Source: Ardenticatenaceae bacterium (GTDB taxonomy: Bacteria; Chloroflexota; Anaerolineae; Ardenticatenales; Ardenticatenaceae). From it: DNA of 64,000 nt. Numbering within the stretch: the stretch's first letter is position 1; every line of letters begins with the position of its first letter. The translations under genes and the position numbers were made by a program. Shown piece by piece: positions 1 to 64,000 of the stretch. Under the pieces are notes generated by a model that was not told the DNA's origin, did not search any database, and saw only the letters and a list, made by a program, of their open reading frames with translations. The stretch lies in NCBI GenBank assembly GCA_026989095.1, contig JALSKA010000075.1, positions 1 to 64,000 on the forward strand, given 5' to 3'.

Positions 1-287
1 GTCTCCTCGTTGCCGCCACGCGTTTCAGGTGAGACGTGACCGGGCCACCCCCATGAACAGCAGCGTGTGCGTCGCTCCAAGCCGGCACTCCTCGCATGTC
101 CGGCCAATTGGTTCCAGTGGCCGGGCTTCCCCTCTATGTGACATGCTCCGTTGGCCTCGCCCACTGTGTGGTTCACCCCGGTGTCCACAGGCAAAATTCG
201 GTGAAAGGAGGTGAGAGAGCACCACAACACGGGGCGGTAATTCTCTCTGTGTGGCCACGTGAACGGAAACCAGGAGGAGGTTGCGCC
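1..287. other. Left-edge intergenic region, no gene recognised
   Basis: No reading frame here has a credible start, ribosome site and protein-like composition. The plus-strand frame of the binding-protein gene stays open upstream to position 96, but the upstream extension is rich in Cys, His and Gly and would bury the lipoprotein signal peptide, so it is taken as untranslated leader. A purine-rich stretch (AAAGGAGGTGAGAG near 203-216) lies before the true gene but is not followed by a good start. I see no tRNA, clear promoter or terminator. Confidence 0.5.
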
Positions 288-1508
288 ATGCAACAACGCC
301 TTGGACCTCGGATGTTGATCACCCTCGTGTTGGCCGTTGTCCTGTCGGCCTGTGCGGGCCTCGGCGCGGGAGGCCAGGAGAGTGGACCGGTCAAGATAGG
401 CGTGTTGGTGCCCCTCAGTGGCCCCGCTTCTCAGGGCGGCCAACAAATGAAGAACGCCTTCGAGTTGGCTGCCGAGCAGATCAACGCCAACGGCGGCGTC
501 AACGGCCAGCCCATCGAGCTTATCTTCGAGGACACGGGAGGCGACCCACAGAAGGGCGTGACCGCGGCCAAGAAGCTCATCGAACAGGACCAAGTGTGGG
601 GGTTGGCCGGCATTTTCACCAGCGGTGTCGCTTTGGCCGTCTCCCCGGTGGCCATGGAAGCGCAGAAGCCACTGGTGGTCACTGTGGCCGCCGCGCCGGC
701 CGTCACCGATCAAGTCAAAGAAGACCCCGAAACGTTCAAGTACCTCTTCCGCACCGGAGCCCACGTGATCCACTTTGCCCAGAACACCGAGCCCTTCGCC
801 GACATCGTGGGCGCCTCCACCTACTACTACATCGCCCAGGACGCCATCTGGGCGAAGGGGCTTGGGAAAGCTCTGGAAGCCAGGCTGAGCAGCAAAGGCG
901 TTCAAAAGGTGGGTGAGACCTTTGTCCCGCGCGGCACCGAGGAGTTCGCCGCTCCCCTTGCCGACATCCAGGCAAAGGCCCCCGATCTGGTCATCGCCGC
1001 CCTCGTCTCGGCTGAGGGGGTCCCTTTTGCCAAACAGTACTATGATGCCCAAGTCCCCGTCCCCTTTATCGCCACGGCCGGGGTGCTCACCTTCGAGGAA
1101 AACGTGAAGGGCATGGGGGAAAAGGCGGATTATGTGAACTTCTTCGCCTGGTCGTGGGACATTCCCGTCACCGAGAAGACACAGCCCTTTTACCAGGCCT
1201 TCCGGGAGAAGTACGGTTTCTCCCCGTCGGGCTACGAGGACGTGCGCAGCTACGATGGGCTTCAGGTCATGGTGGAAGCGCTCAAACAGGCCGGCAGCAC
1301 TGACCCGGACAAGTGGGCCGAGGCCATGCAGTCCCTTCGCTACACGGGTGTGGCCGGCGTCTACGAGTTCGACGAAGCTCACCAGGCCAAGTGGGGCGAA
1401 GGGCTGTTGACGGGGCTCTTGGGCCAGTGGCGCGACGGTCAAGCTGTCATCTTCTGGCCTGAGGCCGTGGCCACGGGCCAATTCGAGCGGGCCCCTTGGT
1501 GGAAATAG
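288..1508 (+). CDS. Liv-type ABC transporter substrate-binding lipoprotein
   Basis: This is the periplasmic-type binding protein of a branched-chain amino acid or carboxylate ABC importer (Peripla_BP_6 / LivK class). The ATG at 288 follows GGAGGAGG and gives 406 residues, normal for the family. Residues 1-22 form a lipoprotein signal: hydrophobic stretch ITLVLAVVL, then lipobox LSAC with the lipidated Cys at 22. The mature part opens with VKIGVLVPLSGP, the family's first beta strand, and contains the AFELAAEQINANGGVNG region. It heads a complete importer (two permeases and two ATPases follow). The ligand cannot be read from sequence. The acyl-CoA ligase at the end of the cluster makes an organic acid as likely as an amino acid. 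Confidence 0.9.
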   Translation: MQQRLGPRMLITLVLAVVLSACAGLGAGGQESGPVKIGVLVPLSGPASQGGQQMKNAFELAAEQINANGGVNGQPIELIFEDTGGDPQKGVTAAKKLIEQDQVWGLAGIFTSGVALAVSPVAMEAQKPLVVTVAAAPAVTDQVKEDPETFKYLFRTGAHVIHFAQNTEPFADIVGASTYYYIAQDAIWAKGLGKALEARLSSKGVQKVGETFVPRGTEEFAAPLADIQAKAPDLVIAALVSAEGVPFAKQYYDAQVPVPFIATAGVLTFEENVKGMGEKADYVNFFAWSWDIPVTEKTQPFYQAFREKYGFSPSGYEDVRSYDGLQVMVEALKQAGSTDPDKWAEAMQSLRYTGVAGVYEFDEAHQAKWGEGLLTGLLGQWRDGQAVIFWPEAVATGQFERAPWWK

Positions 1509-1521
1509 GGATCATTCGCAC

Positions 1522-1561
1522 GGGGGCGGGGCCATGAGAGAGCTCCGTCCCCGCTGGCCCC
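1522..1561 (+). other. Intercistronic hairpin between binding protein and permease genes
   Basis: GCGGGG (1526-1531) pairs with CCCCGC (1549-1554), and the helix is continued by GGGG (1522-1525) with CCCC (1558-1561) across a three-base bulge. No U-run follows. Such structures between a binding-protein gene and its permease often stabilise the upstream message or cause partial termination, so that the binding protein is made in excess. That role is inferred here. Confidence 0.5.
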
Positions 1562-1579
1562 ATAGGGGAGGAGCATGAC

Positions 1580-2452
1580 ATGACGGCTTCCCTGTTCTTC
1601 GGCCTGCTCGTCAGCGGGGTGCTCATCGGTGGTCTCTACGCCCTGGCAGCTATCGGGCTGAGTCTGATCATGGGCGTCATGCGCGTGGTCAACGTGGCTC
1701 ACGGCGCCCTCTACATGTTGGGGGCCTTCTTCGTCTACACGGTCACTGTGCAATGGGGACTTCCCTTCCCAATTGCCATGGTGGTGGCCGTGGCAGCCGT
1801 TTTCGCCGTGGGTGTGGTGGTGGAGCGCCTCATTGTGCGCCCTGTGCGCCACGAGGAGGTCAACGTGCTCATCATCACCTTTGCGGCCGCCTTCGTGTTG
1901 GAGGAGCTGGCCAAGTTCATCTGGAACCCGCGGTACAAGAACATTCCCCCCTACATCGAGGGCAATGTGAGCGTGGGGGCCCTGCAAGTGGACCAGCAGC
2001 GTCTGGTGGCCTTCCTGGTGGCCGTAGTGCTCATCGGGATCCTCTTCGCCCTCATTCGGCACACGCGCACGGGCAAGGCCATCCGCATGGTGGCCCAAGA
2101 TGAGGAAGCCGCCCTGCTGTTGGGCATTCACGTGGAGCGGCTCCACATGCTCACCTTTGGTCTGGGCGCGGCCCTTGCGGCCGCGGCGGCTGCCTTATTG
2201 GGCCCCCTCTATCTCGTCTACCCGGCTATGGGGTGGAATCCCCTGCTGCGCTCCTTCGCCATCGTCATTCTGGGGGGCATGGGCAGTTTGGAGGGCACTA
2301 TCGTGGCCGGGCTGCTCATGGGAGTCATCGAGGTGATGACGGGATACTTTATCTCCGACCGCATGACCACCGTGGCCACCTTTGCCGTGCTCGTCCTGAT
2401 CATCTTCCTGCGCCCCACGGGGCTGTTCGGACACCCGGTGGAGGAACGGTAG
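1580..2452 (+). CDS. Liv-type ABC transporter permease (LivH family)
   Basis: Inner-membrane permease of the LivH branch, 290 residues, mostly hydrophobic with about eight membrane segments. Family signatures visible are the N-terminal GLYALAAIGLSLIMGVMRVVN segment and the cytoplasmic loop around HTRTGKAIRMVAQDEEAA, which contacts the ATPase. The start at 1580 is preceded by GGGGAGGAG; a second ATG five bases upstream is out of frame. The stop codon touches the start of the next permease, so the two are translationally coupled and probably form a heterodimer. Confidence 0.9.
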   Translation: MTASLFFGLLVSGVLIGGLYALAAIGLSLIMGVMRVVNVAHGALYMLGAFFVYTVTVQWGLPFPIAMVVAVAAVFAVGVVVERLIVRPVRHEEVNVLIITFAAAFVLEELAKFIWNPRYKNIPPYIEGNVSVGALQVDQQRLVAFLVAVVLIGILFALIRHTRTGKAIRMVAQDEEAALLLGIHVERLHMLTFGLGAALAAAAAALLGPLYLVYPAMGWNPLLRSFAIVILGGMGSLEGTIVAGLLMGVIEVMTGYFISDRMTTVATFAVLVLIIFLRPTGLFGHPVEER

Positions 2453-3466
2453 ATGCGCATTTCACTCCGGCGCGGCGTGGTTTTGGGACGCGAGGGATGG
2501 CCTCTCTGGGCAGGCGTGGCCGTGTTGGTGGCCATGCCCGTGCTGGCGCCCACCCCGTACATTCTGCACGTCTTCATCGTGGCCAACATTTACGCCGTCT
2601 TCGCCGCCAGTTGGGACATTCTTTCGGGATACACCGGCCAATTGAGCTTGGGCCACGCCCTCTTCTTCGGCGTGGGGGCGTACACGGCCGGCCTGTTGAG
2701 CACGCTGGTGGGAACTCCGCCCCTCTTTAATCTTTTCGCCGGCGCTTTCATGGCCGTTCTCGTAGGCCTCTTGGAAGGAGTACCCTGTCTGCGGCTCAAG
2801 GGGCCTTACTTGGGCATCGTCACGCTGGCCTTCGCGGAGATCGCCTTTTCCTTGGCCTTTGCCCTTTCCTCCATTACCGGCGGAGAAGAGGGCATCATCG
2901 GCATAGCTTCCCTGGTCCGGGGGAGCATCTATATCAAGTATTACGCTTCGCTCATCTTCATGTTGGCCTGTACGCTCGCCCTCTACGCCCTGACCCGCTC
3001 CAAGCTGGGCCTCATCCTGCTCGCCATCAAGGCCGACGATGCGGCCGCAGAAGCTGCTGGAGTGGACACCACACGTTACAAGCTGCTGGCCTTTCTCATC
3101 AGCGCCTTCTTCGGCGGGCTGGCCGGAGCCTATTACGCCCATTACCTGAACATCGCCAACCCAGAGACCCTGGCCATACCCCTCTCGGCCGCCGCCATTA
3201 CCATGACACTGGTCGGCGGCATGGGCACCATCATCGGGCCAGTCATCGGCGCCTACGTGCTCTCTCTCTTCTTCGACCTGTTGCCCGTCGTGGCCGGCCA
3301 AGTCGAATTCCTGACCGAATCGCGTGTGCTCGTCTACAACGTGCTCATCGTGCTCATCGTGCTCTTCATGCCACAGGGCATTGTGGGATGGTGGCGTGGA
3401 CGACAGGCTGAGCCGGAGGTGTCCTCCATGAGGGCAGACCCTTCACGGCCCCAAGCCCAAGCGTAG
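2453..3466 (+). CDS. Liv-type ABC transporter permease (LivM family)
   Basis: Second permease, 337 residues, starting on the base after the LivH stop codon. The N-terminal half has the ANIYAVFAASWDILSGYTGQ segment followed by LSLGHALFFGVGAY, typical of LivM. The middle carries LKGPYLGIVTLAFAEI and the cytoplasmic coupling loop near IKADDAAAEAAGVDTTRYK. The last 20 residues are a hydrophilic tail. It forms the channel with the LivH partner. Confidence 0.9.
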   Translation: MRISLRRGVVLGREGWPLWAGVAVLVAMPVLAPTPYILHVFIVANIYAVFAASWDILSGYTGQLSLGHALFFGVGAYTAGLLSTLVGTPPLFNLFAGAFMAVLVGLLEGVPCLRLKGPYLGIVTLAFAEIAFSLAFALSSITGGEEGIIGIASLVRGSIYIKYYASLIFMLACTLALYALTRSKLGLILLAIKADDAAAEAAGVDTTRYKLLAFLISAFFGGLAGAYYAHYLNIANPETLAIPLSAAAITMTLVGGMGTIIGPVIGAYVLSLFFDLLPVVAGQVEFLTESRVLVYNVLIVLIVLFMPQGIVGWWRGRQAEPEVSSMRADPSRPQAQA

Positions 3467-3477
3467 GGAGGCGAATT

Positions 3478-4287
3478 ATGGCTGCCGCCAGCCTGGCGAA
3501 CAGTTCACGGCCGCTGTTGGAAGTGCGCGGCCTCACCAAGCACTTTGCTGGCCTCAGCGCCGTCAACGACCTCTCCTTCACCGTGGCCGAAGGGGAATTC
3601 GTGGGACTCATCGGGCCCAACGGCGCCGGCAAGACCACCTGCTTCAACCTCCTGACCGGCTTCCTGCGCCCCACGCGGGGCAGCGTCCGCTTCCGGGGGG
3701 TGGAGATCACGGGGCTCAGGCCCCACCAGATCACACGCTTGGGCATTGCTCGCACCTTCCAGCTCGTGCGCCCCTTCGGCCAGCTCAGCGTGCTCGACAA
3801 CGTCACCGTGCCGGCCATGATGGCCCAACAGGCCGGCCGGCTGGCTGGCCACTCCCCCCGCCGTGTGGCCTTGGACGTGCTCGACATGGTGGGCCTGGCC
3901 CACCGGGCCCACGAGCCGGCGGCCAATCTGCCCCACGGCGAGCTGAAACGCCTGGAGATCGCCCGGGCCCTGGCCGCTCGTCCTTCCCTGCTCTTGCTCG
4001 ACGAGCCCTTTGGTGGCCTCAGCCACGATGAGAGCCGGGCCTTGGAACAGCTTATCCGGGAGCTCTTCGGACAAGGAGGGCTCACCGTCATTCTGGTGGA
4101 ACACGTTCTCAAGGTGCTCATGAACCTCTCACAACGGGTCCTCGTGCTCGATTACGGCCGGCTCATCGCTTCGGGCACGCCCGACGAGGTGAGCCACGAC
4201 CCCACCGTGATCGAGGCGTACTTAGGAGCAGCCTACTCGGGCGCGGGACCACAGGAAGATGATGCCTCTCCAGGGGGAAATCCGTGA
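3478..4287 (+). CDS. Liv-type ABC transporter ATPase (LivG family)
   Basis: ATP-binding subunit, 269 residues. Walker A is GPNGAGKTT (about residues 49-57) and Walker B is SLLLLDEPFGGL. The signature position is atypical: instead of LSGGQ the helix reads NLPHGELKRLEIARALA, which is within the variation seen in LivG proteins. A LivG-type insertion (GLAHRAHEPAANL) precedes it. The ATG at 3478 follows GGGAGGCG. Its last bases overlap the GTG start of the second ATPase by four (GTGA). Confidence 0.9.
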   Translation: MAAASLANSSRPLLEVRGLTKHFAGLSAVNDLSFTVAEGEFVGLIGPNGAGKTTCFNLLTGFLRPTRGSVRFRGVEITGLRPHQITRLGIARTFQLVRPFGQLSVLDNVTVPAMMAQQAGRLAGHSPRRVALDVLDMVGLAHRAHEPAANLPHGELKRLEIARALAARPSLLLLDEPFGGLSHDESRALEQLIRELFGQGGLTVILVEHVLKVLMNLSQRVLVLDYGRLIASGTPDEVSHDPTVIEAYLGAAYSGAGPQEDDASPGGNP

Positions 4288-4994
4288 GCTTCTTGCGCGT
4301 CAACGCCCTCTCAGTGGCCTACGGCAAGGCGTATGCCCTTCGCGGGGTGAGCTTGCACGTCGAAGAAGGGGAGTCAGTGGCCATCATCGGGCCCAACGGT
4401 GCCGGCAAGACGACGCTCCTGCGGGCCATCTCCGGCCTCGTGCGGCCGGCCGACGGCGACATTTGGTTTGACAATGTGCGCCTCGATCGCCTGCCCCCCC
4501 ACGAAATCGTGCGCTTGGGCATCGCCCACGCTCCCGAGCACCGCCGGCTGGCTCCCCAGATGACTGTGCTGGAGAACCTGGAGCTGGGCGCGTACCACCG
4601 CCGCGATCGGAAAGCCATTCGACAGGATATGGAGCACATCTTCGAGCTGTTTCCCCGCCTGCGAGAGCGGCTGGGCCAACACGCCGGCACGCTCTCCGGG
4701 GGCGAGCAGCAAATGCTGACCATCGCGCGCGCGCTCATGGCGCGCCCGCGCCTTTTGTTGCTCGACGAACCCTCCCTCGGCCTGGCCCCCTTGGTCAAGA
4801 AGAGCATCTTCGACGCCCTCGCGCGCATTCAGCAGGATGGCGTCACCGTCCTGTTGGCCGAACAGGATGCCAGCTTGGCTCTGCCGGCCGTCTCGCGCGC
4901 CTATGTGTTGGAAAGTGGCCGGATGGTCATGGAAGGGCCCAGCCAGATGCTCCGGCAAAACGATTACGTGCGCCAAACGTATCTGGGGTTGTGA
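4284..4994 (+). CDS. Liv-type ABC transporter ATPase (LivF family)
   Basis: Second ATP-binding subunit, 236 residues. Walker A is GPNGAGKTT, the signature is LSGGEQQM, and Walker B is LLLLDEPSLGLAP followed by the Q/H-loop region LLAEQDA. A GTG start at 4284 overlaps the LivG stop, indicating coupled translation. The LivF-specific motif HAPEHRRLAPQMTVLENL is present. It powers import together with LivG. Confidence 0.9.
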   Translation: MSFLRVNALSVAYGKAYALRGVSLHVEEGESVAIIGPNGAGKTTLLRAISGLVRPADGDIWFDNVRLDRLPPHEIVRLGIAHAPEHRRLAPQMTVLENLELGAYHRRDRKAIRQDMEHIFELFPRLRERLGQHAGTLSGGEQQMLTIARALMARPRLLLLDEPSLGLAPLVKKSIFDALARIQQDGVTVLLAEQDASLALPAVSRAYVLESGRMVMEGPSQMLRQNDYVRQTYLGL

Positions 4995-5008
4995 AAGGAG
5001 GGAAGACC

Positions 5009-6517
5009 ATGAACATCGCCCAAAATGTGGAACGAGCACGCCGACACTTCCCCAACAAGGCTGCCATCATCTTCGGCGACCGTGTGTACACATACGCCGA
5101 ACTGGACACGGCCATCAACCGCGTGGGCAATGCTCTGCGCGGGTTAGGCGTCGGCCGGGGCGATCGGGTGGCCATCTACTTGCCTAACATGCCGACTTTT
5201 GTCATCGCTTACTATGCCATTCAGAAGATCGGCGCCATCGCCGTCTCCCTCAACTCCATGCTCAAACGCCAGGAGGTGGAATTCATCCTGTCCGACTGTG
5301 GGGCCAAAGCGCTCTTCACCACGGGCGAGATGCTCGCCCATGTGCCTGTGGAGGAACTGCCGGCCCTGGAACACGTCATCGTGGTCGATGGGGACCCTGC
5401 CGGCCACACGCCCCTCGACCGGCTGGTCGAGCGGGCATCCGCAACGCTCACAGCCGCCGACATGGCTCCCGACGAGCCTGCCGCCATTCTCTACACCTCG
5501 GGCACCACTGGATTTCCGAAAGGTGCTACCCTCTCCCACCGGAACGTGGTCTCCAACATGTACAGCACCGTGCACCACACCGGCCTGGTGCCCGACGACC
5601 GGCTCATGCTCTTCCTGCCCCTCTTTCACGTCTTCGGCCAAAACTTCATCATGAACGGCGGGTTCACTGCCGGGGCCACACTGGTGTTGCTGCCCCGATT
5701 CGAGCCTGAAGCGGTGTTGGACGCCATTCAACACCACCGAGCAACCTGTTTCTACGCCGTGCCCACCATCTACGTCTACCTGCTGAACATGGACACATCG
5801 GCGTGGGACCTCTCTTCTGTGCGCTACTACTTCACCGCCGCCGCCACCATGCCGAAGGAAGTGGCCCTGCGCTGGAAGGAGAAAACGGGGCTCATGACTT
5901 ACGAGGGATATGGCCTCACCGAATGCAGCCCCTTCGCCTCCTACAACCACGATTTCCACCACAAGTTCGGCTCCATCGGCGAGCCCATCGAGAACGTGGA
6001 GATGAAAATTGTGGACGAAGAGGGCAACGAGCTCCCGCCCGGCGAGTGGGGCGAGATCATCATCAGGGGGCCGGGCGTCATGTTGGGCTACTGGAACCGG
6101 CCCGAGGAGACGGCTCAGGCCATTCGCGACGGGTGGCTGCACTCGGGCGATGTGGGCATGACCGACGACGAGGGATACTTCTACATCGTGGACCGGGTGA
6201 AGGACATGATCAACGCGGCCGGCTTCAAGGTCTTCCCGGCCGAAGTGGAGAACGTGATCTACCAACACCCGGCGGTGAGAGAAGTGGCCGTCTACGGCAA
6301 ACCCGACCCCGTCAAAGGGGAGCGAGTGGTGGCCGATGTGGTGCTCAAGGAAGGCGTAACGGCCACGCCCGAGGAGATTATCGCCTTCGTGCGGGACCGC
6401 ATTGCCGTCTACAAGGCTCCGCGCGAGGTGCGCCTCGTCTCCGAAATCCCTAAGAGCGCAACGGGCAAGATTCTCAAGCGCGTGCTCCGGGAGCAGGCCC
6501 GCGCCGAGAAGAAGTGA
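5009..6517 (+). CDS. Long-chain or aryl acyl-CoA synthetase (AMP-forming)
   Basis: AMP-binding ligase of 502 residues that activates a carboxylic acid to its CoA thioester through an acyl-adenylate. Visible motifs are the P-loop YTSGTTGFPKG (about residues 163-173), the A5 motif YGLTECSP, the A7 motif LHSGDVG with GYFYIVDRVKDMI, and the C-terminal PKSATGKILKR with the catalytic lysine. The start chosen is ATG 5009 behind GGAGG; an in-frame GTG at 4991 would overlap LivF and has no ribosome site. It lies 14 bases after the importer ATPase, so it is probably co-transcribed and may activate the imported acid. Confidence 0.88.
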   Translation: MNIAQNVERARRHFPNKAAIIFGDRVYTYAELDTAINRVGNALRGLGVGRGDRVAIYLPNMPTFVIAYYAIQKIGAIAVSLNSMLKRQEVEFILSDCGAKALFTTGEMLAHVPVEELPALEHVIVVDGDPAGHTPLDRLVERASATLTAADMAPDEPAAILYTSGTTGFPKGATLSHRNVVSNMYSTVHHTGLVPDDRLMLFLPLFHVFGQNFIMNGGFTAGATLVLLPRFEPEAVLDAIQHHRATCFYAVPTIYVYLLNMDTSAWDLSSVRYYFTAAATMPKEVALRWKEKTGLMTYEGYGLTECSPFASYNHDFHHKFGSIGEPIENVEMKIVDEEGNELPPGEWGEIIIRGPGVMLGYWNRPEETAQAIRDGWLHSGDVGMTDDEGYFYIVDRVKDMINAAGFKVFPAEVENVIYQHPAVREVAVYGKPDPVKGERVVADVVLKEGVTATPEEIIAFVRDRIAVYKAPREVRLVSEIPKSATGKILKRVLREQARAEKK

Positions 6518-6554
6518 CCGCTCCACGCAGAGGCCGGAACTGCCGCGGGGAGCT

Positions 6555-6583
6555 TTGACACCCCCTAGTGGGCATGTTATAAT
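6555..6583 (+). promoter_or_regulatory. Exact consensus sigma-70 promoter before fabD
   Basis: TTGACA (6555-6560), 17-bp spacer, TATAAT (6578-6583), plus an extended -10 TG at 6575-6576 (TGTTATAAT). All twelve consensus bases are present. Transcription should begin near 6590, leaving a leader of about 138 bases. That leader can form TCTGCC/GGCAGA and GAGGGC/GCCCTC helices. Confidence 0.85.
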
Positions 6584-6727
6584 CCGCGCCGGTCCTCTGG
6601 TGGCCCCGTGTGAGGTCTGCCATCGGGGGTCAAGGGGATCGCGGCAGAGGGCAACACGCCCTCGTTCTCTCCCCGCACGCAGCAGCCCGGACACGTCACC
6701 CGCCAGGAGAGGAGCGCACAGAGCGCC

Positions 6728-7672
6728 ATGAACGAACCAGTTGCCTACGTCTTTCCGGGCCAGGGCGCCCAGCGGGTTGGCATGGGGCGCGACGTGTACG
6801 AGGCCCATCCGCTGGCCCGCGAGCTCTTCGACGTGGCCAGCGACATTTTGGGCCTCGACCTCAGACGGCTCTGCTTCGAGGGCCCCAAGGAGGAGCTGGA
6901 CGACACCGTCAACACCCAGCCGGCCCTTTACGTGACCAGTGTGACGCTGTGGCGCGTGGCACAACACGAAGGGCTTCTGCCCCGTCCTGCCTTCGTGGCT
7001 GGCCACAGCTTGGGCGAGTACAGCGCGCTGACGGCGGCCGGCGCCCTGCCCTTCGAGGCCGGCGTGCGGCTCGTGCGGGAGCGCGGCCGGCTCATGAAGG
7101 CAGCCGGCAAACGGGCGCCCGGCAAGATGGCGGCCATCATCGGCCTCGACGATGAGCACGTCGTCGCCCTGTGCGAGGAGGCCACTCGCCCTGGCGAGAT
7201 CGTCCACGTGGCCAACGACAACTGCCCCGGCCAAGTGGTGATCAGCGGCGCCGAGGCGGCCGTCCGGCGGGCCGTAGCCCTCGCCAAGGAGCAGGGTGCC
7301 CGCCGGGCCCTCATTCTCGACGTGAGCATTGCGGCCCATTCGCCCCTCATGGCCCCCATCAAGGACGAGTTCGCCCGCGCCGTGGCCGAAGCTCCCATTG
7401 CCGCGCCCGGAGTGCCGGTGGTGGGCAACCTGATCGCCCGCCCCCTGGAAACCGAGGCCGACATCCGGCATGAGCTCGTCAAGCAGTTGACCGGCCCCGT
7501 GCGCTGGACCGAGTCAGTCCGGTACATGGTGGCACAGGGAGTCCAGACCTTCGTCGAGTTCGGTCCCGGCACCGTGCTCACCGGCCTGATCAAGCGCATC
7601 GACCGGCGCGTGGGCCGCGTGAACGTGGCCGGGTGGAAAGACGTGGAGACTCTACGTGGGAGGAAGGCATGA
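6728..7672 (+). CDS. fabD: Malonyl-CoA:ACP transacylase
   Basis: Transfers malonate from CoA to acyl carrier protein for fatty acid synthesis. The 314-residue length is typical. The N-terminal VFPGQGAQRVGMG is the family start motif, the nucleophile serine is Ser94 in GHSLGEYS (92-99), and the partner histidine is His204 in IAAHSPLM. The FG-P-G-VLTGL motif near the C terminus is also present. Its stop overlaps the start of fabG (ATGA). No fabH, fabF or acpP is next to it, so this is a partial fab cluster. Confidence 0.93.
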   Translation: MNEPVAYVFPGQGAQRVGMGRDVYEAHPLARELFDVASDILGLDLRRLCFEGPKEELDDTVNTQPALYVTSVTLWRVAQHEGLLPRPAFVAGHSLGEYSALTAAGALPFEAGVRLVRERGRLMKAAGKRAPGKMAAIIGLDDEHVVALCEEATRPGEIVHVANDNCPGQVVISGAEAAVRRAVALAKEQGARRALILDVSIAAHSPLMAPIKDEFARAVAEAPIAAPGVPVVGNLIARPLETEADIRHELVKQLTGPVRWTESVRYMVAQGVQTFVEFGPGTVLTGLIKRIDRRVGRVNVAGWKDVETLRGRKA

Positions 7673-8415
7673 TCGACCTGAGCAACCGCGTGGCCTTGGT
7701 CACCGGCGCCTCGCGGGGTATCGGGCGAGCAATCGCCCTACAACTGGCCGAGTTGGGCGCCGACGTGGCCGTCAACTACCGTGCCAACGAGGAGGCGGCC
7801 AACGAAGTCGTGGAGGCCATCCGCCAAATGGGCCGCAAGGCCATCGCCGTTCAGGCCGACGTGGGCAACGGTGAGGCCGTGCGGGCCATGGTGAAGCACA
7901 CGGCCAACGAGCTGGGCCCCATCCACATTCTGGTCAACAACGCCGGCCTCACGCGGGACAACTTGATGATGCGCATGAAGGAAGAGGACTGGGACGTGGT
8001 CTTGCAGACCAACCTGAAAGGGGCCTTCCTCTGCATCAAGGCCGTTCAGCGCCAGATGATCCGCAACCGATACGGCCGCATCGTCAATGTGACCTCGGTC
8101 GTGGGCATCACCGGAAATGCTGGCCAGGCCAACTACGCCTCGGCCAAGGCCGGCCTCATCGGGCTGACGAAATCCGTGGCGCGGGAGTTGGGCCCCCGGA
8201 ACATTACGTGCAACGCCGTGGCGCCCGGATACATCCCCACCGACCTGACCGCCGACTTGCCGGAGAGCTTCCTGGAACAAGCCCTGAAGCTCACGCCGCT
8301 GGGCCGTTTCGGCACGCCCGAGGACGTGGCCCGCGCTGTGGCCTTTCTGGCCAGCGATGCGGCCGCCTTCATCACCGGCCAAGTGCTCCGAGTGGACGGG
8401 GGCATGATTTTCTAG
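7669..8415 (+). CDS. fabG: 3-oxoacyl-ACP reductase
   Basis: Short-chain dehydrogenase that reduces 3-oxoacyl-ACP with NADPH, 248 residues from ATG 7669, which overlaps the fabD stop and follows GGGAGG. The Rossmann motif TGASRGIG is at 12-19, NNAG at 90-93, the catalytic Ser is at 143, and Tyr156-x3-Lys160 lies in ANYASAKAGL. The C terminus ends with FITGQVLRVDGGM, typical of FabG. Pairing with fabD supports the fatty-acid role over a general SDR role. An acpP gene, often found next in such clusters, is absent. Confidence 0.92.
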   Translation: MIDLSNRVALVTGASRGIGRAIALQLAELGADVAVNYRANEEAANEVVEAIRQMGRKAIAVQADVGNGEAVRAMVKHTANELGPIHILVNNAGLTRDNLMMRMKEEDWDVVLQTNLKGAFLCIKAVQRQMIRNRYGRIVNVTSVVGITGNAGQANYASAKAGLIGLTKSVARELGPRNITCNAVAPGYIPTDLTADLPESFLEQALKLTPLGRFGTPEDVARAVAFLASDAAAFITGQVLRVDGGMIF

Positions 8416-8518
8416 AAATGGACCATCGGGCTACAATGTATACAGCGGCACAATCCCGCTCCACTCAAGAGATAGCGTGACGGCGACGTCAACGGTTCCG
8501 GTGGAGTAAAAGCGCGTG

Positions 8519-8938
8519 ATGCTCAAGCGACGTTTGGCGCGAGCGACGGCTTTGCAGGCCCTGTACGAGATTGACGTGGCCCAACATCGGCCGGCAGAGG
8601 TAGTCCGCCAGCGCATCGAGGAGGCCGATGACCTCCCGCCCACAGAGGTCGAATTCGTGCATCAGCTCGTCTCCGGCGTGCTGGAGCACTGTCAGGAGAT
8701 CGACCGCTACATTGAGAAGATCGCGCCCGAGTGGCCTGTGGAGCAGTTAGCTCCCATTGACCGCAACATCCTGCGCATGGCCATCTACGAGCTCCTGCAC
8801 ATGCAGGAAACGCCGGTCAAAGTGGCCATCAACGAAGCCGTCGAGCTGGCCAAGACCTTCGGCAGCGACTCGTCCCGGCGTTTCGTCAACGGGGCCTTGG
8901 GGACCTTCGTCAGCCGCTACCTGCCACGCCGCACGTGA
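8519..8938 (+). CDS. nusB: Transcription antitermination factor NusB
   Basis: All-helical RNA-binding factor that joins NusE (S10) on boxA RNA to support rRNA antitermination. About 139 residues, the usual size. Recognisable family elements are the N-terminal [16 protein letters not shown], the central [23 protein letters not shown] and the C-terminal [22 protein letters not shown]. The ATG at 8519 directly follows an in-frame GTG at 8516. The 100-bp gap after fabG holds a TACAAT (8432-8437) that might be a -10 box, but no convincing -35. Confidence 0.92.
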
Positions 8939-8998
8939 GACGGGGCCGGGCACACATCCCGCAGGAAAGGTGCTCGTGCCCAACAGCCGGAGCACAGC

Positions 8999-9442
8999 AT
9001 GGAATTCCTGAACATTGGCGTCGGAGAACTGTTGGTCATCCTGGTCATTGCCCTGTTGGTCTTCGGCCCAGAGCGCCTTCCCGAGATCGCCCGCCAGCTC
9101 GGGAAGGCCGTGCGCGAGTTCCAACGCCTCTCCAACGAGGCCACCTCTGTCATCCAGGAGGCCATGCGCGAGATCGAAGAGCCGGCCCAAGAGGTGCGCC
9201 AGGTGCTGGACGACACCCAGAAAGAGCTCCGCGAAGGGGTGCAGGAGATACACGAGGCGGCCCGGGGTGCTCTCGCCACGTCCGGCACGAGCCCCTCCAA
9301 GGCGAGCAACAGCCCCAATCCCAATGCCGACGCCCCGCCTGCCACGACGGACACGGGCGAGGCAGAGAGCCGGGGGGCAGAGCCGGAGCCCCATCCGGCC
9401 CCGGCCGCCAAGCCCGCGGTGACGACCCATGACGACCACTGA
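8999..9442 (+). CDS. tatA: Twin-arginine translocase subunit TatA/TatB
   Basis: Membrane component of the Sec-independent export system for folded proteins. One N-terminal membrane segment (about residues 7-22), then the hinge FGPERLPEIARQLGK and an amphipathic helix, as in all TatA/B proteins. Beyond residue 90 there is a long acidic, Ala/Pro-rich tail. At 147 residues it is longer than most TatA proteins, which leans toward a TatB-like role, but sequence alone does not decide. It overlaps tatC by 14 bases. Confidence 0.88.
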   Translation: MEFLNIGVGELLVILVIALLVFGPERLPEIARQLGKAVREFQRLSNEATSVIQEAMREIEEPAQEVRQVLDDTQKELREGVQEIHEAARGALATSGTSPSKASNSPNPNADAPPATTDTGEAESRGAEPEPHPAPAAKPAVTTHDDH

Positions 9443-10157
9443 GCTACCGCCCACGGACGACTACCTCGACGACAAGCCCATGCCGCTCACCGAACACTTG
9501 CGGGAGCTGCGCAGCCGCATGTGGCGGGCCCTGTTGGCACTGGCAGCCACGACTCTCATCAGCTCCTTCTTCGCCGGGCGCTTCCTCCAGATTCTCGAAC
9601 GCCCCCTGGTGCTGAAACCCCAGGCCATCACGCCCACAGAGACCATTGTGGTCTACTTCAAGGTGGCCCTGATCATGGGCATTGCCCTGGCCATGCCGGT
9701 GATCCTCTACGAGGTGATCGCCTTCCTCCTGCCGGGGTTGACCCCCCGGGAGCGGCGCTATCTCTTCTTCTTCATCCCCATGGCCACGCTCCTCTTCATC
9801 TCTGGGATTCTCTTCGCCGCCCTCGTGGCCCTGCCGGCGGCCCTGCGCTTCCTCCAATACTTCGGCCAGAGCTACGCTGAAATCCAGTGGACCCTTTCCA
9901 GCTACGTCTCCTTCGTCACCACGGTGCTCCTGTGGAACGGCTTAGGCTTCCAAACGCCCCTCATTATCTTCCTCCTCGTGAAGTTGGACATCGTGCGCTA
10001 CGAGACCTTGCGCAAGAACTGGCGCTGGGCCTTCCTGGTGGCCGCCGTCCTCGCGGCCATCATCACGCCCACACCCGACCCGTTCAACATGATGGTGGTC
10101 ATGTTCCCGCTCTTCTTCCTTTACCTCTTGGGCGTCCTCTTGGCCCGCTTTGCCTGA
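9429..10157 (+). CDS. tatC: Twin-arginine translocase subunit TatC
   Basis: Signal-recognising core of the Tat translocon, 242 residues with six predicted membrane segments. The N-terminal cytoplasmic motif MPLTEHLRELRSRM, where twin-arginine signals bind, is intact. So are the first-loop region and the F-x-P-GLTPRERRY motif. The ATG at 9429 lies inside the 3' end of tatA, so the two are coupled. Together they form a two-gene Tat system. Confidence 0.93.
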   Translation: MTTTELPPTDDYLDDKPMPLTEHLRELRSRMWRALLALAATTLISSFFAGRFLQILERPLVLKPQAITPTETIVVYFKVALIMGIALAMPVILYEVIAFLLPGLTPRERRYLFFFIPMATLLFISGILFAALVALPAALRFLQYFGQSYAEIQWTLSSYVSFVTTVLLWNGLGFQTPLIIFLLVKLDIVRYETLRKNWRWAFLVAAVLAAIITPTPDPFNMMVVMFPLFFLYLLGVLLARFA

Positions 10158-10196
10158 GATCTCGCCCAACGACTTCTTCAGAGGAGAACACGTCAA

Positions 10197-12008
10197 ATGG
10201 CCGAATTCAGACGATTCCTCAACGTGCGCAATGCGTTCGGCGGCACATTGGCCCCCGACGGAAAGCGCCTGGCCTTCCTCACCGACATCACCGGCACCAG
10301 CCAAGTGTGGACCCTCGACGGCCCCCAGCAATGGCCCGACCAGCGCTCCTTCGACGATGACCGCATCACCTTTGTGCGCTACAGCCCACGAGAGCCCCTC
10401 CTGCTCTTCGGGCAGGACCGTGGCGGCAACGAGATGGACCAGCTCTTCGTCATGGACGACGAGGGCACCTTCGTGCGCCCTCTGGCCCCCAAGCCCGACC
10501 GCAAACACATCCTTGCCACATGGTCCCCCGACGGCCGCACCGTGGCCTTCACGGCGAACCGGGATCACGTGGCCCAGCTCGACGTCTACGTGGCGGAGGT
10601 GGAACGCCCCGACGAGGTGCGCCGCGTCTTCACCGGCGAAGGGTGGAACTACGTGGCCGCCTGGTTGCCCGACGGCCGCCACGTCATCGTGGGGCAGTCC
10701 ACCAGCAACACCAACAACACCCTCTACCTGCTCGACCTCACCACCGGCGAGCAGGCTCACCTGACGCCCCACACGGGCGACGCGCGCTACCTGTACGTGA
10801 GGCCCATGCCCGACGGCAGCGGCTTCTTCCTGTTGAGCGATCAGGAGCGCGAGTTCCTCAACTTGGCCTTCTTCGACCTCCACGCCCGCACGCTGCACTT
10901 CCTCGAAGAGCTCTCCTGGGACCGGGAGGACTTGGCCCTCAGCCACGACGGACGGTGGCTCGCCCTCCTGACGAACGTGGACGGGTGGAGCGAGCTCGAG
11001 GTGCGTGATCTGGTCCAAGAGCGCACCTTCTCCGTGCCCGAGTTCCCCAAGGGCGTGGCCGGCGGCCTGCAGTTTGCCCCCACCAACGCAACGCACCGCT
11101 TCTGCCTGACCGTCACCGGGCCCACTCGCCCAATGGACGTGTGGGTTGTCGAGCTCCAAAACACCCCCCCCGAGGCCGTCCGGTGGACCCGCAGCGCACG
11201 CGCCGGCATTCCCGATGAGGCCCTCGTAGAACCCGAGTTGGTCCGCTATCGTTCCTTCGACGGCCTTGAGATTCCAGCCCTCTACTACCGTCCGCGCAAC
11301 GCCCGTCCCCCGTATCCGGTGGTGATCGACATTCACGGCGGCCCCGAATCCCAACGGCGCCCCACCTTCAGCGCGGTGACCCAGTTCATGGTCAACCACG
11401 GCTACGCCGTCTTCGCGCCCAACGTGCGGGGAAGCACCGGCTACGGCCGCACCTACACCCACTTGGACGACGTTCGCCGGCGCATGGACGCCGTGGCCGA
11501 CATCAAGGCCGCCTACGAGTGGCTGGTTGCCGAGGGCGGCGCCGATCCACAGCGCGTCGCGCTCATCGGGGGGAGCTACGGGGGGTTCATGGTGTTGGCG
11601 TGCATGGTAACGTACCCTGAGCTGTGGGCCGCTGGCGTGGACATTGTGGGCATCGCCAACTTCGTCACCTTCTTGGAGAACACCGGCCCCTGGCGGCGCA
11701 AACTGCGCGAGAAGGAGTACGGCTCCTTGGAGGAGGACCGCGAGTTCCTGGTCTCCATCTCCCCCATCAACCACGTGGAGCGCATCCGCGCCCCGCTGAT
11801 GGTCATCCACGGCGTCAACGATCCCCGTGTGCCCGTGAGCGAGGCCGAACAGATCGTGCAGGCCCTGCGGGAACGCCGTGTGCCCGTCGAGTACTTGGTC
11901 TACGAAGACGAAGGCCACGGCCTGGTGAAGCTGAAGAACCGGTTGGACGCCTATCCCAAAGTGGTCCAGTTCCTGGACCGGCACGTGAAACACCGCCCCA
12001 CAGCGTGA
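10197..12008 (+). CDS. S9-family serine peptidase (prolyl oligopeptidase/acylaminoacyl type)
   Basis: Two-domain peptidase of 603 residues. Residues 1 to about 345 form a WD40/beta-propeller-like domain (repeats such as LAPDGKRLAFLTD and TWSPDGRTVAFTA). The alpha/beta hydrolase domain follows with GGSYGG and the nucleophile Ser460, Asp542 in NDPRVP and His574 in DEGHGL. No signal peptide is visible, so it is probably cytoplasmic and cleaves short peptides. It starts 40 bases after tatC and is followed after 14 bases by a GTG-initiated hydrolase gene. Confidence 0.9.
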   Translation: MAEFRRFLNVRNAFGGTLAPDGKRLAFLTDITGTSQVWTLDGPQQWPDQRSFDDDRITFVRYSPREPLLLFGQDRGGNEMDQLFVMDDEGTFVRPLAPKPDRKHILATWSPDGRTVAFTANRDHVAQLDVYVAEVERPDEVRRVFTGEGWNYVAAWLPDGRHVIVGQSTSNTNNTLYLLDLTTGEQAHLTPHTGDARYLYVRPMPDGSGFFLLSDQEREFLNLAFFDLHARTLHFLEELSWDREDLALSHDGRWLALLTNVDGWSELEVRDLVQERTFSVPEFPKGVAGGLQFAPTNATHRFCLTVTGPTRPMDVWVVELQNTPPEAVRWTRSARAGIPDEALVEPELVRYRSFDGLEIPALYYRPRNARPPYPVVIDIHGGPESQRRPTFSAVTQFMVNHGYAVFAPNVRGSTGYGRTYTHLDDVRRRMDAVADIKAAYEWLVAEGGADPQRVALIGGSYGGFMVLACMVTYPELWAAGVDIVGIANFVTFLENTGPWRRKLREKEYGSLEEDREFLVSISPINHVERIRAPLMVIHGVNDPRVPVSEAEQIVQALRERRVPVEYLVYEDEGHGLVKLKNRLDAYPKVVQFLDRHVKHRPTA

Positions 12009-12022
12009 GGAGGAAGCTGCCC

Positions 12023-12874
12023 GTGAACGTCTTCGCCGATTCCGAAGTCGGGGCCCTCCGAAGTGTGCTGCTCGGGCCCATCGACCACTTTAGGCTGCAC
12101 CCGCCCATCAACGAAACCCAAGCTCACTACTTCGCCGTCGCCCCGCCCAGCGTCGAGCTCCTCGTCCGGCAACACGAGCGGTTCGTCGAGACATTGGCCC
12201 GCCGGGGCGTGGACATCCACTGGGTCGAACGGCGCGACGATTCGCCGGAGCAGGTCTTCACCCGCGACGTGGCCCTGGTCATTCACGACACGTTCGTCGT
12301 CTGCGCTCTCAAGGAGCCCATCCGCCGCAACGAGCCCAAAGCGCTCGCTCCCGTCCTCGGCGCTCTGGAGGGTCCCGCCTTCGAGGTCACCGACGGCGTG
12401 GTCGAAGGAGGGGACATCGTGCTGGACGGCCACACCCTCTACGTCGGCCGGAGCATTCGCACGAACCCGGAGGGCATCCGGTGGCTCCAGGAGCACTTCG
12501 GAGACCGTTTCGAGATTGTGCCCCTCTACCTGAGGCCCCCGTATTTGCACTTGGATGTGGTCTTCAACTTGGTGGGAAACGGCTTGGCCCTCGTCTACCC
12601 GCCGGCTCTCGAAGAACCCTCCCTGCAAACCCTCCGGCAACGCCATCGCCTGGTGCCCGTCACGGCCGAGGAGCAGTTCGAGCTGGCCACCAACGTGCTC
12701 TCCCTCTCGCCCGAGACGGTCATCTCGGACGCGCGCCAGCACAGGGTGAACGCCCTCCTGCGCCAACACGGCCTGGACGTGGTGGAGCTGGAGTACAACG
12801 AGGTCATCAAGCTGGGCGGCTCCTTCCGGTGCAGCACGTGCCCTTTGGTCCGGGAGCCCCTGGCCAACGTGTAG
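12023..12874 (+). CDS. Amidinotransferase/arginine deiminase-superfamily hydrolase (DDAH-like)
   Basis: Guanidine-group-modifying enzyme of the beta/alpha-propeller superfamily, 283 residues from GTG 12023, placed behind GAGGAGG. Features in order: FTRDVALVIHD (substrate-binding Asp region), VEGGDIVLDG, the His in YLHLDVVFNLV, and the C-terminal GGSFRCSTCP carrying the probable nucleophile Cys270. A second Cys, at 273, is unusual at that position. Size and motifs fit dimethylarginine dimethylaminohydrolase or short arginine-deiminase-like proteins better than agmatine deiminase. The substrate is not determined. Confidence 0.72.
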   Translation: MNVFADSEVGALRSVLLGPIDHFRLHPPINETQAHYFAVAPPSVELLVRQHERFVETLARRGVDIHWVERRDDSPEQVFTRDVALVIHDTFVVCALKEPIRRNEPKALAPVLGALEGPAFEVTDGVVEGGDIVLDGHTLYVGRSIRTNPEGIRWLQEHFGDRFEIVPLYLRPPYLHLDVVFNLVGNGLALVYPPALEEPSLQTLRQRHRLVPVTAEEQFELATNVLSLSPETVISDARQHRVNALLRQHGLDVVELEYNEVIKLGGSFRCSTCPLVREPLANV

Positions 12875-13021
12875 GCTGACTTCCCCCCGCCTTCAAACAT
12901 CCCCTGTTGCACTGTTTGTACGAATTTTCATCGAACATGTGCATCATGTATATCCCCCGTCCATCTTCCTGCCATACCATTGGAGGTGAGAAGGCAAGAC
13001 CTCCGTACAAGGAGCAGGACG

Positions 13022-15229
13022 ATGAGCAGGCCAACGAGCGCATTTCGACGGTTCTCCCTCCTCCTCATGGTGTGGGCAGCCGTGCTTCTCCGCGCCAACA
13101 CCCAGCACGTGCAGGCATCGCCGCCGGTGAAAGTGGGTGAGTGGCAGATGGCCCTCGCCGGCTTTCAGGCCACGGCCATGCGGGGCTTCGTGCCCCATGC
13201 CAACGGCCTGGCCCTGGTCTCCACGGCCGGCCTGTACGAATCTCCCCCCGTGAAGGCCGACTTCGAGTTCATGGCCTTGGGCATCACGTGGGAGACGCCC
13301 ATTCCCCCCGGCGTGACTGCCTCCTTGGAAGTACGGCTGAGCCAGGACGGCGTGAACTGGACACCCTGGCAGCCCCTGGCCATCGACGGGCTCGACCGCC
13401 CGGAGTTCGCCGACCCCACGGGGTCGGCCATCCTCATCGGGACCGGCCAGTGGTTCCAGTTTCGCCTCACCTCCGAGGGCATAGCCCCCACCACGCTTTT
13501 CCGCAACCTCAAAGTCACCTATCTGGACACGCGCCAAGGCCCCTCCGCGCTCTCGCTCACGCGGGCCACGGCAGCCGCCTCCGGCACAGCAGACGAGCCC
13601 CCCATCATCTCGCGGGCCCAGTGGGGCGCCGACGAGCTGTTGCGGTTCGACGAGCAAGGGCGCGAAATCTGGCCCCCACAGTACCGGGCACCTCAGAAGA
13701 TCTTCATTCACCACACGGCCGGCTCCAACACCATCACCGATCCGGCCGCGGCTGTGCGAGCCATTTACTATTACCACGCCGTCACGCGCGGCTGGGGGGA
13801 CATCGGCTACAACTTCCTCGTGGACCGGCAGGGGCGCATCTACGAGGGGCGGTACGGCGGCGAAGTGGACGGCAGACTGGTCGTCGGCGGGCATACCTAC
13901 GGGTACAACTACGGCAGCCTGGGCATCTCGGTGTTGGGCAACTACCAGAACGCCCCCGTGCCGGCGGCAGCCGAGGAGGCCCTGGTCCGCTTCCTGGCCG
14001 CAAGGGCCAACCGCTACGGCATTCACCCCCTGGAGCCCGGGTTCTTCGTGAACACGTGGTTCCCCTTCGGCGTGCTGGGCCACCGGGACGCCAACAGCCG
14101 AACGGTCTGCCCGGGGAATTACCTGTACGGCCGCCTGCCGGCCATCCGCCAGGCCATGTGGGAGCGGATGCAGGCCATGCCGCCCGAAGTCAACTTCGAC
14201 GAGCCGGCCAATGGCGCCACGGTGGAAAACCCCGTGACCATCAACCCCACGGTGAGCCCCACGGTCGTCCGCGTGGAGTTGCGCGTGGACGGCCAGGTGC
14301 TCGACGCCGATGGGCTGCCCCCCTTCAGCCTCACCCTCGACCCCGCCGAGCTTTCGCCGGGAGAACACACGCTCGAGGTGGTGGCGTACCGTGCCGATGG
14401 GGTGTCCGGGAACCACGTTCACACCTTCCGCGTGCCGGGCGCCACGCCCACGCCCACGCCAACTCTGACGCCTACGGCCACGCCCACACCATCAGCCTAT
14501 CCGCCGCCGACAACGCCTTCGGCCAGCGTCACAGTCACGCCCGTTTCGCCCCCTGCCTTGGTCTACCTGCCCGTCGTTGTTCGCGCAGCAGGCTCGGCCA
14601 CGTCGCCCGCTCACCCGACGCCCACACACACGCCAACGCCAACGGTCACGCCAGCACCTCCGGTCAGCCCAACGCCCACCCCCTCGCCAACGCCAACGGC
14701 CACGCCGGCACCCCCGGCGAGCCCAACGCCGACGCCGCCGCCAACGCCCACGGCCACGCCGCCAAGCGTGCCGGCCTGCCTCGACGTGCCCGTGAACGGC
14801 GACATGGAGTCGGACGGGGGCTGGCAGCTCTCCGGAGCCCGATATGTGACTCGCCCCCTCTCAGGGGCGCGCAGCCTCTTCGTGGGGCTCGAGAGCGGAC
14901 AACGGCCCGGGCGAACAGTGTGGACCTCGGCCCGTCAGCAGGTCACCCTGCCGGCCGACCGGCCCGTCACCCTCTCCCTCTGGTACCTGGCCGAGGCCGA
15001 CGGGAACCCCGGCAACGACGGCCAGTACATCGCCATCCTCGACGCCGAGGGCGCGGTGGCCAAGGTGCTCCTCGCGACGTTGGAAAACCGCTCCGAATGG
15101 CGCCTCTTCCAGGCCGATCTCTCCGCCTTTGCCGGCCAGACTGTCTACATCTACATAGGCGTGAAGAACGACGGTCAGGGCGGGGCCACCCGCATGTGGG
15201 TGGACAATGTGCTATTGTGTGGTCAGTGA
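13022..15229 (+). CDS. Secreted N-acetylmuramoyl-L-alanine amidase (PGRP-type) with Thr/Pro linker and C-terminal domain
   Basis: Exported cell-wall amidase of about 735 residues. A signal-like segment (RFSLLLMVWAAVLL) is followed by a beta-rich region. The PGRP/amidase-2 domain lies at about 195-370, opening with IISRAQWGADE. Zn ligands are seen in HHTAG and in LGHRDANSRTVCPG (His and Cys). Next come an Ig-like segment (EPANGATVENPVTINPTV), two Thr/Pro-rich linkers (DNA 14,441-14,770) and a C-terminal jelly-roll-like domain that probably binds carbohydrate. The ATG at 13022 follows AAGGAGCAGG. Such TPTPT linkers are common in secreted Chloroflexota proteins. Confidence 0.85.
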   Translation: MSRPTSAFRRFSLLLMVWAAVLLRANTQHVQASPPVKVGEWQMALAGFQATAMRGFVPHANGLALVSTAGLYESPPVKADFEFMALGITWETPIPPGVTASLEVRLSQDGVNWTPWQPLAIDGLDRPEFADPTGSAILIGTGQWFQFRLTSEGIAPTTLFRNLKVTYLDTRQGPSALSLTRATAAASGTADEPPIISRAQWGADELLRFDEQGREIWPPQYRAPQKIFIHHTAGSNTITDPAAAVRAIYYYHAVTRGWGDIGYNFLVDRQGRIYEGRYGGEVDGRLVVGGHTYGYNYGSLGISVLGNYQNAPVPAAAEEALVRFLAARANRYGIHPLEPGFFVNTWFPFGVLGHRDANSRTVCPGNYLYGRLPAIRQAMWERMQAMPPEVNFDEPANGATVENPVTINPTVSPTVVRVELRVDGQVLDADGLPPFSLTLDPAELSPGEHTLEVVAYRADGVSGNHVHTFRVPGATPTPTPTLTPTATPTPSAYPPPTTPSASVTVTPVSPPALVYLPVVVRAAGSATSPAHPTPTHTPTPTVTPAPPVSPTPTPSPTPTATPAPPASPTPTPPPTPTATPPSVPACLDVPVNGDMESDGGWQLSGARYVTRPLSGARSLFVGLESGQRPGRTVWTSARQQVTLPADRPVTLSLWYLAEADGNPGNDGQYIAILDAEGAVAKVLLATLENRSEWRLFQADLSAFAGQTVYIYIGVKNDGQGGATRMWVDNVLLCGQ
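14441..14770 (+). repeat. Low-complexity Thr-Pro-Ala linker repeats inside the amidase gene
   Basis: Degenerate short repeats of the type ACGCCCACG/CCAACG encode runs of TPTP, PTAT and TPAPP. They come in two blocks separated by a short ordered piece (ALVYLPVVVRAAG). They keep the frame and look like a flexible extracellular spacer between the catalytic and C-terminal domains. Length variation between strains is expected. Confidence 0.85.
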
Positions 15230-15336
15230 TGGTGAGCTCCGGGATTTGCCAATGGGGCCAAAAGGAAAGAGAATAGGGGGTTAATACACCCTCGCGTTCT
15301 CGAAGCATCTTGGTCAACGGGAGAGGAGGTCCAACG

Positions 15337-17070
15337 ATGGACAACACCCTGGAGCGCCGCATCGCCGTGGCGCGCGGCGACGAGCCGGCTGACCTCGTGC
15401 TCCGTGGTGGTCGGCTCGTCAACGTCTTCGACGGCACGCTGGAGGAGGCGGACGTGGCCATCGTGGACGGCCACGTGGCCGGCATAGGCCGACAGTACAG
15501 AGGACACGCCGAAATGGACGTGAGCGGCTGTGTGCTCTGCCCCGGGCTGATCGACGCCCACATGCACGTGGAAAGCTCCCAAGTGACAGTTCCCGAGTTC
15601 GCCCGCGCCGTGGTGCCCCGTGGCACCACGGCGGCCATCCTCGACCCCCACGAGATCGCCAACGTCCACGGCCTGGAGGGCATCCGGTACATTCTGGAAA
15701 GCCGCGCCGGCGTGCCCATGAGCATCTTCGTCATGGCCTCCTCGTGTGTGCCGGCCACCCACATGGAGACGGCCGGCGCCGAGCTGCGCGCGGAGGATTT
15801 GGAGCCCCTCTTCGACGAGCCGGGCGTGCTGGGCTTGGCGGAGATGATGAACTTTCCCGGCGTCATCGCCGGTGACCCCCACGTTATGGCCAAACTGGCC
15901 ATCAGCCACAGCCGGGGTGTGCCCGTGGACGGCCACTGTCCTGGCCTAGGGGGCAAGGCCCTGAACGCCTACGCGGCCGCGGGCATCGGCTCCGACCACG
16001 AAAGCACCCGCGCCGACGAGGCCGCCGAGAAACTGCGCCGCGGCCTCTACGTCTTCATCCGGGAGGGGAGCAGCGCCCGCAACCTGGAGGCCCTGTTGCC
16101 CATCGTGACACCCCAGAACAGCCGCCGCTGCTGTTGGGCCACCGACGACCGCCACCCCGGCGACCTGTTGCGCGAAGGCCACGTGGACCACTTGGTCCGC
16201 AAGGCCATAGGGTTGGGGCTCGACCCCATCACGGCCATTCGCATGGGCACCCTCAACCCGGCCGAGTGGTTCGGCCTCGACCGGCTGGGGTACGGAGCCA
16301 TCGCCCCCGGCTGGCGGGCCGACATTGTGGTGCTCGAGGACCTCCCGAGTTTTGCCGTGCGGGACGTGCTCGTGGCCGGCCGCGTCGTGGCACGACAGGG
16401 GCGCCTGATCGTGGACGTGCCCCGGCCGCCGGCCACGCTGCCCCCAAGCGTCCACATCAACTGGCAGGCCTTTGCCGGCTTCCAAGTGCCGGTTCCCGAA
16501 GGGCGCACACACGTGCGGGCCATTGTAGCCCTCGAAGGCCAAATCGTGACCGAGGAGCAGGTGGTACCGGCCCGTGTCCAAGATGGCTTGGCCGTGGCCG
16601 ATCCCGCCAGGGACTTGCTCAAGCTGGCCGTGGTCGAACGCCACCGGGGCACCGGCAACGTGGGCGTCGGCTTTGTGACCGGCTTCGGGCTCCGACGAGG
16701 GGCTTTGGCGAGCAGCGTTGCTCACGACTCCCACAACATCATCGTGGTGGGCACCAACGACGAGGACATGCTGCTGGCCGTGCGGGAGATCGAACGCCTG
16801 CGCGGGGGCCAAGTGGCCGTGGCCGACGGGCGCGTGTTGGCCGCGCTCCCCCTGCCCATCGCCGGCCTCATGAGCGACCGCTCGCTGGAAGAGGTGGCCA
16901 GAGCCGATGAGGCCATTCACGTGGTGGCCCGCGCCCTGGGATGTCGGCTCTCGTCACCCTACATGACCCTTTCCTTCCTGGCCCTGCCGGTGATCCCCAA
17001 GCTGAAACTCACCGACAAGGGCCTGGTGGACGTGGAACGCTTCGAGCTGGTGGAGATCTGGGCCGAGTGA
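15337..17070 (+). CDS. ade: Adenine deaminase
   Basis: Converts adenine to hypoxanthine in purine salvage; the amidohydrolase family uses a binuclear metal centre. It has 577 residues from ATG 15337 behind GAGGAGG, the normal length. The LIDAHMHVESS motif with metal-binding histidines is at about 75-85, followed by VVPRGTTAAILDPHEIANV, and HDSHNIIVVGTNDEDM lies near the C-terminal third; these are characteristic of bacterial Ade. It stands alone between the amidase and glyA. The gap upstream shows no purine riboswitch core. Confidence 0.92.
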   Translation: MDNTLERRIAVARGDEPADLVLRGGRLVNVFDGTLEEADVAIVDGHVAGIGRQYRGHAEMDVSGCVLCPGLIDAHMHVESSQVTVPEFARAVVPRGTTAAILDPHEIANVHGLEGIRYILESRAGVPMSIFVMASSCVPATHMETAGAELRAEDLEPLFDEPGVLGLAEMMNFPGVIAGDPHVMAKLAISHSRGVPVDGHCPGLGGKALNAYAAAGIGSDHESTRADEAAEKLRRGLYVFIREGSSARNLEALLPIVTPQNSRRCCWATDDRHPGDLLREGHVDHLVRKAIGLGLDPITAIRMGTLNPAEWFGLDRLGYGAIAPGWRADIVVLEDLPSFAVRDVLVAGRVVARQGRLIVDVPRPPATLPPSVHINWQAFAGFQVPVPEGRTHVRAIVALEGQIVTEEQVVPARVQDGLAVADPARDLLKLAVVERHRGTGNVGVGFVTGFGLRRGALASSVAHDSHNIIVVGTNDEDMLLAVREIERLRGGQVAVADGRVLAALPLPIAGLMSDRSLEEVARADEAIHVVARALGCRLSSPYMTLSFLALPVIPKLKLTDKGLVDVERFELVEIWAE

Positions 17071-17085
17071 ACGCGGGGCGTCGGC

Positions 17086-17114
17086 TTGCCACAATCTCCC
17101 TCATGGGGTATCCT
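17086..17114 (+). promoter_or_regulatory. Probable sigma-70 promoter of glyA
   Basis: TTGCCA (17086-17091), 17-bp spacer, TATCCT (17109-17114). The -10 is the same variant as that of the promoter at 31,423. The leader is about 85 bases; no glycine or tetrahydrofolate riboswitch consensus was recognised in it. Confidence 0.65.
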
Positions 17115-17205
17115 AGCCCCCGCACAGCGGCAAACGCCGACCTGCCCTGAAGAGGAGACAAGCACACACGGCTATCCCCTGCGGAGAAAGTGAGGTGAGC
17201 GAACC

Positions 17206-18480
17206 ATGAGCGTCTCCACACCCCACCTGGAACTCGGGTTGCTCGACGCCCCCCTCGAAACGGTGGACCCGGAGCTGGCCGAAGCCATCCACCTCGAGGA
17301 ACGTCGCCAGCGCGAGAAGTTGGAGTTGATTGCCTCCGAGAACTACACGGCCAGAGCCGTCAAGGAGGCGGCCGCCAGCGTGTTGACCAACAAGTACGCC
17401 GAGGGGTATCCCGGTCGGCGCTACTACGGCGGGTGCGAGTACGTGGACATCGTCGAATCCCTGGCCATCGAGCGCGTGAAGGCCCTCTTCGGGGCGGAGT
17501 ACGCCAACGTCCAGCCCCATTCGGGCTCCCAAGCCAACATGGCCGTCTACTTCGCCCTGCTGGAGCCCGGCGACACGATCCTGAGCATGAAGCTGGACCA
17601 AGGGGGGCACTTAACCCACGGGAGCCCGGTCAACTTCAGCGGGATGCTCTACAACATCGTCCACTACGGCGTCTCCCCGGAGACGGAGACCATCGACATG
17701 GACGAAGTCGCCCGCCTGGCGCGCCAGCACCGCCCCAAGCTGATCCTCACGGGAGCCAGTGCCTACCCGAGGCTGTGGGACTTCGAGGCGTTCCGGGCCA
17801 TTGCCGACGACGTGGGGGCCTACCTCATGTGCGACATGGCCCACTTCGCCGGCCTGGTGGCGGCCGGCGTCCACCCCAACCCGGTGCCCTACTGCGACGT
17901 GGTCACCAGCACCACCCACAAGACCCTGCGGGGGCCGCGCAGCGGCTTCATCCTGGCCCGCGAAAAGTACGCTCAAGTCATCAACAAGGCCGTCTTCCCC
18001 GGCACACAGGGTGGCCCACTTATGCACATCATCGCCGCCAAGGCCGTGGCCTTCAAGCTGGCCATGACCGACGAGTTCCGCGACTACGGCCGCCAAGTGG
18101 TCGCCAACGCGAAGACCTTGGCCGAGACTCTGGCCGGCCACGGGCTGCGCATTGTCTCCGGCGGCACCGACACCCACCTGATGCTGGTGGACGTTCGTCC
18201 CGTGGGGCTCACGGGCAAGCGGGCCGAAAAAGTGCTCGACAACGTGAACATCACCACCAACAAGAACATGGTCCCCTTCGACCCCGAGAGCCCCTTCGTG
18301 ACCAGCGGCATCCGCTTGGGATCGCCGGCCCTGACGACGCGGGGCTTCCGCGAGGAGGAGATGCGCCTGGTGGGCGAGCTCATCGCCCGCACGCTCCATC
18401 ACCCGGACGATGCCCGCGTCCACGACGAAGTGCGCGCCGCCGTCAAGGAACTGGCCCTGCGCTTCCCCGTGCCCGCGTGA
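17206..18480 (+). CDS. glyA: Serine hydroxymethyltransferase
   Basis: PLP enzyme interconverting serine and glycine with transfer of a one-carbon unit to tetrahydrofolate. 424 residues. Landmarks: [11 protein letters not shown], the [20 protein letters not shown] block and the PLP lysine Lys239 in [13 protein letters not shown]. It complements the glycine cleavage operon 26 kb downstream, which feeds the same one-carbon pool. It has its own promoter and ends convergent with a glycosyltransferase gene 49 bases away. Confidence 0.95.
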
Positions 18481-18529
18481 ACGCCGCCCGGGGGCAACGG
18501 AGCTCCCGGGTCCCTCCTCGCTCCTCACC

Positions 18530-19540
18530 TCATTCGTCCCCGTTGAGCACTTCCCGCACTATGTAGATGGGCTTGCCCTGGCTCTCGTGGTAGGTGCGGA
18601 TGATCATCTCGCCCAGCAGCCCCATCGTGATGAGCTGAATGCCCACCACGATGAGGAGCACGGCGAGCAGCAACAGGGGGCGCGTGCCGATGTCCTGGTG
18701 GCCGATGAACTTCACCAGGGCCAAGTAGACGCCGAGGAGCACGCCCACGCCGGCCGCGCCCAGTCCTAGCGTGCCAAAGACGTGGAGGGGGCGAGTCGAG
18801 TACGTGCCCAGAAACCAGACGGTGATTAAGTCGAGGATGACCCGAACGGTGCGGCTCAGGCCGTACTTGGAACGCCCGTATCGCCTGGGATGGTGGTTGA
18901 CCGGCACCTCGGCCACGGCGCCGCCCACTTGGCTGGCCAAGGCCGGAATGAAGCGGTGGAGCTCGCCGTAGAGGCGCACTTCGCGGATCACGTCGGCTCG
19001 ATACGCTTTGAGCGAACAGCCGTAGTCGTGCAGGCGCACGTCCGTTACGTTGGAGATCAGCCGGTTGGCGATCATGGAGGGGAGCTTGCGGTCCAAGAAA
19101 CGGTCCTTCCGGTTGACCCGCCAGCCGCTCACGATGTCGAAGCCCTCGTCGATCTTGGCCAGCAGCTTGGGGATGTCGCGCGGGTCGTTCTGCAAGTCCG
19201 CGTCCATGGTGACGATCACGTCACCCCGCGCCCTGTCGAAGCCGGCCGCGAAGGCCGCGGTTTGGCCGAAGTTGCGGCGCAGGCGCACGACTTTGAGGCG
19301 CCGGTCCTCGGCGGCCAAACGGCGCAAGAGGGGATAGCTGCCGTCGGTGGAGCCATCGTCCACCACGATAATCTCGTAGGGGCGGCCAAGGGCTTCCAAC
19401 ACCTCGGTGAGCGAACGGTACAGCTCGGGAATGCTCTCTTCCTCGTTGTACAGGGGAATGACGACGGAAACGTCGGGCCTCTCGACCGGCCCGTTCTGCG
19501 TCTGTTCCAGAAGTTGGGGTTGAGCGGACGGTGTGTTCAT
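18530..19540 (-). CDS. Membrane-bound family 2 glycosyltransferase (DPM1/ArnC-like)
   Basis: 336 residues. The N-terminal GT-A domain has VSVVIPLYNEEESI, IIVVDDGSTDGS and the metal-binding MDADLQNDP. The C-terminal quarter has two hydrophobic segments (FGTLGLGAAGVGVLLGVYLA and LLLLAVLLIVVGIQLITMGL). This pattern marks enzymes that load a sugar onto a polyprenyl phosphate at the membrane. It is the last gene of the operon with murE and ruvA, so a role in envelope glycan assembly is likely. The donor sugar is unknown. Confidence 0.85.
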   Translation of the reverse strand: MNTPSAQPQLLEQTQNGPVERPDVSVVIPLYNEEESIPELYRSLTEVLEALGRPYEIIVVDDGSTDGSYPLLRRLAAEDRRLKVVRLRRNFGQTAAFAAGFDRARGDVIVTMDADLQNDPRDIPKLLAKIDEGFDIVSGWRVNRKDRFLDRKLPSMIANRLISNVTDVRLHDYGCSLKAYRADVIREVRLYGELHRFIPALASQVGGAVAEVPVNHHPRRYGRSKYGLSRTVRVILDLITVWFLGTYSTRPLHVFGTLGLGAAGVGVLLGVYLALVKFIGHQDIGTRPLLLLAVLLIVVGIQLITMGLLGEMIIRTYHESQGKPIYIVREVLNGDE

Positions 19541-19579
19541 CGGTTCGGTGACTCCTCACAGAGATCATCGTGGCACGTG

Positions 19580-20149
19580 CTACTCGCTCAGCCGTTGAAG
19601 GGCGCGAAAAATCCTCTCCTCCAGCGACAGGTCGGGGGGAAGTCCACGGAGAGCCGCTTGGGCCTCGCGGAGGCTGTATCCCAGGGCGGTGAGGGCGCTC
19701 AGGGCATCGGCGTCGGCCGATGTCGCCGGCGCGCCGGCGACGGTAAGCCGTTCCACCTTGGCCTTCAAGTCGAGCACCACGCGCCGCGCCGTGCGGGTGC
19801 CCACACCCGGCACGCGGGTGAGCATCTCGTGTTGTTCGTTGACGATCGCGTGGACGATGGTGGCCGGATCATACGTGGCGAGGAAGGCCAAGGCCACCTT
19901 GGGCCCCACTCCGCTGACACCGAGCAGCAACTCGAAGAGCTCCAACTCCTCCCGCGTCTTGAAGCCGTACAGGCTCAGTTCGTTCTCGCGCACGTGGAGG
20001 TGGGTGTAGAGCCGCACCCGGGTGCCCTCCGGGCCCGCTTGAGCGGCCAGAGGCGGGGGCACGTGGACACGGTACCCCACCCCGCCCACGTCGAGCACCA
20101 TCCAATCTTCCCCCCGGAACAGGAGCGTGCCCTCCAAGCTACCGATCAT
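19580..20149 (-). CDS. ruvA: Holliday junction DNA helicase subunit RuvA
   Basis: Binds four-way DNA junctions as a tetramer and guides RuvB in branch migration. 189 residues. The N-terminal OB-fold begins MIGSLEGTLLFRGEDWMVLDV. The helix-hairpin-helix region includes LLGVSGVGPKVALAFLATY and LTRVPGVGTRTARRVVLDL. The C-terminal domain III that contacts RuvB is at about 140-189. The start overlaps the 3' end of murE by 11 bases. No ruvB or ruvC is adjacent. Confidence 0.94.
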   Translation of the reverse strand: MIGSLEGTLLFRGEDWMVLDVGGVGYRVHVPPPLAAQAGPEGTRVRLYTHLHVRENELSLYGFKTREELELFELLLGVSGVGPKVALAFLATYDPATIVHAIVNEQHEMLTRVPGVGTRTARRVVLDLKAKVERLTVAGAPATSADADALSALTALGYSLREAQAALRGLPPDLSLEERIFRALQRLSE

Positions 20150-21698
20150 GGCGCTCCTGCTGCTGTCGTTTGCGGATGGCGGCGCGCATCACTTCGTGTT
20201 CGTTCCAGGGATACTCGGTTTCACCGTAGCACATGGTGGGCTCGTGCCCTTTGCCGCACGCCATGACCACATCGCCCGGCTCGGCCTGGAAGACGGCCCA
20301 CTCGATGGCCGCGGCCCGGTCGGGAATGCAGACGTAGTCACGCCCCTCCCGGGCGCCGGCCGCCCGGGCGCCCCGGGCAATCTCGGCGATAATCTCGTTG
20401 ACATCCTCGGTGCGCGGGTCCTCGGCGGTGAAGACGGCCAAGTCGGCGAAGCGGGCGGCCACTCGCCCCATCATGCTGCGCTTGGCCACGTCCCGCAGGC
20501 CGGCCGAGCCGAAGACCACAATGACCCGCCCCTCGGCCATGGTGCGGGCGGCCTTCAATGCCTGCTCCAGGGAAACGGGCGTGTGGGCGAAGTCCACGAG
20601 GGCCAGGAAGTCCTGCCCCTCGTCGATGGGCTCCATGCGGCCGGTCACGCGCTCCACCCGGGCGATGCCGGCCTGAATGTGCTCGGCCGTGGCCCCTTGG
20701 GAGAGGCCCACGGCCGTGGCGGCCAGGGCATTGTAGACGTTGAAGCCTCCCAAGAGGTGAGTGAAGAGCTGGAAACGCCCCACAGGGCTCTCGACGGTGA
20801 ACCGCGTGCCCTGGTTCGTGTACCGGATGTCCACCGCGCGCACGTCGGCCCGCGCCTCCACGCCGTAGGTGATCGTTATGTCGGCGGCGTGGTGGCGGAG
20901 ATACTGGTAGCTGGAATCGTCCGCGTTCAGCACGGAGACTTTGGGCGTCTCGGGCTTTCGGTAGGCCGTGGCCAGGGAGGCGAAGAGCATGGCCTTGGCC
21001 TTGCGGTAATTCTCAACCGTGCCGTGGATGTCCAAGTGTTCGTGGGTGATGTTGGTCACCACGGCCACGTCGAAGGCCACGCCGGTCACCCGGTGCTGGG
21101 CCAACCCGTGGGAGGTGGTCTCGATCACGGCGTAGCGGGCGCCGGCCTCCACCATGCGGCCCAGGTAGCCTTGGGTTTCCAGGGCATCGGGCGTGGTCAC
21201 GTGGGCGCCCGTCTCCACCTGGTGGTGGCCGATGCGGGCGCCAATGGTGCTGATCACGCCCACCGTGGCCCCGGTGGCCTCCAGGACGGCGGCCGTGAGG
21301 GCGGTCGTGGTGGTCTTGCCGTCCGTGCCCGTGATGCCGATCACGCGCAGCCGGCGTGAGGGGTGGCCGTGCCAGGCTGCGGCCAACCAGGCCAGGGCCT
21401 CCCGCCCGTCGGGCACTTGAACATAGGGCACGGGGAAGGAAGAGTACTCGTCGGCGGGGCGCTCGCCCACCACGGCCACGGCACCCCGTGCCACGGCGTC
21501 GGGGATGTAGCGGTGAGCGTCCACCCACACGCCGGGGTAGGCCACGAAGAGCACGCCGGGCTTCACGCGGCGGGAGTCGCTGGTGATGCCCCGCACGCGA
21601 ATGTGGCCGAGAGCCTCCGCTGGCGTGCGGTAGGTGGGCAGTGCGCTCAACAAATCGGCCAGGGGCATGGAGTGTCCGGCTCCGGTTCGGTCGCTCAT
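20139..21698 (-). CDS. murE: UDP-N-acetylmuramoyl-L-alanyl-D-glutamate diamino-acid ligase
   Basis: Adds the third residue of the peptidoglycan stem peptide. 519 residues: N-terminal UDP-binding domain (ITSDSRRVKPGVLFVAYPG), central ATPase with the P-loop GTDGKTTT (124-131), and a C-terminal ligase domain. The specificity motif, DNPR in meso-diaminopimelate enzymes, reads EDPR at 426-429, so a different diamino acid such as L-ornithine or L-lysine is plausible. A start at Met11 (MPLADLLSAL) is possible. The first base triplet overlaps the MscS gene stop (ATGA), indicating one operon. Confidence 0.9.
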   Translation of the reverse strand: MSDRTGAGHSMPLADLLSALPTYRTPAEALGHIRVRGITSDSRRVKPGVLFVAYPGVWVDAHRYIPDAVARGAVAVVGERPADEYSSFPVPYVQVPDGREALAWLAAAWHGHPSRRLRVIGITGTDGKTTTTALTAAVLEATGATVGVISTIGARIGHHQVETGAHVTTPDALETQGYLGRMVEAGARYAVIETTSHGLAQHRVTGVAFDVAVVTNITHEHLDIHGTVENYRKAKAMLFASLATAYRKPETPKVSVLNADDSSYQYLRHHAADITITYGVEARADVRAVDIRYTNQGTRFTVESPVGRFQLFTHLLGGFNVYNALAATAVGLSQGATAEHIQAGIARVERVTGRMEPIDEGQDFLALVDFAHTPVSLEQALKAARTMAEGRVIVVFGSAGLRDVAKRSMMGRVAARFADLAVFTAEDPRTEDVNEIIAEIARGARAAGAREGRDYVCIPDRAAAIEWAVFQAEPGDVVMACGKGHEPTMCYGETEYPWNEHEVMRAAIRKRQQQERHDR

Positions 21699-22828
21699 GA
21701 GTGTTCCACTCCGTCTTCTTCAATGGGCTGCGGGGAGAGCACCTGCTGCCAGCGGGCAGCGTGTTGGGGCTCCAGCCGATGCCAGACGGTGCGCTGGGGG
21801 AAGGGAATTTCGACGCCGGCCTCGTTGAGGGCGCGGTAGGCCGCGCGGTAGACGCGATCCATGACAGGCGTGCGGTTCACGAACGAGTCCACCCACAGCC
21901 GGATGATGAGGTTCACGGCCGAGTCGCCAAAGCCCCGCACCAACACCCTCGGCGGCGGCTCCTCCAAGACGCCCTCGATGCCGCGCACTGCCTCCAGCAA
22001 GACCTCTCGGACGTGGGCCAGGTCGGATCCATAGGCCACGCCCACGGGGAGATCCATGCGCAGGCGGTCGTCGGGGTAGGCGTAGTTGATGATCATGCCC
22101 TCGGTCATCAGGGAGTTGGGAATGGTGACCACCCGGTGATCGCGGGTGAGAATGCGGGTGGAGCGCAGGCCGATGTCGATCACGTCGCCGTAAATTTCCT
22201 GGGCCGGCAGGAGCACGCGGTCGCCGATGCGGTAGGGCCTGTCGAGCAGGATCATCACCCCGCTGATGGCATCCCGCAGGGTTGCTTGGGCGGCGAGGGC
22301 TACGGCCAAGGAGCCCACGCCCAGCGTGGCCAACAGCGTGGTCACCTCCACGCCGAAGTGATCGAGCACGGTGAGCGCGGCCAACACGGTGAGCACCACC
22401 AGGAGCACGCGGCGGATGTAGGGCACCAGCAGGTCGTCCAGGGTGGAGTCGGTGCGCTCAGCCACATGCTCGACGTACCAGTTGAGCACGTCGCGCACGA
22501 GGCGATAGAAGAGGATGTAGACGGCCAGCACCCCGGCCGTGAAGATGATGCCGTCGAACAGGCCCTGCCACTCCTCTGTCAGGAAGTCCAAGGAGATAAC
22601 GGCCAGCCTGGCGCCCAAGACCAGGATGAGCCAGAAGAGGGGGCCGCGCACGGCGTTGAAGAGCACGTCGTCAAGGGTGGTGCGCGAGCGGTGGGTGAGC
22701 TTCCACAGGTAGCGGTCGGCCAGGGCGAGGAGCAAACGGGCGAGGATGGCTACGGCCACGAAGATGCCGGCGGCCCTGAGCAGGGCATACACGGTCTCAG
22801 CTTCCCACAGACGCACAACCTCCACCAT
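21695..22828 (-). CDS. Small-conductance mechanosensitive channel (MscS family)
   Basis: Tension-gated channel that releases solutes under hypo-osmotic shock. ATG 22828, behind a GGGGGAAGAG tract, gives 377 residues; the frame stays open further upstream but without protein-like sequence. About four membrane segments, then the pore helix region VGSLAVALAAQATLRDAISG and the beta domain motif YRIGDRVLLPAQEIYGDVIDIGLRST, both diagnostic of MscS. The C-terminal alpha/beta vestibule follows. It is placed between the zinc-ribbon gene and murE on the same transcript. Confidence 0.88.
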   Translation of the reverse strand: MVEVVRLWEAETVYALLRAAGIFVAVAILARLLLALADRYLWKLTHRSRTTLDDVLFNAVRGPLFWLILVLGARLAVISLDFLTEEWQGLFDGIIFTAGVLAVYILFYRLVRDVLNWYVEHVAERTDSTLDDLLVPYIRRVLLVVLTVLAALTVLDHFGVEVTTLLATLGVGSLAVALAAQATLRDAISGVMILLDRPYRIGDRVLLPAQEIYGDVIDIGLRSTRILTRDHRVVTIPNSLMTEGMIINYAYPDDRLRMDLPVGVAYGSDLAHVREVLLEAVRGIEGVLEEPPPRVLVRGFGDSAVNLIIRLWVDSFVNRTPVMDRVYRAAYRALNEAGVEIPFPQRTVWHRLEPQHAARWQQVLSPQPIEEDGVEHS

Positions 22829-22923
22829 TCTGCTCTTCCCCCCGTCCACACTTCCGGTCCACTGCACCTGCTCCACCGCCTCCGGCACGAAGAGGCGGCC
22901 ATGCCTTTTCCGAGTTTCGCCAT

Positions 22924-23241
22924 TCAGAGGCCCAGTCGTGCTCGCAGGCGGGCCAGCAGACCTTGCGTGGCCGGCGCGCTCTGACTTTGACGGACACGTC
23001 GGCGCGTGTTGGGGTGTTGGTCGGGCGAGCGGGGCACGTTGTACCGCGGGCGCTGAATCAGCCGGCGATGTTGGCGGTAAAACTCCTCGTCGGCCTCGTA
23101 GCACGTCAGGCAGAGAAAACTGCCCCGCTGTACCCGGATAGCATGGTCGTAACAGACGTAACGCCCGCAGTTGGTACACTCGGCGTTGGCGAATTCGACC
23201 TTTTCCGGCCTTCGCTCCTCACAAATTGGGCATCGCTCCAC
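22924..23241 (-). CDS. Small zinc-ribbon-like protein, function unknown
   Basis: 105 residues from GTG 23241, chosen because GGAGGAGG sits directly before it; an ATG 27 bases upstream lacks a ribosome site. The first 50 residues have four Cys pairs or singles (CPICEE, CTNCGRYVC, CLTC), which suggests one or two structural zinc sites like a double zinc ribbon. The rest is basic (RRRVRQSQ, LLARLRARLGL) and may bind nucleic acid or membrane. It heads the mscS-murE-ruvA operon. The family is not recognised. Confidence 0.65.
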   Translation of the reverse strand: MERCPICEERRPEKVEFANAECTNCGRYVCYDHAIRVQRGSFLCLTCYEADEEFYRQHRRLIQRPRYNVPRSPDQHPNTRRRVRQSQSAPATQGLLARLRARLGL

Positions 23242-23290
23242 GGTCCCTCCTCCGATAGACGGGGACATGACGTCTGTTCGAGGTGCTTAG

Positions 23291-23319
23291 ACGATACAGC
23301 CTTTCGCAAGACATGTCAA
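23291..23319 (-). promoter_or_regulatory. Sigma-70 promoter of the zinc ribbon-mscS-murE-ruvA operon
   Basis: On the minus strand TTGACA (23319-23314), 17-bp spacer, TATCGT (23296-23291). The TTGACA is partly built from the T-run of the preceding terminator. The predicted transcript begins near 23284, about 43 bases before the GTG start. Confidence 0.75.
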
Positions 23320-23344
23320 AAAACGCGCCGGCCCGCGGGACGCG
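23318..23344 (-). terminator. Intrinsic terminator of the patatin gene
   Basis: On the minus strand CGCGTC pairs with GGCGCG (one G-U) around a 9-base loop, followed by six T. The T-run merges into the -35 box of the next promoter, so termination and initiation signals overlap. Confidence 0.6.
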
Positions 23345-23399
23345 TGCCAGACCGCGAAGCAGAGGGCAGCCAAGCCGGCGCCGCCCGCAGGCGCACGGC

Positions 23400-24320
23400 T
23401 CAGCGGGCCACGAGGCGACGCCCAATGACGTTCTGCACTGCGTCCAGCATGGGAGCCGACACGCGGGCGACGTGGGCGGCCAAACGGTCGCGCCACGAAG
23501 GGGACTCGAAGGGCTCGGCCTGGAGAGCAGCACGGGCGATCTCCCGGCCCAAGGCGATCAGCTCGGCCGAGTGGCTGAAGTCCCACGGGGGCAGGGAGAG
23601 CTGGTGGCGGAGCTGGATGGTGCGCACCCTGACATTTCGGAGTTGGGCGTACTCCAGGTCGGCCGTCACGTGGCGGACGATGAGCGCCCCAATGGCCTGG
23701 TGGACGATGCCGGCCAAGGTGCGCAGCTGTTCGCCGGGCGTCAGGGTGTTGGCCAGGTTGAGCGCCACGATCTCGTCGGCGCCCCGCTCCATGGCCACGC
23801 GCACGGGCAGATCGGCCACGGCGCCGCCGTCAATGTACCGCCGGCCGCCGACCCGCCAGGGCGGGTGCAGGGGAGGCAAGGCCGTGCTGGCCATGATGCC
23901 GTCGATGATGTGCTCGTCCGGGTCGTCGCCGAACACGTGAACGCGTCCCGTCTCCAGGTCAGTGGCCACGGCGTAGCCCGGCACCTGGAGCTCGCCAAAG
24001 CGCCGGACAGGCATGTGGCGGTGGACGAAGCGATACCAGTTGGCGTTGCTGAACAGGCTCTCCCGCCGGCGGGCAAGGTTCCAGAGCGCAGTCAGGTGGG
24101 TGCCGGGGTAGACATCCTCCTTGCGCACCTGAAGCCACACCTCGGCCAGGCGATACGCTCCCCGAGGCGTGGGGTCGCAGGCCAGGAAGAGGGCGTTGAC
24201 CGCGCCCACCGAAGTGCCCACCACCAGATCGGGCTTGATGCCCGCCTCGAGCAGCACCTGGAGCGCGCCCACTTGGAGCGCGCCCCGGTTGCCCCCACCG
24301 CTTAGGACAAAAGCGAGCAT
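23400..24320 (-). CDS. Patatin-like phospholipase/esterase
   Basis: Lipid acyl hydrolase with a Ser-Asp dyad, 306 residues. The oxyanion motif GGGNRG is at 8-13, the nucleophile Ser37 is in GTSVG, and the catalytic Asp164 is in the IDGG motif. No signal peptide, so cytoplasmic or membrane-peripheral. Bacterial members hydrolyse phospholipids or lysophospholipids; the substrate is unknown here. It probably forms an operon with the isochorismatase gene upstream (60-base gap). Confidence 0.88.
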   Translation of the reverse strand: MLAFVLSGGGNRGALQVGALQVLLEAGIKPDLVVGTSVGAVNALFLACDPTPRGAYRLAEVWLQVRKEDVYPGTHLTALWNLARRRESLFSNANWYRFVHRHMPVRRFGELQVPGYAVATDLETGRVHVFGDDPDEHIIDGIMASTALPPLHPPWRVGGRRYIDGGAVADLPVRVAMERGADEIVALNLANTLTPGEQLRTLAGIVHQAIGALIVRHVTADLEYAQLRNVRVRTIQLRHQLSLPPWDFSHSAELIALGREIARAALQAEPFESPSWRDRLAAHVARVSAPMLDAVQNVIGRRLVAR

Positions 24321-24380
24321 GATTGGCCTCCTCGAGACGTGTCATCCCCGCCGGGCTTCCCCTGCCCCGGGGCCCGTGGG

Positions 24381-25016
24381 TTACGTCGAATCGGGCTCGA
24401 ACACGATGTCCTCAACGCGGCGCACCACGTCGCCCACGTAGAGCCACGAGACCTGGCGGAGTGTGAGGGCTTGGTCGAACTCCGTCAGGGCGGAGATGCC
24501 GTTGGCCGGCACCACGATGTGGAACCAGCGCAACCCGGCCGAAGCCGCTGTGTGGAGCACACAGATGCTCGAGACCGTGCCCACAATGACAAGGTGTTCT
24601 ACCTGCCACACGCGGGTGAGGAAGTGGTCCAACCACGTGTCGTAAAATCCGTCATAGCGGCTCTTCTGGCAGACGATTTCGTTGGGCCGGGGCTTGAGCT
24701 CGTCCACGATCTTCCACCCCCACGTGCCGGCCCGACAGTGCTCGGGCCAGATCTGCCACTCCGGGTCTCCCTCGAAGTGGGTGTCCTGGGTGTAGGCCAC
24801 GCGAACGCCGGCGGAGCGCGCCGATTCCAACAGGGCCTGGATATGGGGCACCGTCTCGATGGCCGTGGGCACCACGAGCGAGCCCCCTTCCTTTACAAAG
24901 TCGTTCTGCATGTCCACCACGATGAGGGCTGTCTTCGAGGCCGGCAGGCGAACCTGGTCCTTGAACTTGATCTCCGGTACGGCCACCGTCTCGCCGGGAA
25001 CGAAGGGAACGCTCAT
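24381..25016 (-). CDS. Isochorismatase/nicotinamidase-family cysteine hydrolase
   Basis: 211 residues from ATG 25016, nine bases after GGAGG. The catalytic triad is visible: Asp35 in VVDMQNDF, Lys118 in CQKSRYDGF and nucleophile Cys152 in VSSICVLHTA. Family members hydrolyse nicotinamide, ureidoacrylate, N-carbamoylsarcosine or isochorismate. The nicotinamidase metal-site motif is not evident, so a specific substrate cannot be assigned. It is divergent from the DUF4349 gene. Confidence 0.82.
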   Translation of the reverse strand: MSVPFVPGETVAVPEIKFKDQVRLPASKTALIVVDMQNDFVKEGGSLVVPTAIETVPHIQALLESARSAGVRVAYTQDTHFEGDPEWQIWPEHCRAGTWGWKIVDELKPRPNEIVCQKSRYDGFYDTWLDHFLTRVWQVEHLVIVGTVSSICVLHTAASAGLRWFHIVVPANGISALTEFDQALTLRQVSWLYVGDVVRRVEDIVFEPDST

Positions 25017-25243
25017 GGTTGACACCTCCTCTGTTGAACCTGTGGCGGCACAACGTGAATTCTGGTGCGAAGCACGTCGTCTGAAGTGGCCGTCTCCTTC
25101 ACTTGTGCGGGCATGTCTTGGTAATTTTGGGCCTGCTCTCCCGACACGTCAAACGGCGCTCGACGGGAACTTTCCCGCCCAGCAGAGCGTCCTGACGGCA
25201 GAGACCCCGACAGGCAAAGTGTCCAGCCAGAAAGGAGGAGGCC

Positions 25244-26185
25244 ATGAAACGCTCGATTGCCATCCTGACAAGCGTGCTGGTGCTCGTTGTCCTGGTCGGA
25301 TGCGCGAGCGCGCGGGTGGAACGATTTGCCCGCCAGAACGCCTCTGCAGAGGGGGCCGAGGAGAGGCGAGTCGTGAAAAGTGTGCCGGCCGAGGAGAAGC
25401 GCTGGTTTGCCGGCGCCACGGAGATGCCGGAAGCCGAGGCCCAAGTGGCTGCCGAAGCCCCAGCCGAGCTTCCCACGGGCGCCTCGCCGGCCGGCAACGA
25501 CCTCGTGATGCCGGCGCCGGACCGCAAGATCGTCAAGAACGCCACGATGCGCCTGGAAGTGGAGAACATCTTCAGCGCGCTCAACCAAGTGACGCTCTTA
25601 ACATCCCAGTACGGCGGCTACGTGCTCAACTCGCGCACCTGGTATGAGCAGGAACGCCCCTACGCAGTGATGACCTTCGCCGTGCCGGCCGAGCGCTTCG
25701 AGGAAGCCCTGGAACAGCTCCGCCGGCTGGGCAAGGTGCTGGACGAGACGACCACCGGACAGGACGTGACGGACCAGTACGTGGACCTGGAGGCGCGCAT
25801 CCGCAACTTGGAGGCCACGGCCAACCGCATTCGGAGTTTCCTTGACGAGGCCCGCACGGTGGAGGAAGCCCTCCGGGTGAACGAACAGTTGCGCTACGTG
25901 GAAGAGGAGTTGGAGCGCCTCAAGGCTCAACGAAATGTGTTGGAACGCCGCACGGCCTTCTCCACCATCACTGTCGAGCTCCAGCCCCTGCTCCCCAAGG
26001 CGGACCAAGAGCCGCCCCCCTGGTCGCCGGGTGAGACGTTCGAGGCCGCGTGGCGCGTGTTGGTGCGGGTGCTCCAGCTGGCCGTTGACGCGGCCATCTG
26101 GGTCGGCGTCCTCGGCAGCCCGCTCTTGCTCCTGCTGGTTCCCCTCTGGATTTTTGGGCGCCGCCTCTTGCTCCAGGGACGGTAA
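25244..26185 (+). CDS. DUF4349 lipoprotein
   Basis: 313 residues. The signal peptide ends in lipobox LVGC with Cys20. A low-complexity Ala/Glu segment follows, then the DUF4349 core (about 95-255) with VKNATMRLEVENIFSALN and GQDVTDQYVDLEARIRNLEA. That core includes a long coiled coil (about 180-235) ending in VLERRTAFSTITVEL. A C-terminal membrane helix (about 285-303) and basic tail complete it. Anchored at both ends, it probably spans from lipid anchor to membrane. The molecular role of the family is unknown. Its ATG follows AAAGGAGGAGG. Confidence 0.82.
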   Translation: MKRSIAILTSVLVLVVLVGCASARVERFARQNASAEGAEERRVVKSVPAEEKRWFAGATEMPEAEAQVAAEAPAELPTGASPAGNDLVMPAPDRKIVKNATMRLEVENIFSALNQVTLLTSQYGGYVLNSRTWYEQERPYAVMTFAVPAERFEEALEQLRRLGKVLDETTTGQDVTDQYVDLEARIRNLEATANRIRSFLDEARTVEEALRVNEQLRYVEEELERLKAQRNVLERRTAFSTITVELQPLLPKADQEPPPWSPGETFEAAWRVLVRVLQLAVDAAIWVGVLGSPLLLLLVPLWIFGRRLLLQGR

Positions 26186-26214
26186 GACGTGGAGCCCTGC
26201 GGGGCCGCCCAGAA

Positions 26215-26246
26215 AACGCCCGGCACCGTTTGTGGTGCCGGGCGTT
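26215..26246. terminator. Bidirectional intrinsic terminator between DUF4349 and gltB genes
   Basis: A perfect 13-bp stem (26215-26227 with 26234-26246) closes a 6-base loop. Read on the minus strand it ends in TTTT, so it best serves the gltB transcript. On the plus strand it lacks a U-run but can still pause polymerase after the DUF4349 gene. Confidence 0.8.
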
Positions 26247-26288
26247 GACATGAGGAAACACCTGTGGAGCTCTTCGAGTTCTCCGGCC

Positions 26289-29200
26289 TCACGTCTCATG
26301 GGGCCTGGGGGCCACCTTCACGAAGTGGTGTTGAGCCGTCTCCCACGTGCTGAGCAGGATGCGCCCCAGCCTGCTTCCCGTCTCGACCACGTGCCGCTCG
26401 ATCAGGGAGCGAACGCGCTCAACGTCCGCCTCGGCGAGGGGCATGGGGTCCACAAACTCGCGGTTCAACACCGACGGCAGGCGGTTCTCGGGGTCGTACA
26501 GGTAGGCCACGCCGCCCGACATGCCGGCCGCGAAGTTGTAGCCCGTGGAACCGAGGATCACCACGACGCCTCCGGTCATGTACTCACACCCGTGGGCGCC
26601 GACGCCCTCAACCACTGCCGTGGCGCCGGAATTGCGCACGGCAAAGCGATCACCGGCGCGGCCGGCGGCGAAGAGTTCGCCGCCGGTGGCGCCGTACAGG
26701 GCCACGTTCCCCAGGATGGGCGCCTCGGCACGCCAACGGGCGTCTTCGGGGCGCATGAGCACAATGCGCCCGCCGGCCATGCCCTTGCCCACGTAGTCGT
26801 TGGCCACTCCCTCAAGCCGCAACGTCATGCCCGGCAAGATGAAGGCGCCGAAGCTCTGGCCGGCCGAGCCGATGAAGTGAAGCTGGACGGTGCCGTCGGG
26901 CAGGCCGGCGTCACCGTGGCGGCGGGCCAGCTCGCCTGAGAGGCCCGCACCCACCGTGCGGTCCACGTTGCGGATCAGATAGGTGCGGCGCACGCGCCCC
27001 ACTAAGGCCAAGTCACGCAGCGCGTCCCGCTTGACCCGCTCGTCGAGCGTGACCAGTCGGCGCCCCACCACGCGCCCCTCGAAGCGCCGCGGGCCCGGCA
27101 GGCGTGTGAGGAGCAGCCGCATGTCCACGTCGGCGGGAATGTCCGCGGGCACTTGGACCAACAGATCGCTGCGGCCAATCACCTCGTCGAGGGAGCGAAC
27201 TCCCAGTTGGGCCAACAGGTGGCGCAGGTCTTCGGCAATGTAGAGGAAGAAGGCCATGATGTGCTCGGGCTTGCCGGTGAACTTGGCCCGCAGCTCGGGC
27301 TTCTGGGTGGCGATGCCCACCGGGCACGTGTTCATGTGACACGCGCGGGCCATGACACACCCTTCGGCCACGAGGGCCGATGTGCCGAAGGAGAACTCGT
27401 CGGCGCCCAAGAGGGCGGCGATCAACACGTCACGAGCCGTGCGCAGGCCGCCGTCCACGCGCAGGCGCACCCGGTCGCGCAGGCCGTTGGCGATGAGGGT
27501 CTGCTGCGTTTCGGCTAATCCCAGCTCCCAAGGGACGCCGGCGTGTTTGATGCTGGTGATGGGCGAGGCGCCGGTGCCGCCGCTGTCGCCGCTGATGAGC
27601 ACCACATCGGCGCCGGCCTTGACCACGCCGGCCGCTATGGTGCCCACGCCGGCCTGTGCGACCAACTTGACGCTAATGGTGGCGTCCGGGTTGATGGTGC
27701 GCAGGTCGCTGATGAGCTGGGCCAAGTCCTCGATGCTGTAAATGTCGTGGTGCGGTGGCGGCGAGATGAGAGGCGTGCCCGGCTCCGTGTGGCGAATGGC
27801 CGCAATTTCGACGGTGACCTTGCGTCCCGGCAGGTGACCGCCCTCGCCCGGCTTGGAACCTTGGGCCATCTTGATCTGGAGTTCGCGGGCCGACATCAAG
27901 TAGGCCGGCGTGACCCCGAAGCGGCCGCTGGCCACCTGTTTGCAGGCGCTATTGCGCTCGGTGCCGAAGCGCCTGGGGTCCTCCCCTCCCTCGCCGCTGT
28001 TGCTCATGCCACCCAAGCGGTTCATGGCGATGGCCAGGGCCTCGTGGGCCTCGGCCGAGATGGAGCCAAAGGAGATGGCCGCCGTGGAAAAGCGGCGCAC
28101 AATGGCCTCGACCGGCTCGACCTCGTCCACCGAAATCGGTGCAGCGGGGGCCAACGCCAGGAAGTCGCGCGGCTCGGCCGGGGGGGCGTTGTCCACCAGG
28201 TCAGCGTACTGGCGATAGGCGGCAAAGCCCTCCTCAAAGTGGCCGTTGAGCACGCCCTCGATGCGCACCGCCCTCTGGAGCGCGCGCACCACGTGGGGGT
28301 TAAAGGCATGGTATTCTCCCTGCTTCTTGTACTTGAAGTAGCCGAACGAGGGGAGCTCGACCTTTCCGTTGGCCGCATCGAAGGCGTGACGATGCCACTC
28401 CAGCACCTCGCGCCCCAACACGTCGTAGCCCACGCCGCCGATGCGGGAGGGAGTGCCGGCAAAGCATTCGTCGATCACCTGTTGGTTCAAGCCAATGGCC
28501 TCGAAGATCTGGGCTCCGCAGTAGCTTTCGGCCGTGGCAATGCCCATCTTGGTCATAATTTTGAGCAGGCCCTTCTCGGCTGCGCGGAGGTAGTTGCGCA
28601 CAGCTTCCTCTGGCGAGAGCCGCCTTCCGCGGTATCCCTCGGTGCCGATGTGAACGGCCGTCTCCAAGGCCAGCCAAGGACAGACGGCGTTGGCCCCGTA
28701 GCCGATGAGCGTGGCAAGCTGGTGTGGATCCCTGGGTTCTCCCGTGTAGGCCACGATGGAACAGCGGGCCCGCAGCCCCTGGCGCAGCAGGTGGTGGTGA
28801 ACGGCGCCCACGGCCATCAGCGAGGGAATGGGTGCCCGTTCGGGGCTCACGCCGCTGTCGTCCAGGATGAGGAGCGTGGCACCCTCCCGGACCGCGTTGG
28901 CCGCCTCCTCCCGCAGGGCGTGAACGGCGCGCTCCAGCCCCGCCGGCCCTTCGGCCGCCGGAAACGTGGTGTCCAGCCGGCGGGCGCGGAAGCGGGCGTC
29001 GTCGGCGCCCAACGCTTCCACTTCCCGGAGCTGGGCTTCGGTGATGAAGGGGCTCTCCAACACAAGCCGGCCCGACACGTCGGGGGCGCTGTCCAAGAGG
29101 GGCACCATGGCGCCCAAGTGGACGCGCAGGGAGAGCACACTTCGCTCACGGATGGGGTCGATGGGCGGGTTGGTGACTTCGGCGAAACGCTGTTTGAAGT

Positions 29201-30728
29201 AGTGGAAGAGCGGCCGAGGCAGGCGGCTGAAGACGGCGTGGGGGGTGTCGTCGCCCATCGAGCCGATGGGCTCCTTGGCATCCCACACCATCGGCTTCAT
29301 CAGAACCTGAATTTCCTCCGACGTGTAGCCAAAGGCGATCTGCTGCGTCTGCAGGGCGCGGGTTTCCAGGCGAGGCGCCGTCGTGGCAGTGATCGGCGTT
29401 TGCAAGCGGCGCAGTCGCCCGACCATGATCGTGTAGGGCTTCTGGCGGGCAAAGCGGCGCTTCAGCTCGCCGTTGTGTTCGATGTACCCTTCGACCACGT
29501 CGGCGGCGATCATCTCGCCGGCCCCCACGCGGCCGTGCTCCACCACGTCGGCTGGGTCGAGCTCCGCGGCACCGGCCTCACTGGCCACCACCAGGAGCCC
29601 ATCGCCGGTGATGTCATAGCGCAGGGGGCGCAGGCCGTTGCGGTCCAAGCGCGCTCCGGCCACCCGCCCGTCGGTGAAGCAGACGCCGGCAGGACCGTCC
29701 CACGGCTCGATCAGCGCTTCGTGGTAGGCGTAGAAGGCCTTGATCTCCTCGTCCAAGTCGGGGTGGTGATCCCAAGCGTCGGAGAAGAGCATGAGCAACA
29801 CGTGGCGGATGTCCCGGCCGGCGTGGACCAACATCTCCACTGTGTTGTCCACCATAGCGGAGTCGCTGCCCCGCTCGTCAATCACCGGGCAGAGCTCGGG
29901 CGGCAAGTCCACTTCGCGGGCGCGCATCCAGTTGACGTTGCCCTGGAGCGTGTTGATCTCCCCGTTGTGGCACACCATGCGGAACGGCTGAGCACGGGCC
30001 CACGAGGGAAAGGTGTTGGTGCTGAAGCGCGTGTGGACCACGGCCACAGCGCTCCGGCAGGCCGGGTCCTGCAAGTCGAGGTAGAAGCGGTCCACGTGGG
30101 CCGGCTGGAGCATGCCCTTGTAGACAATGGTGCGGCTGGAGAAGGAGGCGATGTAGGCGTCCTCCACCTCTGCCTCCCGGAGCGCCCGTTCCGCATCCTT
30201 GCGTGCCAGGTAGCACGTTCGCTCGAAGGTGCGGGCGCCCATGCGCTTGGGCCGGGCCACGATTAACTGCCAGATGGCCGGCCGGCTCCGGCGCGCGGCT
30301 TGGCCCAACACGGACTCATCGACGGGCACCTCGCGCCATCCGAGCACGATGAGCCCCCGGCGTTCGGCGGCCGCCTGAATGACGGCCTGAGCTTCCTCCA
30401 CGGCCGAGATGGGCAGGAAGCACTGGGCCACGGCCACCGCGCCCGGGACGGCCTCGTGGCCACGGTCGCGAATGAAGGGGGCCAGCACGTCGAGGGGAAG
30501 GTGCAACAAGATGCCGGCCCCATCCCCCGTTACGCCGTCGGCGGCCACAGCGCCGCGATGGGTCATGTTCACCAGCGCCCGCAGGGCGCGCTCCACCAAC
30601 TCGTGGGAGGCTTCTCCGGTCGTTTGGGCCAACACGGCGATGCCACACGCATCGTGCTCGAAGCGGGGATCGTAGAGCGTCTGTGCCACGATGTGGTCCG
30701 GCGTGAGTGAGACGTGATGTGTGTTCAT
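26289..30728 (-). CDS. gltB: Glutamate synthase large subunit
   Basis: Transfers the amide nitrogen of glutamine to 2-oxoglutarate. 1,479 residues, the normal size. Domains in order: class II glutamine amidotransferase beginning at Cys28 (DACGIAV), which implies removal of a 27-residue propeptide; the central domain; the FMN-binding synthase barrel (GGMSNSGEGGEDPRR, SGDSGGTGASP, the Cys cluster in CHMNTCPVGIATQ); and the C-terminal GXGXG beta helix (GGELFAAGRAGDRF). No gltD small subunit lies nearby, so the electron-transfer partner is elsewhere or the enzyme uses ferredoxin. It has its own promoter and terminator. Confidence 0.95.
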   Translation of the reverse strand: MNTHHVSLTPDHIVAQTLYDPRFEHDACGIAVLAQTTGEASHELVERALRALVNMTHRGAVAADGVTGDGAGILLHLPLDVLAPFIRDRGHEAVPGAVAVAQCFLPISAVEEAQAVIQAAAERRGLIVLGWREVPVDESVLGQAARRSRPAIWQLIVARPKRMGARTFERTCYLARKDAERALREAEVEDAYIASFSSRTIVYKGMLQPAHVDRFYLDLQDPACRSAVAVVHTRFSTNTFPSWARAQPFRMVCHNGEINTLQGNVNWMRAREVDLPPELCPVIDERGSDSAMVDNTVEMLVHAGRDIRHVLLMLFSDAWDHHPDLDEEIKAFYAYHEALIEPWDGPAGVCFTDGRVAGARLDRNGLRPLRYDITGDGLLVVASEAGAAELDPADVVEHGRVGAGEMIAADVVEGYIEHNGELKRRFARQKPYTIMVGRLRRLQTPITATTAPRLETRALQTQQIAFGYTSEEIQVLMKPMVWDAKEPIGSMGDDTPHAVFSRLPRPLFHYFKQRFAEVTNPPIDPIRERSVLSLRVHLGAMVPLLDSAPDVSGRLVLESPFITEAQLREVEALGADDARFRARRLDTTFPAAEGPAGLERAVHALREEAANAVREGATLLILDDSGVSPERAPIPSLMAVGAVHHHLLRQGLRARCSIVAYTGEPRDPHQLATLIGYGANAVCPWLALETAVHIGTEGYRGRRLSPEEAVRNYLRAAEKGLLKIMTKMGIATAESYCGAQIFEAIGLNQQVIDECFAGTPSRIGGVGYDVLGREVLEWHRHAFDAANGKVELPSFGYFKYKKQGEYHAFNPHVVRALQRAVRIEGVLNGHFEEGFAAYRQYADLVDNAPPAEPRDFLALAPAAPISVDEVEPVEAIVRRFSTAAISFGSISAEAHEALAIAMNRLGGMSNSGEGGEDPRRFGTERNSACKQVASGRFGVTPAYLMSARELQIKMAQGSKPGEGGHLPGRKVTVEIAAIRHTEPGTPLISPPPHHDIYSIEDLAQLISDLRTINPDATISVKLVAQAGVGTIAAGVVKAGADVVLISGDSGGTGASPITSIKHAGVPWELGLAETQQTLIANGLRDRVRLRVDGGLRTARDVLIAALLGADEFSFGTSALVAEGCVMARACHMNTCPVGIATQKPELRAKFTGKPEHIMAFFLYIAEDLRHLLAQLGVRSLDEVIGRSDLLVQVPADIPADVDMRLLLTRLPGPRRFEGRVVGRRLVTLDERVKRDALRDLALVGRVRRTYLIRNVDRTVGAGLSGELARRHGDAGLPDGTVQLHFIGSAGQSFGAFILPGMTLRLEGVANDYVGKGMAGGRIVLMRPEDARWRAEAPILGNVALYGATGGELFAAGRAGDRFAVRNSGATAVVEGVGAHGCEYMTGGVVVILGSTGYNFAAGMSGGVAYLYDPENRLPSVLNREFVDPMPLAEADVERVRSLIERHVVETGSRLGRILLSTWETAQHHFVKVAPRPHET

Positions 30729-30781
30729 GGTCTGCCCCTCCTTGTAGCCGCTCGAACAGCGGGCGGCGAATGCCCACTTCC

Positions 30782-30810
30782 AGTATACGCCGGGCAGACG
30801 AGCCTGTCAG
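30782..30810 (-). promoter_or_regulatory. Sigma-70 promoter of gltB
   Basis: On the minus strand CTGACA (30810-30805), 17-bp spacer, TATACT (30787-30782). Five of six consensus bases match in each box. The leader is about 47 bases and ends with AAGGAGGGG before the gltB ATG. Confidence 0.75.
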
Positions 30811-30985
30811 CACACGGCCGGACCGTTCAGGCGGGTGAAAAAGGGTTCCCCCAGGTGTTCTCAGGGGCACACATGGGTACCCTACGGCCACACACATGGC
30901 CCAATCAGGCCCCTGTGCTCCCGAAGTGCGGCCAGAAGTCGTCTTCGGATCGAACAGGGCGTGATGAGGGGAAACTTGACGCCAT
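30811..30985. other. Divergent intergenic segment, unassigned
   Basis: Between the gltB promoter and the candidate RNA promoter. It contains only short inverted repeats and a TTGACG (30976-30981) with no properly spaced -10. A long plus-strand open frame crosses it, but with Cys/Ser/Arg-rich composition, no ribosome site and overlap with the RNA structures downstream, so it is not called. Confidence 0.4.
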
Positions 30986-31013
30986 TTGCTGCTGCACTGC
31001 ACAGGGTTACAAT
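30986..31013 (+). promoter_or_regulatory. Possible promoter of the structured RNA
   Basis: TACAAT (31008-31013) is a good -10 box. A weak -35, TTGCTG (30986-30991), lies 16 bases upstream. The predicted start is near 31020, just before the paired regions of the candidate RNA. Confidence 0.45.
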
Positions 31014-31019
31014 GGAATC

Positions 31020-31243
31020 GGCGTTCCCCTGCTGTGTTGGTGACATGCCGGGCGCGTTGAGCCAACACTCACTCAATGGGCGCCGGTTTCCGGCATGGTA
31101 CCGCAAGCGGCCAGCCATGTTGGCCGGGCGGGTGCCAGGGAGGTGCCCACGTGTTCCGAAGAGGCTCACACACGCAACCGGCATCCACGGCCCAGTGGAG
31201 GCGCCCAGGAAGCCATCGGTGTATGCCACCGATGGCTTTTCTT
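31020..31243 (+). ncRNA. Candidate structured RNA with possible pseudoknot and intrinsic terminator
   Basis: A non-coding stretch of about 224 bases ending in a terminator. Helices seen: CATGCCGG (31044-31051) with CCGGCATG (31090-31097); inside it GCGC and GTTGAG (31052-31061) with CTCAAT and GCGC (31072-31083); GGCCA/TGGCC (31109-31125); TCCAC/GTGGA (31184-31199). The apical loop sequence CCAACAC (31062-31068) is exactly complementary to GTGTTGG (31034-31040) upstream, giving a possible pseudoknot. A second CCGGCAT (31178-31184) could compete for the first helix. No consensus of RNase P, tmRNA, SRP, T-box or common riboswitches was recognised. The 5' end is uncertain. Confidence 0.55.
31210..31243 (+). 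terminator. Intrinsic terminator ending the candidate RNA
   Basis: A perfect 12-bp stem (31210-31221 with 31227-31238) with loop TATGC, followed by TTCTT. It points along the plus strand, while the nearest upstream gene is transcribed away from it and the next plus-strand gene has its own promoter 180 bp downstream. It therefore terminates something initiated inside this intergenic region. Confidence 0.85.
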
Positions 31244-31422
31244 GGGTATCAATCCGCAGAAATTGTTCCTCCTTGGACTGTCAGACTTCGTGCGCTTCCC
31301 ACCATGCCGGCCAACGAAGCGGTCCGGGTGTCAGGCGTGCTTCGCGGCTGCCGGATGTAGTCTTGTGTGAGGAAAGGGTGGAAACTCTCTCTCACCTGTG
31401 GGGAAAGGGAAGCACAGGGAAG

Positions 31423-31451
31423 TTGACATCCACGGGTGAGGGTGTTATCCT
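31423..31451 (+). promoter_or_regulatory. Sigma-70 promoter of the metallo-hydrolase gene
   Basis: TTGACA (31423-31428), 17-bp spacer, TATCCT (31446-31451) with an extended -10 TG at 31443-31444. The start near 31458 gives a short leader of under 60 bases. The segment between the RNA terminator and this promoter (31,244-31,422) holds further inverted repeats but no recognisable gene. Confidence 0.8.
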
Positions 31452-31515
31452 CCACACAGACTTACAGCTCGCGGCTTCCCGTGTACACTAAAATCGAACC
31501 GGGCCCCGGAAGATC

Positions 31516-32373
31516 ATGCGACGCGAACGAATTTCGGAAGATATCCACATCTTCACCAGCGAGCTGTACGCCCACGTCACGGCCACAGTGATCTTCACCG
31601 ACGAAGGCGCCATCGTCATTGACACACTCCCCTTCCCCGAGGAAAGCCGGACGATGGCCGAGTTCGTCTACAGCCACAGCCGGCGAGGTGTGCGCTTCGT
31701 GATCAACACCCACTTCCACGCCGACCACGTCTACGGCAACTACCTCTTCCGGGACGCAGTGATCATCGCCCACCGCCGGTGCCGCCAAAAGCTGCTCGAG
31801 ATCGGGGAGCGCTCCCTCCAAGCGGCGAAGGAGGAGACGCCCGCACTGGCCGAGGTTGAGCTAGTTATCCCCAATATTGTGTTCGACCACGAGATGGGGC
31901 TGCGCTTGGGACATCGGCTCCTGCGGCTGATCCACCTGCCGGGCCACACGGAGGACGGCATCGGGGTGTTGGTGGAAGGCGACCGCATCCTCGTCTCCGG
32001 CGATGCCGTTATGCCTCTGCCCTACTTCGCCTGGGGGGACCGCCTGCAGCTCCGCCACACGTTGCAGCGGATTCGGGAGATGAACTTGGAGAGCATTATT
32101 CAAGGGCACGGGGACGTGCTGCTGCGGGGCGAAATTCCCGAGGTGCTCGACCGCCACATCCATTACTTGGACTGCATCAAAGAGTACGTGGCCGAGCTCG
32201 TTGACCAAGGTCAACCGCGCACGGCGCTGAAGCACTCCATCCCCGAGTCCTGTGGCGAGAGCAGCATCCCCTTGGACGGGCTCGTGCGCCAGCTCCACTA
32301 CGCCAACCTGCTGCGCCTCTACGAGGACATGACCGACAAGGGGTCCATCGAGGCCATCTTGGCGTCGGCGTAG
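31516..32373 (+). CDS. Metallo-beta-lactamase-fold hydrolase
   Basis: 285 residues, with the binuclear zinc motif HFHADH (66-71), the third-site LPGHTED, SGDAV and a late QGHGD. These are the five MBL motifs of glyoxalase II-like and related hydrolases. The C-terminal 70 residues are helical and carry no known extra domain. Substrates across the family range from thioesters to lactones and nucleic acids; none can be chosen here. It ends 25 bases from the convergent anti-sigma gene. There is no clear Shine-Dalgarno sequence, only CCCGGAAGATC before the ATG. Confidence 0.85.
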   Translation: MRRERISEDIHIFTSELYAHVTATVIFTDEGAIVIDTLPFPEESRTMAEFVYSHSRRGVRFVINTHFHADHVYGNYLFRDAVIIAHRRCRQKLLEIGERSLQAAKEETPALAEVELVIPNIVFDHEMGLRLGHRLLRLIHLPGHTEDGIGVLVEGDRILVSGDAVMPLPYFAWGDRLQLRHTLQRIREMNLESIIQGHGDVLLRGEIPEVLDRHIHYLDCIKEYVAELVDQGQPRTALKHSIPESCGESSIPLDGLVRQLHYANLLRLYEDMTDKGSIEAILASA

Positions 32374-32398
32374 CCCCCGTTGGTCGGACCTGCTCCCG

Positions 32399-33172
32399 CT
32401 ACAGCCTTCCGTGAAGCACGCGCGGCCCTGTGGGGCCCGGACTGCCCGTTGCCGGCTCAACCGTCACGCCAACGCCCGCGTAGCGGTGCCACGGCGAGGG
32501 CGGTTCGACCCTGTGGAGGGTGAGCGTGCCCGCCGCTTCTACGCGGAAGACCCCGCCATTGTCCCGACGGCCATCAGGCCGAATGAGCCAAAGCTGGTAG
32601 GCCTGGTCCTGGGCCAAGGGAGAGAGCCCCTCGACGACGAGTACCCCGGTCCGGTCGTCGAGGTAGTAGAGCACGGCGCGGACCTCGCGCGCCGGGCCAT
32701 CAGGCTCGAGTGTGACCGCCCTGGCCCCTGGCGTGAGGAGCAGGCGCACCAAATCCTGTTGGGCGCTCATCTGGGCCCGAAGGGCCCGCTGTTGGCCGAG
32801 CAGGGCCACGTGCCATCCCCCCACGATCATGAGGGCCAGCGTGGCGGCCACGGCCCACGCCCAGAGCCAGCGCGGTGCGACCGGCCGACGCCGTTGGGCC
32901 GGCCCCGCCGTCTCCGGAATGGCGGCCACCCGCCGGCGCACCCTGTCCGGGGCCCGCACGAGGGGCACTTGGTAGAGCAGTACCTCGACAACGGGCTCAT
33001 ACCGGCGGAGTTCGGCGCGGCACTGCTCACACAGGCTCACGTGGAACTTCACACGGCGAGCCTCCTCCTCGGGCAGAGCCCCGAGGGCCAGCAAGCCCAG
33101 GAGAGAGGCACACATCTCGCACGAGAGCGTCGTGTGTTCTTGTTGGCCTGTGGGGTTTCCCGAGATGTTCAT
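32399..33172 (-). CDS. Anti-sigma factor (zinc-binding, RskA-like C terminus)
   Basis: 257 residues from ATG 33172, preceded by AGAGAGGA. The N-terminal cytoplasmic anti-sigma domain has the H-x3-C-x2-C zinc motif (His44, Cys48, Cys51) and an extra CEMC pair (18-21). A single membrane helix lies at about 97-120. The extracytoplasmic part resembles RskA (AVLYYLDDRTGVLVVEGLSP, YQLWLIRPDG). It should hold the ECF sigma factor encoded just upstream until an envelope signal releases it. Confidence 0.87.
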   Translation of the reverse strand: MNISGNPTGQQEHTTLSCEMCASLLGLLALGALPEEEARRVKFHVSLCEQCRAELRRYEPVVEVLLYQVPLVRAPDRVRRRVAAIPETAGPAQRRRPVAPRWLWAWAVAATLALMIVGGWHVALLGQQRALRAQMSAQQDLVRLLLTPGARAVTLEPDGPAREVRAVLYYLDDRTGVLVVEGLSPLAQDQAYQLWLIRPDGRRDNGGVFRVEAAGTLTLHRVEPPSPWHRYAGVGVTVEPATGSPGPTGPRVLHGRL

Positions 33173-33224
33173 AGTCCTCTCTGTTTTCGACGGTGGCAAG
33201 GCCCTTTGTCGCTCCATATACGTT

Positions 33225-33818
33225 TCAAGTGGGGCCTTTGGATTGTTCTTCCCGCAAGGCGGCCTGGAGCTTCCTCATGCCGAGGCGAATGCGGCTCTTG
33301 ACCGTGCCCAAGGGCAGGCCCAGCATGGCGGCGATGTCCTGGTGGGTGAGGCCGTAGAAGAAGGCCAGCTCGATGCACCGGCGCTGTTCGGGCGGCAGAA
33401 TTTCCAGGCTGAGGTGAACGGTCTCGTCCCGTTCGGCGTACCAGTGGGCCGCGAGGGCGTGGTCATCCCGACGCTCATCGAAGGCGTCGGCCGCGATCCG
33501 CTGACGATTTTGCTGGCGCAACACGTCTATGGCACGGTTCCGCGTGATGGAGAGCAACCACGTGGCCAGACGGCCCCGCGAGGCGTCGAACTGGTTGGCC
33601 CGCTGCCAGATGCGCAGGAAGACATCCTGGACAATGTCCTCGGCCGCGGCCGGGTCCTGCACCACTTTGAGGGCCATCGAGTAGACCAGGTCCACGTACC
33701 GCTCGTACAGGTCGTGAAAGGCGGCACGGTCTCCGGCCGCGATGCGGCGCATGAGGAGTCGGTCGTCTAGCACGTCGGTTCGAGCCATGCTGCTGCCCGC
33801 CTGTTGGGTTTCGCTCAT
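33225..33818 (-). CDS. ECF-family RNA polymerase sigma factor
   Basis: 197 residues. Region 2 ([47 protein letters not shown]) and region 4 ([20 protein letters not shown], then the helix-turn-helix [19 protein letters not shown]) are complete. The layout matches SigK-type ECF factors paired with RskA anti-sigmas, and the partner follows 52 bases later. The ATG at 33818 overlaps the last four bases of pheA (ATGA), so its translation is linked to prephenate dehydratase. An ATG at 33788 is an alternative. Confidence 0.92.
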
Positions 33819-34675
33819 GTTCCCCGTGGGTAGGAGCCCAGGATGCGGAGGAAGGGAGCAATCTCCCCCAAGTGGCGAATGGCGTTTTGGGCCGCCTCGT
33901 CGGCCATGCTGGCCGCGAAGTCCAGGTAGAACAAGTATTCCCAGCGCTTGCCGCGCAGGGGCCGGCTCTCGATTTTCGTCAGGTCAATGTCCCGCAGGGC
34001 AAAGACGGACAGGGCCTTGAAGAGAACACCAGGAGCGTTTTTCAAGGAGAAGACGATGGAGGTCTTGGCCGGCACGCCCACGGGCGGCGTGCTGGGCTCC
34101 GCGGCCACGACGAGGAAACGGGTGTAATTCTCGGGGTCATCCTCGATGCCCTCGGCCAGAATGACCAGGCCGTAGACTTCAGCCGCCCGCCGGCTGGCAA
34201 CGGCGGCCGCGTCGCGCAAGTTCTCGTCCCGCACCCGCTTGGCGCTGCCGGCCGTGTCGTATGTGGCCTCCCGGGCCACGCCCAAGCCGGACAGGAAACG
34301 CTCGCACTGGGCCAGGGCTTGGGGGTGGCTGAGCACGCGCCTGACGTCCTCCAGCCGCACGCCGGGCAGGGCCAACAGGTGGTGGCGCACGCGAAAGTCA
34401 ATCTCACCCACGATGTGGAGGCTGTGGTCGAGGAGCAAGTCGTAGTTGCGGTGGATGCTGCCGGCTAGAGAGTTCTCGATGGGCACCATGCCCCGGTCGG
34501 CCCGGCCAGTCTCCACGGCCTCGAAGACAGCCTCGAACGAAGGGCACGGCTGCGTCTCCACTTCGGGGCCAAAGTAGCGGAGGGCAGCGCCTTCACTGTA
34601 GGCTCCCGGCTCCCCCTGAAAGGCAACGCGAAGCCGCCCCGCACCTTGAACCTCTCCGACGCTTGGCTCGGACAT
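33815..34675 (-). CDS. pheA: Prephenate dehydratase
   Basis: Converts prephenate to phenylpyruvate in phenylalanine synthesis. 286 residues from ATG 34675, behind GGGGAGAA. The catalytic domain has [25 protein letters not shown] and the NYTRFLVVA motif with the essential Thr. The C-terminal ACT domain (about 195-280, with [18 protein letters not shown]) should bind phenylalanine for feedback inhibition. No chorismate mutase is fused. It is the first gene of an unusual operon with an ECF sigma factor and its anti-sigma. Confidence 0.92.
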
Positions 34676-34743
34676 CGTGTTCTCCCCTGAGTCACACGGA
34701 ACAACTCCCTGTCGCGGTGATGTCACGGCCTTCAACGTGTGTG

Positions 34744-34772
34744 AGTATATGTGCAGGCCGTCAGGCCGTCAA
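34744..34772 (-). promoter_or_regulatory. Sigma-70 promoter of the pheA-sigma-anti-sigma operon
   Basis: On the minus strand TTGACG (34772-34767), 17-bp spacer, TATACT (34749-34744). Five of six bases match in each box. The start would be near 34737, giving a leader of about 60 bases without an obvious leader peptide. Confidence 0.72.
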
Positions 34773-34784
34773 GCGGCCTTTGTG

Positions 34785-34804
34785 AAAGGGAGAACACTGT
34801 TCCC
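34785..34804 (-). terminator. Weak terminator-like hairpin after the acetoin dehydrogenase E2 gene
   Basis: On the minus strand GGGAAC pairs with GTTC-CCC across loop AGT with one bulged base, followed by TTT. It lies between the E2 stop codon and the pheA promoter. The stem is short, so efficiency is uncertain. Confidence 0.4.
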
Positions 34805-34813
34805 GAAGCGCGC

Positions 34814-36067
34814 TTACAGTGCGTCCGGGGCCTCCAAGCGTCGCTTCACGGCCTGGAGGAAGGCGGCGGCCGGTGCCCCGTCCACAGCCCGGTGGTCGAA
34901 CGTGAGGCTGAGGGTGATGGTCGAGCGTTGGGCCACCTTGCCCCGGTGAACGACGAGTTTTTCCACAATGCGGCCCACGCCCAAGATGGCCACTTCCGGC
35001 GGGTTGATGATGGGGGTGAACCCGTCAACCTCATAGGGCCCCAAGTTGGTTACGGTGAAGGTGCTGCCGCTCATCTCCTCAGCCGTCAACCGGCCGGCCC
35101 GGGCCCGCCCCACGAGGCGTTGGCGCTCCTGGGCCACCTCCTCCACGCTCAGGCGGTCGGCATCGCGGATCACCGGCACGACCAACCCCTCGTCGAGGGC
35201 CACGGCCAGGCCCACGTGAACCTGGGGCACCAGGCGGATGTGGTCCTCCTCCACGACAGCGTTGAGGCGCGGGTGTTCCCGCAAGGCCAGAGCACAAGCC
35301 CTCACGATGAAGTCGGTGTAGGTGATGCCCTCGTGGGATCGCCGTTGGCGCAGGGCGACCAAGTCGGTCACGTCGGCTTCGGTGTGGAGGGTCACTTGGG
35401 CGGCCGTGTGCAGGCTCTGGTGCATCCGGCGGGCAATGGTCCCCCTCATGCCGGCAAGGGGAATCGTGCGCTCGCCGGGCGGGCTGGTGCCGGCCTTCCG
35501 GGCTTCGATGAAGGCCACCACGTCCTTCTCGGTAATGCGCCCCCCGCGGCCCGTGCCCTGCACCTCGCGCAAGTCCACGTTGTGTTCGCGGGCCAGCCGG
35601 CGGGCGGCCGGTGAGGCGCGCACGTCGCGGCGGGCCGGCGCAGGTGCCTCGACTGACGGCCCGGCAGCACGCTGTTCCAGATAGCGGCGCACATCTCGCT
35701 CGGTAATGCGCCCCCCGCGGCCCGTGCCCTGCACCTCGCGCAAGTCCACGTTGTGTTCTCGGGCCAGCTTCTTGGCCACGGGCGAGGCCGGCGGTCCCTC
35801 GGGACCGGAGGAGGCGGCCTGTTCCTCCTCCACGGCCACGCGGGCCAAGGGACGGCCGCGCTGCGCCACTTCCCCTTGGGGCACGAGAATTTCGGCCAGC
35901 GTGCCGCTCACGGGAGAGGGCACATCGTAGGCGACTTTCTCCACTTGAATGACCACCAGCACCTCTCCCGGCCGCACGGGGTCTCCAACCCGCTTGAGCC
36001 ACGTGACCACCACGTATTCCTCGGCTCCCTCCACACCCTCGGGCACGTGGATGTCAACTAGGCGCAT
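34814..36067 (-). CDS. Dihydrolipoamide acyltransferase E2, with two E3-binding domains (AcoC-like)
   Basis: Core of a 2-oxo acid or acetoin dehydrogenase complex, 417 residues. The lipoyl domain occupies 1-80 with the lipoylated Lys44 in QVEKVA. Two nearly identical peripheral-subunit-binding domains follow at about 95-131 and 152-188, where most E2 proteins have one. The catalytic domain is about 200-417, with the acetyltransferase motif FDHRAVDGA. Ala/Pro-rich linkers separate the parts. It follows the E1 alpha and beta genes. The AcoX neighbour favours acetoin as substrate. No E3 (lipoamide dehydrogenase) gene is in the window. Confidence 0.87.
   Translation of the reverse strand: MRLVDIHVPEGVEGAEEYVVVTWLKRVGDPVRPGEVLVVIQVEKVAYDVPSPVSGTLAEILVPQGEVAQRGRPLARVAVEEEQAASSGPEGPPASPVAKKLAREHNVDLREVQGTGRGGRITERDVRRYLEQRAAGPSVEAPAPARRDVRASPAARRLAREHNVDLREVQGTGRGGRITEKDVVAFIEARKAGTSPPGERTIPLAGMRGTIARRMHQSLHTAAQVTLHTEADVTDLVALRQRRSHEGITYTDFIVRACALALREHPRLNAVVEEDHIRLVPQVHVGLAVALDEGLVVPVIRDADRLSVEEVAQERQRLVGRARAGRLTAEEMSGSTFTVTNLGPYEVDGFTPIINPPEVAILGVGRIVEKLVVHRGKVAQRSTITLSLTFDHRAVDGAPAAAFLQAVKRRLEAPDAL
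35529..35758 (-). repeat. Duplicated DNA coding the two E3-binding domains
   Basis: A 59-base sequence at 35529-35587 recurs without a mismatch at 35700-35758, and similarity continues on both sides. The offset is 171 bases (57 codons), so the reading frame is kept. Exact identity including third codon positions points to a recent duplication or to gene conversion. Confidence 0.9.
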
Positions 36068-36139
36068 GAATCTACCCCCCTCACAAAAAGGCCCGGGGCA
36101 GAGCCGGCGCGCCGAGCTCCTTCCCCGGGCCGCGTCGTG

Positions 36140-37150
36140 CTACTCGGCCATCAACTCGCGGGCAGCCTGTACGATGCGATCCACCGACGGGATCACCTCC
36201 TGCTCCAAGGGCCTGCTGTAGGGGATGGGCACGTCGGGAACGGCCAGCCGTTTGGGCGGGGCGTCCACGTAATCCAACGCCTCCTCGGCGATGATGGCAA
36301 TGAGCTCGCCCGACAAGCCGAAGCTCTTGTAATCCTCGTCCACGATCAGCACCCGGTGGGTTTTCTTGACCGACTCGATGATGGTGGCCTTGTCCAAGGG
36401 AACCAGGGTGCGCAGGTCGATCACCTCCGCGCTGATGCCCTCCTCGGCGAGCTGTTCGGCCGCGTCCAAGCTGCGGTGGACCATGAGGGAGAGGGTAAGA
36501 ATCGTGAGATCGCTTCCTTCCCGCTTGACGTCGGCCTGGCCGAAGGGGATGGTGTAGGGCTCCTCGGGCACCGGGCCTGTGGCGCGGGGGTTGGGAGCCA
36601 TCCACCCCAAGCCCATGATGCCCTTGTGGAAGAAGTACATCACCGGGTCGTCATCCCGGATGGCCTGGATCATGAGCCCCTTGGCATCGTAGGGCGTGGA
36701 GGGCACGACCACCTTGATGCCGGGCGTGTGGGCGAAGAGGCTGTAGAGGCACTGGGAGTGTTGGGCGGCGTCGCTGTACCCGCCGCCGATGGCCGTCATG
36801 AGGACCATGGGCACTTTGACGTTGCCGCCGGACATGTAGTGAATCTTGGCCATGTGGTTGAAGATCTGGTCCATGGCCACGCCGAAGAAGTCCACGAACA
36901 TGAGCTCGGCAATGGGGCGCATTCCTTCTGTGGCCGCGCCGACGGCCGCGCCGATGAAGCCCATCTCCGAAATGGGCGTGTCCATGACGCGCTCGGGGCC
37001 GAATTTTTCCAACAGGCCCTGGGTGGCCCCGAAGATGCCGCCGTAGGCGCCGATGTCCTCTCCCATGACGAAGACCCGCTCGTCGCGTTCCATCTCCTGG
37101 GCAATGGCCTCGGCAATGGCCCGGGCCGTGGTCAACAGTCGCTCAGCCAT
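36140..37150 (-). CDS. Acetoin/pyruvate dehydrogenase E1 component, beta subunit (AcoB-like)
   Basis: Second half of the thiamine-diphosphate E1 enzyme, 336 residues. Transketolase-like pyrimidine domain with RVFVMGEDIGAYGGIFGATQ (Glu that activates ThDP), then DTPISEMGFIGAAVGAA, and the C-terminal domain with VLIVDEDYKSFGLSGELIA. The length is normal. It lies 20 bases after the alpha subunit gene and before E2, as in acoABC and pdhABC operons. Confidence 0.88.
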   Translation of the reverse strand: MAERLLTTARAIAEAIAQEMERDERVFVMGEDIGAYGGIFGATQGLLEKFGPERVMDTPISEMGFIGAAVGAATEGMRPIAELMFVDFFGVAMDQIFNHMAKIHYMSGGNVKVPMVLMTAIGGGYSDAAQHSQCLYSLFAHTPGIKVVVPSTPYDAKGLMIQAIRDDDPVMYFFHKGIMGLGWMAPNPRATGPVPEEPYTIPFGQADVKREGSDLTILTLSLMVHRSLDAAEQLAEEGISAEVIDLRTLVPLDKATIIESVKKTHRVLIVDEDYKSFGLSGELIAIIAEEALDYVDAPPKRLAVPDVPIPYSRPLEQEVIPSVDRIVQAARELMAE

Positions 37151-37169
37151 GGCTCCGCTCCTCTCTGGG

Positions 37170-38165
37170 TTACTCGGCCTGCACGAACACGTCGGTCAGG
37201 GCGGCCTCGGGGGGTGGATAGGCGCTCTCGCGGGCGAACGCCTCGGCTTCGGCAATGAGGGCGGTCATGCGGTCTTGGATGGCTTGGGCCTCCTCGTCGG
37301 TCAGCCATCCTTGGTCCTTGAGCTGTTTGGCGAGGAGCACGATGGGATCCCGCTGCTTCCAGCGCTCCTTTTCGCCTTCGGGCAGGTAATGTTCGGGGTC
37401 GCCCTCGAAGTGGCCCCGGAACCGGTAGCAGACGGCCTCGATGAGCGTGGGCCCCTCGCCCCGGCGGGCCCGCTCGACGGCCTCGCCGGCCGCCTCGTAG
37501 ACGGCCACCACGTCCTGGCCGTCCACCTGCACGGCGGGGATGCCGTAGGCGGCGCCCCGCTCGGCGTTGCTGCGCACGGCCGTGGAGGCCGTCTTGGGCA
37601 CGGAGATGGCGTAGAGGTTGTCCTCCACGATGAAGACGGCGGGCAACTTCCAGAGGGCGGCCAAGTTGAGGGACTCGTGGAAGGCGCCGATGTTGGCCGC
37701 CCCCTCGCCGAAGAAGGAGACGGCCACGCGGTCCTCGCCCCGCTTTTTGATGGCCAACGCCGCGCCCACGGCGTGGGGAATGCCGCCGCCCACGATGCCG
37801 CCGCAGCCGAAGTGCAGCTCGGGGTCGAAGAGGTGCATGTGCCCCCCTTTGCCGTGGCAGAGGCCGGTTTCCTTGCCGAAGATTTCGGCCATCATGCGCT
37901 TCAAGTCCACGCCCTTGGCGATGAGGTGACCGTGCGGGCGGTGGGTGCTGGTCACCGGGTCGTCCGGGCGCAGGTGGGCGCAGACGCCGGCGGCCACGGC
38001 CTCCTGGCCGCTGTAGAGGTGCATCTCGCCCGGCACCGGGCCGGCGGCAATGTTGAAGACGGGCTGTTTGCCCTCGTAATAGATTTCGGCCACGCGCTCC
38101 TCAAAAGTGCGGATCTTCACCATCATCTCGTACAACTGTAGAAGGGTCTCGCGGCTCAGGGCCAT
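37170..38165 (-). CDS. Acetoin/pyruvate dehydrogenase E1 component, alpha subunit (AcoA-like)
   Basis: Thiamine-diphosphate-binding half of E1, 331 residues from ATG 38165 behind AAAGGAGG. The ThDP/Mg motif reads GEGAANIG with the closing residues EDNLYAIS. HRPHGHLIAKGVD and ETGLCHGKGGHMH are family blocks. With the beta subunit it decarboxylates or cleaves the substrate and loads the acyl group onto E2 lipoate. The adjacent acoX homologue suggests acetoin; pyruvate or a branched-chain oxo acid cannot be excluded. Confidence 0.87.
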   Translation of the reverse strand: MALSRETLLQLYEMMVKIRTFEERVAEIYYEGKQPVFNIAAGPVPGEMHLYSGQEAVAAGVCAHLRPDDPVTSTHRPHGHLIAKGVDLKRMMAEIFGKETGLCHGKGGHMHLFDPELHFGCGGIVGGGIPHAVGAALAIKKRGEDRVAVSFFGEGAANIGAFHESLNLAALWKLPAVFIVEDNLYAISVPKTASTAVRSNAERGAAYGIPAVQVDGQDVVAVYEAAGEAVERARRGEGPTLIEAVCYRFRGHFEGDPEHYLPEGEKERWKQRDPIVLLAKQLKDQGWLTDEEAQAIQDRMTALIAEAEAFARESAYPPPEAALTDVFVQAE

Positions 38166-38251
38166 GATTGCTCCTCCTTTCAGTTCACCCTTCGACGCCG
38201 AGGAACGCCATTGTGCCGTCGGCCGCTGTCGGCCGGTCTCCGTCGGAACTC

Positions 38252-39262
38252 TCACCCCCTTTCCGTTCCGCCTTGTACGAAGAAGCCCTCTTCGACGGCC
38301 GCTTGTAAGGCTGCCTGCACGTCTACAACGTAGGGACCACGGGCGGAGAGGCGCACGGCGACTGAAGCGCCCGGCGGGACGGGCACCTCCCGCTCCCCGT
38401 CGAGGGCCAGTATCGAGGGCGCGTGGGGTATCGGCACGGTCTGCTCCAGCTCCAGCGGGGAGACGGACCGCACGGAGACGGGCACGATGAGCCCGGGGGC
38501 AATGGGCGCCAAGACGCGCGTCTGCCCCGCTCCCAGCTCGACGTAGAGGCCGGCCGAGTCACGGGCCACCTGCTCGGCCCAAGGCAAGTACGCCGCGATG
38601 GCCGAGGCTCCAATGGTGCCCCGGTAGGGGGCGGTGAGGAAGAGGGCTCGCATCTTGTCCGCATCCCAGATGGCCTTCGTGGCCACGAAGCGCTCGTCGT
38701 ACACCACCACGTCCACCAGGGCAATGTCCACGACCCTGCCCTCCCGAAGGATCTCGAGCCGCCGCGCCCGGTGTACGGCCTGCTCCCACACCCTTTCCAC
38801 GTCCAAGGCCACGGCTGCGGCCGCCATGCCCGCCAGGGTGCTCTCCACGAATGAAGGGAAGACGTTGTTGGTGCCCGTGGAGATGGGCACCAGGGGCACA
38901 TTGTGACACCCTTGGGCCACGACGCGGTTGGTGCCATCCCCGCCTACCGTCACGATGCAGCGCACACCGGCTTGAGCCATGACCGTGGCGGCCAAACGCG
39001 AGTCCGCGGCCGTGTTCGTCACCGGGATGTCCACGAACTCCACCCGCAGGCCAACGTGTGCCTCCTCCAAGGCCCGGAGGACGAGGCCGTACAAGTCGGG
39101 CATGGCCAAGACCCGCTTGACCCCAAAGACATCCAAGGCCCGCAGGACGCGCCGAATAATGTTCGCCTTCTCGTTGTTGTCGAAGACGGAACCGTGCGCG
39201 ATGAGGCGGCGGATGTCTTTGCCCGAGGCCGGGTTGGCGATCAGGCCCACTGTTGGGTGCAT
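38252..39262 (-). CDS. AcoX-like ATP-NAD kinase-family protein
   Basis: 336 residues with an NAD kinase-type fold. VGLIANPASGKDIRRL opens the protein, VTVGGDGTNRVVA is the diacylglycerol/NAD kinase signature, and PISTGTNNVFP follows. This is the AcoX subfamily, encoded in acetoin catabolic operons but with an undefined biochemical role. The ATG at 39262 aligns with other family starts; an in-frame GTG at 39280 is possible, and neither has a strong ribosome site. It lies directly after the iclR gene. Confidence 0.8.
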   Translation of the reverse strand: MHPTVGLIANPASGKDIRRLIAHGSVFDNNEKANIIRRVLRALDVFGVKRVLAMPDLYGLVLRALEEAHVGLRVEFVDIPVTNTAADSRLAATVMAQAGVRCIVTVGGDGTNRVVAQGCHNVPLVPISTGTNNVFPSFVESTLAGMAAAAVALDVERVWEQAVHRARRLEILREGRVVDIALVDVVVYDERFVATKAIWDADKMRALFLTAPYRGTIGASAIAAYLPWAEQVARDSAGLYVELGAGQTRVLAPIAPGLIVPVSVRSVSPLELEQTVPIPHAPSILALDGEREVPVPPGASVAVRLSARGPYVVDVQAALQAAVEEGFFVQGGTERG

Positions 39263-39284
39263 GATGTGTCCAACGAACACGAGT

Positions 39285-40109
39285 TCATTCGGGCGAGGGC
39301 GGAGGCCACACGTAGCCCAGAATGTGCATGGTGCGCGTGGCCGCGTCGGCCGCGAGTTTGACCTTCGGAATGAGCGCGCCGGCGCTCACATCGTACCGGT
39401 TGCGGGGCAGGGAGATGGCGATGGATGCCGCGATTCGGTTGCGGGCGTCGAAGATGGGGGCGCCGATGCAACAGACGTCGGGCAGGAATTCCTCGACGTC
39501 GAGGCTGTAGCCAGAAGCTTGCACGTCGGCCAGGATAGTGCGCAAGCGCTCCGAGTCGGTGCAGGTGTTCTCGGTGAAGGGGACGAGCGGGTGGCCGGCC
39601 ACGTAGTCGGCCAGCTCCTCTTGCGACAGGTGGGCCAAAATCGCCTTGCCCAAGGCCATGGCGTGGCTGCCGCCGGTGTACCCCACAGTGAGCAGTTTGA
39701 CGCGCACCGAAAGAGGGCTCTCGGCAATGGCGGAGAGGACCACCTCACGCCCGTCCCACAGCGAGAGGTATGCCGTCTCGCGGGTTTCCTCCTGGAGGGC
39801 TTGCACGTGCGGGGTGAGTTGGCGCACCAAGTGGGCCACCGTGGGCTCGCCGTAAACGGTGTAGCCGATCTTGCCGCTCAGGCGGAAGAGGAGTGTGTCG
39901 GGGTCCTTGACCACGTACCCGGCGTCGGCCAAGGTGTTTAACAGGTGGTAGACGGTGCTCAGGTGCAGGCCAAGGCGCAGGCTCACCTGTTTGGCCGAGA
40001 GGCCCACGGGGTGTTGGGCCAGGAGCTCCAGGATGCGAAGGGCGCGCTGCACGGATTGGATGCGGCTCCCCCTGGATGGAATTGCTGAACTGGGCCGGAT
40101 GACCGCCAT
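39285..40109 (-). CDS. IclR-family transcriptional regulator
   Basis: About 274 residues. An N-terminal winged helix-turn-helix (IQSVQRALRILELLAQHPVG, then LSAKQVSLRLGLHLSTVYHLLNTL) is followed by the IclR effector-binding domain (SHAMALGKAILAHL, LDVEEFLPDVCCIGAPIFD). It heads the acoX-acoABC cluster on the same strand with 22 bases to the next gene, so it probably regulates this operon and itself. The start is uncertain: ATG 40109 or GTG 40148, both without a clear Shine-Dalgarno. Confidence 0.87.
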   Translation of the reverse strand: MAVIRPSSAIPSRGSRIQSVQRALRILELLAQHPVGLSAKQVSLRLGLHLSTVYHLLNTLADAGYVVKDPDTLLFRLSGKIGYTVYGEPTVAHLVRQLTPHVQALQEETRETAYLSLWDGREVVLSAIAESPLSVRVKLLTVGYTGGSHAMALGKAILAHLSQEELADYVAGHPLVPFTENTCTDSERLRTILADVQASGYSLDVEEFLPDVCCIGAPIFDARNRIAASIAISLPRNRYDVSAGALIPKVKLAADAATRTMHILGYVWPPPSPE

Positions 40110-40164
40110 GGCGCACCACACGATTTCAAATGGCGAAACGAGCTTCACAGGGCTTCGCGCTTTT

Positions 40165-40198
40165 CCTGTACCATATCACAGGGAACGGCGCTTTTCAA
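40165..40198 (-). promoter_or_regulatory. Promoter and possible operator of the iclR-aco operon
   Basis: On the minus strand TTGAAA (40198-40193), 17-bp spacer, TATGGT (40175-40170) with an extended -10 TG. A short inverted repeat, CCTGT (40165-40169) and ACAGG (40178-40182), brackets the -10 box. This is a plausible binding site for the IclR regulator, which would block polymerase there. The operator role is inferred. Confidence 0.6.
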
Positions 40199-40335
40199 GG
40201 GGCAAGTTTTCAGATAGTCAAAAACGGCGCGCATTTGTGCGTTTTCGCCTGTTCGAGTAGAGTTGATCACGCCGAAAAGGGTGTAAAGATGGAAGTTCAC
40301 GGAGCGTTCAGCATCCTCAACTCGATGGCCGTGCC

Positions 40336-40998
40336 ATGACCACGCCGCAGAAGCACCGGTATGTGCTGTTCAACAAGCCCTTTGGCGTGCTCTCCAGCTT
40401 CACCGATCCGGCCAACGCCGGGCGGGAGACGCTGGCCGACTACATCCCGATTCCCGGGGTCTACGCCGCCGGCCGGCTGGACTACGACAGTGAAGGGCTG
40501 CTCTTCCTCACCGACGACGGCAAGCTGGCCCACCGCCTTACCCATCCCCGCTACCGGCACACGAAGGTCTACTTGGCCCAAGTGGAGGGTGTTCCCGACG
40601 AGGAGGCGCTCCGCCGGCTGCGCGAGGGCGTCATCATCAAAGGAGGGTACCGCACCAGGCCGGCCCACGTGGAACTGCTGCCCTCGCCGCCGGCCCTGTG
40701 GCCGCGTCGCCGGCCCATCAGGGAGCGCAAGCGCGTGCCCACGGCGTGGCTGCGCATCGTGCTCACGGAGGGCAAGAAGCGCCAAGTGCGCCGCATGACG
40801 GCGGCCGTTGGGCATCCCACACTCCGGCTGGTGCGCGTGGCCATCGGGCCGCTCACGGTGGAGGGCCTGGAGCCCGGAATGTGGCGCGAGCTCCGCCCTG
40901 ACGAGGTGCAAGCGCTGAAGGAGATGGTGACCGAGGTGGCCCGCCGGCGCAACCGGTCCCGGGCGCGCCGCAAGCGGAGGATGAAGCGTGCTCGGTGA
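40336..40998 (+). CDS. RsuA/RluE-family pseudouridine synthase
   Basis: Isomerises a uridine in ribosomal RNA. 220 residues, with no S4 domain at the N terminus, as in RluE-type members. Motif I is YVLFNKPFGVLSSF, motif II with the catalytic Asp is AAGRLDYDSEGLL, and motif III is EGKKRQVRRM. The last 25 residues are an Arg/Lys-rich tail (RRRNRSRARRKRRMKR) that could bind RNA. It overlaps the next gene by 11 bases. Confidence 0.88.
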   Translation: MTTPQKHRYVLFNKPFGVLSSFTDPANAGRETLADYIPIPGVYAAGRLDYDSEGLLFLTDDGKLAHRLTHPRYRHTKVYLAQVEGVPDEEALRRLREGVIIKGGYRTRPAHVELLPSPPALWPRRRPIRERKRVPTAWLRIVLTEGKKRQVRRMTAAVGHPTLRLVRVAIGPLTVEGLEPGMWRELRPDEVQALKEMVTEVARRRNRSRARRKRRMKRAR

Positions 40999-41494
40999 CG
41001 TGTTCGCGGCACTCATCATCGCCCTCGTCTCGGCGCTGGGGGCGTGGCACGCGCGGGGGTGGTACGCCCGGTGGCGCCGGCGCCTGCGCCGAAGACCCCG
41101 ACGCAGGCGCCCAAGGGGCCTGCCCGTGGGCACCCACATCTCCCCGGCCCAATTCGAGGAACTCGTGGCCGAGCTCTTTCGCGCGTGGGGGTGGCACGCC
41201 CAAGTCACCGGCCGCAGCGGCGACCGGGGGGTGGACATTAGGCTCTGCCGGAGAGACACCCGTGCCCTGGTCCAATGTAAACGCTACCGTGACTTGGTCC
41301 CCCCTTCCGAAGTGCGGGCCTTCTACGGCACCCTCGTGCGCGAACAGGCCGACTTCGGATTCTTCGTCACCACAGGGCGCTTCTCGGCCAACACCCGGCG
41401 CGAAGCTGCTCAGTTTCGCCCTCCCGTGATCCTCGTGGACGGCCGCACCTTGCGCCACTACCTGTACATGAATGATCTCCCCTTGCCCAAGTGA
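40988..41494 (+). CDS. Membrane-anchored Mrr-like restriction-endonuclease-fold protein
   Basis: 168 residues from GTG 40988 inside the 3' end of the pseudouridine synthase gene. One N-terminal membrane helix (about 3-20), a very basic stretch (22-43), then the Mrr catalytic domain: SPAQFEELVAELFRAWGW, Asp83 in GDRGVDI and Gln96-x-Lys98 in LVQCKRY. The D...QxK nuclease motif is intact. Proteins of this layout may cut DNA near the membrane or act in competence or defence; the role is not known. Confidence 0.78.
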   Translation: MLGDVFAALIIALVSALGAWHARGWYARWRRRLRRRPRRRRPRGLPVGTHISPAQFEELVAELFRAWGWHAQVTGRSGDRGVDIRLCRRDTRALVQCKRYRDLVPPSEVRAFYGTLVREQADFGFFVTTGRFSANTRREAAQFRPPVILVDGRTLRHYLYMNDLPLPK

Positions 41495-41570
41495 TCGGCC
41501 TGGAGAGCACGCGCGCTATGTCCCCGGGGCGGAACGACGAGCCCAATTTCCCTTTTCATCACGACCACCG

Positions 41571-41576
41571 TATAAT
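41571..41576 (+). promoter_or_regulatory. Likely -10 box for the radical SAM gene
   Basis: TATAAT at 41571-41576 is a perfect -10. The best -35 candidate is a poor TTTCCC at 41547-41552 with an 18-bp spacer. An activator-dependent promoter is possible. Confidence 0.5.
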
Positions 41577-41640
41577 GGCGCCCACGTGCGGGTCTCCGCA
41601 CTGGGGCAGAGTCACCAGACCGGGAAGGAAGGAGGGGGGC

Positions 41641-42978
41641 ATGGAACTCCGCAGAGTGATTCTCATCCGGCCATATCGCGACGGTCGCGTCTGGGGACGG
41701 GTGCCCGGCTCTCCCTACACGCTGATGCGCCTGGCGTCGCTGGTCCCGGACGAGATTCCCGTCGAGATCTGGGACGAGAACGTGGAACGGCCGGACTACT
41801 CCACCTTGGGCCCCAACGACTTAGTGGGCATCTCCAGCATGACGCTCACCATCGAGCGGGCCGAGGAAATTGCCCGCCTGGCCCGTCGCCAAGGGGCCAC
41901 AGTAGCCGTGGGCGGCGTTCACGCCACACTCTCACCAGATCACGTGGCCACTTTTGCCGACGTGGTCGTCGTGGGCGAGGGATACAACACGTGGCCTCAG
42001 ATCATCCGCGACTTCGCCAACGATACCCTCAAACCCATGTACGTCGATGAGGAATGGAAGACGCTCGACGATTTGGCGCCTATCTCCCAGCGCGTGCTCG
42101 ACATGGTGCAGGAGAACAAGCGCTACTGGACGCCTTACTTGGAGATCACGCGCGGGTGCCCGCGAAATTGCTCCTTCTGCACGGCCATCCGCGTCTCCGG
42201 CCGGGTGATGCGGCTGCGCCCCGTCGAACAGGTGGTGGAAGAAATTCAACGTCGCGGCATCAAGCGCTTCTTCCTCACGGACGACAACTTCGGGCTCAAC
42301 TTCCGCATTGCGCCCGAGTATTGTGAGGAGCTCTTCCTGGCCCTCGAGAAGTTGCCGCTCCACGGGTGGACGTGCCAGTCGGAGCTCATCGTGGCCGACT
42401 ACCCGGAGCTCCTGCGCCTGGCACGGCGGGCACACTTGGACAAGTTCTTCATCGGCTTCGAGTCGGTGAACCCCGTCAACCGGCGCGAGTTGGGCGGCAA
42501 GAGCCGCGGACAGGCCGAACAGATTCGCGAGGTGGTGCGCAAGATTCACGCGGCCGGCATTAGCGTCGTCGGGCTCTTCGTGCTGGGCTTCGACCACGAC
42601 ACCATAGAGACCTTCCACGCCATGTGGGACTTCATCCGCACGAGCGAGTTGGACAGTGTGAGCATCACCGTGTTGACACCCTTCCCCTCCACCCCGTTCC
42701 GGGCCCTGTTGGAACGGGAAGGCCGGCTGCTGGATGTGCCCTGGCGGTACTACGACACCGCCCACGTCACCTTCATTCCAAAACAGATGACCGTGGAGGA
42801 ATTGCGCCAAGCCTACGACTGGCTCTGTCGCCGGGTGTACTCGCCGTCCCAAATTGCCCGGAGGGGGTTCCGCTCCCTGCGACGCCACCCGGTGACGCGA
42901 GCGTACAAGAAGGCCTTCGGCGCCTTCAGCACCGACTACGGCTACCGCCGCGCTTACAACTGGCGATACGCCTATTGA
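41641..42978 (+). CDS. B12-binding-domain radical SAM protein
   Basis: 445 residues from ATG 41641 behind AAGGAGGGGGG. The N-terminal half is a cobalamin-binding-like domain (GISSMTLTIERAEEIARLA, VAVGGVHATLSPD). The radical SAM cluster motif is C173-x3-C177-x2-C180 in RGCPRNCSFC. FLTDDNFGLN and FFIGFESVNP follow, as in the BchE/methylthiotransferase-like group. Such enzymes perform methylations, cyclisations or lipid modifications with anaerobic radical chemistry. It stands alone, so the substrate cannot be inferred. Confidence 0.82.
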   Translation: MELRRVILIRPYRDGRVWGRVPGSPYTLMRLASLVPDEIPVEIWDENVERPDYSTLGPNDLVGISSMTLTIERAEEIARLARRQGATVAVGGVHATLSPDHVATFADVVVVGEGYNTWPQIIRDFANDTLKPMYVDEEWKTLDDLAPISQRVLDMVQENKRYWTPYLEITRGCPRNCSFCTAIRVSGRVMRLRPVEQVVEEIQRRGIKRFFLTDDNFGLNFRIAPEYCEELFLALEKLPLHGWTCQSELIVADYPELLRLARRAHLDKFFIGFESVNPVNRRELGGKSRGQAEQIREVVRKIHAAGISVVGLFVLGFDHDTIETFHAMWDFIRTSELDSVSITVLTPFPSTPFRALLEREGRLLDVPWRYYDTAHVTFIPKQMTVEELRQAYDWLCRRVYSPSQIARRGFRSLRRHPVTRAYKKAFGAFSTDYGYRRAYNWRYAY

Positions 42979-42988
42979 CCTAGGGCAG

Positions 42989-43022
42989 CGTGGCCGAAAG
43001 CACCCGTGTGGGCCACGGTTTT
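42989..43022 (+). terminator. Possible terminator after the radical SAM gene
   Basis: CGTGGCC (42989-42995) pairs with GGCCACG (43011-43017), followed by GTTTT. A competing 9-bp pairing of the same left arm with TCGGCCACG (43028-43036) is also possible. The loop is large, so this is a weak call. Confidence 0.4.
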
Positions 43023-43085
43023 GGCCTTCGGCCACGCCCCTTCCACTTGTGGGCGGGAAAACACCGCAGACGCCCGGGCCGCTGT

Positions 43086-43113
43086 TTGACTTTTTGCCCG
43101 TCCACCGTAGAAT
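43086..43113 (+). promoter_or_regulatory. Sigma-70 promoter of the glycine cleavage operon
   Basis: TTGACT (43086-43091), 16-bp spacer, TAGAAT (43108-43113). Five of six bases match in each box. The leader of about 95 bases contains a GGCCA/TGGCC hairpin but no glycine riboswitch consensus. Confidence 0.7.
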
Positions 43114-43215
43114 GGGGCCACACGTTGGGTTCCCGGCCACCGTGGCCACCGAGACCCACCGTCCGCCCTCGACCCCACTCGGCCAGTCCGTACAACCCAC
43201 CCACGCGGAGGAGAT

Positions 43216-44352
43216 ATGAGCGAAGGAGCTTTGCGCAAGACCCCTCTGTACGAGGTTCACCGTCAGATGGGCGCGCGTATGGTCCCCTTTGGCGGGTGGG
43301 AGATGCCGGTGCAGTACACGAGCATCTTGGAAGAACACCGCGCCGTCCGCACTGCCGCCGGCCTCTTCGACGTCAGCCACATGGGGGAGTTCGAGTTCAC
43401 CGGCCCCGGCGCCCGCGCGCTCCTCCAACATCTCACGGCCAATGACGTGGACAAGCTTTCCCCCGGCCAAGCCCAATATTCCATGTTCCTCAACGAGCGC
43501 GGGGGCACAATCGACGACTTAATCGTCTACTGCCTAGCGGAGGAGCACTACCTCGTTGTCGTCAACGCCGCAAACACCGAGAAGGACTGGGCACACGTCG
43601 TCCGGGTGGCCCAACGCTTCGCGGACGCTGACGTTCACAACCGGAGCGATGCTTATGCTCTGCTGGCCCTCCAAGGCCCCAGAGCCCAGGCCATTCTGAG
43701 CCGTTTGACCGAAGCCGATCTCGCCAACTTGCGCTTCTACCACGTGATGCCCGCCGAAGTGGCGGGCATCTCCGTGCGGGTGGCGCGCACCGGCTACACG
43801 GGCGAGGACGGCTTCGAGCTCTTCGTGGCGCCGGAGCGGGCCGCGGCGCTCTGGCAGGCCCTCCTGGAGACCGGACAGGGGGACGGCCTGCGCCCGGCCG
43901 GCTTGGGCGCCAGGGACACGCTGCGGCTGGAAGCCTCGATGCCCCTCTACGGCCACGAACTGGACGAGGAGACCACGCCCATCGAGGCCGGACTGGGCCG
44001 CTTCGTGGCCCGTGAGGGCGATTACATCGGCGCCGACGCCATCCGGCGCCAGCGGCAGGAAGGCGTCTCCAAGAAGCTGGCCATGCTCGAAATGCGCGGC
44101 CGGGGCATCCCCCGCCAGGGATACCCCGTGCAGACGGCGGAGGGAGAGGAAGTCGGCCGAGTGACCAGCGGCTCCTACGCCCCCTGGCTGGAGAAGAACA
44201 TCGCCATGGCCTACGTGCGCCCAGAGCTGGCGGAGCCCGGCCAGCAGCTCCACGTGCTCATCCGGGGCCGCCCTGTGGAGGCGATCACAGTGCGCCGGCC
44301 CTTCTACAAGCGCACACGGGGGGCCAACTCCCGGACCACTGCGGCCCACTGA
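43216..44352 (+). CDS. gcvT: Glycine cleavage system T protein (aminomethyltransferase)
   Basis: Releases ammonia from the aminomethyl-lipoyl H protein and transfers the carbon to tetrahydrofolate. 378 residues. [25 protein letters not shown] and [16 protein letters not shown] are family starts, [14 protein letters not shown] is the folate-site block, and [10 protein letters not shown] lies before the C-terminal beta barrel. The ATG follows GGAGGAGAT. First gene of the operon. Confidence 0.95.
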
Positions 44353-44377
44353 AACAACTTGGAGGGAGGAAACAGCC

Positions 44378-44764
44378 ATGAACGTTCCCGCCGACCTGTT
44401 CTACACCGAAGAACACGAGTGGGTTCGCCTGGAAGGCGAAGTGGCCGTCGTGGGCATCACCGATTACGCCCAACACGAGCTGGGCGACGTGGTCTACGTC
44501 GAGCTGCCCCAAGTGGGCGACCACGTGACCCAAAGCGAACCCTTCGGCGTCGTCGAGAGCGTGAAGGCCGCCAGCGACCTCTTCGCGCCGGTCAGCGGCG
44601 AGGTCATCGAGATCAACGCCGCCCTGGAAGACGCGCCGGAGCTGGTCAACAACGACCCATACGGCCAAGGGTGGATGATCAAGGTACGCCCCTCCAACTG
44701 GGAGGCCGAGCGGGCCAACTTGTTGGACGCGGAGGCGTACCGCCGCCTCATCGAGCAGGAATAG
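44378..44764 (+). CDS. gcvH: Glycine cleavage system H protein
   Basis: Lipoyl carrier protein that shuttles the aminomethyl group between P, T and L proteins. 128 residues, normal length. The lipoylated lysine is Lys63 in [10 protein letters not shown], and [22 protein letters not shown] is the conserved N-terminal block. The spacing of 25 bases after gcvT includes GGAGGGAGG. Confidence 0.96.
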
Positions 44765-44821
44765 GGCGCCCAGCGCCGAGGCCGGCAACGCCGCCGGCCC
44801 GTGGAGCAGAGAGGAGGGACC

Positions 44822-46195
44822 ATGCGGTACACGCCCCACACGGAAGCGGAGCGCCAGGCCATGTTGAAGGCCATTGGCGTGGAACGCATCGAGGACCTGT
44901 TCGCCGACATCCCCGCCCAAGTGCGCTTTCCCTCGCTCGACTTGCCCGAGGGCATGAGCGAGCTCGAAGCCCAGCGCCTCTTCGCCGCCTTGGCCGCGGA
45001 GAATGCCACCGTGGCCACACATCCCTGTTTCCTGGGCGCCGGCGCCTACTACCACTTCACCCCGGCCCTGCTCACCCACCTGCTCTTCCGGGGTGAATTC
45101 TACACGGCCTACACCCCCTACCAGCCGGAGATCAGCCAGGGGACCCTCCAGGTCATCTTCGAGTTTCAGACCCTGGTCTGCCAGCTCACCGGCATGGACG
45201 TGGCCAACGCCTCCATGTACGACGGCTCCACCGCCTTGGCCGAGGCCGCCCTCATGGCCGTGCGCCTCACCCGATCCCGGCGGACGCGCCTGCTCATCAG
45301 CGAGGCCGTCCATCCCGAGTACCGGGATGTGGTCGCCACTTACAGCCAAGGCATGGACATTGAGCTTGTCCCCATCCCCTTCGACCGGCGGAACGGCACC
45401 ACAGATGTCGAGGCAGTGCGCGCGGCCTTGAACGAGCACACAGCAGCCCTCATCGTCCAATACCCCAACTTCTTCGGCCAAATCGAGCCACTGGGCCAAC
45501 TCGGAGAGCTCATCCACGGCGTGGGCGGCCACTTTGTCGTCTCGGCCGACCCCGTTGCCCTCGGGCTCCTCAAGCCGCCCGGCGACTTCGGGGCCGACAT
45601 CGTCACCGCCGAGGGACAGTCCTTGGGCATTCCCCTCATGTACGGAGGACCCTACGTGGGCCTCTTCGCCACCCGCATGAAGCACGTCCGCCAAATGCCG
45701 GGGCGTGTCGCCGGCCAGACGGTGGACATCGAGGGCCGGCGGGGCTTCGTGCTCACGCTCCAGGCGCGCGAGCAGCACATCCGGCGCGAGAAGGCTACCA
45801 GCAACATCTGCACCAACGAGGCCCTGATCGCCACGGCTGTGACCATTTACCTGAGCGCTGTGGGACGACATGGCCTCCGCCAGGTGGCCAACCTCTGCTA
45901 CCACAAGGCCCACTATTTGGCCCAGCGCCTCACCGCCTTGGACGGCTACGAGCTAGCCTTCGAGGGCCCCTTCGTGCGCGAGTTCGCCGTGCGCACGCCC
46001 GTGCCGCCCGCGGAGCTCAACCGTTACTTGTGGGAAACGCACGGCATCATCGGGGGATACGACCTGGAACGCGCCTACCCGGAGTTGAAGAACCATTGGC
46101 TGCTGACGGCCACCGAGATGAACGCGCGGGCCGACATTGACCGCCTCGTGGAGGCCGTGGCCGGCTACCCGGGGTCGCCCGCCCCATCCCGGTGA
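44822..46195 (+). CDS. gcvPA: Glycine dehydrogenase (decarboxylating) subunit 1
   Basis: N-terminal half of the split P protein, 457 residues from ATG 44822 behind GGAGGG. MRYTPHTEAERQAMLKAIG opens it, and GAGAYYHFTPALLTHL-type and PYQPEISQGTLQ blocks are conserved. This subunit lacks the PLP lysine, which is in subunit 2. Two-subunit P proteins are usual in thermophiles and many Gram-positive-type lineages. It is separated from gcvPB by an unrelated small gene. Confidence 0.94.
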   Translation: MRYTPHTEAERQAMLKAIGVERIEDLFADIPAQVRFPSLDLPEGMSELEAQRLFAALAAENATVATHPCFLGAGAYYHFTPALLTHLLFRGEFYTAYTPYQPEISQGTLQVIFEFQTLVCQLTGMDVANASMYDGSTALAEAALMAVRLTRSRRTRLLISEAVHPEYRDVVATYSQGMDIELVPIPFDRRNGTTDVEAVRAALNEHTAALIVQYPNFFGQIEPLGQLGELIHGVGGHFVVSADPVALGLLKPPGDFGADIVTAEGQSLGIPLMYGGPYVGLFATRMKHVRQMPGRVAGQTVDIEGRRGFVLTLQAREQHIRREKATSNICTNEALIATAVTIYLSAVGRHGLRQVANLCYHKAHYLAQRLTALDGYELAFEGPFVREFAVRTPVPPAELNRYLWETHGIIGGYDLERAYPELKNHWLLTATEMNARADIDRLVEAVAGYPGSPAPSR

Positions 46196-46205
46196 GGAGC
46201 ACACC

Positions 46206-46649
46206 ATGATCTCGCCCCAAGAGCGCCGGCGTCTCCAGGAGGTGACCCGCGAGGAGTTGTGGGCCATGCCGCCGGAGGCATTTCGCGCCACAGTGGCCTT
46301 CCTGTTGCGCGCCCTGGGCTACCGTGTGAACCCCGACGAGGAGACCGGCGATCCGCGCGTTGACCTGCTGGCCTGGGACGTGGAGCGCAAGCCGTGGGTG
46401 GTGCAAATCCGGCGCGATCTGGCCGTCCTCGACGAACCTCACGTGCGTCATTTCGTGACCCTGTTGGGCGAACTGGAAATCGCCCGGGGCATCCTCATCG
46501 TGCCGGGCACCATCACGCCCGCCGCCCGCGCGTGGACTCGACGGGCCCACGTCTACCTGTGGGACGGAGATCGGCTCACCCGCATGGTCCAATTGGCCGC
46601 CGGCAAGCGGTGGAAGGTGGGAGCCACCTCTTCCGCCGAAGAGCAGTGA
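46206..46649 (+). CDS. Restriction-endonuclease-like protein with altered active site, inside the gcv operon
   Basis: 147 residues from ATG 46206, ten bases after gcvPA and twelve before gcvPB. The middle resembles Mrr/REase-like folds: FRATVAFLLRALGYRV (like Mrr's start), Asp53 in PRVDLLAWD, then Gln67-Ile-Arg69 where active nucleases have Q/E-x-Lys. HVRHFVTLLGELEIARGILIVPG matches the strand-helix that follows in Mrr domains. The Lys-to-Arg change suggests loss of cleavage and a possible binding role. Any link to glycine cleavage is unknown. Confidence 0.65.
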   Translation: MISPQERRRLQEVTREELWAMPPEAFRATVAFLLRALGYRVNPDEETGDPRVDLLAWDVERKPWVVQIRRDLAVLDEPHVRHFVTLLGELEIARGILIVPGTITPAARAWTRRAHVYLWDGDRLTRMVQLAAGKRWKVGATSSAEEQ

Positions 46650-46661
46650 GAGGAGGACACC

Positions 46662-48131
46662 ATGCCCAACACATACGGCTTCGTACCGCGAGAACCCCTC
46701 ATCTTCGAACACAGCGTGCCGGGACGGCGCGGGGTCGAGCTGCCCCCGCTCGACGTGCCCGAGGCCGAACTTCCCCCGGAGGAGTACCTGCGCGACGAGC
46801 TCCCCCTGCCCGAAGTGAGCGAGACGGACGTGGTGCGCCACTTCACCCGCCTCTCCCAGCTCAACTTCGCCGTGGACATCGGCTTCTACCCCCTCGGCTC
46901 CTGCACCATGAAGTACAACCCCAAGGTGAACGACGCCATCGCCAACCTCGCGGGGTTCCTTCACCTGCACCCCTATCAGGATGAGACGACGGTCCAGGGC
47001 ATCTTGCGGCTCATGTACGAGCTCCAAGCGTGGCTGGGCGAAATCGCCGGCCTGCCGGCCGTCACGCTCCAACCCTCGGCCGGGGCCCACGGCGAGCTCA
47101 CCGGCGTGCTCATCATCCACGCTTACCACACCTCCAAGGGGCGCCGGCGCCACGTGATCCTCGTGCCCGATTCGGCCCACGGCACGAACCCGGCCACGGT
47201 GGCCATGGTGGGCTACCGCACGGTGAGCATCCCCACAGGCGCCGACGGCAACATGGACTTGGACGCCCTCAAGGCCGCGCTCAACGAGGACGTGGCCGGC
47301 CTGATGATCACCAACCCCAGCACATTGGGCCTCTTCGAGGAGCACATTCTCGAGGTGGCCGAGGCCATCCACAGCGTGGACGGGCTCATCTACATGGACG
47401 GCGCCAACATGAACGCTATGGTCGGCGTGGCCAAGCCGGGGGACTTGGGCATGGACATCCTCCACTACAACCTGCACAAGACTTTCAGCGTCCCCCACGG
47501 CGGCGGCGGTCCCGGCGCCGGCGCCACAGCCGTGCGCGCCGACTTGGCCCGCTTCCTCCCCGTGCCCGTCGTGGCCAAAGAGGGCGACCGCTATTACCTC
47601 GACTACGACCGCCCGGAGAGCATCGGGCGCGTGCGCGCCTTCTACGGCAACGTCAACAACATGGTGCGCGGCTACGTCTACATGCGCATGTTGGGGCGCG
47701 AGGGCTTGGAGGACATGAGCCGCACGGCCGTGCTCAACGCCAACTACATCCGCGTCCAGCTCCAAGACCTGTACGACCTGCCCTATGACCGCATCTGCAA
47801 ACACGAGGTGGTCTTCAGCGGCAAACGGCAGGCCAAAAAGGGAGTGCGCACGCTCGACATCGCCAAGCGGCTGATCGACTTCGGCATCCACCCTCCCACT
47901 ATCTACTTCCCCCTCATCGTCGAAGAGGCCTTGATGATCGAGCCGACGGAAACGGAATCCAAGGCCACGCTGGATCACTTCATCGCCGTCATGCGCCGCA
48001 TTGCGGAGGAGGCCGAGATCGACCCCGACACCGTGCGCTCCGCCCCCCACGTGACGCCCGTCAGGCGCCTTGACGAAGCACGGGCCGCCCGTCGCCCCGT
48101 GTTGCGCTGGACGCCCGAAGGAGCATCATGA
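46662..48131 (+). CDS. gcvPB: Glycine dehydrogenase (decarboxylating) subunit 2
   Basis: PLP-bearing half of the P protein, 489 residues. It decarboxylates glycine and passes the aminomethyl group to H-protein lipoate. The PLP lysine is Lys273 in HYNLHKTFSVPHGGGGPG. FYPLGSCTMKYNP and SAHGTNPATVAMVG are conserved. The ATG follows GAGGAGG. Final gene of the operon; lipoamide dehydrogenase (L protein) is not present here. Confidence 0.95.
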   Translation: MPNTYGFVPREPLIFEHSVPGRRGVELPPLDVPEAELPPEEYLRDELPLPEVSETDVVRHFTRLSQLNFAVDIGFYPLGSCTMKYNPKVNDAIANLAGFLHLHPYQDETTVQGILRLMYELQAWLGEIAGLPAVTLQPSAGAHGELTGVLIIHAYHTSKGRRRHVILVPDSAHGTNPATVAMVGYRTVSIPTGADGNMDLDALKAALNEDVAGLMITNPSTLGLFEEHILEVAEAIHSVDGLIYMDGANMNAMVGVAKPGDLGMDILHYNLHKTFSVPHGGGGPGAGATAVRADLARFLPVPVVAKEGDRYYLDYDRPESIGRVRAFYGNVNNMVRGYVYMRMLGREGLEDMSRTAVLNANYIRVQLQDLYDLPYDRICKHEVVFSGKRQAKKGVRTLDIAKRLIDFGIHPPTIYFPLIVEEALMIEPTETESKATLDHFIAVMRRIAEEAEIDPDTVRSAPHVTPVRRLDEARAARRPVLRWTPEGAS

Positions 48132-48150
48132 CATGCCTGCCAAACGGCAT

Positions 48151-48178
48151 TTGGCGAACAAACCCGGAACAGTATAGT
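48151..48178 (+). promoter_or_regulatory. Probable promoter of the second ECF sigma gene
   Basis: TTGGCG (48151-48156), 16-bp spacer, TATAGT (48173-48178). A small GCCAAA/TTTGGC hairpin (48139-48155) overlaps the -35 box. Confidence 0.5.
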
Positions 48179-48258
48179 AGGCCCGAGTGCGGGAGGGAGT
48201 GTGATGACAGGGGCCACTCCTGTTCCCGGCCAGGAGCAAGGTGCTCTGGAGAGCAACG

Positions 48259-48843
48259 ATGCTTGAACGGACCGACATCGAGCTGGTCTACGCGGCCCAA
48301 CGCGGCGATTGGGATGCCTTTGCTCACCTGTACCACCGCCATGCCCCCCGGCTCTTCCGCACCATCTACGCCCTCACCCACGACAGGGGCGTGGCCGAAG
48401 ATTTGCTCCAGGAAACCTTCGTGCGCGTCTACCAGAACCTCCACCGCGTCAACGCGAAGGCGGACTCGTTGGCACCTTGGCTGCACCGCATCGCCGTCAA
48501 TCTCACCTACAACTGGCTCACTCGGCGTCGCTTCCCGGTGCCCAGCATCGAAGAAGTCAAGCACAGGCTGCACGCCGCGTTGGCCCACACGCCCGACGAG
48601 CTGCTGGCCCGCGAGGAACGCCGCCAGGCCGTGCGGGATGCTTTGGCCGCGCTCGACGAAAAGCACCGCGTAGTTGTCGTGCTCTATTACATCCAGGAGT
48701 TCAGCGTCAACGAGATCGCGGATATTCTGGACATGCCCGTCGGCACGGTGAAATCGCGGCTCCACTACGCCCGCAAACACTTGGAGCGCGTGTTGGCCAC
48801 CGACGAGCGCATTCGCTCCGAGTTGGTTTTGGCCGTCTCCTGA
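48259..48843 (+). CDS. ECF-family RNA polymerase sigma factor
   Basis: 194 residues from ATG 48259, ten bases after GGAGAG. Region 2 has FAHLYHRHAPRLFRTIYALT and AEDLLQETFVRVYQNL. Region 4 has ALDEKHRVVVVLYYIQEFS with the helix-turn-helix NEIADILDMPVGTVKSRLH. No anti-sigma gene is adjacent, so regulation is either transcriptional or through a distant partner. The following gene encodes an orphan binding protein that could belong to its regulon. Confidence 0.88.
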   Translation: MLERTDIELVYAAQRGDWDAFAHLYHRHAPRLFRTIYALTHDRGVAEDLLQETFVRVYQNLHRVNAKADSLAPWLHRIAVNLTYNWLTRRRFPVPSIEEVKHRLHAALAHTPDELLAREERRQAVRDALAALDEKHRVVVVLYYIQEFSVNEIADILDMPVGTVKSRLHYARKHLERVLATDERIRSELVLAVS

Positions 48844-48963
48844 CGGCACGAGTGGAACACCACTGCCTGATCGCCCTTGTGTTCGGCCGTGTCGAGCACA
48901 TCGGCCCGCGAGCCCGGCTTTTGACACAACAGGCCGTGTGCCTGTCTGGCCCCGAAGGTGTCC

Positions 48964-50667
48964 ATGTCCAAGGTCAACGGTGCGCCTGCTCACAATCAGC
49001 GCGTGAGACGACGGCGAAGAGCAGGAGTGTGGGCCCTGGTGCTCCTTGCGCTCCTGGTGGTTACCGTTCAATGTCGGTGGTGGCCGCGACGAGAACCTCC
49101 TCCCGCCACCTTGGACCTTCACCAGCCTGCGCTCCCTTCAACACTCGATCCCGCATCAGTGCAATCCGCAGCCGACGCCAACGTGGTGCGGCAACTCTTC
49201 GCCGGCCTGACACGCCTCTCGACCGACAACAGCGAGATCCTGCCCGACCTGGCCGTCGAGTGGAAGGCCAGCGGCGACCGGCGCATCTACACCTTCTACC
49301 TCAGACAAGAGGCCGTTTGGGTGGACCGCACAGGCCAGGCGATCAGCCCTATCACCGCCGACGACGTGGTCTGGACGTTCCGGCGCCTGTGTGACCCTGC
49401 CACGGGAGCCGAGAGCGCCCCGCTCTTCTACATCATCGAAGGGTGTGCGGAGGCCCACACGGCCACAGGCACGCCTGACTTGGAAGGCATCGAAGTGCGG
49501 GCCGTGGACGATTTCACCGTCGAGTTCGGCCTCGTCGAGCCGGCCGCCTACTTCCCGGCCCTGCTCACCGCCGTGGCCGCCCGCCCCTTGCCCCGTGTGC
49601 TCATCGAATCCGCCGGCGACGCCTGGGCACAACCCGAGCACGTGTGGACCAGCGGCCCATATCTCCTCCAGAAGTGGGACGACGAGGGCTTGGTCTTGGC
49701 CCAGAACCCGCTCTTCTTCGCGCCCGAGGGGATCACCATCTCCGAAGTGCGCTTCCACGTGCTCCCCGAAGACGAGGCCCTGCGCCGCTACGACCGCAAC
49801 CAACTGGACATGGTGCTCCTCTCGCCGCCGACGACAGCCCGGCTCCGCTACGAGCAGGCCCGCCAGCAGGAGCTGCGCGCCTTCCCGGACCCCTGTTCCA
49901 CCTACGCCGGCTTCGTGACCGTGAAACCCCCGCTCGACTTCCGCCTGGTTCGGCTGGCCCTCTCGGAAGCCGTGGACCGGGAGCGGCTGGTCTCCGAAGT
50001 GCTCGGCGGCAACGCCCTGCCGGCCCGCCACCTGACGCCACCGGGCACCTTTGGCGCCCCGGCGGCGGATCAAATCGGCGTGGAGTGGAATCCCGAACAC
50101 GCTCAAGACGTGCTGGCACGGGCCGGATATCCCGGGGGCCAAGGCTTTCCCCCCATTACCGTGCGATACCCCCAAGAACCGGTGTTCGAGGCCGTGGCCA
50201 AGTTCTTGGCCACCACGTGGGAGGAGACGTTGGGCATCGAGGTGGAGTTGGACGGCCGGCCCGCCGAGGGCTACGCCCAGACCCTGGAGCGCACCTTGCC
50301 CCTCGAGGAAGCACCGCACGTGTGGCTGGACACCACGTGCAACACCTCGCCCGACACCCACCACTGGCTCTCCCACGCCTTCCACTGCCAGGAGAGCCCC
50401 AACCGTTCCCGCCGGCTGTGCAACGCCTTCGACACCCTGCTGGAACAGGCTGCCGTCGAGCCGGACCCGGCCAAACGCCGGGAGCTGTACGCCCAGGCCG
50501 AGGACGCGCTGGCCGTTGACGAAGTGGCCTATGCCCCGCTCTACATCACCACAAGGACGGCGCTGGTCAAGCCGTGGCTCCGGCCGGCGGCGGCGAGATC
50601 CGAATCGTGGGACCTGCGCGACTGGTCCTTGGACATGCTGGCAAAGCTGGCCGCCCAAGAGGAGTAA
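48964..50667 (+). CDS. Family 5 extracellular solute-binding protein (peptide/opine type)
   Basis: 567 residues. An N-terminal Arg-rich stretch and membrane helix (VWALVLLALLVVTVQC) with a Cys in a poor lipobox position suggest an anchored rather than free protein. The mature part is SBP_bac_5: LFAGLTRLSTDNSEILPDLAVEW, ITADDVVWTFRRL and LDTTCNTSPDTHHWLSHAFHC. No permease or ATPase genes are near, so it is an orphan that may use another importer or act as a sensor. ATG 48964 or the GTG at 48958 may start it. Confidence 0.82.
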   Translation: MSKVNGAPAHNQRVRRRRRAGVWALVLLALLVVTVQCRWWPRREPPPATLDLHQPALPSTLDPASVQSAADANVVRQLFAGLTRLSTDNSEILPDLAVEWKASGDRRIYTFYLRQEAVWVDRTGQAISPITADDVVWTFRRLCDPATGAESAPLFYIIEGCAEAHTATGTPDLEGIEVRAVDDFTVEFGLVEPAAYFPALLTAVAARPLPRVLIESAGDAWAQPEHVWTSGPYLLQKWDDEGLVLAQNPLFFAPEGITISEVRFHVLPEDEALRRYDRNQLDMVLLSPPTTARLRYEQARQQELRAFPDPCSTYAGFVTVKPPLDFRLVRLALSEAVDRERLVSEVLGGNALPARHLTPPGTFGAPAADQIGVEWNPEHAQDVLARAGYPGGQGFPPITVRYPQEPVFEAVAKFLATTWEETLGIEVELDGRPAEGYAQTLERTLPLEEAPHVWLDTTCNTSPDTHHWLSHAFHCQESPNRSRRLCNAFDTLLEQAAVEPDPAKRRELYAQAEDALAVDEVAYAPLYITTRTALVKPWLRPAAARSESWDLRDWSLDMLAKLAAQEE

Positions 50668-50719
50668 ACAGTCGGGAGACCTCCGAGAGAACGAACATGA
50701 AGGGAAACAGGGAGGACAC

Positions 50720-51127
50720 ATGAGAAGAGCACAGCTTGCCCTCATCATTGGCGACACGGTCACCCTGTTCGTCTTCGCCTGGCTAGGGCGGGTCAGCCAC
50801 CAGAAGAGCGGCCTGGTGGAGACTGTGGGCACCGCCTGGCCCTTCTGGGTTGGCTGGTTGTGTGCCGGCTGGCTGCTCGGCGCCTACCGTTCCCAGGCGG
50901 CCACCCTCTCGCCCACACGGGCCCTGCGCCTCACAGCCAAGACGTGGGCCCTGGGCGTTCCGTTGGGGCTCTTGGTACGCGCGCTCTGGATGCGCCGGGC
51001 CATTCCCCCGAGCTTCGCAGTGGTCACCATGATGACCACGCTCGTGCTCATGACCCTGTGGCGCGTGGGGTTTGCCGCGCTGAGCCGGCGCCGCCTCGGA
51101 CCGGTCTCCGAATCCCACGGGCGGTGA
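50720..51127 (+). CDS. DUF3054-like small membrane protein
   Basis: 135 residues from ATG 50720 behind GGGAGG. Four hydrophobic segments (about 5-20, 34-51, 72-88, 97-115) and the opening LALIIGDTVTLFVFAWLGRVSH resemble the DUF3054 family, whose function is unknown. It ends in a hairpin that overlaps its stop codon. Confidence 0.7.
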   Translation: MRRAQLALIIGDTVTLFVFAWLGRVSHQKSGLVETVGTAWPFWVGWLCAGWLLGAYRSQAATLSPTRALRLTAKTWALGVPLGLLVRALWMRRAIPPSFAVVTMMTTLVLMTLWRVGFAALSRRRLGPVSESHGR

Positions 51128-51144
51128 CGGCGCTGTCACCGCCC
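51119..51144. terminator. Hairpin between convergent DUF3054 and phosphoglycerate mutase genes
   Basis: A perfect 10-bp stem GGGCGGTGAC (51119-51128) with GTCACCGCCC (51135-51144), loop of six. It includes the TGA stop of the upstream gene. There is no U-run on either strand, so it may act as a weak bidirectional terminator or an RNA end protector. Confidence 0.5.
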
Positions 51145-51160
51145 CTGCTCCCGCACTCCC

Positions 51161-52414
51161 TCAGGCGCCGAAGCGGGCCAGCCGGCCGGCGTTGGCCATG
51201 ACGAGGGGCAACAAGTCCACGTGGCGCACGTGTCCGAGGCTCCCGGCCCGACAGTTGGCCTCGGTGAAGCGTCGGCCGTCCCGCCGGACGTGGGGGCCGC
51301 GGAGCAAGACGGGCAGCGGATGCCACGAGTGAGCCCGCAACGGCACAGGCGTCGAGTGATCCCCCGTTATCAGCACCACGTCCGGCTCAAATGCCTCCAG
51401 CAGCTCCGGCAGCGAGCGGTCGAACTCCTCGATCACGCTCACCTTGCCCTCGAAGTCGCCATCCTCGCCGTAGCTGTCCGTCTTCTTCACGTGAAAGTAG
51501 ATGTAGTCGTATTCCCGAGCATGTCGCCGGCACGCGTCCAGCTTGGCCGGCGTGCGCTCGCCCGTGCCGCTCAGGTCAATGGGCAGGAGTTCCATGCCCA
51601 CCAGCCGGGCCACGCCCCGGTACATGGGATAAACGGCCACGGCGCCGGCGCGCATCTTCGTGATCTCGCCGAACCGGGGCATGTCCGGCAAGCGGTCCAC
51701 ACCTCGCACCAGCACTGTGTTGGGCGGCGGCGTGTGCCGGCGCGCCTCGGGCAGCTCGTGAAGCACTTGGGTGGCCCGCCGGATGAACTCGTTGAGCACA
51801 CGCGCTGTCTTGGCGTCCTCCGGTGTTTCGGTGAGGGGGGTGGCCGGCAAGGGAGCCAAACCAACCCTGCCGGGATCGGTGTCGCGCACCTTCCCGCCCA
51901 GCCCCGGGCCGGAGAGCACGAGGACGAAGCGGTACTCGGCCTCGGTGTAGAGGCGCACGTCCACGTCCTCGATGCGGCGAATTTCCTCCTGCAGGCGGGC
52001 AATGAGCTGTTCGTTCAGGGCCGTGGGGATGCGGCCCGCCCGCCGGTCGGAGACTGTGCCGTCGCCGGCCAGCGTGGCAAAGTTGCCACGCGCTGCCACC
52101 TCGTTCGAGGCCAAGTCCAGCCCGATGCCCAAGGCCGAGAGCACGCCACGGCCCACGCTGTAGTGGAGCGGATCGTAGCCGAAGAGGGCCAAGTGGCCGG
52201 GCCCACTCCCCGGCGCCACGCCCGGCGCCACGGGCGTGGAAAGTCCCAGCGAGGCCTCCTCGGCCAGGGCGTCCATGTTGGGCGTGTTGGCGGCCTCCAA
52301 GGGCGTCCTTCCCCCGACGGCCACATCGCCGATGCCGTCCAGCACGACGAAGAGCACGCGGGAACGCGCCTCAACGGCCAGTTGAGCAATCAGGTTCATG
52401 GGATAGCGCAGCAT
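51161..52414 (-). CDS. apgM: 2,3-bisphosphoglycerate-independent phosphoglycerate mutase (archaeal type)
   Basis: Interconverts 3- and 2-phosphoglycerate in glycolysis and gluconeogenesis. 417 residues, alkaline-phosphatase superfamily: LFVVLDGIGD with a metal Asp, SGPGHLALFGYDP with the Ser nucleophile region, FHVKKTDSYGEDGDFEGK, and VLITGDHSTPVPL with metal ligands. The length and motifs match the ApgM clade of archaea and some thermophilic bacteria, not the 510-residue GpmI. ATG 52414 follows GAGGAGG. Last gene of a three-gene operon. Confidence 0.9.
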   Translation of the reverse strand: MLRYPMNLIAQLAVEARSRVLFVVLDGIGDVAVGGRTPLEAANTPNMDALAEEASLGLSTPVAPGVAPGSGPGHLALFGYDPLHYSVGRGVLSALGIGLDLASNEVAARGNFATLAGDGTVSDRRAGRIPTALNEQLIARLQEEIRRIEDVDVRLYTEAEYRFVLVLSGPGLGGKVRDTDPGRVGLAPLPATPLTETPEDAKTARVLNEFIRRATQVLHELPEARRHTPPPNTVLVRGVDRLPDMPRFGEITKMRAGAVAVYPMYRGVARLVGMELLPIDLSGTGERTPAKLDACRRHAREYDYIYFHVKKTDSYGEDGDFEGKVSVIEEFDRSLPELLEAFEPDVVLITGDHSTPVPLRAHSWHPLPVLLRGPHVRRDGRRFTEANCRAGSLGHVRHVDLLPLVMANAGRLARFGA

Positions 52415-52440
52415 GAGTGTGCCTCCTCTTGGGTGTTAGG

Positions 52441-54213
52441 CTACACGGTGGTTCTGGGCCGAAACTGCATCGTGTAGAGGCGGTAGTAGGCCCCCTGGCG
52501 GCGGAGCAGCGCCTCGTGGGAGCCCACCTCGACGATTTGGCCGTGGTCGAGCACGACGATCTTGTCCGCCCGGACGACGGTGTTCAGGCGGTGGGCAATG
52601 ATGAAGGCCGTCCGGCCGGCCAGCAGGCGTTCGATGGCCTGCTGGATGAGCCGCTCGGTGGGCGTGTCCACGCTCGAGGTGGCCTCGTCCAGGATCACGA
52701 GGCGGGGGTTGACCAACAGGGCGCGGGCAAAGTTGATCATCTGGCGTTGGCCAACACTCAGGTGAACGCCCCCCTCGCCGACTTCGGTCTCGTAGCCCTG
52801 GGGAAGGCGCACAATGAACTCGTGCGCGCCGATGGCCCTGGCGACTGCCTCCACCTCCTCGTCGGAGGCATCCGGCCGGCCGAAGCGAATGTTGTCACGA
52901 ACTGTGCCGCTGAAGAGGAACGGCTCCTGGAGCACAATGCCCATCTGGCGGCGCAGGCTAGCCCTGGTCACATCCCGCACATCGTGCCCATCGACGAGGA
53001 CTGCCCCGTGCGTCACGTCGAAGAAGCGGGGAATGAGCTGCACCAGCGTGCTCTTCCCGGCCCCCGTCTCGCCAACCAGGGCCACGGTCTCCCCCGGTTC
53101 AGCCGTGAGCACGATGTCCTTCAGGACCGGCTGGTTGTCGCCGTAGGCAAACCACACGTGGCGGAACTCGACACGGCCCCGGATGGGCGGCAACTCCACG
53201 GCGTCGGGCCTGTCGCGGATTTCCGGCTCCACGTCGAGGAGCTCGAAGATGCGCTCCCCGGCTACCATAGCGCTCTGAAAGGTGTTGTAACGCTGGGCCA
53301 AATCACGGATGGGGGCGAAGAAACGGTCCACGTAGAGGACAAAGGCGATGAGCACGCCCGGCGTCAGGCGGGCGTCGAGGACCTGCCACCCGCCGTACAC
53401 CACGACCAAGGAGGTGGCCAGCGCGCCGAGCAAGTCCACGCCGGGGAAGAAGAGGGCCGAAAGGCGCGCTGCCCTGCGGTTGGCCTCGAAGTGGGAGCGG
53501 TTGAGCTCCTCGAAGTGGCGAATGTTGCGGTCCTGGCGGACGAAGGCCGCCGTGACCCGAAAGCCCGTGATGCTCTCGTTGAGGTAGCCGTTGAGCACGG
53601 CGATTCGCCGGCGCACGGCGCGGTAGGCCCGCCGCATTCGCCGGCGCCACTGGTTGGTGCTCCACGCCATGAGGGGGAGCACGAGGAATGTTATGGCTGA
53701 GAGGCGCCAGTTGAGGGCCAGCATGGCCATCACCGTGCCGGCGAGCAGGAAAATATCCCGGAAGACGCCTACAATGGCCCAGGTGACGAAATCCTGCAAC
53801 ACCCCCACATCGCCGATGAGGCGGGACATGAGGCGCCCGATGGCGTAGCGGTTGTAGAAGGAGAGGTTCAGGGTGTGAAGGTGGGCGAAGAGCTCCTCGC
53901 GCAGATCACAGACCACCCGCGTGCCGGTCACGGCCATCAAGTGAACGCGCAGGCGGACAGCCGCCCACTCGGCGAAGGCCGCGCCGAAGAAGAGGAGCGT
54001 GTACAGGGCCAGCCGGTCGAATTGCCCCAGGGCCAAGCCTTGGTCCACCGCCCGCTGGATGAAGACGGGGCCGGCCACATTGGCCCCGCTCCCCACGGCC
54101 ATGAAGAAGAAGGCCAGCCCAATGCGCCGGCGGTGTGGGGCCAAGTAGCTCCACAGCCGGCGCATCACGTGTGGATCGTAGGCTTTGCCGAGCACGTCGT
54201 CGTCAACGGCCAT
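52441..54213 (-). CDS. ABC exporter, fused membrane and ATPase domains (MsbA/LmrA-like)
   Basis: 590 residues. Six membrane segments at about 25-310 with a type I exporter fold, then the ATPase: Walker A GETGAGKST, Q-loop, signature LSVGQRQ, Walker B VILDEATSSVDT and the H-loop in FIIAHRL. As a half-transporter it should dimerise. Substrates of such proteins include lipids, drugs and peptides; none is indicated. It is placed between apgM and the DUF1786 gene with gaps of 26 and 11 bases. Confidence 0.88.
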   Translation of the reverse strand: MAVDDDVLGKAYDPHVMRRLWSYLAPHRRRIGLAFFFMAVGSGANVAGPVFIQRAVDQGLALGQFDRLALYTLLFFGAAFAEWAAVRLRVHLMAVTGTRVVCDLREELFAHLHTLNLSFYNRYAIGRLMSRLIGDVGVLQDFVTWAIVGVFRDIFLLAGTVMAMLALNWRLSAITFLVLPLMAWSTNQWRRRMRRAYRAVRRRIAVLNGYLNESITGFRVTAAFVRQDRNIRHFEELNRSHFEANRRAARLSALFFPGVDLLGALATSLVVVYGGWQVLDARLTPGVLIAFVLYVDRFFAPIRDLAQRYNTFQSAMVAGERIFELLDVEPEIRDRPDAVELPPIRGRVEFRHVWFAYGDNQPVLKDIVLTAEPGETVALVGETGAGKSTLVQLIPRFFDVTHGAVLVDGHDVRDVTRASLRRQMGIVLQEPFLFSGTVRDNIRFGRPDASDEEVEAVARAIGAHEFIVRLPQGYETEVGEGGVHLSVGQRQMINFARALLVNPRLVILDEATSSVDTPTERLIQQAIERLLAGRTAFIIAHRLNTVVRADKIVVLDHGQIVEVGSHEALLRRQGAYYRLYTMQFRPRTTV

Positions 54214-54224
54214 GAGCTCTCCTG

Positions 54225-55325
54225 CTAGCGGGCCAGGGCCCGCTCGATGTGTTCGGCGTACTGGGGAGCCACGTGTGCGCAGGCGCGCACCAGCCCGAAG
54301 CAGCCGGCCAACATCATGTCGCCGTGGGGCACGGCGAAGTAGACGGGCAGCGTCGTGTCCCGCAACAAGGCCCGCCGGGGGCCGGTCACGGCCACCATGT
54401 TCAGGGCCTGTTCGGCCGGCTCGAAGACGATGGCGCCGTGGCCGTGGTCGTCGAAGAGCTCCGCGTTGGTCAAGGTGCCCAGCGCAAGGCGACGGATGAG
54501 ATCTTCCAACTTGGGGCGATCGATCAGACCCGTGTGGTGCTCGAACACGCCGGCGATGTGGCCGTTGGCCAGCGTGAAGGCCAGCGTGTGAAAGTTGCCC
54601 ACGTTCACCACCACCTTGTGCTCGGCGGCGGCCACGTGTGGGTCCTCCAGGGCACCCAACACCGCGGCCGGCGCCGTGTCCATGACGATAAGGGGAAGTT
54701 CGGCTGGCGTCGTGTTGGCCACGGCCCGCAGGCGGGTCATGGATTCGGGAATCTCCTCCCGCCAGAAGGCGAAGGCCGCCAGCCCGTGCCCGGTGGCCAG
54801 CCGTTCCCGCAAGTAGTCGAAGCGGAACTTGCGGTCGCTCACATCGGGGGGAGCGTTCCCGTGGTCGAAGACGGCCACTGCCACCAGGTCCACGTCGGGG
54901 GAAACGTCGAAGGCGGCCAGGGCCCGGCCGATTTCCTCGTAGTAGAAATCGCGCATCTCCACGTGGACCACGTCCTCTCGGCGGGCCAAGCGGGCGGCCT
55001 CATCCTCGCCCACCACGGTGACCCCCAAGTCGCGCTCCACGGCCGAGAGATCGTCGTTGAAGGTGCGGGCCGCGTCGGGGGTGGCGTAGATGGGAAGGCC
55101 CGCCTTGTGGTGGGCCTCCGCGGCCCACGCCGAGGGGCCGCCCCCCATGGTCACTCCCGTGAGCAAGAGGGGCCGGCCGGCCTCTGTGGCCTGCCGTATG
55201 CGGTTGGCCACCACGACCGTCGGCGAGGGCATCACCAATTTCAGGCAATTTTCGGGTTCCACCTCGGTGTCGAAGAGCAGAATGTCCTGAGTTCCCGTTC
55301 CCACATCCACAGCCAAGATGCGCAT
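54225..55325 (-). CDS. DUF1786 protein, actin-like ATPase fold
   Basis: 366 residues from ATG 55325, behind AAGGAGG. MRILAVDVGTGTQDILLFDT is a phosphate-1 motif of the ASKHA (actin/hexokinase) fold, and VVNVGNFHTLAFTLANGHIAGVFEHHTG resembles the second phosphate and adenosine motifs. The family occurs mostly in archaea and some anaerobes and is sometimes labelled as related to pyruvate formate-lyase activation without evidence in this sequence (no radical SAM CxxxCxxC). Function unknown. Confidence 0.75.
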   Translation of the reverse strand: MRILAVDVGTGTQDILLFDTEVEPENCLKLVMPSPTVVVANRIRQATEAGRPLLLTGVTMGGGPSAWAAEAHHKAGLPIYATPDAARTFNDDLSAVERDLGVTVVGEDEAARLARREDVVHVEMRDFYYEEIGRALAAFDVSPDVDLVAVAVFDHGNAPPDVSDRKFRFDYLRERLATGHGLAAFAFWREEIPESMTRLRAVANTTPAELPLIVMDTAPAAVLGALEDPHVAAAEHKVVVNVGNFHTLAFTLANGHIAGVFEHHTGLIDRPKLEDLIRRLALGTLTNAELFDDHGHGAIVFEPAEQALNMVAVTGPRRALLRDTTLPVYFAVPHGDMMLAGCFGLVRACAHVAPQYAEHIERALAR

Positions 55326-55356
55326 ACGCCTCTGCCTCCTTGTCCCTCCGCGCACA

Positions 55357-55569
55357 TCACACCCCATTCCACACGAGCACCACGAGCCGACACCCGATGC
55401 CGAGCAAGAGGACAATGAGGCCGGCCACGACTGCGCCCAACAGGCGGTCGGCCCGGGGTGAGAACGACAGCCGTCTGGACAGGGGAGCCAAGTAGAGCCG
55501 CCCCCGGTAGAGCAACCACAGCCCCACGCCGAAGGCCACTCCGGCCCCCGAGAGCCACAGGAATTTCAT
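55357..55569 (-). CDS. Small membrane protein, two predicted helices
   Basis: 70 residues, with hydrophobic segments at about 4-20 and 44-67 and a basic loop between. ATG 55569 lacks a strong Shine-Dalgarno. It lies 31 bases upstream of the DUF1786 gene on the same strand. A possible promoter (TTGCCC 55661-55656, 17-bp spacer, TAATAT 55638-55633) precedes it. No family recognised. Confidence 0.5.
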   Translation of the reverse strand: MKFLWLSGAGVAFGVGLWLLYRGRLYLAPLSRRLSFSPRADRLLGAVVAGLIVLLLGIGCRLVVLVWNGV

Positions 55570-55867
55570 GGTCCTGCACCGGTTGAGCTCGCTGGCACCG
55601 GCAACGCCGGCCTCGCCGCACAGTTCGGCTAGATATTACGCCAGCTTCGCCCATTGGGCAACGCCGACGCCTCTGTCGTATCGACTGTGCGGTCACACGC
55701 TGAAAAAAGCGTCATACATCTGGTTGAAGGTGTTCATGGAGCGTACATTTGCTTCTTCTATACTGTCCCCCAGAAGACGTTCCTCGGACACGGACAGGCG
55801 CGTGATCGGCAGTGCCCGGGCAAGCCCAAGAGGTGCCAACCCGGACAATCGCGAAAGGAGGTTGCGC

Positions 55868-56335
55868 ATGGCTCTCTACGTCCGCAAGCTGACGTCCAAG
55901 GAAGAAAAGGTGCTCCGAAGCTGGCTGGAACACGAGGATAGCGCGCTGCGTCACCGGGCCAGGGTGATTCTGCTCTCCCACGCCGGGTACCGCGTGCCGG
56001 AGATTGCAGCCCTGCTCCAGGCCCATCCCACGAACCTGCGCAAGTGGATTCACCGGTTCAACAAGCACGGGATCGACGGGCTCATCAGCCCGCGCTCCGG
56101 GGGGGCACCGCCGCGCTTCACCGAGGAACAGAGGCGCAAGATCGTGGAGCTGGCCCGCACGCACCCGCGTGACTTGGGCCTTCCCTACAACCGGTGGACG
56201 CTTCACAAGCTGGCACAGGAGGCCGTTCGGCGGGGCATTGTGAAGAGCATCAGCCACGAGTACGTGCGCCAAATTTTGAGGAAAGCGGGGGTGGACTATC
56301 GGTTTCCCGCCCGGCCCTTTCAGTGGATCCGATGA
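55868..56335 (+). CDS. Orphan helix-turn-helix protein related to IS630-type transposase N termini
   Basis: 155 residues from ATG 55868 behind AAAGGAGG. Two homeodomain-like HTH units: residues about 8-60 (EEKVLRSWLEHEDSALRHRARVILLSH, then VPEIAALLQAHPTNLRKWIHRFNKHGIDGL) and about 75-150 (RFTEEQRRKIVELA, WTLHKLAQEAVRRG, SHEYVRQILRKAGVDY). This is the DNA-binding part of IS630/Tc1-like transposases, without the DDE catalytic domain and without terminal inverted repeats nearby. It may be a domesticated regulator or a transposon remnant. A TATACT (55759-55764) may be its -10. Confidence 0.7.
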   Translation: MALYVRKLTSKEEKVLRSWLEHEDSALRHRARVILLSHAGYRVPEIAALLQAHPTNLRKWIHRFNKHGIDGLISPRSGGAPPRFTEEQRRKIVELARTHPRDLGLPYNRWTLHKLAQEAVRRGIVKSISHEYVRQILRKAGVDYRFPARPFQWIR

Positions 56336-56368
56336 TCCGAAGGGGAAGCGAAAGAGGAAGAAATAAGG

Positions 56369-56411
56369 GCCTCTCCCTGTGCGCAGTCGGAGGTCGCGCA
56401 CAGGGAGAGGC
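56369..56411. terminator. Strong terminator hairpin between convergent genes
   Basis: A perfect 16-bp stem (56369-56384 with 56396-56411), loop of 11, extended by two wobble pairs. Plus-strand transcripts end in TTCTCC, minus-strand transcripts in CCTTATTT. It separates the HTH gene from the small protein gene. Confidence 0.75.
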
Positions 56412-56420
56412 TTCTCCGGC

Positions 56421-56672
56421 CTAGAACCAATCCTCGTCCTCCTCCTTCTCGATGGGCTGTCCCACCAGCCGCACCACGTAGCCGGCCTGGCGCAGCAGCT
56501 CGGCCAACTCCTCCAGGTCGCCGCCGGCCACGTACCGGTTGGTACCTCCGGCCCCGGTGAGGGCCCCCACCTTGCGGATGCGCCCGCCGGCGATCTCCTT
56601 CACGCGGTCGGCCTCGCCGGCGGGAATGACCATCGTCTTCGTCGCCCGGTTGATCGTAATCTCCACGGCCAT
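56421..56672 (-). CDS. Small conserved-looking protein of unknown function
   Basis: 83 residues from ATG 56672, behind GAGAGGAG. An alpha/beta-like pattern (VEITINRATKTMVIPAGEADRVKEI, then YVAGGDLEELAELLRQAGYVVRLV) with an acidic tail ending EKEEDEDWF. No membrane segment. It lies 82 bases downstream of the cNMP/PH gene and may share its transcript. Family not recognised. Confidence 0.6.
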   Translation of the reverse strand: MAVEITINRATKTMVIPAGEADRVKEIAGGRIRKVGALTGAGGTNRYVAGGDLEELAELLRQAGYVVRLVGQPIEKEEDEDWF

Positions 56673-56754
56673 GTGCTCACTCCTCTCTTCGTCGGTTGAG
56701 TTTTCAGCTCGCCCGCGGCCATCGCCGGGATGCCATTGCCCTCGCCGGACCGCC

Positions 56755-58518
56755 TTACGCCTCTTCACCCTGATAGGGCTCCTCCCGGGGCAGCCGCGCG
56801 TTGAGTTCACGGTGGTAAATGGCCAAGATCTCCAACACCGACTCGTCTATGCGGGCCTGCTCCTCGGCCATGCGCCTCTCCTCCAGGGCCCTCAGCCGCC
56901 TGGTGATCTCCTTGACCATTTCTTGGGGGTTCTTGACCGAGTCAAAGGTGAACTGCCCTTCGATGCCGGCCGTCTCGACGAGCACGTCGCCCACGTTGAG
57001 GAGGGCGTGGAGGGGGCCGGGTATTCGGTACCGCACGTCTTGGATGGAATCGAAGAGGGCCTGTCGCCGCGATTCATTCAAGCCAAGGGGCAGCTTCTCC
57101 TCGTCGATAATTCCTTTGTCGTCCAAAATGTAGAGGTCATTGCGCCAGTCCTCGTATTCCCACAGGAGCCAAAGGAGCCCGAGGACGAAGAGGATCACAT
57201 ACACCAGGACGATGAGCCCGGCAAAGGGCGAGCTCGGCGAGGTCTCCACGTAGAAGAGGGCCAGCACCGCGCCGATGAAGAGCAATCCCATGAAGAGCAT
57301 CACTCCCCAGATGCGCCCTACCAGGCGAATCCAGTGCTTGCGCCAGACGATCACGTTGTTGGGCCTCTCCTCGCGGAGGTTGAACGGGTTGAGGTAATTC
57401 TTGAGTCTCCTCGCGCCCCCCCTGAAAACTCCCAACACTCTCTCGACCAGCGAACTGGGGGACTCGGATGGCACCGGCGGAAGCCCCTCCAACTCGGGCC
57501 CGGGTGCCACACCCGGTCCCACGGCGGGTTCCGGCTCCAATCCCAGCACCTCGCGGATGCGGCGGCGCTTTTCCTCCATGGCCCGCACGTGGATGCTGGA
57601 CTTGAAGCGGTGAACTTGGGCCATGATGGCCTCTTGGACGTACTTAGGATTGGGCACATGTTTGAACTCGATCACCTCCTGATTGGCCGCGGTGCTGATC
57701 ACCAAATCCCCGATGTTGAGTATCCTCTGGAGCGCGTTGGAGATGCTGAACTCCACGTCTTGAATTTTCGCAATGGGAGCCTCCTCTCTTTCCTCCCTGA
57801 TGAACACGATCTTGTTAATCTGTATTACTCTATGGGTGGTGACAATGTAGAAGTCGTTGAAATAATCGACCACCACCCAGATGATCCACGCGGAGATCAA
57901 CAGAAGACTCCCACCCCACAACATCCACACCACACCGGCCCACTCCCCGCCGAACAAGAACAACGCCCCGGCCGCCACCACAGTCACCAGCCCCATCAAC
58001 ACCACCGGCCGGATCAGCCTCTCGAACAGCTTGAACCAGTGGGCGCGGGTGACCACCACCGGCATTTCGCCCGGCAGGAGATCCTCAACGGAGACATCGC
58101 CGGGGAGCTCCAGCTCCTCGGTCACCTCGAACTGGGCTTGGGCCTTCACGCTCTTGGGGTACGCCTCGGCCACGTGCCGGAAGAGCTCGGCCGGCACGGC
58201 GATCAGGGTGGTCGGTTCCAGGGCGCGGACGGATACGGTGTACTTTCCGCCCTCGAGGACGGCAGCACCCCCAACCATATCGCCCGGCCCCAATTGGACC
58301 ACAGCCTGTACCTCCTCCCGGGCCTCGCCGGGGGCATAGACTTCCACCTTTCCCGAGACAATCAAATAGACGTGCTCGGCCTCTTGGCCGGCGTGGAAGA
58401 GGTACTCCCCGGCATTCTTGTGGACCAGGACCACCCGGTCCACAATCTGCTCCAGTTCCGCGTCGGGGAGTTCGGAGAAGAGCGGCTGGGCCCGCAAGAG
58501 GCTGAACAGGTCCTCCAT
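56755..58518 (-). CDS. Membrane protein with cyclic-nucleotide-binding domain and two bacterial PH domains
   Basis: 587 residues from ATG 58518 behind GGGAGGGA. Residues about 8-125 form a cNMP-binding fold (PLFSELPDAELEQIVDRVV, GEYLFHAGQEAEHVYLIVSG, GPGDMVGGAAVLEGG). Two helices (171-190, 196-217) then lead into a first bPH2-type domain (FYIVTTHRVIQINKIVF, IQDVEFSISNALQRILNIG). A second pair of helices and a second PH-like domain follow (LYILDDKGIIDEEKLPLGL, IQDVRYRIPGPLHALLNVGD). It resembles YdbS/YdbT duplicates fused to a CRP-type sensor domain. Function unknown; possibly ligand-gated membrane stress sensing. Confidence 0.82.
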   Translation of the reverse strand: MEDLFSLLRAQPLFSELPDAELEQIVDRVVLVHKNAGEYLFHAGQEAEHVYLIVSGKVEVYAPGEAREEVQAVVQLGPGDMVGGAAVLEGGKYTVSVRALEPTTLIAVPAELFRHVAEAYPKSVKAQAQFEVTEELELPGDVSVEDLLPGEMPVVVTRAHWFKLFERLIRPVVLMGLVTVVAAGALFLFGGEWAGVVWMLWGGSLLLISAWIIWVVVDYFNDFYIVTTHRVIQINKIVFIREEREEAPIAKIQDVEFSISNALQRILNIGDLVISTAANQEVIEFKHVPNPKYVQEAIMAQVHRFKSSIHVRAMEEKRRRIREVLGLEPEPAVGPGVAPGPELEGLPPVPSESPSSLVERVLGVFRGGARRLKNYLNPFNLREERPNNVIVWRKHWIRLVGRIWGVMLFMGLLFIGAVLALFYVETSPSSPFAGLIVLVYVILFVLGLLWLLWEYEDWRNDLYILDDKGIIDEEKLPLGLNESRRQALFDSIQDVRYRIPGPLHALLNVGDVLVETAGIEGQFTFDSVKNPQEMVKEITRRLRALEERRMAEEQARIDESVLEILAIYHRELNARLPREEPYQGEEA

Positions 58519-58592
58519 GATGTCCCTCCCGAACCGGCCTCGTCTCACACCGGCACCCGTGTAGCAAAAAACGGACAAAAATTTGCACAGAA

Positions 58593-58621
58593 ATTATAGC
58601 AAACTTTTTCGGTTGTCTCAA
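58593..58621 (-). promoter_or_regulatory. Strong sigma-70 promoter of the cNMP/PH-domain gene
   Basis: On the minus strand TTGAGA (58621-58616), 17-bp spacer, TATAAT (58598-58593) with an extended -10 TG. The start near 58586 gives an unusually AT-rich leader of about 68 bases with T-runs. Confidence 0.82.
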
Positions 58622-58685
58622 CCACCAGCCTTGACCTCGCTGTTCGGAGCACCAACAGCCGGGGGAGCCTTCACCTGTCCGCCGT

Positions 58686-58715
58686 TCGACAACATCGAGG
58701 AGGTGCCGGTATAAT
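58686..58715 (+). promoter_or_regulatory. Sigma-70 promoter of the epimerase gene
   Basis: TCGACA (58686-58691), 18-bp spacer, TATAAT (58710-58715). It is divergent from the promoter at 58593-58621, leaving about 65 bp between the two -35 boxes for shared regulation. Confidence 0.72.
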
Positions 58716-58798
58716 AGACAGCACGTCGTGGGGCATTCTCCGGGGAAACGCGGGCATCTCTCACCGTCATCAGCCCCCGGCACCGGCGGAGGAGGCAG

Positions 58799-59710
58799 AT
58801 GCGGGTAATCATCACCGGAGGCACAGGGCTGATCGGGCGGGCGCTGGCGGCCTCTTTGGCCGGAGATGGCCACGAGGTGATCGTGCTCAGCCGCGCGCCG
58901 GAGCGATACGTCGGGCGGATGCCGGCAGGGGTACGCCTCAAGGCGTGGGACGCCCACAGCGCCAAGGGGTGGGGCACCCTGGCCGACGGCGCCGACGCGA
59001 TCGTGAACCTGGCGGGGGAGAACATCGCCGCCGGGCGGTGGACGGCCGAGCGCAAGCGGCGCATTCGGGAGAGCCGCCTGAACGCCGGCCGCGCCGTGGT
59101 CGAGGCCGTGGCCCAAGCGCGGGCCAAGCCCCGCGCCGTGATTCAGGCTTCGGCGGTGGGCTACTACGGGCCAAGCGGCGACGAGGAGATCGCCGAGGAC
59201 CACCCACCGGGCCACGATTTCCTGGCCGAGGTGTGTGTGGCCTGGGAGGCCTCCACAGCCCCTGTCGAAGAGGAGGGCGTGCGCCGTGCTATCCTGCGCA
59301 CCGGCATCGTCCTGAGCGCCCGTGGTGGCGCGCTCCCCCGGATGCTCCTTCCCTTCAAGTTGGGCCTTGGGGGCGCCTTGGGCCACGGCCGCCAGTGGTT
59401 CCCCTGGATCCACATCCGGGACCACGTGCGGGCCATCCGCTTCCTCATCGAGCACGAGCAGGCCCACGGCCCCTACAACCTGAGCGCTCCTAAACCGGTG
59501 CGCAACGCCGAGTTCACCCGCGCCCTGGGGCGAGCGCTCGGACGCCCGGCCGTCATGCGCGTGCCGGCCACAGCCCTCAAGCTGGTGTTTGGCGAGATGG
59601 CCACTGTCCTGTTGGACGGACAACGGGCCGTGCCCCGACGCCTGCTAGAAGCAGGCTTCACGTTCGAGTTCACCGAAGTGGAAGCCGCACTGCGAGACCT
59701 GCTGACATAG
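58799..59710 (+). CDS. TIGR01777-family NAD-dependent epimerase (SDR39U1/YfcH-like)
   Basis: 303 residues. The Rossmann motif is TGGTGLIG at 6-13, [13 protein letters not shown] is typical of the family, ASAVGYYG carries the SDR tyrosine, and the domain [14 protein letters not shown] is followed by the C-terminal DUF1731 segment ([33 protein letters not shown]). Family members bind NADP(H); the substrate is unknown. The ATG follows GGAGGAGG. Confidence 0.87.
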
Positions 59711-59720
59711 GGGGAAATGA

Positions 59721-59903
59721 ATGCGCTCTTGGCAGCCCTTCTCTGCCCGTGTCGGACGTGGTCCGTGGCGAGGATGTCGGCACGTCGGCCCGTTCCTCCT
59801 CTCCTGCCTGTTGGGCACCGGCCTGATCATCGGCTTCCTGCTCCAGCGCCTGGAACGCCGTCCCGCCTTCCGCCTGCGCAGGGGCAGGCGGAAGGCGTCG
59901 TGA
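59721..59903 (+). CDS. Possible small single-pass membrane protein
   Basis: 60 residues with one hydrophobic segment (VGPFLLSCLLGTGLIIGFLL) and a very basic tail. It starts 10 bases after the epimerase stop with a weak GGGGAA ribosome site. The tail is encoded by the left and right arms of a perfect hairpin, so it may be an accidental frame reading into a terminator. Confidence 0.35.
   Translation: MRSWQPFSARVGRGPWRGCRHVGPFLLSCLLGTGLIIGFLLQRLERRPAFRLRRGRRKAS
59864..59897. terminator. Perfect hairpin between epimerase and response regulator genes
   Basis: A 14-bp stem without mismatch (59864-59877 with 59884-59897) and a 6-base loop. No U-run on either strand. It lies between convergent transcripts and likely acts as a bidirectional terminator or RNA end. 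Confidence 0.6.
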
Positions 59904-59923
59904 GCCTCTGCCCGCCGTGCCCC

Positions 59924-60568
59924 TCAAACGGACTCGGGGCCGGGAGCCCGATGTTGGAGGTACCAGGCCGTGGCCTCAGTGCGGTTGGCCACGTGGAGCT
60001 TTTCGTAGATGTTCTTGAGGTGAAAGCGCACCGTGTTCTCGCTGACCGTCAGCCGGGCAGCGATCTCCGCGTTGGTGAGCCCTTGGGCCACGTATGAGAG
60101 CACTTCCCACTCGCGGGGCGAAAGGCGCTGTGCCGAGGGCCTGTTCGAGCCCCTCCGCACGGCCAACCAGCGCCGAGCCGCGCGGGGGTAAACGAGGTGG
60201 CCGCCGGCAATCTGCCGGATGGCCGCGATGGCGTAGCGGGGCGATTGGGTTTTGGAGACGAACCCCTCCGCTTGCAGTTCAAGGGCCGCGCGGATGTTCT
60301 CGTCATCGTCGAAGGCCGTCAGCACCAACACGCGCACCGGCAGCCGGCGCCGGCGGATCTCGGCCAGAGCCACCAGGCCGTGGTGGGGCATCTGGAGGTC
60401 GAGCACCACCACGTCAACCCGGTGGCGGCGAAGCAGGTCGAGGAGCTCGTCCCCGCTGCGCGCCGTGGCCACCACCTCGATGTCCGGCTCGCGCTCGAAC
60501 AAGCCCTTCAGGCCCTCGAGGACGACGGCGTGATCGTCCGCAATGAGCACGCGGATTTTCTCTGCCAT
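59924..60568 (-). CDS. NarL/FixJ-family response regulator
   Basis: 214 residues. The receiver domain has acidic residues Asp11 and Asp12, the phosphoacceptor Asp57 in VVVLDLQMP, and Lys in GFVSKTQSP. The C-terminal LuxR-type helix-turn-helix is LSPREWEVLSYVAQGLTNAE through SENTVRFHLKNIYEKLHV. No histidine kinase is adjacent, so its partner is elsewhere. It is divergent from the glyoxylate-bypass genes, which makes them a candidate target. Confidence 0.92.
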   Translation of the reverse strand: MAEKIRVLIADDHAVVLEGLKGLFEREPDIEVVATARSGDELLDLLRRHRVDVVVLDLQMPHHGLVALAEIRRRRLPVRVLVLTAFDDDENIRAALELQAEGFVSKTQSPRYAIAAIRQIAGGHLVYPRAARRWLAVRRGSNRPSAQRLSPREWEVLSYVAQGLTNAEIAARLTVSENTVRFHLKNIYEKLHVANRTEATAWYLQHRAPGPESV

Positions 60569-60694
60569 GGTATCGCCACCCGGCTCTCACCCGATGTCGC
60601 CGCGCGCGCCCGGCGCCGCACCGTGACGGCCCGCTGAGGCGTGCGACCTGAAATTGCCGCCGGCCCACAGGTGCGGGGAACACTCGGCCACCAA

Positions 60695-60723
60695 AGCATA
60701 CTCTATTTTCCCCAGGTGGTCAA
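60695..60723 (-). promoter_or_regulatory. Probable promoter of the response regulator gene
   Basis: On the minus strand TTGACC (60723-60718), 17-bp spacer, TATGCT (60700-60695). The leader is about 120 bases. The rest of the 437-bp divergent region holds the aceB promoter and leader, with no further gene recognised. Confidence 0.65.
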
Positions 60724-60801
60724 CCGCCCCCCACCAACCTATCCATCAGGGTAGGCCCAAAACTACCTGAACGGGCCCCGGAGAACCCACCGGAACGGAT
60801 A

Positions 60802-60831
60802 TTGTCAGCGCCCCAGAAGAATTTGTATAAT
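60802..60831 (+). promoter_or_regulatory. Sigma-70 promoter of the glyoxylate-bypass genes
   Basis: TTGTCA (60802-60807), 18-bp spacer, TATAAT (60826-60831). Transcription from near 60838 gives a leader of about 168 bases that includes a terminator structure. Confidence 0.75.
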
Positions 60832-60887
60832 TTTTCACAAACAGAGGCCGGAACACATCCGGGTACAACGGTGTGAGCATAGAGGCG

Positions 60888-60930
60888 TGCGCGGGGCGCT
60901 CGTGAGGGCCCCGCGCATGTTTTTCCTTTT
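60888..60930 (+). terminator. Intrinsic terminator in the aceB leader (candidate attenuator)
   Basis: A perfect 10-bp stem TGCGCGGGGC (60888-60897) with GCCCCGCGCA (60908-60917), then TGTTTTTCCTTTT. It lies between the aceB promoter and the aceB start codon. A second copy of the left arm, GCGCGGGGCC (60959-60968), can pair perfectly with the right arm (60907-60916). A CACATCCG/CGGTGTG hairpin (about 60854-60875) precedes it. Attenuation control, or a short independent RNA, is suggested. Confidence 0.7.
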
Positions 60931-61005
60931 GCGAAGGCACTTTCCACCCGTTGCCCCGGCGCGGGGCCAAGAGGATCAAGACCGAGAGCATGGAAGGAGG
61001 GGTTC

Positions 61006-62580
<1,575 letters not shown>

Positions 62581-62697
62581 GGAGCTCGGCCGTCCCCAAG
62601 CCACCGGCACGGGGTTTGGGCAGCGCACCCGGCGCGCTGTCATCTTCCCCGCTGAACGCTCGGGAGGCCCCCTTGGCCTTCCCAACGAACCGAAAAC

Positions 62698-62719
62698 GCC
62701 CTGCCACGGCCGGCAGGGC
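62698..62719 (+). other. Intercistronic hairpin just before the isocitrate lyase ribosome site
   Basis: GCCCTGCC (62698-62705) pairs perfectly with GGCAGGGC (62712-62719), loop of six. It ends four bases before AAGGAGG. It may protect the downstream message after processing or modulate ribosome access. Confidence 0.45.
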
Positions 62720-62738
62720 CTCTAAGGAGGATGCTGTC

Positions 62739-64000
<1,262 letters not shown>

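Follow-up and report, generated by a model that had tools for sequence, protein, structure and literature searches.

Between the start of gltB and the next plus-strand gene, the window (the whole 64,000-nt stretch of DNA analyzed here) contains a region of 787 bp (30729-31515) without genes, and the question raised by this locus is which RNA it encodes. The first-pass annotation had put the gap at about 790 bp, in agreement with our count, and had seen in it a plus-strand terminator hairpin, which is indeed present at 31211-31243, preceded by a structured RNA of no known class. An Rfam scan of the window at gathering thresholds gave no match, a result which, taken alone, would wrongly support an undescribed RNA. 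In a sensitive scan of the gap we observed a full-length match to RF00013 (6S RNA) at 31023-31205 on the plus strand (model positions 1-187 of 187, 40.2 bits, E=1.4e-6). The default scan is silent because this score lies just under the gathering score of the family (46.4 bits). Apart from RF00013, no bacterial RNA family matched the window RNA in the sensitive scan with E up to 10; most of the next-ranked matches were to animal microRNA families, far under their own cut-offs, and were rejected. The claim that no known class applies therefore fails, 6S RNA being the refuting outcome that the annotation itself had named.

The family assignment is supported by the relatives of the organism. G002, a sister species, has an ortholog that reaches 48.7 bits against RF00013, above the gathering score, and the family was matched in 70 of 80 relatives, in 63 of them over the cut-off. 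A clade-built model, R1, which covers 31020-31207 and had the window sequence in its training set, found homologs in most genomes of the class (198 of 249). Taken together, the window RNA is almost certainly the 6S RNA of this organism, with a predicted transcript of ~190 nt plus terminator and a rod whose central bubble resembles an open promoter. We call it copy A and define the following features of its gene:

31020-31207, plus strand: 6S RNA copy A, positional ortholog of the single 6S RNA of the class (RF00013 match, model R1, covariation)
30985-31013, plus strand: predicted 6S promoter with a weak TTTGC -35-like element and a TACAAT -10 element at 31008-31013 (conservation)
about 31211-31243, plus strand: predicted intrinsic terminator of the 6S gene, AAGCCATCGGTG-TATGC-CACCGATGGCTTTTCTT (sequence)

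In 38 of 42 homologs TANNNT stands where a -10 element is expected, compared to 8% of random positions, and it is usually accompanied by a TTGC-type -35 element; by eye, TTTGC and CTTGC are common across the class. Transcription of copy A would start near 31020. In five A copies the terminator stem is maintained, a compensatory change having replaced T-A by C-G in G004 and G005. At the sequence level the conserved -10 element and the terminator indicate that copy A is an independent transcription unit; the first-pass proposal of a separate structured RNA that ends at its own terminator is borne out, and a promoter can be added to it.

Next, we considered the fold. The energy of 31010-31243 on the plus strand is -117 kcal/mol compared to a shuffle mean of -98 kcal/mol (z -3.7, reached by 0 of 200 shuffles), and the minus strand of the same region folds almost equally well (z -3.3). 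Since both strands give a significant fold energy, strand and identity have to be decided on other grounds; a minus-strand RNA was rejected, as it is the plus strand that carries the RF00013 match, the promoter and the terminator. The parts of the rod are as follows:

31020-31042, plus strand: 5' strand of the closing stem, paired with about 31184-31205, contains GTGTTGG
31062-31081, plus strand: 5' side of the central bubble, contains CCAACAC
31078-31149, plus strand: apical arm of the 6S rod (helices 5-8), its base GGGCGCC paired with GGTGCCC
31179-31185, plus strand: CCGGCAT, predicted in copy A as the 3'-side partner of ATGCCGG (31045-31051)

In an alignment of 42 model-aligned homologs (40 distinct), for which the guiding structure itself came from this family, 88.5% of the base-pair cells of the 45-pair rod are paired among the distinct sequences, compared to 42-49% with the partners slid, and 31 of the 45 pairs are changed on both sides. 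Of 500 shuffles, not one reached the observed value on any of five measures, nor did any slid control. The closing stem (helix 1) has 91.5% of its cells paired and 9 of 17 pairs changed on both sides. With MAFFT, the alignment of 12 close relatives still gave both-sides changes in 26 of 45 pairs. The check for covariation in relatives that had been suggested for this RNA thus came out positive, and the rod is kept.

Within this rod two more specific structural claims of the first-pass annotation have to be weighed, as they belong to a rival reading: the RNA would represent a new class, built around an H-type pseudoknot and a helix that switches, and would work either as a separate sRNA or by regulating gltB or the downstream gene in cis. 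The complementary words are truly present (GTGTTGG at 31034-31040 and CCAACAC at 31062-31068 match exactly) and the fold energy is significant; however, the full-length 6S homology already speaks against a new class, and the pseudoknot partner is not conserved whereas the 6S pairs are. Among 12 homologs the pseudoknot helix showed no excess over shuffles, the pair at columns 20-48 being broken in 9 of them; all seven pairs are kept only in G000 and G001, and G002 lacks one outer pair. The conservation of CCAACAC is explained by its place in the central bubble of the 6S RNA, where the pRNA start site lies. Inverted 7-mer pairs no more than 60 nt apart are frequent in the gap (14 compared to 3.7 expected), but these include the 6S stems and the terminator and are therefore no specific evidence for a pseudoknot. 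The proposed switch, in which a second CCGGCAT would compete for the ATGCCGG/CCGGCAT helix, fares similarly: the words exist, but the competing copy at 31092-31098 is not conserved, its sequence being absent in G001, G004 and G005, and we rejected it. At the position of the ATGCCGG/CCGGCAT helix itself a pairing is possible in G004 and G005 (GCTGG/CCAGC and GCCGG/CCGGC), and it is plausible that in copy A this helix extends the closing arm. As, in addition, gltB is not the neighbor outside the genus, we regard a new class as extremely improbable.

For the 6S RNA the site of pRNA synthesis can be predicted:

31053-31066, plus strand: predicted pRNA template of copy A, start opposite C31066, predicted pRNA 5'-GUUGGCUCAACGCG

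Characterized 6S RNAs have GG at pRNA positions 4/5 and an adenine beside the start (PMC8414754). These hallmarks (template start C, flanking A, GG at positions 4/5) were found in all 42 homologs. The predicted pRNA starts with GUUGGC in 30 of 30 sampled 6S RNAs from other families of the class, and also in G006 from the same order; in 28 of the 30 it reads GUUGGCUCAA, so that copy A, for which 5'-GUUGGCUCAA is predicted as well, would have its pRNA in common with almost every single-copy 6S RNA sampled from the class. Predicted sequences for the expected pRNAs of 12-15 nt are GUUGGCUCAACG for copy A and GUAGGGUCUGGG for copy B, the second 6S copy of this genome. In the window genus the closing-stem strand carries GTTGG (31036-31040); the predicted pRNA opens with these five bases too, and GTTGG is able to pair with the pRNA template, possibly by chance.

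6S RNA sequesters the housekeeping RNA polymerase, which is released after pRNA synthesis (PMC12005410, PMC8876501). By analogy to E. coli and Bacillus, copy A would bind the housekeeping sigma-RNA polymerase holoenzyme and keep promoters unoccupied under low nutrients. When nucleotides are available again, the polymerase would start at C31066 within the bubble and make the short pRNA 5'-GUUGGCUCAACGCG; after that the 6S RNA would refold and the polymerase would be released. Transcription, polymerase binding and pRNA synthesis of copy A are thus what we infer from the characterized systems.

In its full-length match, its rod with central bubble, its 187-position core, its pRNA hallmarks and its own promoter and terminator copy A resembles 6S RNA (RF00013, SsrS), and by sequence comparison family membership, rod, promoter, terminator and conservation of the pRNA site are all established for it. 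It differs from the family in being diverged and GC-rich (68%) with a score just below the gathering score; copy A is, judged from its sequence, a diverged 6S RNA that is missed at the default cut-off. 6S RNAs are treated by Barrick et al. 2005 and Wehner et al. 2014, as cited in PMC8414754. The Ms1 RNA of actinobacteria is described in PMC9130861 as 6S-like and as binding RNA polymerase; Ms1 binds the core enzyme, whereas the window RNA scores as RF00013.

In order to place the 6S gene in its surroundings we compared the flanking genes:

26289-30728, minus strand: gltB, glutamate synthase large subunit, divergent neighbor of the RNA, seen within the genus only
31516-32373, plus strand: metallo-beta-lactamase-fold hydrolase gene (PF00753, E=8e-21), conserved neighbor downstream of 6S RNA in the class

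When the loci of relatives were compared, gltB stood beside copy A in genus g1 only, so that the association with gltB proposed at first does not extend beyond the genus. The gltB of the window genome is 87% identical to that of Ardenticatenaceae isolate S141_12, to which the genome is near. For the metallo-beta-lactamase-fold gene none of the NCBIfam models reached its cut-off. On the same strand downstream of 6S RNA this gene is found in G001-G005 for copy A and, for other families of the class, at 16 of 30 loci (L008-L037), and we conclude from these comparisons that it, and not gltB, is the conserved neighbor. A search for the same link among the loci of a phylum survey gave one match, from the same class. 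In E. coli the 6S neighbor is ygfA, which differs from the neighbor of copy A. In lactic acid bacteria the neighbors are rarA and uspA (PMC8414754), again different. An ECF sigma factor gene (33225-33818, minus strand) followed by an RskA-type anti-sigma gene (32399-33217, minus strand) lies near the 6S locus. That the RNA is a long 5' leader of the downstream gene would fit the conserved same-strand position, but it is highly unlikely, as the terminator lies 3' of the RNA, the distance between RNA and gene ranges from 59 to about 1130 nt in class loci, no metallo-beta-lactamase-fold gene comes after the 6S RNA at the copy B loci, and the downstream gene is preceded by a promoter-like site of its own, the TTGACA-N17-TATCCT at 31423-31451 already pointed out in the first-pass annotation.

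Copy B of the window genome (G000 contig C67:23818-23998, minus strand; locus L118:5017-5202) lies near a UPF0182 membrane protein gene (PF03699) and is 47% identical to copy A. A second 6S RNA on a different contig was found in the window genome and in four of five family relatives searched (G001, G002, G004, G005), while G003 (83% complete) shows one copy only, beside the metallo-beta-lactamase-fold gene; a search for further copies with laxer filters gave at most two per genome. In the 6S tree the A copies stand apart from the B copies, which form a clade with 100% support on a long branch whose attachment point is weakly supported. The predicted pRNA of the B copies is GUAGGGUCUG; for copy B of the window genome it is GUAGGGUCUGGGCG, unlike the class-wide pRNA. 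Copy B is thus, by its sequence, a diverged 6S paralog with a different predicted pRNA template. Outside Ardenticatenaceae, among the class-survey genomes listed, two 6S matches occur in G054 and G118 only; these pairs (C210 and C288:9133-9311; C145 and C147) may be independent duplications or binning contamination.

With a second copy present and a score under the Rfam cut-off, copy A might be regarded as a degenerate, non-functional pseudogene whose role the second copy has taken over. We give this very little credence, since five species in two genera have maintained its promoter, terminator, pRNA template and paired stems, and of the two copies it is A that retains the class-wide pRNA template and the gene neighbor. 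Two 6S copies are known from Bacillus subtilis and some other Firmicutes (PMC8414754) and were reported for Hydrogenivirga (PMC4227106). B. subtilis 6S-1/6S-2 are likewise two paralogs in one genome, and the predicted start of copy A opposite C agrees with the 6S-1 start C40 (PMC8876501); unlike these, the present pair is from Ardenticatenaceae, is on separate contigs in the window genome and is 47% identical. It is possible, although we hold it only tentatively, that the two 6S RNAs are functionally distinct, with A (GUUGGCUCAA) serving the housekeeping holoenzyme and the fast-evolving B (GUAGGGUCUG) serving other conditions or another holoenzyme.

In our literature search we found no paper that treats 6S RNA together with Anaerolineae; as its scope did not take in Wehner et al. 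2014, the main survey of 6S RNA, we claim no priority. Copy A is an ordinary, important housekeeping RNA, and as 6S paralog pairs are already known from Bacillus and others, the novelty is mild: the second copy is conserved and differs in its predicted pRNA template, and the gene neighbor is kept at the level of the class. Both 6S copies of the genome score below the Rfam gathering score, so that a standard pipeline would report no 6S RNA here, an annotation gap which is now corrected for the window genome. Our findings document a 6S duplication which two or more genera of a single Chloroflexota family have in common and in which the predicted pRNA template has changed; the synteny of 6S RNA with a metallo-beta-lactamase-fold gene downstream, seen at the level of the class, could aid the discovery of 6S RNAs elsewhere.
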